Below are positions 1-30,094 of a DNA stretch of 30,094 nucleotides, in pieces. A program made the translations under genes and the position numbers. This stretch comes from a virus. The notes under the pieces were generated by a model. It was not told the origin of the DNA. It searched no databases and saw nothing but the letters and a program-made list of their open reading frames with translations. Every line of letters begins with the position of its first letter. Positions within the stretch are counted from its first letter, which is position 1. The DNA is taken from positions 1 through 30,094 of IMG/VR virus record IMGVR_UViG_3300030012_003882. One strand, 5' to 3'.

Positions 1-271
1 CGATCGATCTCAAACCGTTGTCAAGCGGTGCAATTGCTGAAAAGTCAAGCCCATACGGGCCACCGCTCGCATTTGTGATGTATGTATTTGTTGATTGTGC
101 ATCAGCCGCATCAAAAAAGCTGTGAGGCAATGGGACGCCCGTGCCGTAACTATTTGGCAAGACATCATTAGGCCCATTTGTGCCCGCGCCTGTTGAGGTT
201 ACGATCTGCGCAAATATGGCATGAGGTGCCGCCGCGATGCGTACAGCATTTTTAATCTTGTTGCCTACTTG
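1..271. repeat. Left copy of terminal overlap (circular joint)
   Basis: These 271 bases match 29824..30094 at a constant offset of 29823, without indels and with 8 substitutions (positions 68, 134, 146, 170, 172, 188, 194, 254). The tail gene entering from the left edge continues in frame at the right edge once the copies are superimposed. The simplest reading is a circular or circularly permuted genome of 29823 bp whose contig ends overlap. The mismatches suggest that the two ends come from different variants in a population. Confidence 0.85.
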
Positions 272-952
272 CAAAGTTGTACTTGATCCTAATGTAGGAT
301 GTACGCCGGTTGTACTGCTTAAAGTAAATCTTTTTGTACTGTTATCATACGAGTCCCATCCAAGATAAAAAGGATCGCCTGATGTGGGTGTACAATACAA
401 TAAACCCCTGTGTGATGATGATTTTGTAAATCCTGATCCATCGGCAACATGTAAGGTTGCATCATTTGACCATGTGCTTGATACTGTTGTTTCAAGATCG
501 GTATCAAAAAACAGTTTTGAAAAATCGCGACCGCTTAAAATACGCGAGTCAATACGGCTCTGAAACGCTGATAAAATGTCCTTAAAGGTTGCCCGATATA
601 CACCACGTTGACCACGTATTTGATCAAGCTGTCCGATTGCGATCAACTCTTTGCCCGTAAGCCCTCGCAGTTCAACCGATAAAAACGCAATACATCCCCT
701 CATGAGGCTTTGCGTGTACTGCAATATATCGCCAACTAACTCAACCTCAAAGCCGCCAAAAGATACGGACCATCTATGAGGGATCACCTGCGTGCCCTGT
801 ACACTTGCACGCGTCACACGCAATGATCCGCGATGCGTAAAAAGGGTAGCGGGCGATCCTACGCCTCGCGTACTTCGCACGATCTCAAGCTCATAGATCG
901 GCGTGATCGATGATGCGGTTAGTGCTGAAACAAAATCACTTGACCAACCCAT
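1..952 (-). CDS. Distal tail protein, N-terminal part (crosses circular joint)
   Basis: The gene opens at ATG 952, sharing one base with the stop of the preceding gene (TGATG), and runs open to the left edge, giving about 317 residues beginning MGWSSDFVSALT. The frame continues at 29823 and stops at 29246, which makes a full protein of about 509 residues. It follows the tape measure and another distal tail gene, so a baseplate, distal-tail or tail-associated role is inferred from position. The region after residue 1 carries an SFGGFEVEL segment of the kind seen in tail-tip proteins. No enzymatic motif is visible. Any annotation that requires a stop within the window would miss this half. Confidence 0.75.
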   Translation of the reverse strand, partial: MGWSSDFVSALTASSITPIYELEIVRSTRGVGSPATLFTHRGSLRVTRASVQGTQVIPHRWSVSFGGFEVELVGDILQYTQSLMRGCIAFLSVELRGLTGKELIAIGQLDQIRGQRGVYRATFKDILSAFQSRIDSRILSGRDFSKLFFDTDLETTVSSTWSNDATLHVADGSGFTKSSSHRGLLYCTPTSGDPFYLGWDSYDNSTKRFTLSSTTGVHPTLGSSTTLQVGNKIKNAVRIAAAPHAIFAQIVTSTGAGTNGPNDVLPNSYGTGVPLPHSFFDAADAQSTNTYITNASGGPYGLDFSAIAPLDNGLRSI

Positions 953-1821
953 CAAAACCGCCCGCGCCGCACTGCATCCATGACATTTGTGTTGATATTT
1001 GCGCCGTAATCTGTAACCGTTGCGCCCTCATTGATGAACCGGCCGCCGGTGTCAAGCGTAAATTTGTCGTCATTGTTTTCAAGATCGCCCGTCACAGGTG
1101 ATGCAGCCGCCAAATTAACCGAAAAGCCCACACCATTATGAAAAGCAAATAGAGCTTGATAGTCAACCACAAGCCGCAAATTTAGCGAAAACAAACGCCC
1201 GTTTTCGTTTGTTATGATTGGCGTGCCTATGTCGCTTTGTGGCCGCTTGAGCAAAGGCCAAAAGCGATAGTAACGCATAAATACTGGACGATTTGAATAA
1301 TCAAAGTTTAGCCTTTGCGTAAATGTGACGGATCCACCACTGGCGGCCGTCACACTGATTGATTCAATCTTTTGTACCTCGCGAATATAGGGCGGGCTAT
1401 CAGTTTCAATGACCACATAATCACCGGCAACAGGGACCACGCCCGTGCCTGTAATCGCTGAAAATACCGCATCTTTAACGTTTACAGTAAAAAGGCCCGC
1501 TTGTGGTGGCGATGACAAAGCGGCCGCCCATGCCTTGTCATGATTTGTCATAAACATACATGAGTAACCGCGATCAAGGTGGTTTTGTAGTGCATCAAAC
1601 TGGATCGCAAGATCTTCGCCCAGCTGCATCCGATCACGCTGTATTGTGATTGCCTCGCCACCCCTACCAACCGATCGAAATATGCCGCCGCCCTGTGTGA
1701 TTCCATCAACCGCATCATGACTAATATCGCTTTGTAACTCAGCGATCAACTCTTGCATATCGATCTCAACCAAATGCCGCCCGTCCGGTTGTGGGTAATA
1801 AAAAAACTTTGCGTTTCCCAT
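952..1821 (-). CDS. Distal tail / minor tail protein
   Basis: This 289-residue protein begins MGNAKFFYYPQP. The start overlaps the tape-measure stop (TAATG) and is preceded by GGAGG, so the two are translationally coupled. Position directly after the tape measure is where siphoviruses encode the distal tail protein, and the predicted composition is mostly beta, with no signal peptide or membrane segment. I do not recognise the family from sequence; the role is inferred from gene order alone. The next gene starts on its stop codon, so both products are probably made in similar amounts. Confidence 0.65.
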   Translation of the reverse strand: MGNAKFFYYPQPDGRHLVEIDMQELIAELQSDISHDAVDGITQGGGIFRSVGRGGEAITIQRDRMQLGEDLAIQFDALQNHLDRGYSCMFMTNHDKAWAAALSSPPQAGLFTVNVKDAVFSAITGTGVVPVAGDYVVIETDSPPYIREVQKIESISVTAASGGSVTFTQRLNFDYSNRPVFMRYYRFWPLLKRPQSDIGTPIITNENGRLFSLNLRLVVDYQALFAFHNGVGFSVNLAAASPVTGDLENNDDKFTLDTGGRFINEGATVTDYGANINTNVMDAVRRGRF

Positions 1822-4091
1822 TATTTGCCTCCAAAGAGCGGGCTTGTACTTTGGCCAAAGGATCCAAATCGTTGCTCAATCTTGCGCACTAAGGAATCAA
1901 TCGCGGATCGCTCTGTGATTGCACTATTGATCGTAATGTTTACGCCACCGCCGCCGCCCATTTGTGAAGATACATCACGCGCAACAGTTGATGACATTTG
2001 ACCGGATCTAGGGACAACCATTTCACCTTCATGCAACATGGCAAGCCCACGATTTGCACCCGTAAACCTAAGCCCACCTTGACCGGATAGCATACGCCCC
2101 CCGCCCATTTTTGAACCGCCAAAAAGGCCCTCAAACGGTGCCGTGATAAGCTCAATCAGCCGCTCAAACATTTTGCCTATTGCATCGCCGATCGCTTGAA
2201 AAAATCCCTTACCTGAAAAAAAGTTTTTGATACCATCAACAACAGACATGACGAGCTTGCCAATACTTGCAACGATTGCAAAGGGCAACTGTATCAAAGC
2301 ATCAACGATCATTTGTGCCGCTTCAAAAAGTATAGAGGGCAACGCCTCAATCAATAAAGGCACAAGGATTTTGATCCCCTGTGCAATGCCTTGAAATGTT
2401 GCCCTAAACTGCTCTTTTATTTCCTCCGGATCTCGTTGCCCCAAATCCGACAAAGCCCCAACAACACCGGCAACCGCCGATCCGATTGGACCAAAAGCCG
2501 CGCCAACGGCATTGATCAAAGCGTTTGGATCTGTGGCTGTCTGTATCACCGTTGTTGCAACGCCAACACCGCCCGCGATCTCTTGTTGTCTCAATGCAGC
2601 ACGCTCACGCTCAGCACGAGCTTTAACGGCATCTTGTGCCGCTTGTGTATTGATATTTTGTTGCTTTGCAATCTCTTTGAGAGTATCAAGCCGCTCTTTT
2701 TCAAGGTTGTTTATTTTATCAAGGGCTGTAAGTTGATCCTCACCCGCTGATTTGATCATTTCATCAATTTGTTTTTGTGCTTTTTCTCTTTCTTTAAATG
2801 CCTTTACGATCCCATCTATAATTTTCTTAGTGTTAAACTTGCGAAGTTTAAAAGATTTTTTGACTAGATTGGCGATCTTTTTTTCGCGAGCAAGTTGCGC
2901 CTCACCTCTCAAGGCTTGCACGGTTGCAAGTGCTTGCTCTTTTTGGGCTTGAATCTGTGTCAACTGTACAGCATCTTTTTTAGTAAGTGCTACCTTTTCC
3001 GCCTGATCAAATTGCTTGATTATGCTTTGTTCGATTGTCGCAAGATTTGCGATCTCTTTGTTGTACTCTGCATTAATGCGCTCATTTGGTTGCATGCGTG
3101 CCATTTGTGCAGTAAGCAACCGATCCGCAAGGCCCGCCGCTTGTGATTGTAAGCCGTTGAGAATACCCTGTAATTGCGTTTGTCGCTCTTTTGCACGGGC
3201 GATGGCCTCATCAATACGCTTTTGCCTTGCAAGCTCTTTGGATATGTTCTCTTGTAGTTTGATAAACTCATCCGCTTGCGCCTGTATTCGCTTTGTGCCA
3301 TCAATGCGCAAATCACGCAAATCACGCTCAAGCATGCCGATATTTTTAATTACGGCCTCTTCCTTTTTTCGCGCCTCTTGTCCTTTTTCGGTCAATCTGG
3401 TTGCGCTTGCCTGAAAATTTCCAGCATCTTGTAATTGACCGATACGCTTTTTGACGGCCTTGAGATTATCTTTTTCGTTTTGCAAAAGTTTTTGTTTTGC
3501 TTCGATTTGCTTTGCTAATTGTGTCTCAAGTTTTGCCGCCGCTTGCTCAGCTGAAAAGGCCCGCTTTGTTTCGGCCGCCTCAGCCTTTGATATGTCACCC
3601 GATAATACAGCGTATTGTAAACGCAATTCATTAAGTTTGCCCGCGCTTGATAAAATCGCATTTTCGGCTTTGTTGTATGCCTCTTGATTTTCTTTGATCT
3701 TTTTTGTGTTTTCGTCAAGTGCTTTGCTCAAAGCCTTTTGTGATGCCTCTTCGGCTTTTGTTGCGGCTGTAAATGCGGCATACGCTGCAATTGCGGCCGT
3801 AATCGCAAGCGTTGCGCCAATGATTAACGGGTTACCACTCGCAAGCGCACGCCCCAAACCACGAAAGGACCGCGCGCCCGCCATGGCAACATCAGCCAAA
3901 CCCGTAAGCTCAGGAGCCATAAAGTTTGCAGCCTCGCCAACGGCCTGAAAAGATCCGCTCATGCCTCGCGCTTGTTGACGTAAATTTTTGACGGATCTTG
4001 TTGTGCGCTTTGTGGCCTGCTCAGTTTTCTTGAGGCCCGCTTGTGCGCCTTTGCTGTCAACTTCAAGGATGTATTCGACGGTTGTGCTCAT
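1821..4091 (-). CDS. Tail tape measure protein
   Basis: This is a 756-residue protein and the longest gene of the tail module, directly after the two chaperone frames. Residues about 10-60 are basic and helical. A small-residue hydrophobic stretch lies near 85-110 (IIGATLAITAAIAAY), followed by about 300 residues of Lys/Glu/Gln-rich coiled coil. More hydrophobic helices lie near 530-650, and the C-terminus is glycine-rich. This pattern is typical of tape measures, which fix tail length and help DNA entry. At roughly 1.5 angstrom per residue it would specify a tail near 110 nm (inference). The start ATG overlaps the previous stop (ATGA). No lysozyme or peptidase motif was recognised inside it. 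Confidence 0.93.
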   Translation of the reverse strand: MSTTVEYILEVDSKGAQAGLKKTEQATKRTTRSVKNLRQQARGMSGSFQAVGEAANFMAPELTGLADVAMAGARSFRGLGRALASGNPLIIGATLAITAAIAAYAAFTAATKAEEASQKALSKALDENTKKIKENQEAYNKAENAILSSAGKLNELRLQYAVLSGDISKAEAAETKRAFSAEQAAAKLETQLAKQIEAKQKLLQNEKDNLKAVKKRIGQLQDAGNFQASATRLTEKGQEARKKEEAVIKNIGMLERDLRDLRIDGTKRIQAQADEFIKLQENISKELARQKRIDEAIARAKERQTQLQGILNGLQSQAAGLADRLLTAQMARMQPNERINAEYNKEIANLATIEQSIIKQFDQAEKVALTKKDAVQLTQIQAQKEQALATVQALRGEAQLAREKKIANLVKKSFKLRKFNTKKIIDGIVKAFKEREKAQKQIDEMIKSAGEDQLTALDKINNLEKERLDTLKEIAKQQNINTQAAQDAVKARAERERAALRQQEIAGGVGVATTVIQTATDPNALINAVGAAFGPIGSAVAGVVGALSDLGQRDPEEIKEQFRATFQGIAQGIKILVPLLIEALPSILFEAAQMIVDALIQLPFAIVASIGKLVMSVVDGIKNFFSGKGFFQAIGDAIGKMFERLIELITAPFEGLFGGSKMGGGRMLSGQGGLRFTGANRGLAMLHEGEMVVPRSGQMSSTVARDVSSQMGGGGGVNITINSAITERSAIDSLVRKIEQRFGSFGQSTSPLFGGK

Positions 4092-4342
4092 AGTATATCC
4101 GCAAGATCGATGATTGATATATTAGGAAATATAGTATCCTTTTTTCGTTTGCGTTGCTTAAGGATGCGCTTGATTCGGTCTCCTCTTGCCCGCACACATT
4201 GCACATTGATCAAAAGATCTGACCATGACATTTTAGCAACCTCTGAAGGAAGCACGCCATATGTGCGCCCAATTATATCATACATGTGCACAATTTCCTC
4301 ATCACTTACGAAACCCCGCAAGCCGTGCGGCCGCCTCCTCAT
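4088..4342 (-). CDS. Tail assembly chaperone, downstream frame (gpT-like)
   Basis: This frame of 84 residues or fewer overlaps the end of the upstream chaperone gene by 41 bases in the +1 frame and ends on the tape-measure start (ATGA). Arrangement between major tail gene and tape measure matches the lambda G/GT pair, where the second frame is normally made only as a frameshift fusion. Its own ATG at 4342 has only a badly spaced Shine-Dalgarno (about 2 bases), which favours frameshifting over independent initiation. The C-terminal half is strongly basic (KRILKQRKRKK). The fused protein would help load the tape measure during tail assembly. Confidence 0.75.
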   Translation of the reverse strand: MRRRPHGLRGFVSDEEIVHMYDIIGRTYGVLPSEVAKMSWSDLLINVQCVRARGDRIKRILKQRKRKKDTIFPNISIIDLADIL

Positions 4343-4817
4343 GCCCTCTCATGGCACAATCAAGGATCTTTTTGCGATCTTCGCTTTTCAACATACCAAC
4401 CCACAACTTGTTTTGTTTTGCGTTTTGCTGATCAATCGCGCTTACGAGTTGCAAGTTTTCCCACGTCTCACCATTATCTTTTGAGCATCGACGCACACAG
4501 CGAATCAACAAACGATCCTCACGCTCAGCCATGCGCTCAAGCTGCTCAGGTGACATTTGATTAACCATTGACAAAAGATCATCAATGTCATCAATCTCAC
4601 CCCGCTCAACTTTTTGCGCCATCTCTTGCGTTTTTTGGATCTGTTCTTTCGATTGGCCTTTAAAAATCGCACTTGCGAGCAACGCACTTGCAAGCCCTGC
4701 GGCCTCTACTTCGCTAGGAGACAAGATCCGCCCCTCTATTTTGATCAAGCCATCAAAGGCATCAACCTCAAAAGATGCGGATGTAATGATCTCCTCAAGG
4801 ATATTTTTATCCATCAT
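4302..4817 (-). CDS. Tail assembly chaperone, upstream frame (gpG-like)
   Basis: This 171-residue acidic, helical protein lies between the major tail protein and the tape measure, the usual site of the lambda gpG-type chaperone. The length fits the family. The start is ATG 4817 (or the adjacent ATG 4814), with AGAGG upstream, and it shares a base with the stop of a 32-codon ORF (TAATG). The reading frame ends at a TGA seven to twelve bases after a GGG TTT C string that could allow +1 slippage into the 4088..4342 frame. Identification rests on gene order and overlap, not on sequence similarity. Confidence 0.8.
   Translation of the reverse strand: MMDKNILEEIITSASFEVDAFDGLIKIEGRILSPSEVEAAGLASALLASAIFKGQSKEQIQKTQEMAQKVERGEIDDIDDLLSMVNQMSPEQLERMAEREDRLLIRCVRRCSKDNGETWENLQLVSAIDQQNAKQNKLWVGMLKSEDRKKILDCAMRGHEEAAARLAGFRK
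4310..4316 (-). other. Candidate programmed +1 frameshift site
   Basis: On the minus strand the zero frame reads GCG GGG TTT CGT AAG TGA. A peptidyl tRNA-Phe on TTT can re-pair with TTC after a one-base forward slip, entering the downstream frame as LAGF-VSDEEIV and bypassing the stop two codons later. The needed shift is +1 (or -2). No classical -1 heptamer connects these two frames. The exact slip codon is inferred. Confidence 0.45.
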
Positions 4818-4915
4818 TACACCTCTTTTTTGTTGTGGGTTTTTTTGTTCGTGCGTTTGCTAGGCAAATCGATCAGAAATTGCAATTTTTGGCATTTTCC
4901 TTGTTTAAATAGCAT
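4817..4915 (-). CDS. Small basic protein, 32 aa
   Basis: This ORF fills the otherwise empty 125-base gap between the major tail gene and the tail chaperone. It starts MLFKQGKCQKLQ and ends in a lysine-rich tail whose TAA overlaps the chaperone ATG (TAATG), the same coupling used at 7110, 1821, 22112 and 11681. The upstream ribosome-binding site is poor, so it may be a coupling leader rather than a functional protein. No function is recognised, and nothing else explains the gap. Confidence 0.45.
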   Translation of the reverse strand: MLFKQGKCQKLQFLIDLPSKRTNKKTHNKKEV

Positions 4916-4942
4916 ACAGCCACGATCTATATTAAAAATTTG

Positions 4943-5884
4943 TTAATTTGATGTAGCATTTGCCGCATCATTTACCATTGTAAGCCTAAAAGCGGTTTCG
5001 CCGGCTCCGATATCAGACAAGCCCAAAAAGCTAACTGTTCTTTCGATGCGTCCAAATGAAGTTACATCATCAGAATAATCAACGATTTTGGCGTTGCGCA
5101 AAAGGAATGTCAATGAATCGGCACCCGCTGTAAAGGCAAGCTCAACATCACTTTGATCGCCGGCAAGTTGTGAATTGTAAAGATTGTTATCCTCAAGATC
5201 AAGCGTACAGGTGATCGTAACCTCGCGCACATCGCTGATTTGTGGTTGCCCTGTGAGCTTCGATCCAAGGTTATTTACACGCTCAAGCTTGTTGTCAACA
5301 GTAAACTCAAAGGATCTGACAGTGTATGTGTTACTGTTGAATGATAATGTGCCCGCTTGATGATGGAATACTTGCGCGCCATTTCCAAAGGTAGGCGTGA
5401 TCGCTGTGGTTCTTGATGCTGCGGTTTCAGCGATAACCTCAAATGATGCGCTTGCTTCGGCACCGGCCTCACAAGATATGGTCATTGATGATACCATTAC
5501 ACCTTCAAACTTTTCAACGGATCCGGTACCTCTTTGAAATTCCATAGTCAACGAGGGTAGTACAGTTGTAGGCTCAAAAACGTGTGTGTATGGTCCCGCG
5601 CCCGTTGTTGCGGGTGTTCCCCCTATCGCAGCCTTGAGAAGTTGCCCCATGCCTTTGTAGAATAGCGGCATTTCGATAGATCCACCGGCTTGCTCAAACG
5701 CGTCAAATGTGGATACCGCAAAGGCCGCGTCACTTTGTGATAAATGCGTTGTACGCTCACGCTCTTGAGATCGACCAAGGGAAACCGATGTGACACGGTT
5801 TGATATGGTTGTTGTAACAGCTGTGCCGTATGTCGATTCTTGCTCGTATTTGATAAAGGCCGATCGGCCAAATTGTAAAGGCAT
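4943..5884 (-). CDS. Major tail (tube) protein
   Basis: This 313-residue beta-rich protein begins MPLQFGRSAFIKYEQESTYG; the E-S-T-Y-G-T-A opening is typical of tail tube proteins built on the tube/Hcp fold. The centre (MVSSMTISCEAGAEASASFE) resembles the conserved core strand region of that family. It is well placed, after the tail terminator and before the chaperones. The start has a strong GGGGGA site seven bases upstream. It should polymerise as hexameric rings around the tape measure. A C-terminal Ig-like domain is not evident. Confidence 0.88.
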   Translation of the reverse strand: MPLQFGRSAFIKYEQESTYGTAVTTTISNRVTSVSLGRSQERERTTHLSQSDAAFAVSTFDAFEQAGGSIEMPLFYKGMGQLLKAAIGGTPATTGAGPYTHVFEPTTVLPSLTMEFQRGTGSVEKFEGVMVSSMTISCEAGAEASASFEVIAETAASRTTAITPTFGNGAQVFHHQAGTLSFNSNTYTVRSFEFTVDNKLERVNNLGSKLTGQPQISDVREVTITCTLDLEDNNLYNSQLAGDQSDVELAFTAGADSLTFLLRNAKIVDYSDDVTSFGRIERTVSFLGLSDIGAGETAFRLTMVNDAANATSN

Positions 5885-5893
5885 AATGTCCCC

Positions 5894-6658
5894 CTATGAT
5901 GGTAATTGATCGCGTACCTGTATCAAGCACCTGATATCGATCTGTTGTAAGTTGGTAGTTGTGATCCTGCACACAAGCGCATAATCTGTATTGTCTGATC
6001 CACCTTTGGCCCGTGCCCGCACAAAGCCATCAATAAACCGTGTTTTTGTCTCATCATATCGCCCCGTGTCGTTTGTGCCGCTGGAATCAAGAGACAACAC
6101 ATTAACGTATTTGATACCCTCTAATCCTAGCCGATCATTAAACGGGTTTGCACGTATATTGAAAAGCCCCGATGTTGCAAAATATATATCAATCTCATCA
6201 GTTGAGGCTTTGACAAATGCCGTTTGTGGTTCACTTGATGGCGGTCTTTGCAGCGGTTGCGATACGAGCAAAGCCGATGGCCGCGATAAGTCAATAAACC
6301 CGCTTAAAGGCGTTGTCATTGTCACATCAACTGATAGATCCGTTGTCTGATTTGGGTTTTGAAAGTACACAAAAATACGGTTTACGGCTTGCGTTTTTGT
6401 GCTCACCTCATCGACTTGCAAGGTTAGGGACCTTGTCGAATAGTCCGCACCCGCTTTGCGCTTGAATGTCAATACATCGCCGGCGTTGTTGGTCACAACC
6501 ACATCAAACATATCTGATCGTATGTTATCCCAAAAGAGATCCCAATCGTTTGGAATCACGATCTCAACGTCCCTGTTTTCATCAGCTCCCGCGCCTGTAT
6601 CGCTTGCATCAACCGCGATCGGCTTTCGCTGCTTGAAACTACTATTAAACCACGTCAT
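5894..6658 (-). CDS. Virion-associated beta-rich protein, possibly DUF2341-like
   Basis: This 254-residue protein starts MTWFNSSFKQRKPIAV. The first 90 residues (W-x-R-x-x-I near the start, then alternating strands ending in a segment about field values and 'tFKRKAGADYSTRSLTLQV') resemble the DUF2341 beta domain found in surface and phage structural proteins; this match is from memory and tentative. It lies between the tail terminator-like gene and the major tail gene, with a GGGATC ribosome site. It may be a minor tail or decoration component. No membrane segment or catalytic motif is seen. Confidence 0.55.
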   Translation of the reverse strand: MTWFNSSFKQRKPIAVDASDTGAGADENRDVEIVIPNDWDLFWDNIRSDMFDVVVTNNAGDVLTFKRKAGADYSTRSLTLQVDEVSTKTQAVNRIFVYFQNPNQTTDLSVDVTMTTPLSGFIDLSRPSALLVSQPLQRPPSSEPQTAFVKASTDEIDIYFATSGLFNIRANPFNDRLGLEGIKYVNVLSLDSSGTNDTGRYDETKTRFIDGFVRARAKGGSDNTDYALVCRITTTNLQQIDIRCLIQVRDQLPS

Positions 6659-6660
6659 AA

Positions 6661-7110
6661 TTAGATCCCCGTATCGCTTTGGCTGTATACTTGCACCTCA
6701 ATATAACCGATCCCGATCCCTTCGATCCCATATCGATCACCGTCCTCAGCAAGAAATGCACATTTTATATCATCGACAATCGAAGAAAGGCCAATTTGAC
6801 GATCAGCACAAAGTGCTCGTATCATATCCTCAACAAGATCCATAGCGTTAACTGTGCGCTCTTCGACATCGGCCCCGCCAACAAATGCGTATACTTCAAA
6901 CGTATTTGTGATTCTATAGCGGCCCAGTGATTGCCCGTACTCGCTAGCCGCCTGAGCAAATGAAACACACGCAAAAGGTACATACGGCGGCTCAATTGTT
7001 GCCCCGATCTGTACCGTGTTTTGCATATCGATCCCGCTTTCACCTGATGTAAAATCAACCGCAATGAGATCGCGTATCTTTTCGGTTATTTGTCGTGCTC
7101 TTGATGCCAT
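6661..7110 (-). CDS. Tail terminator / tail completion protein
   Basis: This 149-residue alpha/beta protein follows the gp10-like gene and precedes the tail tube region, where siphoviruses carry the tail terminator that caps the tube and docks it to the head. The size (130-160 residues) suits the lambda gpU / HK97 gp10-neighbour class. The start overlaps the preceding stop (TAATG) with GAGGAT upstream. Sequence features such as a 'tvNAMDLVEDMIRALC' helix are compatible with the fold but not diagnostic. The assignment is from synteny. Confidence 0.65.
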   Translation of the reverse strand: MASRARQITEKIRDLIAVDFTSGESGIDMQNTVQIGATIEPPYVPFACVSFAQAASEYGQSLGRYRITNTFEVYAFVGGADVEERTVNAMDLVEDMIRALCADRQIGLSSIVDDIKCAFLAEDGDRYGIEGIGIGYIEVQVYSQSDTGI

Positions 7111-7508
7111 TATCGATCCTCATTGAGTGCTAATGATAGCAAGTTTTGAAGCTCTTTGGGCACCTCAGATGATTGTATTTCTTTCATTGCCCTACCCAAA
7201 AACAATCTTGGCCTCATGTACTTTGTACCAAATTCAACAAAATGCGCATAGTTTACAGGCGCGCCGGATGTGTTGCCGCCTGCACGCAAAAGCATACGGG
7301 GCCGTCCATCCTTTGTGTCAAAAAGACCAGTAATCGAAGATCTCAAGCGGCCTGTACGTACACGCGGGTAATCGGTTGCGTTGAGTTTTCCTTCTCTCTC
7401 AGCTTTCAAAGATAGGATTTGGAGTTTTTCAAAAAGTGTTTTTACAATCCTTTGATCAACTCGTCTCATTCTGTGTTGAAACTGGGCAAGCGTTAATTTT
7501 TTCCCCAT
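7110..7508 (-). CDS. HK97 gp10-like head-tail / tail completion protein
   Basis: This 132-residue protein carries the segment YAHFVEFGTKYMRPRLFLGRA, cut here as VEFGT followed by RPRLFLGRA, the signature of the HK97 gp10 family, preceded by PRVRTGRLRSSI, also typical. These proteins act at the head-tail interface or in tail completion. The start at 7508 has GAGGTGAT correctly spaced. The gene sits between the connector gene and the tail terminator, in the canonical order. Length is usual for the family. Confidence 0.88.
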   Translation of the reverse strand: MGKKLTLAQFQHRMRRVDQRIVKTLFEKLQILSLKAEREGKLNATDYPRVRTGRLRSSITGLFDTKDGRPRMLLRAGGNTSGAPVNYAHFVEFGTKYMRPRLFLGRAMKEIQSSEVPKELQNLLSLALNEDR

Positions 7509-7516
7509 GAATCACC

Positions 7517-8131
7517 TCACAAAATTTGGTTTGATTCACGAAAAGGCGCAAGGATTTCTTTTACTTCGGGCGGCATGTTCTTTGCACTAATTGAGATTGT
7601 CGCCGCTCTTTGTGTGATGCTGTCTTTGCCCTGTGTGGCTTTGTTGCGGTGCAGCTGCGAAGCCCACACACAGATCCCGTGCTCAAGATCTGAAGGCAAA
7701 GCACTATTTGAAAACCCCGCCTCACATATCACCTTGATCGCCCTGTATCCACGTTCAAAAACATCAGTTGACTCAACAGGCTTGAGGATCACACGGCCCT
7801 CATATTGATCAAGCTCGTAATCACCCGCATCCATAAGCGTATCAGATCCGTATTGCCGATCAATGTCAATGTGTATTGATGTGATCGATTGCACGGGCCT
7901 CATTGGTAATTGTAAAACTTGAGGATTTCCGTATGTAGGGCCATCTAAAAAAAAATGATAGGTAGCCGCCAGCATACGAGGTGACGCAAGGTTTTTGGGC
8001 TTGCGCCAACCCATATAGCGACAGGTCGCGGCCTCCACACGATCAAGCAACGCCTCAAGATCAGTATTGGCATTGTTGCCCGTGATCTCAGGTAGGTATT
8101 GCTTAAGTGTGGAAACCGTAACCATTGCCAT
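7517..8131 (-). CDS. Head-tail connector / head completion protein (gp6-like)
   Basis: This 204-residue protein begins MAMVTVSTLKQYLPEITGNN and contains an N-terminal helical segment (LEALLDRVEAATCRYMGW), then a beta section with DAGDYELDQYEGRVIL, the usual layout of HK97 gp6-like connector proteins. It would form the ring beneath the portal to which the tail attaches. The start could be ATG 8131 or the in-frame ATG 8125; neither has a strong ribosome site. It is three bases after the decoration-like gene and nine before the gp10-like gene. Confidence 0.8.
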   Translation of the reverse strand: MAMVTVSTLKQYLPEITGNNANTDLEALLDRVEAATCRYMGWRKPKNLASPRMLAATYHFFLDGPTYGNPQVLQLPMRPVQSITSIHIDIDRQYGSDTLMDAGDYELDQYEGRVILKPVESTDVFERGYRAIKVICEAGFSNSALPSDLEHGICVWASQLHRNKATQGKDSITQRAATISISAKNMPPEVKEILAPFRESNQIL

Positions 8132-8133
8132 GA

Positions 8134-8496
8134 TTAAAATTGTCTCGCAGTGTCAAAGACAAGTACGAGATCACAATCAACGGCCAAACCGGATGCAGCA
8201 AAATCATACTCAACGTTAAGGCATGTCGATGAATCAACGTCACCATTTGATACGGCTAGCTCTTCATTTGTCAACGCGGCAAGTGATACAGCATTAAACA
8301 ATCTTACCGCAAGTGTTGTGCTTCCGTTTTTGACTGCAATTTGGCTGTAATTTGTGCCGTCGTGTGTGATTCCCGCACGGCTTGAGATCATAACCTTTTT
8401 GAGTGTTGCATTACGATCACAAGGGATTGAGTGCAATACTGTGGTTGTAGTTAAGTTTGTGCTGTGCTTTGCGGGTACATGTATTCTATATTCCAT
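8134..8496 (-). CDS. Putative head decoration protein
   Basis: This 120-residue, beta-rich protein begins MEYRIHVPAKHSTNLTTTTV and is encoded immediately after the major capsid gene with a perfect AAGGAG site. Capsid decoration or head-fibre proteins usually occupy this place and are of this size. The sequence lacks membrane segments and has a small-domain character with repeated Thr/Val strands. Function is inferred from position. A minor role in head completion is the alternative. Confidence 0.55.
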   Translation of the reverse strand: MEYRIHVPAKHSTNLTTTTVLHSIPCDRNATLKKVMISSRAGITHDGTNYSQIAVKNGSTTLAVRLFNAVSLAALTNEELAVSNGDVDSSTCLNVEYDFAASGLAVDCDLVLVFDTARQF

Positions 8497-8507
8497 GATT
8501 ATACTCC

Positions 8508-9986
8508 TTAGCTAATTGCCATATTAAAACCAAATGCAACGTTTTTGGTTGCATCAAGGTCAAGTGTATCGAAACTGGCGCGCATTGAAGCGACGATTTC
8601 AGTGGCCCCAACATCAATCTTGCGATCGGTTTCAACAAGGATACCGCGACGTTCGAAGATTGTCCATGATGGCGCGTGTGCCATAAGCAAGCCGGTTTTT
8701 GTTTTGGTTACGTTGTCATACTTACCCGCAGTGTTGAGATCAGCACTGAGGAAACGAGACATGATGATCGGCATGCCCATGATAGCGGCAATTTGTCCGG
8801 TTTTTACTGTCGCTTGTGGTCCAAAGACATCAATTGTCTTTACTTCAGTAAGTGAAAGAATGTTAGCCAGTACAGCTTCAGGCGATGCAAAGATAACAAC
8901 GTCCTGCATTGCCAATTCGCCCATTTGAGCCTTAAGACCAAGCAACTTAGCAAAATCCAACGCTGACAGATCCGCAGTTGATGAGCGGTCAAATGCTTGC
9001 TTACGCATACCCTTGAATAATCTACGGTGATCGGATGATCCGCCTAATGCGGGGCTACCTGTACCCCATCGGCCGCGTATATTCCAATCAGCGATCGCGT
9101 CTTGATGTGTTGCGCTGTCATCACCATTGATCAAAGCGTCTTCCATTGCATCATTCAAATCAGCTACAATTTGTCGTTGGAGGCTAGGAATAACCGCTAT
9201 AGCCGAATCTTCCGCAGCTGCATCATCAATGATGAAACGTGACGCAAGGCCTTTGATTGAGATGCTCTTTTGTGATGTGACAACTGATGACGCGGTGTAT
9301 TGTGCGGGGTTGTCAGTTGATACGGAGCCTTTGAGATAAGGACGGCCGCCACGATTCAAGCGAGGTATCAAGATTGTATTTCTCTCAACAGCTTGCTTTT
9401 GAAGATTGTCAGCAACTACGCGGGGCAATTGGCTTTGTTCTTCGATGTTAAAATAAAGGTTTGCGGCAAATTGATCCGGAATCCACTCCGCGCCCTGTGA
9501 TGCTGAATCATTGAAAGCCTTTTGAATCAATGGTTGCATAAATCGCGGTGCCTTTTGCATGTGTTTCCACAGCTTAAGATCGCTCTTTGGGGTGTGTGGT
9601 GATGTCATGATCATACGAGCCAGTGATCGCTCTTTGTTGATCTTGATGAGGTCAGCATGCCATTGATTAACAGGTGCATCAGTATCAAGTAGTCCTTTTT
9701 CCTCAATGCGTACGGTTCCACGTCCGGCAATTTGTACATCGCGGTTTTCAGTTTTCCAACGGATCCCTTTTTCACCAACGAATCCCTTGAGCGCATAATC
9801 AGGGGCGTTAAGGTGTTCCTCAGTTGCCACAGGTTGCGCGTTGGCTTCTTGGATCAAACGCTGTGCACGCTTAAGATCTCCAAGCTGCTTCTCAAACTGA
9901 GATAGCTTCTCAGTACTATTTTTTTGATGAGTCTTGATCCCCTCAAGGATCGCTTTTGCCTCATTTACAAGTGTCTTATCACTCAT
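8508..9986 (-). CDS. Major capsid protein (HK97 fold)
   Basis: This 492-residue protein has an N-terminal helical segment of about 65 residues (AKAILEGIKTHQKNSTEKLSQ onward, Lys/Glu/Gln-rich) resembling the HK97 delta domain that serves as internal scaffold and is removed by the prohead protease. The rest shows the family's usual layout: an N-arm and E-loop region, a 'IAVIPSLQRQIVADLNDAMEDALINGD' helix region (residues about 255-285), and a C-terminal 'rASFDTLDLDATKNVAFGF' strand. The protease gene is directly upstream. AAGGAG precedes the ATG. It is longer than HK97 gp5 (385 aa), partly because of an insertion near 290-330. Confidence 0.9.
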   Translation of the reverse strand: MSDKTLVNEAKAILEGIKTHQKNSTEKLSQFEKQLGDLKRAQRLIQEANAQPVATEEHLNAPDYALKGFVGEKGIRWKTENRDVQIAGRGTVRIEEKGLLDTDAPVNQWHADLIKINKERSLARMIMTSPHTPKSDLKLWKHMQKAPRFMQPLIQKAFNDSASQGAEWIPDQFAANLYFNIEEQSQLPRVVADNLQKQAVERNTILIPRLNRGGRPYLKGSVSTDNPAQYTASSVVTSQKSISIKGLASRFIIDDAAAEDSAIAVIPSLQRQIVADLNDAMEDALINGDDSATHQDAIADWNIRGRWGTGSPALGGSSDHRRLFKGMRKQAFDRSSTADLSALDFAKLLGLKAQMGELAMQDVVIFASPEAVLANILSLTEVKTIDVFGPQATVKTGQIAAIMGMPIIMSRFLSADLNTAGKYDNVTKTKTGLLMAHAPSWTIFERRGILVETDRKIDVGATEIVASMRASFDTLDLDATKNVAFGFNMAIS

Positions 9987-10001
9987 GGTTATTACTCCTT
10001 A

Positions 10002-10892
10002 TTAGGATAGAAGCGCAGCCAAAAAAGCGCGCTCTTGTGGGGTTAAAAATTGTTTCTCTTTGTCTTTGTCTTCTTCGCTGTCTTCATCATGATATTTTTC
10101 TTCATCGTCATCATCTTTGGGCTTCATTGCGTCAAGCTCTAAATCCTCATCATCATCTATATCATCCATGATATCAGCTTTTAATTTTGATGGATCATGC
10201 TCTTCGACAATCTCAAAGCGAAATGTTGATGACGCACCATCATGATCAGCATTTTCACCAACCATCAAAACGGGGCCGCCTTCATAATCCATCCAGTGAT
10301 GACCATCAGGCGCGGCGATCTCTATCGAATCTTTTGACACCTGTTTATCTTGTTCATTCATTGTTTTCCTCACACAAGAAATAATGTATTCTTTGATAAT
10401 CGTTTCTAATTCAAGATTAAAAGATTTTGCCGCAACTGCATCACCGTTGGCGGGTATTGTTACGATTGAGATTTCAAGAAGCTCAGCCTTATCGAAGTAT
10501 TGCCCGCTTTGACCGTGTGCAGGGTGTGACTTCTCAAGCATTGATCGCGGTGTTGAATCGATCGGATTAAAGCCCACACTCACAGCATTGAGAAAACCCG
10601 CCTTTGTTTTGCGCGCAACCTCTTTGGCCTGTGGATCGTCCATGTCAAATTCAATGTCAACCATGAGCTGACCATCAACAACATCAACGATCCCTTTTCC
10701 AATCGGCAAAGCATTTGAGTTGTGATTCAAAAGGATCACAGGGTTTTGACGAAACTTTGAAAGATCCCAACCGCCTTGATTGATCACGTCACCATATCGA
10801 TCCGCGTTTGCAGTACTTGCCACAAAAGACACAAGATCGCCTTTTGTTGTACCTTCACGCAAGATCTCACATTGCAAATTACGTATGTACAT
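10002..10892 (-). CDS. Prohead protease (HK97 family) with acidic C-terminal tail
   Basis: This 296-residue protein begins MYIRNLQCEILREG, using ATG 10892 with GAGG seven bases upstream. An ORF extends farther upstream but has no coding character. Residues 1-150 match the U35/HK97 prohead protease: His57 in LLNHNSN, Ser105 in AVSVGFNP and Ser142 in ELLEISIVTIPAN. It would cleave the capsid delta domain and itself. From about residue 185 comes an extension ending in a very acidic stretch (DDIDDDEDLELDAM and DDDDEEKYHDEDSEEDKDKEK) and a short helix, LTPQERAFLAALL. Such tails occur in protease-scaffold fusions, so this part may act in scaffolding (inference). Confidence 0.9.
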   Translation of the reverse strand: MYIRNLQCEILREGTTKGDLVSFVASTANADRYGDVINQGGWDLSKFRQNPVILLNHNSNALPIGKGIVDVVDGQLMVDIEFDMDDPQAKEVARKTKAGFLNAVSVGFNPIDSTPRSMLEKSHPAHGQSGQYFDKAELLEISIVTIPANGDAVAAKSFNLELETIIKEYIISCVRKTMNEQDKQVSKDSIEIAAPDGHHWMDYEGGPVLMVGENADHDGASSTFRFEIVEEHDPSKLKADIMDDIDDDEDLELDAMKPKDDDDEEKYHDEDSEEDKDKEKQFLTPQERAFLAALLS

Positions 10893-10909
10893 ATAAACCT
10901 CTATATGTG

Positions 10910-10947
10910 TATATACATCATTGTACCGTACTTTGCAATATATACAA
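10910..10947 (-). promoter_or_regulatory. Candidate late promoter for protease-to-tail run
   Basis: Two overlapping sigma70-like arrangements lie upstream of the protease start: TTGCAA (10938-10933), 17-base spacer, TATATA (10915-10910); and TTGTAT (10947-10942), 16-base spacer, TACAAT (10925-10920). The second leaves more room for a leader before the GAGG site. The stretch is AT-rich, so one of the two may be chance. Confidence 0.4.
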
Positions 10948-11006
10948 GAATTACAAGTATTTGGGGAAAAACAAAAATAAATAAAAATATTTGTTGCATG
11001 TGAAAT

Positions 11007-11021
11007 CAATATACTATATTG
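11007..11021 (+). promoter_or_regulatory. 15-bp dyad CAATATACTATATTG, promoter/operator of plus-strand cassette
   Basis: This is a perfect 7+1+7 palindrome, identical at 16286, 19064 and 28220. On the plus strand TATATT or TACTAT can act as -10, with TTGTTG (10991-10996) or TTGCAT (10995-11000) as a weak -35. It precedes the cassette beginning at 11070. The dyad suggests a dimeric regulator bound over the -10 region. Confidence 0.6.
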
Positions 11022-11026
11022 TATTG

Positions 11027-11045
11027 GTGTGGGGGCAATGAAGCA
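11027..11045 (+). repeat. Shared 19-base leader GTGTGGGGGCAATGAAGCA
   Basis: This string follows the dyad of the plus-strand cassette and occurs identically in minus orientation at 28216-28198, after the dyad of the 27975..28172 gene. It begins a possible 11-codon leader ORF (11038..11073) whose TGA overlaps the ATG of the next gene. The common string implies duplication of a whole promoter-leader module or a shared untranslated signal. Confidence 0.6.
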
Positions 11046-11069
11046 ACCGCAACAACAAAGAGCAAAACA

Positions 11070-11450
11070 ATGACAACGAAATACACAGTAACAACCGCAA
11101 CAAAACACATTGAATCATTAATCAAAGATTTACAAGATAAAGTTGCAAACTTAGATCGTGAGCAGTGTGAGATTGCACACAAAAAACTTACTGATTACGC
11201 CAAAGAAATTGACTTTTGGAAAAACCCAAACAAAGAATCAGGCAAAAAATACATGCAGTTTATGAAATCACTAGATCAAAACTTGCTTGATGGCTATCAT
11301 AATTTTGCTCAAATTGACCTTTACAATCTTTGTCTTAAAAAAGGATTGCATGTATGCACTTCATGGACAAAACAAGGCAAGCCAATGTATCCACAAGGCG
11401 CACTAAAGGCGGCTGGATTCGATATGAATGACGGCATATACATCTTCTAA
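11070..11450 (+). CDS. Hypothetical protein, first gene of plus-strand cassette
   Basis: This 126-residue protein begins MTTKYTVTTATKHIESLI; the ATG at 11070 has AAAGAG upstream and overlaps the end of a short leader ORF. The first 70 residues look like a helical, Lys/Asp-rich segment (possibly a coiled coil). The C-terminal part has YNLCLKKGLHVCTSW and ends in DMNDGIYIF. No membrane segment or known motif is recognised. It lies on the strand opposite to the surrounding head genes, behind the dyad promoter, and is the first gene of an apparent moron. Confidence 0.75.
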   Translation: MTTKYTVTTATKHIESLIKDLQDKVANLDREQCEIAHKKLTDYAKEIDFWKNPNKESGKKYMQFMKSLDQNLLDGYHNFAQIDLYNLCLKKGLHVCTSWTKQGKPMYPQGALKAAGFDMNDGIYIF

Positions 11451-11475
11451 ATCTTACAACAACTAACAACAACCC

Positions 11476-11491
11476 GCCCCCATACGGGGGC
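11476..11491 (+). other. Intercistronic hairpin GCCCCC-ATAC-GGGGGC
   Basis: A six-pair GC stem with a four-base loop lies between the first and second genes of the plus-strand cassette, about 15 bases before the AAAGGA ribosome site. It has no following T-run, so it is not a terminator. It could stabilise or define mRNA ends. Similar hairpins occur at 18784 and 27950. Confidence 0.6.
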
Positions 11492-11516
11492 AACTTCAAA
11501 CCAAAGGACAAAAACA

Positions 11517-11681
11517 ATGAAATGCGTAATCATCACATATCAATCAGGCAAAACAGCCGTATATCTCAAAAGCGATCCCGCGTTGCTTGACGAAATCTTG
11601 CACTCTAATGAATGGATCGTTGAGCTGTATGAGGCTGAATTTGTACAACCGCAGCCCATCGAAACAAAAGGGGGTAAGTAA
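11517..11681 (+). CDS. Small hypothetical protein, 54 aa
   Basis: This ORF begins MKCVIITYQSGKTAVYLKSD, with CAAAGGACAAAAACA before the ATG, the recurring ribosome-binding cassette of this genome. It ends in GGK-TAA with the stop overlapping the next ATG (TAATG), so the two are coupled. The composition is a small acidic alpha/beta domain. No family is recognised. It is the second gene of the plus-strand cassette. Confidence 0.7.
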   Translation: MKCVIITYQSGKTAVYLKSDPALLDEILHSNEWIVELYEAEFVQPQPIETKGGK

Positions 11682-11917
11682 TGCAAGCCCTTGTATTTAT
11701 TGCGGTGTATATCGTCAAGCCCGCCCTTATCATCGCAACAATCATCAGTTGCATTGTTGCCGCCTACATCATCACCACAACCAAAGGAACAAAGCCCATG
11801 AACACACAACACACAACGCGCAGCGTACGCAAACTTATCAAAGCAGTTGGAAAAACCAAAACTGTTGAGCTGTTGGAAACAAAAGGTTTGCGCCTTGAGG
11901 ATTTTGACATTATGTAA
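11681..11917 (+). CDS. Small single-pass membrane protein, 78 aa
   Basis: The first 33 residues are hydrophobic (ALVFIAVYIVKPALIIATII, then SCIVAAYII), predicting one long or two short membrane segments. A basic C-terminal part follows (TRSVRKLIKAVGKTKTVELL) and is probably cytoplasmic. The start has AAAGGGGG upstream and overlaps the previous stop. It is the last gene before the plus-strand terminator at 11965. An envelope role such as exclusion, host modification or lysis accessory is possible, but nothing in the sequence decides between these. Confidence 0.7.
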   Translation: MQALVFIAVYIVKPALIIATIISCIVAAYIITTTKGTKPMNTQHTTRSVRKLIKAVGKTKTVELLETKGLRLEDFDIM

Positions 11918-11964
11918 AATGTGATCCTTGTTAATCTCTGATACATGAATCTAATGTTGTTTAG

Positions 11965-11989
11965 CCGCTCCTCACGGGGCGGTTTTTTT
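11965..11989 (+). terminator. Rho-independent terminator of plus-strand cassette
   Basis: The stem CCGCTCC / GGGGCGG (one T-G pair), with a TCAC loop, is followed by seven T. It lies 48 bases after the last plus-strand gene and its T-run overlaps the end of the convergent minus-strand gene. Confidence 0.85.
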
Positions 11990-12389
11990 ATTTGCGCTTA
12001 AAAAAAAGATCTGTGCACTTCTCAAGCACATCACCCTCAAGCTCATCACATGCGGCCTGTATGCTTTTCGTGTTGCTGATGTTGGCAATCTCGTTGCAAT
12101 CGCTTTGTGATGTCTGCGCATCGATCCCACGTTGCTGCATGCGGCAAAACATTTCACGGCACAAAAGATCGCCTTGAGCTTGTGTCACAATGAAATCAGG
12201 CGCGCATATATCTTTGACAAGATCAAGCTTTGTCAATTGCTTTTGTACTTCGGTTTGTCCTTTGGCCACCTCATCGCCGCCAACGGCCACAACAACGGGT
12301 TCATTTTGCTTTGTGGTGTTCTGAACCACAACGACACCGCCAACGCCCAACAAAAGCCCCACAACGCCCGCAATAACTATCTCAATCAT
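11988..12389 (-). CDS. Membrane-anchored cysteine-rich protein
   Basis: This 133-residue protein starts MIEIVIAGVVGLLLGVGG, a single Gly/Val-rich N-terminal membrane segment or uncleaved signal anchor (residues 3-24). A soluble domain of about 105 residues follows with six cysteines (DICAPD, LLCREMFCRM, SDCNE, AACDE, KCTDL), suggesting an exported, disulfide-bonded domain. ATG 12389 is chosen because GGAG lies upstream and it sits seven bases after the stop of the 33-aa gene. An in-frame ATG at 12410 is possible. It is the last gene of the portal unit. A spanin-like or envelope role is conceivable; no family is recognised. Confidence 0.7.
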   Translation of the reverse strand: MIEIVIAGVVGLLLGVGGVVVVQNTTKQNEPVVVAVGGDEVAKGQTEVQKQLTKLDLVKDICAPDFIVTQAQGDLLCREMFCRMQQRGIDAQTSQSDCNEIANISNTKSIQAACDELEGDVLEKCTDLFFKRK

Positions 12390-12393
12390 ACGT

Positions 12394-12495
12394 TTACTTT
12401 CTCCGATCATTATGTGTCCAAATGTACTCTATAATCAAAATAACAAACAAAATACCAATGATCAAAAAGTCATCAGGCAAACCATAGATAAGCAT
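12394..12495 (-). CDS. Tiny membrane protein, 33 aa
   Basis: This ORF reads MLIYGLPDDFLIIGILFVIL and continues to a charged HNDRRK end, giving one predicted transmembrane helix (about residues 10-25) with a short cytoplasmic tail. GAGGAT lies six bases upstream, and the ATG is one base past the portal stop codon. It is immediately followed by the cysteine-rich membrane protein. A ribosome site, tight packing and clean amphipathic design make it credible despite its size. It might be a holin-like or envelope peptide (inference). Confidence 0.65.
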   Translation of the reverse strand: MLIYGLPDDFLIIGILFVILIIEYIWTHNDRRK

Positions 12496-12496
12496 T

Positions 12497-15400
12497 TTAA
12501 TCCTCAATCACGGGTATGAGCGTGCATCGACAGTTAATATCCTCGGATGCAATCCCAAAGCCGGCGGGTGTTTCTGTACTGTCACCCGTCGAAGGTACAA
12601 CAAATTTTTCATTCACATTAACGATCTGACCATCAAGCTCCACATGTGTATCACGCACCTTATCATCACGCGATGAAAGCCATTCTTTGCGGATGTTGAT
12701 CCCGTTATTTGCTGCGGTTGTATACGCTTGATCGGTTGCCATATTCACGGCCTTTGTTGATTCCGTGCGGGCAATGATTCGCGCCCGCTTTGCTGAAAAG
12801 ATTACATCACGCTCAAGCTCACGCGCCATCTCATCAACTGAATCACCATTCAGTAAACCCGCCTCAACAATACGCTTGATCTTGTTGGCTGTGGTTTGGC
12901 TGATCTGCATTGATGCAAGATCGTTGGCATTCACGGCGGCCTCACGACTTCCAAAGACCAGATCAAGCGGTTTTGTTTTTCGTGCACGTGCATAGACATC
13001 ATCAAGCGCATCATTACCCGTCAAACTCCACACGCTCAACCATTGACGGCCCATTTGCTTTTGTAGTATGCGCATTTCATCAGCCATCGAAAGCAAAGAG
13101 GACCAATCGATCACCGCCCTTGTAACCTTTGCGGATCCGGCGTGTTTGCGGCTTACAACATAATCCTTGATGCGCTCTTGATACCGCTTGAGTGATTGCC
13201 TGAGATATGAATACACAGCGCGCTCTATACTCTTTTCAGCTGGTTGCTGTACGCGAATAACCCAACCTTTCCACATATCCGATCGCTCTTTGCGTGCATT
13301 GATCTTTTTCTTTTCATCCTCAATCAGCTCTTTCATATACGTTTGTCCACGATCACCAACAACAAACCACTTGATTTGCGCAACAGTACCGGCAAGGCGA
13401 AAATCTTGTAAATGACGTGCGGCCCATGCCTCACGCTTGCGTATTGCCATCTCTTCCGTATCCGTTTTTGGTTCCTTATCAGAGCGATCAACAATAGGCT
13501 TGAGCCGTCTATATTGGTTGTTCCCTTCAATGTTTCCACCCTTGCGCCATATTTGCGGCCAGTTGTCTTTAAGGTCTTGCGCATAGTCTGCATCAAAAAC
13601 CCTGTATTGCGTATTTGCAAGGGATACCGTACGATCATCGCCTTGCGTAGGGAAGTTTGTGATCTCTTCCTTTTTGGTTTGCTCCTTTTCCCACGGGGCG
13701 ATCGGTGCGGTTTCATCGAATCGATCATACAGCTCTTTGATTTGCTCATAAAGCCGCTCTTTGTCCTTTTGCGTTGCTCCGCTCAGGTTGTAGTAACCCG
13801 CGCCAAATTTTGGCTCACCACGTACCGACGATCCCGCAGCAACAACGCCACGAAACACGATTTGTAATTCACCGTTGATCATTTTTGCAATCGGCAAGCG
13901 ATACGAAGCCGGATCATCATCGCCGCCACGATTGACAAACAAAAAGGCTTGTGCATATCGGTCCATGTTTTGATCATCGCCAAGAATCTTTTTTGCCTCA
14001 CGCTTCGTGAATCCCCACCCCTGATCCTTTGGTGCAAGATCCAGATCTTTCCACCCATAAATCAAGTGTTTTTTTTTATCGTCATCATCCTCAGCATTTG
14101 ACAGCGGGTGATCCTCTGGCAACAAATCCGTATCATATGGTGATCTTCTATACTTGCCTGTACGAAGCGCATACAACAAGCCATTTACGCGCCCCATTGC
14201 CCACTGTGGCCCACTGGAAACCGATGGGCGCACGCTCTCAGGATTGCCCTCGTAAGCCGCCAAACCGCGCCAATATGAAACCGCTAAGTAACTGCTATTG
14301 GTTAGCTTTTTCTTTGGATTGTCTCCGTACTCATCATTGTGATCCTGTGCTTTTTTTTTCAAAGCTTTTTGTGTTGATTCAGGAAGCGCGGCCATTGCTT
14401 TTGCGGCATTGCTTTTGAGGCCGTAATTTGTTTCTTGCTTTTGGTCTTTGCCGATTGCACGCAAGATCAACTCAAGGGCGCGCACGTTTTGCCCCTCTTC
14501 ATCGCCTATATCTTGTGCAGGTGTTTCACGCTCATCCTGTGGTATTATTGGCGCATCTTCAAGGCCCTCATACATGTACGCATCAGCCGCATCCATACCG
14601 TTAAGAATGTGCTTTGTTACACGGTCAAGCTGTGAATCACGTATTGTTTGCAAAGCCTCAACGCCTGAATAATCGACCTCAACACGCAAGGAAGTATCAA
14701 ACCGCTTTGCGATCTGTGTGAGAAGGAAGCTCAAACGCTTGCCTCTTTTGGTTTGTACTTCCCAATAGTTTTGCGCCTGTTGCCGTGATACCGCAAAGTT
14801 TGCGCTGTTATCGCCCAATACCGAAGGAGGCACGCCGAAAACCGCGCTGATCGCTTGCCTTGTGTAGTCTCGCACCGCTTGGAATTCCAGATCACGCGGG
14901 CTGATCTGCAATGGTTCAATCTTCACTTGACCACTCAACACCATTGCGCCGCCCTCTTTACTCATGCCCCTGTATGCATCAAGTATGGATCGCCTTTGTT
15001 CATAGTCCCAAATGTCAGCCTCATCAGCGGGACTGATTAAAATGTCCGGCCGCCCCTTTTTCGCTGAGTCACTTGCCAACTTTTGCGCGCTTATGTCGGC
15101 CCCTATTTCGCGTTGTAAAGGTTGGATCCCCCCGACACCATACAAAGCATTGACGCCCGCGCCCCAAGATGCGCTTTGTGCGTATACGACACGATCGATC
15201 GGATAGGATACAATGTTGCCGCTATCCTCAAACTCAAAACCCTTGATCCCCATGATTGGATCGGTAATGATTCGCGTTTGCTCAGGATGCAATCGAAACA
15301 ATGAGGCCGGTACATCTTGAGGCCCCGCAAGCAACACATAACACCCGCCCGTAAGCATCAAGTCAACAATCAGCTGCTCACGAAATGAAAAGCCGTCAAC

Positions 15401-15727
15401 GTATGTACTTGGCTGATCCATCAAATCTAAAAACGGGTGATCTGTGAGTACTTCGCTATTTTCACCGCGCCCGCGTATGAGCTTGATAGGCAAAGCCGCC
15501 AAATCTTGTGAAGCTCTTGAAACCGCCGCAAATACGTATCCATGTTGCGAAAATGCAGCCATCGATACGCCGGCGGGGTATGGATTGCGCGCGCCCTGTG
15601 CCCTATCCCAATCGGCACCGTGTGCGGGCCGCTCAGGTTTCTCAACGGGTTTGGCAAAAGCCTTTGTTATTGGTTCGATCAAGCGTGCCCAAAAAGATAC
15701 GGGCTTTGATGGAAGATCTTTGCTCAT
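12497..15727 (-). CDS. Portal protein fused to MuF-type minor head protein
   Basis: This is a single 1076-residue ORF. Residues about 25-400 form an HK97-type portal: an N-terminal GVSMAAFSQHGYVFAAVSRA region, 'HPFLDLMDQPS', and 'yTRQAISAVFGVPPSVLGD' before the crown. Residues about 440-560 have ALPESTQKALKKKAQDH and a W-x-G-R-x-N type segment ending DTDLLPEDHPLS. Near 690-830 is a block with YRVFDADYAQDLKDNWPQIW and AWAARHL; I have seen both blocks in phage head genes but know no name. The C-terminus (about 870-1076) is MuF-like: RARIIARTESTKAVN, then SSRDDKVRDTHVELDGQ, then INCRC. Portal and MuF are usually separate genes. The start has AGGTGAT. Confidence 0.9.
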   Translation of the reverse strand: MSKDLPSKPVSFWARLIEPITKAFAKPVEKPERPAHGADWDRAQGARNPYPAGVSMAAFSQHGYVFAAVSRASQDLAALPIKLIRGRGENSEVLTDHPFLDLMDQPSTYVDGFSFREQLIVDLMLTGGCYVLLAGPQDVPASLFRLHPEQTRIITDPIMGIKGFEFEDSGNIVSYPIDRVVYAQSASWGAGVNALYGVGGIQPLQREIGADISAQKLASDSAKKGRPDILISPADEADIWDYEQRRSILDAYRGMSKEGGAMVLSGQVKIEPLQISPRDLEFQAVRDYTRQAISAVFGVPPSVLGDNSANFAVSRQQAQNYWEVQTKRGKRLSFLLTQIAKRFDTSLRVEVDYSGVEALQTIRDSQLDRVTKHILNGMDAADAYMYEGLEDAPIIPQDERETPAQDIGDEEGQNVRALELILRAIGKDQKQETNYGLKSNAAKAMAALPESTQKALKKKAQDHNDEYGDNPKKKLTNSSYLAVSYWRGLAAYEGNPESVRPSVSSGPQWAMGRVNGLLYALRTGKYRRSPYDTDLLPEDHPLSNAEDDDDKKKHLIYGWKDLDLAPKDQGWGFTKREAKKILGDDQNMDRYAQAFLFVNRGGDDDPASYRLPIAKMINGELQIVFRGVVAAGSSVRGEPKFGAGYYNLSGATQKDKERLYEQIKELYDRFDETAPIAPWEKEQTKKEEITNFPTQGDDRTVSLANTQYRVFDADYAQDLKDNWPQIWRKGGNIEGNNQYRRLKPIVDRSDKEPKTDTEEMAIRKREAWAARHLQDFRLAGTVAQIKWFVVGDRGQTYMKELIEDEKKKINARKERSDMWKGWVIRVQQPAEKSIERAVYSYLRQSLKRYQERIKDYVVSRKHAGSAKVTRAVIDWSSLLSMADEMRILQKQMGRQWLSVWSLTGNDALDDVYARARKTKPLDLVFGSREAAVNANDLASMQISQTTANKIKRIVEAGLLNGDSVDEMARELERDVIFSAKRARIIARTESTKAVNMATDQAYTTAANNGINIRKEWLSSRDDKVRDTHVELDGQIVNVNEKFVVPSTGDSTETPAGFGIASEDINCRCTLIPVIED

Positions 15728-15747
15728 GGTATCACCTCACATTTGCA

Positions 15748-15778
15748 AATATAGCACGATCATACGCGTATTGCCCAA
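15748..15778 (-). promoter_or_regulatory. Candidate portal promoter
   Basis: An extended -10, TGC-TATATT (hexamer 15753-15748), with TTGGGC (15778-15773) 19 bases upstream lies between the hairpin at 15789 and the portal start. The spacing is long, so the extended -10 would be the main element. No copy of the 15-bp dyad is present here. Confidence 0.35.
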
Positions 15779-15788
15779 ATACAACAAA

Positions 15789-15805
15789 GGCCGCATGATG
15801 CGGCC
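15789..15805 (-). terminator. Hairpin terminator between accessory block and portal
   Basis: The stem GGCCGCA / TGCGGCC with a TCA loop is followed on the minus strand by TTTGTTGTATTT. The T-run is interrupted, so termination may be partial. It lies 22 bases after the stop of the 137-residue gene. Confidence 0.6.
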
Positions 15806-15826
15806 GTGTATTGCGGTTTGTTGTGA

Positions 15827-16240
15827 CTACTCGCCACACATCCACAACCAACAATCAGCATTTTGATCAAGTTTGGTTTCTTGTTGCTCTTTGCACATAT
15901 CTGAAATGCTTTTGTATAGGTTGTGCAAGTACTGTGCACTTTTTGCATCATCATAGTATCTCTTCATGTTGCTAGCGTAATCAATGCCTTTTTGTGTTGT
16001 GTAAAACTCTGCTCTATAATCCATCGCACGAATAAAACATTTGTAATCATCGCTTACATCAAGACGTATATCAGTCAAGTAATCAGCACCGTCAACGATA
16101 ACATCAATCCATACTTTGAGATAGTTGCGGCCTTTGGTTGCAAGTGAAGCGAGTACATCATTTAGCTCATTGATTGTGTTGTATCGTTTGCAGTAAGTGC
16201 GGCTTTCTTCAAGGTCTGTAATTCGAAAAGAGATAGTCAT
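15827..16240 (-). CDS. Hypothetical protein, 137 aa
   Basis: This gene begins MTISFRITDLEESRTYC after AAAGGACAATAACA. It lies directly behind the dyad at 16286 and ends before a hairpin, so it appears to be a single-gene unit. Residues 1-75 look alpha/beta (INELNDVLASLATKG, then YLKVWIDVIVDG); the rest is helical and Tyr/Lys-rich. There is no membrane segment or recognised motif. Promoter type and strand suggest early or accessory expression. Confidence 0.75.
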   Translation of the reverse strand: MTISFRITDLEESRTYCKRYNTINELNDVLASLATKGRNYLKVWIDVIVDGADYLTDIRLDVSDDYKCFIRAMDYRAEFYTTQKGIDYASNMKRYYDDAKSAQYLHNLYKSISDMCKEQQETKLDQNADCWLWMCGE

Positions 16241-16285
16241 TGTTATTGTCCTTTGTTTTGTTGTTGTTGTAGTTTTTCCCTACAC

Positions 16286-16300
16286 CAATATACTATATTG
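16286..16300 (-). promoter_or_regulatory. 15-bp dyad CAATATACTATATTG, promoter/operator
   Basis: This copy is identical to those at 11007, 19064 and 28220. On the minus strand it reads CAATATAGTATATTG and lies 46 bases before the ATG at 16240. A possible -35 TTGCCC (16317-16312) stands 17 bases from TAGTAT. A GTGTAGGG leader follows, partly resembling the leader at the other copies. Confidence 0.65.
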
Positions 16301-16341
16301 AAAAAACGAAAAGGGCAAATAAAAAGCAATAATCAAGGTGA

Positions 16342-16638
16342 TTATTTTTGATTCTTTCGATCAAAGTATCGTTTGAGCGCATCCCTATACATTTTCTCAT
16401 TGTACTCAAACGCGATCATGATGTCACGTTGCTCAAGTACGCCATCATCAATGATCGCATCAAAGAGCATATCAACACCATGATCCCCGCATGATTTACG
16501 ATATTCATCGATCAATCTGCTTAATCTGGTTTGGCAATCAACCATTTGTATATGTAGCCTCAAAAGGCGGTTACGGGCCTCAGCTATTTTGTTGACAAGC
16601 CCAATGATCCTTTTTTCAAGTCTTTGCTCGTTGCTCAT
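16342..16638 (-). CDS. Hypothetical coiled-coil protein, 98 aa
   Basis: The true start is ATG 16638, with AAAGGAGCAATT upstream; a longer frame to 16890 runs through the neighbouring gene and lacks a ribosome site. The protein begins MSNEQRLEKRIIGLVNKI. It is nearly all helical, with heptad-like spacing to about residue 50 and an Arg/Lys-rich end (YFDRKNQK). It is encoded 11 bases after the XF1762-type gene and is probably co-transcribed with it and the methyltransferase. No family is recognised. Confidence 0.75.
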   Translation of the reverse strand: MSNEQRLEKRIIGLVNKIAEARNRLLRLHIQMVDCQTRLSRLIDEYRKSCGDHGVDMLFDAIIDDGVLEQRDIMIAFEYNEKMYRDALKRYFDRKNQK

Positions 16639-16648
16639 AATTGCTCCT

Positions 16649-17095
16649 TTATAGATCACGCCCAAAGCGTATTTTATCGTATTCTTGAAATAATGATTTT
16701 TGTTCACGCGGTCTTGATGGCACAGACCACGATCGACCTTTTGTTGTGCCCTCTTTTTGCCAACCAGCTGCACGAAGTGAGGCCCCGCTTTCAATACATA
16801 AAATGTATGTGAGTATATGATTGTAACCCAAAGCACGCCCCGCCCTTGCCGCTGCACTGTACAACATTGAGCATGCGTTTTTGTATCCATCTAGAACACA
16901 AAGCCGATTAACCTCAAGCGTTGTGCCGTTATCCAATCTGCGTGCAACAGGCCGCCCAACCATAATGCAGCCGATCAGTTTTTCATTTTTCATCAGGCCA
17001 ATCCTAAAAATATCACCAATTGGGGCCTTGTGATGTCTATGATGAGAATTAACAAAGGCTTGTGCCTCTTTTCGTTTCAAAGGTACAAGTTTCAT
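16649..17095 (-). CDS. XF1762-family phage protein
   Basis: This 148-residue protein starts MKLVPLKRKEAQAFVNSHHR at ATG 17095, one base after the methyltransferase stop. The NSHHRHHKAPIG motif, GRPVARRLDNG, LEVNRLCVLDG, ACSMLYSAAARAGRALGY and SLRAAGW blocks are the hallmark of the XF1762 family, a common phage and prophage protein of unknown function with a GNAT-like arrangement. The length is normal. It is coupled to the methyltransferase, so the two may act together on modified DNA or nucleotides, but that is only suggested by adjacency. Confidence 0.85.
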   Translation of the reverse strand: MKLVPLKRKEAQAFVNSHHRHHKAPIGDIFRIGLMKNEKLIGCIMVGRPVARRLDNGTTLEVNRLCVLDGYKNACSMLYSAAARAGRALGYNHILTYILCIESGASLRAAGWQKEGTTKGRSWSVPSRPREQKSLFQEYDKIRFGRDL

Positions 17096-17096
17096 A

Positions 17097-18587
17097 TCAA
17101 AACAAATCAAGTTGTGCGTTTTCAAGTTTGTACTGTTTACGAGCTGCATCAATACGCCCCTCAATGATTGGCAAGTATTCCGGTGTAATTTCCATGCCAA
17201 CAAAATCAAAGCCCTCAAGAAGTGCAGCTGCGCCCGTTGTTCCGCTACCCGTAAAAGGATCCAGTATCACTGATCCCTTTTGCCCGCCAATCAATCGACA
17301 GCACCAACGCATCAGCTTGATCGGCTTGACTGTGGGGTGTATGTTGCGCACCTCGTTTGCGGTTCGACCTGCGCCCGCTCTCGGATTGTCCAAACCTGCG
17401 GATCCCTCTTTGCGGTGTACCGCCTCAAAACCTTTGGTTGTTTCCAAATGATCAAGCCCTTCCTCACGCTCAGATCGTGAGGCTTTGGCGCATTGATAAA
17501 GATTTGCGGGCCATCGGGCTTGAGGTGACCAATTATTAATTACTTGTTTTGAGGCGTTGAATTGCGTATCACTTTTCATGTCTTTAATTGCTTTGTTTAC
17601 ATGTGGTGGTCTGTAATTATCGTTTTCATTTGGCCCCACCCAACAAGGATCACCATAACCAAAACGACACGCATCTATATTGAGCGCACCCGTGCCATGT
17701 TTCAACACATTTTGTGCAATCGTCAAACCCTTTTCAAGCGGCTTACGAAGTAACAAAGCGGGTTCAACTGCGGGCTTGAGTGCCGTGCCAAACCCCACCC
17801 ATTTTTGAGCGTCTTGTGTTGCGGGTTTTGTGATTGTGTTGATCTTTTCAGGCGTTTGAAATGTCCGCTTTGTTTTTCGTTCGCCTGTGACGCTTGAAAT
17901 AATCCCAGTATCCACACGATCTTTGTATTGTTGACTTTCTATTGTTCTTTGATTGATCATATCTTCTATGTATTTTGGAACATCAATTTTTATGTGTGGC
18001 CTCATCAATTCAAAAATATCTCTTGTTGGTATTGATGGTTGACTTGCTTTTGTTGTGTAATGTTGCCCCATGTTCGTATTTGTAATTTTATCAATCTGTG
18101 ATGCGCTCAAGCCTGTTGATCTCATCCATTTTGTAAATGATAGATTTCTTTTTCGTCTGATCTCTACCGCATCAAGTTTATCGATCGCTTTGCTTATATC
18201 GTGCGACTTTGGAAATCCTGAGAAGTAACACCAGTGAATCATATCACGTATCACAAACCCGCCCTTTTGTGCAGCCATACCCAACGCACAAACGGTACGC
18301 GTTGAGCTAAAGGCTATCATGTGCCCCCCGTGTTTTAAGACACGTAAACACTCAGCAAAGAAGTTGTGACAGGGCACGGCCTGATCCCACTCTTTGCCCA
18401 TAAAACCTTTGAGCTTGCGCCCCTCTTCGATGTCAGCCCATGTGCGTGCGATACCATCCGGTGACATGCCGTAGGGGGGATCTGTGCAAATTGCATCAAT
18501 ACTGCAATCAGGCAATGTTTTGAGGAGTTGCATGCAATCCCCGTGTAATATTTTTGTTGTTGGTATATCATCCCAGTTGTCGATCAT
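17097..18587 (-). CDS. DNA methyltransferase (N6-adenine/N4-cytosine, beta-type order)
   Basis: This 496-residue protein starts MIDNWDDIPTTKILHGDCMQ. Motif IV DPPY is at residues 36-39 and the AdoMet-binding DPFTGSGTTG at 443-452, the motif IV-before-motif I order of beta-type enzymes (CcrM-like, Pfam N6_N4_Mtase). HPTVKPIKLMRW precedes motif I. About 200 residues between them form an insert with target-recognition character. ATG 18587 is chosen over ATG 18593 because AAAGGA is well spaced only for the former. There is no partner restriction gene, so it is an orphan enzyme, probably protective or regulatory. The target sequence cannot be read off; GATC or GANTC are untested possibilities. Confidence 0.93.
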   Translation of the reverse strand: MIDNWDDIPTTKILHGDCMQLLKTLPDCSIDAICTDPPYGMSPDGIARTWADIEEGRKLKGFMGKEWDQAVPCHNFFAECLRVLKHGGHMIAFSSTRTVCALGMAAQKGGFVIRDMIHWCYFSGFPKSHDISKAIDKLDAVEIRRKRNLSFTKWMRSTGLSASQIDKITNTNMGQHYTTKASQPSIPTRDIFELMRPHIKIDVPKYIEDMINQRTIESQQYKDRVDTGIISSVTGERKTKRTFQTPEKINTITKPATQDAQKWVGFGTALKPAVEPALLLRKPLEKGLTIAQNVLKHGTGALNIDACRFGYGDPCWVGPNENDNYRPPHVNKAIKDMKSDTQFNASKQVINNWSPQARWPANLYQCAKASRSEREEGLDHLETTKGFEAVHRKEGSAGLDNPRAGAGRTANEVRNIHPTVKPIKLMRWCCRLIGGQKGSVILDPFTGSGTTGAAALLEGFDFVGMEITPEYLPIIEGRIDAARKQYKLENAQLDLF

Positions 18588-18605
18588 TGTCATTGTCCTT
18601 TGTTT

Positions 18606-18764
18606 CTAGTAATCAAAAACGGTGTTGTAAATGTCAAGACGCTCTTTTAGTGTGAGCTTGTTTTTGTAATACTCCTTTGATAGTTTGAGCGCATCAAGTT
18701 TGTCAATGTAATCGTATTGTGAGATTTCGGTTTTGTACTGTGCTTTGTATATTTCTTTGTTCAT
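18606..18764 (-). CDS. Small hypothetical protein, 52 aa
   Basis: This ORF reads MNKEIYKAQYKTEISQYDYI and is Lys/Tyr-rich and helical. ATG 18764 is preceded by the recurrent cassette ACAAAGGACAATGACA. The same cassette precedes the next gene (methyltransferase), 12 bases after this stop. No homolog is recognised. It likely belongs to the transcription unit starting at the 19064 dyad. Confidence 0.65.
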   Translation of the reverse strand: MNKEIYKAQYKTEISQYDYIDKLDALKLSKEYYKNKLTLKERLDIYNTVFDY

Positions 18765-18783
18765 TGTCATTGTCCTTTGTTGT

Positions 18784-18797
18784 GCCCCTTGCGGGGC
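18784..18797 (-). other. Intercistronic hairpin with GNRA loop
   Basis: On the minus (sense) strand it reads GCCCC-GCAA-GGGGC, five pairs closed by a GCAA tetraloop of the stable GNRA type. It sits just upstream of the AAAGGA site of the 52-residue gene and has no T-run. The same design recurs at 27950. Confidence 0.65.
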
Positions 18798-18816
18798 GGT
18801 TGTTGTTGGTTTGTTG

Positions 18817-19035
18817 TTATAGTTTTGCAACGATTGATTTGTTATTGATGATTGCCTTTCTTGTGTATGTTGAGACATATTCAATCATGTTGTTTACAGT
18901 GAAGCTGCATACAACATAAAAAGAATCAACAGTGTTTGTGTCAACGTTAAGGATTGGTTCAATCTTGATGCTCTTAAGGTGTGCTGTGTTTTTGATGTCG
19001 CTTGTGATGATTTGGAATGCTTTGTCGTTAGTCAT
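18817..19035 (-). CDS. Small hypothetical protein, 72 aa
   Basis: This protein begins MTNDKAFQIITSDIKNTAHL after AAAGGACAAACAAA. It is the first gene behind the dyad at 19064. It looks alpha/beta with a strand-rich middle (FYVVCSFTVNNMIEYVSTY) and a short basic end. No membrane helix or known motif is visible. It is likely an early or accessory protein given the promoter type shared with the 16240 and 28172 genes. Confidence 0.7.
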   Translation of the reverse strand: MTNDKAFQIITSDIKNTAHLKSIKIEPILNVDTNTVDSFYVVCSFTVNNMIEYVSTYTRKAIINNKSIVAKL

Positions 19036-19063
19036 TTTGTTTGTCCTTTGTTGTTGGTTATAC

Positions 19064-19078
19064 CAATATACTATATTG
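19064..19078 (-). promoter_or_regulatory. 15-bp dyad CAATATACTATATTG, promoter/operator
   Basis: This exact copy lies between the end of the terminase gene and the 72-residue gene. On the minus strand TTGCCT (19095-19090) stands 17 bases before TAGTAT inside the dyad. The block downstream (72 aa, 52 aa, methyltransferase, XF1762, 98 aa) would be transcribed from it. Confidence 0.65.
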
Positions 19079-19106
19079 TATTATTTCAAAAGGCAAGTAT
19101 TTTTTT

Positions 19107-20558
19107 TCATTGTCTGTGCTTTTTATACCTGTACAAAAATGAAATCTCGTATCTAAGCGCATCTAGCCCATGATCATGCATTTTTTCAGGGCGATCTTTT
19201 CCTTTGGTTTTGCTCCATTTGTACTTACGAAATTCTTTGATCAGCTCCTTGCAATTCGAAAATACATAGAGCGCAGGCCGTCCATTTGCATCAAGTTTGA
19301 GCCTATCCTTTACCTGATTGATTGTTTCCATCACACCGATGTGTTTTGGTGCGGGCTTTGTATGCAATCCCAACTCACGGGCCAACAATAGCCGCCCGTC
19401 TTTTGACTCAGGATCCGCAACAACCCACCGCAGATCCGGATCCTTTGCACCTAATGCAAGAATCATACGCCCGTTTTCAAGTGTGGTTTTTTCGGTCTTG
19501 TAGTACTCGCGATAGACGTACAAGGCATCCTCATCTTGATCATGTGCTATCCAAAGTGCGGCAAACGGATTACGGACTCCAAAATCTATGCATAAATCAC
19601 GATCCCAATGATCAGGAATCTCAAAGGGTTTAACCACATGCACAGCACGATCAAACTCAGGATACACTAACCCGCTTTGACTGGTAAACATGCCAAACAA
19701 TCGCGCATTTTGGCTTGCTTCGCTTAGATGTGCAACAGCCCGCCTGAGCTTGTTACTTGAGATAAAAGGATTATCAAGCCCGCTGATTGCATATCGATCA
19801 AAGCCTTGCGGTTGTTGGTCCACAAAGAAATCATACAAAAACGACAAGCCTTTTAGCGGTGTTGCCGTGATCAGGATCTTGCCCTGTGTGTCAACTGTTC
19901 GCAACATACACTCATCAAAAACATCGACGGTCGGCTCTTCATCCATCCACACAAATTTGACGCTTGCGCCTTGAAACTTCTCTCGCCCCGCATCAACGGA
20001 TAAAGACACGATCCGGCCACCGTTGGGCAACTTCATTGAGCCACGATCTTGCGCACGCCAACGCGTATACTTTGTGCCCTGTGGGGCGTATTGCTCAAGC
20101 TTTGGCCGCCCGTATTCAAGCGCATCACCATACGACAAAGCTGCATACCATACAGTTTGCGGCTTACGCTGTATCAGGTTCTCAGGTAGGTTGTTGAGCC
20201 TCATCCACTCCTTAACCCACCATTGATCACGCCCTGCGGCTATTGCGATCGCAAGTTGTGCGCCGAATTGCGTTTTGCCCGCACGGTTTCCGCCTGTACA
20301 CAAAAACGCCTCACCTGTATTCGCGAAACGGATCGCGGCCTCACGTTGCGATGTGCGCCGCTCTTCGATGTCACAATGCACACACTTATATGTACCCATA
20401 CCGATCATTTGCATTGGCCGGCCACAACCGCGCGGGCGATCGCTCTTTTTGCCGTGCCCATCCCACCTGTGACAATAAGGCACCCAAAGGCGCGACAACG
20501 CCAACGGGTAAGCCTTGCGTATCTCAAGAAGTTGACGTCGGGCACGGGGTAAAGACAC
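19107..20558 (-). CDS. terL: Terminase large subunit
   Basis: This is about 483 residues from GTG 20558, chosen because AAAGAG lies eight bases upstream; TTG 20564, overlapping the previous stop, is possible. The ATPase has Walker A GGNRAGKT (89-96), Walker B VKFVWMDEE and motif III ILITATPL. The nuclease has DLCIDFGVRNP, VVADPES and DHGLDALRY, supplying the acidic residues of the RNase H-like site. A likely zinc cluster precedes the ATPase: CH (29-30), C45 and CxxC (59-62). The enzyme translocates and cuts DNA into the prohead through the portal. Unusually, it is separated from the portal gene by more than 3 kb of accessory genes. Confidence 0.93.
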   Translation of the reverse strand: MSLPRARRQLLEIRKAYPLALSRLWVPYCHRWDGHGKKSDRPRGCGRPMQMIGMGTYKCVHCDIEERRTSQREAAIRFANTGEAFLCTGGNRAGKTQFGAQLAIAIAAGRDQWWVKEWMRLNNLPENLIQRKPQTVWYAALSYGDALEYGRPKLEQYAPQGTKYTRWRAQDRGSMKLPNGGRIVSLSVDAGREKFQGASVKFVWMDEEPTVDVFDECMLRTVDTQGKILITATPLKGLSFLYDFFVDQQPQGFDRYAISGLDNPFISSNKLRRAVAHLSEASQNARLFGMFTSQSGLVYPEFDRAVHVVKPFEIPDHWDRDLCIDFGVRNPFAALWIAHDQDEDALYVYREYYKTEKTTLENGRMILALGAKDPDLRWVVADPESKDGRLLLARELGLHTKPAPKHIGVMETINQVKDRLKLDANGRPALYVFSNCKELIKEFRKYKWSKTKGKDRPEKMHDHGLDALRYEISFLYRYKKHRQ

Positions 20559-20560
20559 AA

Positions 20561-20887
20561 TCAAAACTCTTTGCAAATGGATATAAGCTCTTTGTAAAGC
20601 TCTTTGCGCTGTCGATTGAGCAACACGCCAAAATACGAGGCGATCGGCCATATGCTGTACTTGCCCGCCTGATATCCTTGTACCCACTTATTAACGGTTG
20701 CGATCTGTACGTGTGCACGCTTCGCAAGTGCTTTTTTGTCATATCGATCCCCCGCCTCACGTACCCAACTTTTAAGCAGCTGCTCAAAGTCTTTGTTTTT
20801 GCGGCTCACGCTTTTGCGCTTTGGGTATTTGTTCATTTTCTTTGGAGGTGTATCGATTAAGAGATCCACACGAAAAGCGCGCCTCAT
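20561..20887 (-). CDS. Lambda-repressor-like HTH protein
   Basis: This 108-residue protein begins MRRAFRVDLLIDTPPKKM at ATG 20887, overlapping the previous stop (CAATGAG), with AAAGAG upstream. An HTH of XRE/Cro type is seen at about residues 48-90: DKKALAKRAHVQIATVNKWV, then a basic helix and 'IASYFGV'. An internal ATG (MNKYPKRKSVS) is an alternative start with a weaker site. It abuts the large terminase and could be a packaging regulator, a small terminase partner or a repressor for the dyad sites. Sequence alone supports only DNA binding. Confidence 0.75.
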   Translation of the reverse strand: MRRAFRVDLLIDTPPKKMNKYPKRKSVSRKNKDFEQLLKSWVREAGDRYDKKALAKRAHVQIATVNKWVQGYQAGKYSIWPIASYFGVLLNRQRKELYKELISICKEF

Positions 20888-21663
20888 TGACTTGCTCTTT
20901 GTGTGGCTGCTTTGTATGCTTCTTGAATCGCTGAGATTACGGGGGCACGGTACAAAGTGATATGCTCAAGATACACGGTTTCACACGGTTTGCCCGCTTG
21001 TTTTATTGTAACCTGTAAAGGCATCGCCTTTGTATTTGTCAAAGTCAAAAATGTGATCTTCTCATCGGCATGCACAAGGGCAACCGGATCCGCAACACCG
21101 TAAGCCTTCAAAACGCTTGATAAAGCCTCTTTGTGTTTTGTGGGTGCGCCTTCGTATCGCTTTTCAATCTCGCGCGTGATTTTGAGGGCTTTGAGCCGCT
21201 TTATCATGGCATCAAGCTCATCATTGCTCATGTGCATTGGATCCATGTCAAAAAGTGAAGGTTGTACAGGTTCCAAAGAGATCGATGAGTCTTGTATTTG
21301 CTCACGGCTGATCTGTGGCTGATTATTTGTGATGGTTGCCCATTTTGGGCGTATCGCAACCTTTATATCAAGATCTTTGTGCCACACTGCAATCCGTTGT
21401 TTCTTTGATAGTTTTTTAAGCTCTGCATGTGTATCAAAAAGGTGATACTTGCGATCGGCAAACCCAATTTTGCCCATTGCGGCCATATCATATGCGGCGG
21501 GCCATGTTGCAGGGCCTGATTTTCGCATTTGCTCTGATATCACAGACAGCGAAACCGGCTTTTTCCTATTTGCAATCAAGTACGCGAGTATTTGCGCGGC
21601 GTGTGATGGTGAGGGGTGGGATCTTTCGATCAAGTCTTTGCGTATTTTGTGATTGATGTTCAT
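20884..21663 (-). CDS. Hypothetical protein with possible N-terminal winged helix
   Basis: This 259-residue protein begins MNINHKIRKDLIERSHPSPS; AAAGGA is well placed. Residues about 22-75 (AAQILAYLIANRKKPVSLSV onward) have the spacing of a winged-helix DNA-binding domain. A central linker (PSLFDMDPMHMSNDELDAMI) leads to a helical segment, and the C-terminal 80 residues look beta-rich. It lies between the TerS-like and HTH genes. A regulatory or packaging role is suggested by context. No family is recognised. Confidence 0.6.
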   Translation of the reverse strand: MNINHKIRKDLIERSHPSPSHAAQILAYLIANRKKPVSLSVISEQMRKSGPATWPAAYDMAAMGKIGFADRKYHLFDTHAELKKLSKKQRIAVWHKDLDIKVAIRPKWATITNNQPQISREQIQDSSISLEPVQPSLFDMDPMHMSNDELDAMIKRLKALKITREIEKRYEGAPTKHKEALSSVLKAYGVADPVALVHADEKITFLTLTNTKAMPLQVTIKQAGKPCETVYLEHITLYRAPVISAIQEAYKAATQRASQ

Positions 21664-21686
21664 TGTTTTTCCTTTCGGGTTGTGGG

Positions 21687-22112
21687 TTAGTCTTCATCTA
21701 GATCGATGGTTGGCCCATCGATAAGCACTTTTATTTCATTATTATATTCATTGATTAGGGTTTGCACGTCAACATTTTCAGCATCGATCGTTATTTGTAC
21801 AGGCGGCGGGCCGTCCTTGACGTATCCATGACAACGCTCAAGAAGCCACGCGGCCGCTTGCCATTGATGCGATGATGCTTCGCGAATCACCTCTAACAGC
21901 TGGTGTGATCCTTTGGTTCGTGCCTGTTCAAGCTTTCGATAAAATGATCGATACGGTTGCCGCCCTTCTTTTGCAAGGTTGATCCATCGGTACAGCGTTG
22001 AGGGATCAATGCCCGCATAGTATGCGCATTGATCGCGGGTGTGGCCCTTCGATGCCGCCTCAAGTAAACGAGACACGATCTGATCATTCAAGATCTTTGC
22101 AGGTTGGCCCAT
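21687..22112 (-). CDS. terS: Terminase small subunit-like HTH protein
   Basis: This 141-residue protein starts MGQPAKILNDQIVSRLLEAA at ATG 22112, with GGGGA upstream and a one-base overlap with the previous stop (TAATG). Residues 12-45 hold an HTH (GHTRDQCAYYAGIDPSTLYR, then W), followed by KLEQARTKGSHQLLEVI and HQWQAAAWLLER. The last two are common in small terminase proteins of siphoviruses. The C-terminal 35 residues are acidic. It would recognise the packaging site and load the large subunit. Two genes separate it from terL, more than usual. Confidence 0.75.
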   Translation of the reverse strand: MGQPAKILNDQIVSRLLEAASKGHTRDQCAYYAGIDPSTLYRWINLAKEGRQPYRSFYRKLEQARTKGSHQLLEVIREASSHQWQAAAWLLERCHGYVKDGPPPVQITIDAENVDVQTLINEYNNEIKVLIDGPTIDLDED

Positions 22113-22300
22113 TACTTGATCCCCATTGCTTTTGCGCACATGCGGCGCACTTGCTCACCTGTACTGATTCCGTTTTTTGACGCTTGCTTTTGTATTTGTT
22201 TCAGCATCTTGTCAGGAAATACAACGCTCAAAGTTGGCGATCTTTTGCGGCCGCTGTATGCGTTACCGCCTGCGTTGAGTATGTTATCGTTATCTTTCAT
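22112..22300 (-). CDS. Ribbon-helix-helix-like DNA-binding protein, 62 aa
   Basis: This 62-residue protein begins MKDNDNILNAGGNAYSGRKR. SPTLSVVFPDKMLKQIQKQA is a strand followed by helix one, and GISTGEQVRRMCAKAMG is the second helix, the layout of Arc/CopG/MetJ regulators. AAAGGAGCAAAACC precedes the ATG. It is coupled to the TerS-like gene. Such dimeric proteins bind palindromes, so it is one candidate ligand of the 15-bp dyad or of the 23063 inverted repeat (inference). Confidence 0.75.
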   Translation of the reverse strand: MKDNDNILNAGGNAYSGRKRSPTLSVVFPDKMLKQIQKQASKNGISTGEQVRRMCAKAMGIK

Positions 22301-22316
22301 GGTTTTGCTCCTTTGG

Positions 22317-22775
22317 TTATTGTGGGGGTAGCTCTTCGCGTGCTGTCATGCCGATCCCTGTGTACAGTCTCAAAGCCCTTGCAAATGCGCGGGTTTCAGC
22401 CATGCGAATAAATGCGCTCTGTACCATCTTGCCCGTGTTCTCTGGTGTACTGTCACCATATGCAACAAAGGTGCCGCGTGTGCCCGTTATGGTTGCTTCA
22501 ATGACTGCGTATTGTTCCAACATCGAATAATCGATCAACTTGCTTGTCATGCTCTCAAGGCCGTTTCGATGTGCAAGATCCAACAGGCCCGAAAACAATA
22601 CATATTCTTTGCCTTTGAGGTTTACGATCTGATCATTTGCACGCAATAGATCGATCTGTGTTGGCGTGTGCAAATCGCATGTGTAGAAGTGCTTGCCCCC
22701 GTGTATCACGGTATTTGTTGCTATCTCGTTGCACTTGCAACATGGCTTTTTTTCGTTTGTTTTGATGATCCTCAT
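22317..22775 (-). CDS. Single-strand annealing (Erf/Rad52-like) recombination protein
   Basis: This is a 152-residue protein from ATG 22775 with AAGGAG nine bases upstream; a longer frame to 22850 overlaps the previous gene and is not used. N-terminal CC-x-C ... C-x-x-H (residues 12-36) looks like a zinc knuckle. The C-terminal half has KEYVLFSGLLDLAHRNGLES, GTFVAYGDSTPEN and RMAETRAFARALR, blocks I associate with phage single-strand-annealing-type proteins. It would promote recombination or concatemer formation during replication. Assignment is by motif memory. A single-stranded-DNA-binding protein is the alternative. Confidence 0.6.
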   Translation of the reverse strand: MRIIKTNEKKPCCKCNEIATNTVIHGGKHFYTCDLHTPTQIDLLRANDQIVNLKGKEYVLFSGLLDLAHRNGLESMTSKLIDYSMLEQYAVIEATITGTRGTFVAYGDSTPENTGKMVQSAFIRMAETRAFARALRLYTGIGMTAREELPPQ

Positions 22776-22791
22776 TGTCGTTGCTCCTTGT

Positions 22792-22917
22792 TTATTGGTT
22801 GTCGTTGTCGTTGAGGTGTTTCGCATACATTGCATCAAGCTCATCATCACTGAGGGGCTTTTGTGCTAGTACTTCATCAAGAAATTCGATTAGCTCTTTT
22901 TGTTCGTTTGTTGTCAT
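22792..22917 (-). CDS. Small acidic protein, 41 aa
   Basis: This ORF reads MTTNEQKELIEFLDEVLAQK and ends in HLNDNDNQ. It is very acidic and helical, and is preceded by CAAGGATCAACAAC. It is the first gene behind the consensus promoter at 22956-22984 and is 16 bases upstream of the recombination gene. It falls below most ORF length cut-offs. An anti-restriction or regulatory mimic is possible from charge alone, but nothing specific is seen. Confidence 0.6.
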   Translation of the reverse strand: MTTNEQKELIEFLDEVLAQKPLSDDELDAMYAKHLNDNDNQ

Positions 22918-22955
22918 GTTGTTGATCCTTGTTGTTTGTTGTTATTGTCCTAATC

Positions 22956-22984
22956 ATTATATGATAATGTATTGGTACTGTCAA
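22956..22984 (-). promoter_or_regulatory. Consensus sigma70 promoter with phased A/T tracts
   Basis: TTGACA (22984-22979), a 17-base spacer and TATAAT (22961-22956) match the consensus exactly. Immediately upstream are two nine-base T-tracts (plus-strand A at 22983-22991 and 22995-23003), spaced one helical turn apart, which could act as an UP element or bend. A 15-bp dyad-like sequence (22955-22969) overlaps the -10. This should be the strongest promoter of the window. Confidence 0.85.
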
Positions 22985-23062
22985 AAAAAAAGGCAAAAAA
23001 AAAGCAAGTATCTTTCAAACGTCGGCAAACTTTAGAGCGATACTTACTTATGAATAAACCTC

Positions 23063-23083
23063 GTAAGATCTCTGCTATCTTAC
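23063..23083. promoter_or_regulatory. Inverted repeat GTAAGAT-n7-ATCTTAC
   Basis: Seven-base arms separated by CTCTGCT lie between the two tandem promoters, about 30 bases downstream of the -10 of the distal one. It could be an operator, or a leader hairpin in the mRNA. It differs from the 15-bp dyad, so it would be a second class of site. Confidence 0.5.
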
Positions 23084-23113
23084 ACGGTTTGTACTTTGTA
23101 AAAATACAATATT

Positions 23114-23142
23114 TGTATATTTACTTTTGTGTACTATGTCAA
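23114..23142 (-). promoter_or_regulatory. Second promoter candidate upstream of recombination genes
   Basis: TTGACA (23142-23137), a 17-base spacer and TATACA (23119-23114). The -35 begins at the last bases of the T-run that ends the terminator, so termination of the initiator unit and initiation of the next are nested. Confidence 0.6.
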
Positions 23143-23199
23143 AAAAAAATGGCTACACGGGTACAAAGAACAATCGACAACAACAAAACCCGTGCAGCC
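23141..23199 (-). terminator. Rho-independent terminator of replication unit
   Basis: On the minus strand GGCTGCACGGGT and ACCCGTGTAGCC pair over 12 bases with one G-T, around a 25-base loop, and are followed by nine T. The loop is unusually long for an intrinsic terminator. The unit ends 13 bases after the stop of the 59-residue gene. Confidence 0.7.
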
Positions 23200-23211
23200 T
23201 AAGCAATAATA

Positions 23212-23391
23212 TCAAGGATATTGACGATCCGCAATACATCGCTTGATATATCGATCAAGTAAATCATCAACGCTGAGCTTGTGCCGCTTTGCGATCTTTT
23301 GCAGTTGCTCAAGCTGCTCATCACTCAGCATGATCCGTACACGCGTTTGATCACTTCCCGTATTTTTTTTGTAATCGTATTTTTTTGGCAT
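23212..23391 (-). CDS. Small RHH-type DNA-binding candidate, 59 aa
   Basis: This ORF begins MPKKYDYKKNTGSDQTRVRI with a near-perfect GGAGGAATTAACCT in front. A basic N-terminus is followed by a strand (TRVRIMLS) and two helices (EQLEQLQKIAKRH, then SVDDLLDRYIKRCI), the layout of a ribbon-helix-helix monomer. It overlaps the end of the preceding gene by 41 bases and is the last gene before the terminator. It is one residue below common ORF cut-offs. Likely an autoregulator or plasmid-style copy control protein (inference). Confidence 0.7.
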   Translation of the reverse strand: MPKKYDYKKNTGSDQTRVRIMLSDEQLEQLQKIAKRHKLSVDDLLDRYIKRCIADRQYP

Positions 23392-23662
23392 AGGTTAATT
23401 CCTCCACTAGCTCATTAATTGATTTCTTTTTGTTATTGGGCTGTATGTCCAAAATAACACCGGCCCGCTCTTCATCGCGTTGCTTTTTCAGCTCTTCGGT
23501 TGGCTTGAGCGTATCGATGCGTACATTTTCGTGTGTACGGCCCATCATAGGCACGGATAACCGACAATGAACCTGTGAGCCGTTTATTTGCTCAATGTAG
23601 CCAACGGCGGGCATACGCATCCATGATACACTAAAAATAACTTTGTCATCTACTCTGTACAT
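23351..23662 (-). CDS. Hypothetical protein, 103 aa
   Basis: This protein begins MYRVDDKVIFSVSWMRMPAV after an AGGGGGTGATG site. The first 55 residues are short strands reminiscent of SH3-like or KOW domains (VGYIEQINGSQVHCRLS); the rest is a charged helix rich in Lys and Glu. It is 11 bases downstream of the initiator and belongs to the replication unit. No function is recognised; replication accessory is a context guess. Confidence 0.7.
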   Translation of the reverse strand: MYRVDDKVIFSVSWMRMPAVGYIEQINGSQVHCRLSVPMMGRTHENVRIDTLKPTEELKKQRDEERAGVILDIQPNNKKKSINELVEELTYAKKIRLQKKYGK

Positions 23663-23673
23663 ACATCACCCCC

Positions 23674-24699
23674 TTATATCACTGCACATTGTATGAGGGC
23701 GGCAAAATCCTCAAGGTTTGGATCGGCCTCAATCTCATTGCGGATCTCATCGGTCAAGTTGCCACCACGAACCCAATCAAAAACTTCATTTGCACATTGC
23801 TCGTAATCGCTTGTATTTGCCCGAAAACGCGCCCAAAGGGTTTGCGCCTTGCCGTTGCCATGCATTGCGGCCGCTTGCGCTTTGTCGCTGCTTTCAACAG
23901 CTTGCAAAGCCTGATCTTTTATTTCCTCCACAAGCTCAGGCTCAAGCGTTATCGTGCTCAATCTCATTTTGTTATTGTCGTATCGCGTTGGCGGCTTGTC
24001 GCTCTCTTTGGCAACCCAACGATCACGAAACTTTGAGGCCCAGCTGCGCCCAACATACATGCCGTTTACACTGTGCTCAATAATGTACGTGTCGATCTTG
24101 CGCACGGCCTTTGAGACTTGCAACACGGTTGCGCCCGCCTTTATGCTATCAAAGTCAGATTGTATATCAACGCTTTGCCAGCCTTGAGACGTTGCATGCT
24201 TTGCCCATAACTCACCCAACCAAAGATCACGCAAATCAACCTCATCATTGATGAGGGGTTTAATTTCCTTTGATGGCTTAGTACTCTCTTTAATTGGATC
24301 TATTTCTTGTATCTCTTTACTGGATCTACTTAGGGGATCATTTTCGATCCCCCTAAGGCTTAGAAATGATCCCCCTAAGGATCGTTTTTGATCCCCCAAA
24401 GGATCATTTTTGATCCCCTTTGGCTTAGAAATGATCCCCCCTACATCATAGATATTTGATGATGTTCGCTTGCTGCTCTTGAGATTGATCGCGCCCTTTT
24501 CCCGCAGCTCTTTGAGGCCCCGCTTGACGCTTCCAAGTGAAAGCCCCGTATTCTCAACAAGCGTGCCTTTGGATGGAAACGCCTGACCATCCGCACCCGC
24601 AAAAAATCGCATTTCGATGAGCACAAGGATCGCGGCTTTGCTCAAATCTTGAAATGCTCGCGCATCGTCCTTCGTTATCTTGATAAATAAATCAGCCAT
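23674..24699 (-). CDS. Replication initiator / replisome organiser with HTH domain
   Basis: This 341-residue protein starts MADLFIKITKDDARAFQDLS with AGGACA upstream. Residues 20-85 form a winged HTH of the HTH_36 type (AFPSKGTLVENTGLSLGSVK, then RGLKELREKGAI), as in many phage and plasmid initiators. The low-complexity part at about residues 86-140 is encoded by five 22-bp DNA iterons. Residues 150-235 hold a DnaD-like helical block (LWLGELWAKHATSQGW, then FRDRWV). It would bind the iterons inside its own gene and recruit host helicase, as lambda O does (family analogy). No helicase gene is visible, so host replication proteins are needed. Confidence 0.75.
   Translation of the reverse strand: MADLFIKITKDDARAFQDLSKAAILVLIEMRFFAGADGQAFPSKGTLVENTGLSLGSVKRGLKELREKGAINLKSSKRTSSNIYDVGGIISKPKGIKNDPLGDQKRSLGGSFLSLRGIENDPLSRSSKEIQEIDPIKESTKPSKEIKPLINDEVDLRDLWLGELWAKHATSQGWQSVDIQSDFDSIKAGATVLQVSKAVRKIDTYIIEHSVNGMYVGRSWASKFRDRWVAKESDKPPTRYDNNKMRLSTITLEPELVEEIKDQALQAVESSDKAQAAAMHGNGKAQTLWARFRANTSDYEQCANEVFDWVRGGNLTDEIRNEIEADPNLEDFAALIQCAVI
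24328..24445 (-). other. Iteron array, candidate origin of replication
   Basis: Five direct copies of a GGGGGATC-cored unit (plus strand GATCCCCC) start at 24346, 24368, 24390, 24412 and 24433, giving periods of 22, 22, 22 and 21 bases, two DNA turns. An inverted half-copy (GGGGATC) lies at 24333. The period is not a multiple of three, and the protein reads the repeat in all three frames, so selection is on DNA. The location inside the initiator gene mirrors lambda ori in gene O. Each core contains a GATC. Confidence 0.8.
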
Positions 24700-24737
24700 A
24701 TAATGTCCTATTGTTTGATTGTTGTTGTTGTCTCAAT

Positions 24738-24752
24738 CAATATAACATAATG
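24738..24752. promoter_or_regulatory. Degenerate dyad in divergent initiator/exonuclease promoter region
   Basis: CAATATAACATAATG matches the 15-bp dyad at 12 of 15 positions. For the minus strand TTGTAC (24768-24763) stands 18 bases from TATATT (24744-24739). For the plus strand TATAAC or CATAAT could serve as -10. The site lies between the divergent starts at 24699 and 24789 and may control both. Confidence 0.5.
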
Positions 24753-24788
24753 TATCAATCTTGTACAACAAAAGAGGCAATCAAAATT

Positions 24789-25397
24789 ATGTATGTAGTA
24801 TTAGACACTGAAACAACGGGCCTGTATCCCAGTAAACACGAAATGATCGCATATTGCGGCATCAAGCTCAATGCACAGCTTGAGGAAATTTGCCGCCTGC
24901 ACATCAAAATCAAACCGCAAAACATCACACAAGCGGATCCCGAAGCGTTGCGCGTCAATGGCTATTCGGATTACCGTTGGCGTGATGCAATCGAACCAAC
25001 CGAAGCCGGCAACCTGATAGCGGATTTTATGCGTGATTGTATACCCGTTGCACACAACTGGCCATTTGATAGGGGCTTTATTCTTGCACACCTCAATAAA
25101 CACACAAACGGCCGCAAAATCTTGAGGCGCGGGATCGATACCGTATCACTTGCAAGCGCAGTGCTGATCCCGATGGGCTACAAAAGCGTATCAATGCACA
25201 CAATTGCCGATCTCTTTGGTTGGCCAAAACAAACCCATGAGGCCCTAGACGATACGCTTTATTGTGTGCAGTTGTTTCGCCTCCTTTACCCCTACAACGC
25301 ACGCAACATGATCAAGGTGCGTATGATGCTATACCGTGCTAAGATAGCCTTGTATATGAATCCAATGAGGGGCAAAAACAATGGGGCTAAATCTTGA
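24789..25397 (+). CDS. DnaQ-like 3'-5' exonuclease (DEDDh)
   Basis: This 202-residue protein starts MYVVLDTETTGLYPSKHEMI at ATG 24789, with AAAGAGG upstream. An earlier frame start at 24711 lies in the promoter region. Exo I is DTE (D6, E8), Exo II has D94 in NWPFDRGF, and Exo III is HEALDD with H150 and D155, so all DEDDh residues are present. Such enzymes act as proofreading subunits or nucleases in DNA or RNA turnover. No polymerase is adjacent. Oddly, its last 17 bases overlap a gene that starts a fibre-type structural set. Confidence 0.85.
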   Translation: MYVVLDTETTGLYPSKHEMIAYCGIKLNAQLEEICRLHIKIKPQNITQADPEALRVNGYSDYRWRDAIEPTEAGNLIADFMRDCIPVAHNWPFDRGFILAHLNKHTNGRKILRRGIDTVSLASAVLIPMGYKSVSMHTIADLFGWPKQTHEALDDTLYCVQLFRLLYPYNARNMIKVRMMLYRAKIALYMNPMRGKNNGAKS

Positions 25398-25776
25398 TCA
25401 AATGCGGTGCGCATGTGTCACCACAGGCATAACAACAAACTATAATACAGCAAAAAGCATACCCCTTGAGTATACCAAATACGGATCCTCACAAATCAAT
25501 GTTGTGGCCTCAATGCTTGAGGTACAACTTACAAACATATCAAGCGCAACAAAAATATTTGCATCGCTATCCCGTGATTCGCAAGGTGATGAATTTGTAA
25601 TGACCGAAACACGATCAGATATACAAACCGGACTAACAACCAATACAAAAGGAACAGTATTGTACAGGCTTGATATAATCTTAAGAGATATACAAGATAA
25701 AGTGTTATACTTACATGTAAGAACCAACACGGGCACGACTGATGTATCAGTCGCCGCTTTGACATATCAATACTAG
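25381..25776 (+). CDS. Putative virion protein, beta-rich, 131 aa
   Basis: This protein begins MGLNLDQMRCACVTTGITTN with AGGGG upstream and overlaps the exonuclease gene by 17 bases in another frame. It is rich in Thr/Ser/Val strands (INVVASMLEVQLTNISSAT and LYLHVRTNTGTTDVSVAALT), like small tail or fibre proteins. No enzymatic motif is seen. Position before two fibre genes suggests a tail-tip or fibre accessory part. Confidence 0.65.
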   Translation: MGLNLDQMRCACVTTGITTNYNTAKSIPLEYTKYGSSQINVVASMLEVQLTNISSATKIFASLSRDSQGDEFVMTETRSDIQTGLTTNTKGTVLYRLDIILRDIQDKVLYLHVRTNTGTTDVSVAALTYQY

Positions 25777-25785
25777 GGTTTTTGT

Positions 25786-26073
25786 ATGCCAATTGCAAAC
25801 GTGTACAATGATGAAGGCGGCACAGGTACAGAAATAGGCGCGGTCACAGGGCAAAACATCCAGATCGATGATTTCTCAAGCTTGTGCAATGGTTCAAACA
25901 CACAATTCACGACAACAAAAGATGTTACGGCGGGATCTCTATCGGTGTATCTCAACGGGCTAAAACAAAGAGCAACACAGATCAGCATAATTGATGATCG
26001 CAACTTTGAGTTTTCAACCCCACCGCTAACGGGAGACATCCTTGAGGCGGTATACAACACCACAGCGGAGTAA
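25786..26073 (+). CDS. Fibre-associated small beta-domain protein, 95 aa
   Basis: This protein reads MPIANVYNDEGGTGTEIGAV at the start; the rest (LSVYLNGLKQR, then FEFSTPPLTGDILEAVY) is a compact beta domain that also closes the neighbouring fibre protein (SSAMVFKNGLNVL, then GRITFGGNLENGDAVLVMYF). Such 'v-y-l-NG-l' domains are common at ends of phage fibre proteins. It is nine bases after the previous gene. It may be a trimerisation or attachment module encoded separately. Confidence 0.65.
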   Translation: MPIANVYNDEGGTGTEIGAVTGQNIQIDDFSSLCNGSNTQFTTTKDVTAGSLSVYLNGLKQRATQISIIDDRNFEFSTPPLTGDILEAVYNTTAE

Positions 26074-26080
26074 TACCCCC

Positions 26081-27604
26081 ATGACCATATCAATCAGAGG
26101 CTCGCAGATTAAGAGCCAAACAATAACATCAACCAACCTAGCAACCGGAATCATTGACAACGCAAACCTTTTGGGATCCGGTGTTATCGCATCCGCAGCA
26201 CTCGCAGCTGATTCCGTAGTATCGGCCAAAATCGCAGATGGCGCAATTGACAGCGCGGCGTATCTTGCAAATAACGTAATTACATCGGCAAAGATTGACC
26301 TGACAGGAACCTTTAACTTTTCATCGGGTACCGTAAGCGTAGCCACGCCGACAGCGGACGCACACGCCGCAACAAAGGCATATGTTGATTCAACCGCTCA
26401 GGGAGTGCATTGGAAGGAAAGCGCGATCTGTGCAAGCGTTGCAAACGTTGATCTTTCAAGTGCACCATCAGCGATCGACGGTGTAACACTCTCAGCAAAT
26501 GACCGCGTATTGATCAAGGATCAAACGGATGCAAGCGAAAACGGGATCTATGTTTTTGCAAGCGCGGGCGCGGGTATGTCACGATCTGACGATGCTAATA
26601 CAGCGGCTAAGCTTGAGGGCGCGGCGGTATTTGTTCGTCAAGGTTCCACACATGCGGACGCCGGATTTATAGTTGTAACTGATAACATTAATCTTGGCAC
26701 AACTGATATTTCAATCACTCAATTCACCGGTTTAGCTAGCATCACAGCTGGGGACGGCCTGAGCAAGTCAGGATCCACTTTAGCGGTTGACCTGTCATCA
26801 AATGCGGGCCTTGAGTTTTCAAGCGGTGAATTGCAAGTCAAAGCGGGTAACGGTGTTGAACTTCAAAGCGGATCTTTGCAAGTAAAACTCAACGGATCAA
26901 CGCTTGCCCTTAGTGGTAGCGGATTGAGCGTTGGAACAATCACATCAAGCCAAATGGGAGCAAACTCAGTTACGGGCGCGGCCATTGCAGACGGTGCGAT
27001 CGGTGATTCTGGACTTTTCGGATCCGGTGTTGTCGATAGTGCAGCCATTGCAACAGGTGCCGTGACATCGGCGAAGCTCGGATCGGCCTCAGTTGCAACC
27101 GCAAAAATTCAAGATGCAGCTGTGGACGAAAACAAACTTGCCTCAAGCGTTGCGGGTAATGGTCTCACAGGCGGCGCGGGCAATGCTCTTACTGTTTCAG
27201 TTGATGATTCAACGATCGAAATCAACAGCGATTCTTTGCGCCTCAAGGATGGCGGGATCACCGCTGCGAAAATGGGTAGCAATTCCGTTAACACTTCTCA
27301 GCTTGTTGCAGATTCTGTGACAGCGGCAAAAATTGGCGCGGCATTTTACCAAGAAGTGTTTCAGGTTTCAGGCTCATCAACATCAAGCTTTGATCTTGCG
27401 CGCTCACTTGATAGCGGATTTTTTTCATCAGCGATGGTATTCAAAAACGGTTTGAATGTTTTGAACATGACAGCATTGAGCGATAGCGCAACCAATAACA
27501 ATGAGTATGCAATTGCAAACAATGGAGCGGGATCAGTTGGTCGTATTACCTTCGGCGGCAACCTTGAAAACGGTGATGCTGTACTTGTAATGTACTTTAC
27601 CTAA
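26081..27604 (+). CDS. Tail fibre protein
   Basis: This 507-residue protein starts MTISIRGSQIKSQTITSTNL at ATG 26081, seven bases after the previous stop. Residues 1-75 and about 305-430 carry repeats of the form S-A-K-I-x-D-G-A-I / V-T-A-A-K-I, probably beta-helical. Residues 90-235 hold the ADAHAATKAYVDS motif and DGVTLSANDRVLIKDQTDA, then ENGIYV, a module frequent in phage fibres. Residues about 236-305 repeat GSLQVKLNGSTLALSG-type segments. The C-terminal 85 residues are the small beta domain seen in the neighbour. It should bind the host surface. It lies on the plus strand, apart from the rest of the tail genes. Confidence 0.85.
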   Translation: MTISIRGSQIKSQTITSTNLATGIIDNANLLGSGVIASAALAADSVVSAKIADGAIDSAAYLANNVITSAKIDLTGTFNFSSGTVSVATPTADAHAATKAYVDSTAQGVHWKESAICASVANVDLSSAPSAIDGVTLSANDRVLIKDQTDASENGIYVFASAGAGMSRSDDANTAAKLEGAAVFVRQGSTHADAGFIVVTDNINLGTTDISITQFTGLASITAGDGLSKSGSTLAVDLSSNAGLEFSSGELQVKAGNGVELQSGSLQVKLNGSTLALSGSGLSVGTITSSQMGANSVTGAAIADGAIGDSGLFGSGVVDSAAIATGAVTSAKLGSASVATAKIQDAAVDENKLASSVAGNGLTGGAGNALTVSVDDSTIEINSDSLRLKDGGITAAKMGSNSVNTSQLVADSVTAAKIGAAFYQEVFQVSGSSTSSFDLARSLDSGFFSSAMVFKNGLNVLNMTALSDSATNNNEYAIANNGAGSVGRITFGGNLENGDAVLVMYFT

Positions 27605-27637
27605 TATCTACAAACAAAACGGCTCCTTGAGTTTTGT

Positions 27638-27661
27638 GCCCGCATCTTTGCGGGCTTTTTT
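27638..27661 (+). terminator. Rho-independent terminator of fibre unit
   Basis: GCCCGC-ATCTTT-GCGGGC is followed by six T, 34 bases after the fibre stop. Confidence 0.92.
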
Positions 27662-27668
27662 GTGCAAT

Positions 27669-27690
27669 AAAAAAGGCCCCATAAGGGGCC
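27669..27690 (-). terminator. Rho-independent terminator of small-gene unit
   Basis: On the minus strand GGCCCC-TTAT-GGGGCC is followed by six T. It ends the 28172-27711 unit and lies back-to-back with the plus-strand terminator. Confidence 0.92.
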
Positions 27691-27710
27691 TGTGTTTTGT
27701 GGCTTGTTGC

Positions 27711-27926
27711 TTATCGATTGAGCCATGCAATGTATCGATCAATCATGATGCTCACAAGTGCTTTATCTTTGAAGGTTAGCCCGTGTTCTTTTGCGTATTG
27801 CTCAAGGTGTGCTTTGTTGTGGTAGGTGCAACCCGCCTGAAACATTACATGTACAATCTTTGCGATTTGTGACCATGTGAGATTATCGGGATCTGTGCTG
27901 ATGTTGTGTGGTCTTGTGTATGTCAT
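27711..27926 (-). CDS. Small hypothetical protein, 71 aa
   Basis: This protein begins MTYTRPHNISTDPDNLTWSQ with AAGGAG before the ATG. It is mostly helical with HNKAHLEQYAKEHGLTF in the middle. One Cys and several His are present, but no zinc motif is evident. It is the last gene of the dyad-controlled unit and ends before a terminator. No family is recognised. Confidence 0.7.
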   Translation of the reverse strand: MTYTRPHNISTDPDNLTWSQIAKIVHVMFQAGCTYHNKAHLEQYAKEHGLTFKDKALVSIMIDRYIAWLNR

Positions 27927-27949
27927 TTTTTTTGCTCCTTGTAAGTGAT

Positions 27950-27965
27950 GCCCCCTTGCGGGGGC
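27950..27965 (-). other. Intercistronic hairpin with GNRA loop
   Basis: The sense strand reads GCCCCC-GCAA-GGGGGC, six pairs with a GCAA loop. It lies between the two genes of the unit, about 10 bases before the AAGGAG of the next gene, and has no T-run. It matches the hairpin at 18784 in loop and place. Confidence 0.65.
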
Positions 27966-27974
27966 TGGTTGTTG

Positions 27975-28172
27975 TTATGCTTGCTCTTCGCCGGCCCAGT
28001 GTTGAGTTTCACCAACTTTAAGAGCGGGCTTGTGGTATTGTGGCAAATACTCTTCAGCATAGATTTTGTAGTCATTAATCAGTTGCTGCTTTTCTGATTG
28101 GGTTTTGGCTGCTTTGTACATCTTGATCCACTGGTAATAAGATGTTGTGTCTTTTGGATTGTTGTATGACAT
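27975..28172 (-). CDS. Small hypothetical protein, 65 aa
   Basis: This protein starts MSYNNPKDTTSYYQWIKMYK at ATG 28172, with ACAAAGGACAATGACA upstream. In-frame ATGs at 28178 and 28205 would add up to 11 residues; the farthest lies inside the shared 19-base leader. The protein is helical and Lys/Gln-rich with a short acidic end. No motif is recognised. It is the first gene behind the dyad at 28220. Confidence 0.65.
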   Translation of the reverse strand: MSYNNPKDTTSYYQWIKMYKAAKTQSEKQQLINDYKIYAEEYLPQYHKPALKVGETQHWAGEEQA

Positions 28173-28197
28173 TGTCATTGTCCTTTGTAAATGTGAG

Positions 28198-28216
28198 TGC
28201 TTCATTGCCCCCACAC
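28198..28216 (-). repeat. Second copy of 19-base leader GTGTGGGGGCAATGAAGCA
   Basis: Identical to 11027-11045 and placed a few bases after the same dyad, in the opposite orientation on the map. The two copies precede unrelated genes. Confidence 0.6.
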
Positions 28217-28219
28217 TTT

Positions 28220-28234
28220 CAATATACTATATTG
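28220..28234 (-). promoter_or_regulatory. 15-bp dyad CAATATACTATATTG, promoter/operator
   Basis: This exact copy has the best promoter fit: TTGACT (28248-28243), a 16-base spacer and TATATT (28226-28221) inside the dyad. A repressor at the dyad would cover the -10. It drives the 65- and 71-residue genes. Confidence 0.7.
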
Positions 28235-28273
28235 AAAAAAGAAGTCAAACAATCTTTTGATCTTTTTTGTTTT

Positions 28274-28642
28274 TTATCCTTTTGCAAGCTCTTTTTTAAC
28301 TTGCTCTTTTAATCGGATTTCGTGTATTTGTTCTTTCAAAGGCTCTAAAATAGCGAAAAGTTTCTTTTGTCCACGTTCCAAACTATCGATCCGACTTGAA
28401 AAACTTTCAACAAGCTTCGATCGATCTTTGTTCAAATCGTTGATCACTTTTTCAAATCTGCGCCTGATTTCTTGTTCCTCAGCTCGTGCCTCTTGTCGGA
28501 TCTCGCGCGCCTCACTTCGGCTTTGTTCGCGTGTCTCTTTGAGATCCTTTTGCGTTTGTACATAGCTGTAAATCATCCAACCAAGAAAGGGGCTGTTGGT
28601 TGCAAGGTTGATCCAAAGATCGTGATATGTTGACGGATCCAT
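28274..28642 (-). CDS. Holin-like membrane / coiled-coil protein
   Basis: This 122-residue protein starts MDPSTYHDLWINLATNSPFL at ATG 28642, with GAGGAT upstream, overlapping the end of the preceding gene. A single short hydrophobic segment (PFLGWMIYSYV, residues 18-28) is followed by about 90 residues of charged coiled coil (RQEARAEEQEIRRRFEK and SFSSRIDSLERGQKK). The arrangement resembles BhlA/UviB-type phage holins but the coil is longer. It lies directly after the lysis-like enzyme. A spanin-like role is the alternative. Confidence 0.55.
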   Translation of the reverse strand: MDPSTYHDLWINLATNSPFLGWMIYSYVQTQKDLKETREQSRSEAREIRQEARAEEQEIRRRFEKVINDLNKDRSKLVESFSSRIDSLERGQKKLFAILEPLKEQIHEIRLKEQVKKELAKG

Positions 28643-28643
28643 T

Positions 28644-29237
28644 TTAATCCTCAATGAGCGTATAGGTAAACTTATCGCCCAAACCTGCGGCAACTTGCAT
28701 TTGACAAAGCATCATCAGGCGGGCAAAATCTGCGGGGTGTTGGATTACAGTACAACCGGCCGAAAATCGCCCGACTTGACGCGCGATCCTATCCTCTAAA
28801 GCCCTATGACAGTTAATCCCAAAATACCCTGTTTCGCTTGTTCTTTGGTCTTGTATCAAGTCTTTGTTTGCATCGCGCCACACTGTGACAGGCGCGTTGT
28901 CTTTTTGACATAGGGCTTTATACTTGCCCCTGTGTAAATCAATCGACCATACGCCTCTGTATTGGCCCGCTTTGAGGATTGCACAACCCTCTTCTTTGTA
29001 TGGGTTTTGCATCCAGTATGCGCCCGCATCGACGGTGCAATTGTATCGCTCTTCAACCCACAAACCGCCCTCTTTGTAATATACACACAAATGATCATCA
29101 AACGCATCAGCGCGCCTGTTGCGTGATCGTATGCCTACAATGTTGAGGTCAAAATCCTTATCCTCAAATGTCTTGTATCCCATTGTACGCATCTGATTGA
29201 TTCGCGGCGGTGTGCTGACGTGTGGTATATATCTCAT
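28644..29237 (-). CDS. L,D-transpeptidase-like hydrolase, putative endolysin
   Basis: This 197-residue protein has GYFGINCHRA (His144) followed by VGRFSAGCTVIQ (S159-A-G-C162). The H...S-x-G-C spacing is that of YkuD-type cysteine enzymes, which act on peptidoglycan, and I recall phage proteins with the same FGINxH ... SAGCxV layout. It lies at the end of the late run, next to a holin-like gene, so a lysis role fits. The start at 29237 has only a weak TAGG site. A virion-associated wall hydrolase is another possibility. Confidence 0.6.
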   Translation of the reverse strand: MRYIPHVSTPPRINQMRTMGYKTFEDKDFDLNIVGIRSRNRRADAFDDHLCVYYKEGGLWVEERYNCTVDAGAYWMQNPYKEEGCAILKAGQYRGVWSIDLHRGKYKALCQKDNAPVTVWRDANKDLIQDQRTSETGYFGINCHRALEDRIARQVGRFSAGCTVIQHPADFARLMMLCQMQVAAGLGDKFTYTLIED

Positions 29238-29245
29238 TTAAAAAC

Positions 29246-30094
29246 CTAGAAGAGCGGGGGCACACCGATCACAAGATCACATGTACGATCGTTAAGATTA
29301 TAGCCTATTTCCAAGACCATTGCAGGCCTTCTAATGAAGGTCCGATCCGGTTGTGTATATGGATCAACAATAAATCGGCTTGATACCTCCACTTTATCAC
29401 CCGCACACAAAACAGCAAACTTGAGTGATACACGCATTGAGATCCTTGACCAATTGTAGAAATCCCAAATTGCCATCCTATCGCGATCACCTTGCCCCAT
29501 TGATTGCTCATCAAATGACGGATTGTAATAAAATCCAAAATCACGATCGATCGATCCGTTGGTAGGCAATGATTTTGTAAATGAGTTACTTCGTACTGTG
29601 CTCAAGCCGCTTGTATTGTAAATCATCGACGTGCGCATAAATGTGGCTTTGAGATTGGGATCGAAAAAGTCAACATCATCAAGCTCAATAATATCAACGT
29701 CTGTGATGTGTGCAGCTGTTGCGGGCTGTCTCCCAAATCGGCCCGTAGGATCAAAACAGCCACGCCATGAAAAAGAGTTTTGGCGCATCACGGGCCATTG
29801 TCCAACCGTTGAAAAGATATCAGCGATCGATCTCAAACCGTTGTCAAGCGGTGCAATTGCTGAAAAGTCAAGCCCATACGGGCCACCGCTTGCATTTGTG
29901 ATGTATGTATTTGTTGATTGTGCATCAGCCGCATCAAAAAAGCTGTGAGGCAATGGCACGCCCGTGCCATAACTATTTGGCAAGACATCATTTGTCCCAT
30001 TTGTGCCCGCCCCTGTGGAGGTTACGATCTGCGCAAATATGGCATGAGGTGCCGCCGCGATGCGTACAGCATTTTTGATCTTGTTGCCTACTTG
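29246..30094 (-). CDS. Distal tail protein, C-terminal part (crosses circular joint)
   Basis: This is the open frame entering from the right edge and ending at TAG 29246. It joins in frame with the 952-to-1 part through the 271-base overlap, giving about 509 residues in total. The part shown ends with the beta-rich sequence MVLEIGYNLNDRTCDLVIGV. A TTG at 29983 should not be taken as the start, because the frame is open upstream. Compared with the left copy there is one amino-acid change (Pro to Thr, codon at 170-172); the other six differences are silent. Confidence 0.75.
   Translation of the reverse strand, partial: QVGNKIKNAVRIAAAPHAIFAQIVTSTGAGTNGTNDVLPNSYGTGVPLPHSFFDAADAQSTNTYITNASGGPYGLDFSAIAPLDNGLRSIADIFSTVGQWPVMRQNSFSWRGCFDPTGRFGRQPATAAHITDVDIIELDDVDFFDPNLKATFMRTSMIYNTSGLSTVRSNSFTKSLPTNGSIDRDFGFYYNPSFDEQSMGQGDRDRMAIWDFYNWSRISMRVSLKFAVLCAGDKVEVSSRFIVDPYTQPDRTFIRRPAMVLEIGYNLNDRTCDLVIGVPPLF
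29824..30094. repeat. Right copy of terminal overlap (circular joint)
   Basis: Matches 1..271 with 8 substitutions; see the left copy. The tail gene reads straight through. Confidence 0.85.

Follow-up and report, generated by a model that had tools for sequence, protein, structure and literature searches.

An initiator-like gene in the genome of an uncultured phage

The window analysed here is the complete 30,094-bp virus record IMGVR_UViG_3300030012_003882, which stems from an uncultured tailed phage, may be a fragment, and carries terminase, portal, capsid protease, tail and lysis genes. No protein or DNA match to the window was found among 50,697 annotated phages, and a search with its terminase against one genome per bacterial or archaeal species returned a single match of 24% identity. 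Relatives were therefore gathered from 2.9 million viral contigs, using the initiator described below, the terminase and the iteron pattern as queries. This yielded 12 other distinct full-length initiators, whose identity to that of the window ranges from 91% down to 26%. A scan of the same contigs with the iteron pattern alone returned six stretches on six contigs, all of which encode the same initiator. The close clade consists of seven phages, i.e., the window and L001, L002, L003, L012, L007 and L030.

The gene of interest is located on the minus strand at positions 23674 to 24699, and its open reading frame and 341-aa translation, its Pfam and PHROG matches, and an AlphaFold2 model mark it as initiator-like. 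The protein matches the Pfam family HTH_36 (42.6 bits against a cut-off of 25; E = 5e-11), as do all 13 members of the initiator family. Via the winged helix, it also matches several PHROG families, of the replication initiation and O-like kinds, which again applies to all 13 members; the O-like matches span the winged helix and the linker region. The Pfam search revealed no lambda O family above the cut-off and no match to the RepA_N domain (PF06970), and the weak fold matches that include RepA_N domains (4pql, 5kbj and 4pt7; E about 0.07-0.15) are not significant. The AlphaFold2 model, built from the alignment of the 13 members, places a winged helix at aa 10-86 and a helical C-terminal domain at aa 156-340, and the linker between these two folded domains (aa 93-151; pLDDT about 30) is predicted to be disordered. 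When modelled alone, the C-terminal domain (23677-24246, minus strand) gives a confident all-helical model with a pLDDT of 88.5. This domain has no family or PDB match in the libraries searched, and it is possibly a new host-recruitment domain.

The initiator gene is separated by the intergenic region 24700-24788 from a divergently oriented gene encoding a DnaQ-like exonuclease (24789-25397, plus strand). The intergenic region is strongly conserved and contains a run of TTG repeats and a TGTAC core. A sigma-70-like match in this region reads into the initiator gene, but it is weak and no more than expected by chance. It is possible that the region has a regulatory function shared by the two genes.

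The iteron array and the constraint on its DNA

The initiator gene contains five near-palindromic 16-bp dyads between positions 24335 and 24437, which are given here as they read on the minus strand, the coding strand of the gene. Their half-site is GGNTYA, their centre is A- or T-rich, and they occur in two forms: GGATCA-AAAA-YGATCC, in which G replaces A in the last unit, and GGATCA-TTTC-TAAGCC. In gene order, units 1 (24422-24437) and 4 (24357-24372) have the latter form; unit 2 (24401-24416), GGATCA-AAAA-TGATCC, is a full dyad, and unit 3 (24379-24394) reads GGATCA-AAAA-CGATCC. Unit 5, GGGGATCGAAAATGATCCCC (24333-24352, with its 16-bp dyad at 24350-24335), borders an A-rich stretch; it has perfect arms (7/7) and does not vary among the seven phages of the close clade. 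On the plus strand, the GATC beside a G-run starts at positions 24346, 24368, 24390, 24412 and 24433; GGGGGATC is present four times in the array, and the fifth unit is AGGGGATC. Elsewhere in the window, only isolated matches to the dyad were found, and no other cluster.

In gene order, the dyads follow each other at 21, 22, 22 and 22 bp. None of 2000 synonymous-codon shuffles of the gene produced five dyads in a row at distances of 21-23 bp, the longest shuffled chain being two, and none of 500 synonymous shuffles equalled the period-22 self-similarity of the gene. Six phages share this spacing, and L030 carries an additional, sixth unit. Unit 2 has switched to the other form in L002 and L012. 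A previous examination of this DNA, which we refer to as the sequence-only reading, had described five units at 22, 22, 22 and 21 bases that the protein reads in three frames. Both statements are confirmed: the spacing is the same one read on the plus strand, and the frames of the units in gene order are 1, 1, 2, 0 and 1. What can be added is that the units are dyads, that the neighbouring A-rich element is equally constrained, and that GATC is over-represented throughout the genome.

The A-rich stretch, located at 24277-24334 (minus strand) and recognised by its synonymous fraction and its composition, is purine-biased and constitutes a putative unwinding element. In the close clade it contains 69-76% A+T and 69-78% purine; its A+T content reaches 87% in distant relatives, and the relatives examined also have an A-rich and mostly purine-rich stretch after the array.

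Selection on the gene was studied by comparing five close relatives (the window, L001, L002, L003 and L012). The synonymous difference is 31% in the rest of the initiator gene versus 2% over 24277-24459 (minus strand; codons 81-141), and this DNA-constrained segment, which we propose to be the origin, extends beyond the interval that the sequence-only reading had delimited. Broken down by part, the synonymous fraction is 0.306 for the winged-helix codons, 0.022 for the array, 0.026 for the A-rich stretch and 0.316 for the C-terminal codons. Amino-acid differences, in contrast, are not reduced, being 0.094 in the array and 0.185 in the A-rich stretch, as compared to 0.149 in the winged helix and 0.139 in the C-terminal domain. 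The differences among the relatives are located mostly in the spacers, where they alter amino acids. Thus, within the segment the protein is free to vary and the DNA is not, which bears out the earlier suggestion that it is the DNA of the repeats, and not the protein they encode, that is conserved; judging from these substitution patterns, there is clear selection on the iteron units at the level of the DNA. Together, the array and the A-rich element encode the predicted disordered linker of the initiator, so that the DNA can stay fixed at little cost to the protein. To place these values in context of the genome, we scanned 3,780 windows of 37 codons, from genes for which two or more relatives were usable. 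The synonymous fraction was below 0.05 in 33 of them, and all 33 lie within the initiator gene; the next-lowest gene, encoding a methyltransferase, has a minimum of 0.083, and there the amino acids are conserved. An overlapping gene was considered as a source of the constraint and rejected, as no other ORF of at least 60 aa spans 24277-24459. Just outside the constrained segment, and still inside the initiator gene, a short perfect hairpin, CCTCATCATTGATGAGG, is present at 24240-24256.

Constraint of this kind might also reflect a structure in the initiator mRNA, serving for example translational control. The segment does fold better than its shuffles (z = -3.67), as palindromes tend to do, but the covariation term of the consensus fold is only -0.24, and the double changes affect three pairs that all belong to one helix. 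Moreover, the changes in the form of unit 2 between relatives break its hairpin, and a spacing of approximately two helical turns is meaningless for RNA. We therefore regard conservation for the sake of RNA structure as extremely unlikely. The dyads might alternatively be operators through which the initiator represses or paces its own transcription, in which case the origin would lie elsewhere. Iterons often double as autoregulatory sites, and the gene does encode a winged helix. However, the dyads are located about 260-365 bp into the gene, away from the promoter, the region upstream is devoid of a similar cluster of dyads, and the constraint includes the A-rich stretch, for which an operator has no need. 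A role of the dyads solely as operators is accordingly very unlikely in our opinion.

Half-sites, GATC and modular exchange among relatives

Repeats are also present in the linker of the more distant initiators, but their sequences differ. In L040 these are TGATCA dyads at 23 bp, in L028 they are repeats of the type GAGGAAAAAGTGATCCTC, and in L025, L035 and L038 they are ATATC dyads; L023 has a 22-bp repeat in its linker, and shares ATATC-like repeats with L038. Most of these arrays exceed what is obtained in synonymous shuffles. It should be noted that the period test against such shuffles was not significant for L028, L035 and the close-clade phage L003, whose arrays were called from half-site counts (L028 and L035) or from the alignment (L003), and that the half-site count was not significant for L023.

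The degree of conservation of the two folded domains differs between comparisons. Within the close clade, the C-terminal domain has diverged more than the winged helix, and L023 and L038, which have similar repeats, share 55% identity in the winged helix versus 21% in the C-terminal domain. The window and L040, whose iterons differ, show the opposite pattern, with 33% identity in the winged helix and 50% in the C-terminal domain. Although few in number and made without a tree, these sequence comparisons suggest that the winged helix and the array move as one module, which is exchanged against the C-terminal domain. This pattern also bears on the view that the dyads serve in partition or packaging and not as an origin. 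Repeated dyads are known at partition and packaging sites as well, and the gene for the terminase small subunit is about 2 kb away from the array. However, no gene of the window was recognised as a partition gene, and the gene in which the sites reside belongs to a replication-initiation family, the sites co-varying with its DNA-binding domain; we consider it highly improbable that partition or packaging is what they serve.

The presence of GATC in the units deserves separate attention. The window contains one GATC per 84 bp, and the 295 occurrences in coding sequence exceed the 166.5 expected from synonymous shuffles 1.77-fold (z = 16), making GATC the most over-represented among the palindromic tetramers tested. 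In most relatives its density is one per 75-94 bp, with values of 258 bp for L038 and 132 bp for L035. The 36 units of the close clade have an intact GATC in 34 of their left and 17 of their right half-sites, so that it is missing from 2 and 19, respectively, and is not a feature of every putative initiator-binding repeat. The flanking GG is kept better, in 71 of the 72 half-sites, and in the half-sites of distant relatives GATC is optional or replaced by ATATC. Since GATC is common genome-wide, is lost from right half-sites, and gives way to other half-sites in distant relatives, it is most simply explained as part of the putative binding half-site.

The sequence-only reading had raised the possibility that methylation controls replication, and had likened the array to P1 oriR. 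In P1 oriR, GATC is located in heptamers beside the iterons, and oriII of Vibrio cholerae has taken its place as the closer precedent. All 11/12-mers of oriII hold a GATC, and methylation is needed for efficient binding of RctB (PMC2865523). The phage resembles oriII in having GATC inside its (here putative) initiator-binding repeats, but the initiator gene and the origin are arranged differently, the phage repeats do not all hold GATC, and no kinship between the phage initiator and RctB was found. The phage encodes a beta-class DNA methyltransferase (17097-18593, minus strand) that is CcrM- and DpnA-like in separate segments; around its codons 272-310, where the amino acids are conserved as well, synonymous divergence is the second lowest in the genome. 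As an addition to a function as origin, methylation of the GATC adenine by a host or phage enzyme might gate binding of the initiator. The precedent of oriII, the CcrM/DpnA-like enzyme, the near-constancy of GATC in the left half-sites and the presence of ten GATC sites within the 183-nt segment speak in favour of such gating. Nevertheless, GATC is frequent across the whole genome, half of the right half-sites lack it, and its presence varies among relatives that have other iterons. In view of this, methylation control has become a weak proposition: gating of binding is very unlikely, and it is likewise very unlikely that the initiator reads the methylation state of the iteron GATC, set by the host or by the phage CcrM/DpnA-like enzyme, so as to gate the origin. 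If true, such gating would time replication within infection. GATC methylation may alter binding in some hosts, although the pattern is explained without it.

A putative replication origin inside its own initiator gene

Taken together, these results make it very probable that the array and the adjacent A-rich stretch are the replication origin of the phage, located inside its own initiator gene in the style of lambda O and RepA_N. This view is well supported by the comparison of related sequences, and the function of the array as an origin is inferred by analogy with known systems. The lambda-like layout put forward by the sequence-only reading is supported by the constraint, the position of the array and the model of the linker. 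GC skew, proposed as a check in the same context, was also analysed; across the window it tracks gene orientation, which makes it uninformative as a test for an origin, and it provides no origin mark independent of gene direction.

By analogy, the N-terminal winged helix would bind each of the five dyads, probably in the form of a dimer; as the dyads follow each other at about two helical turns, all sites would face the same side of the double helix. The nucleoprotein complex thus formed would then open the A-rich stretch beside unit 5, after which the helical C-terminal domain may recruit the replicative helicase or primase of the host. Recruitment of a host enzyme is proposed because no phage helicase or helicase loader was recognised among the scanned proteins of the window, in which several genes have no assignment.

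The iterons of the lambda origin, which is located in gene O, are inverted repeats that contain an A-tract, and two of them beside the AT-rich tract are enough for opening (PMC7466680). The phage shares with it the direct repeats that are themselves imperfect inverted repeats with a central A-tract, their position in the middle of the initiator gene, and the AT-rich neighbour. It differs in having five units of another sequence, no Pfam match to lambda O, no recognised P-like helicase loader, and a C-terminal domain unrelated to library entries. The initiator of plasmid pSK41 uses its N-terminal winged helix to bind repeats located in the rep gene; its central linker is encoded by the origin, and its C-terminal domain, which is host-specific, binds the host primase (PMC5703833). 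The iterons of RepA_N systems are semi-palindromes that converge on a poly-A tract (PMC7145576). As in pSK41, the phage repeats are located in the initiator gene and the proposed origin DNA codes for the linker, but the phage initiator has an HTH_36 domain and no RepA_N Pfam match, and it belongs to a phage instead of a plasmid. The hybrid initiators of the pPR9 type have an HTH_36 (pfam13730) N-terminus, described as homologous to a phage replication protein, that together with the origin has been exchanged as one module against a conserved C-terminal domain (PMC5703833). The phage has the same Pfam N-terminal domain and the same modular pattern, whereas pPR9 is a plasmid with a C-terminal domain of the pSK41 type. 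Thus, the phage initiator is by sequence outside the lambda O and RepA_N families, and by analogy it would work like them; the kind of origin is already known, and the putative member described here is new.

In summary, we have described a likely origin, together with the initiator that belongs to it, for a group of uncultured phages of roughly 30 kb that have no match among annotated phages. The evolution of an intragenic origin can be followed here from sequence alone: the DNA stays fixed, the encoded protein sequence drifts, and changes in the iterons accompany those in the DNA-binding domain. Having several types of iterons, the family constitutes a ready set for studying the co-evolution of winged-helix initiators and their iterons. 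In addition, scanning initiator genes for synonymous constraint could reveal origins in other uncultured phages.
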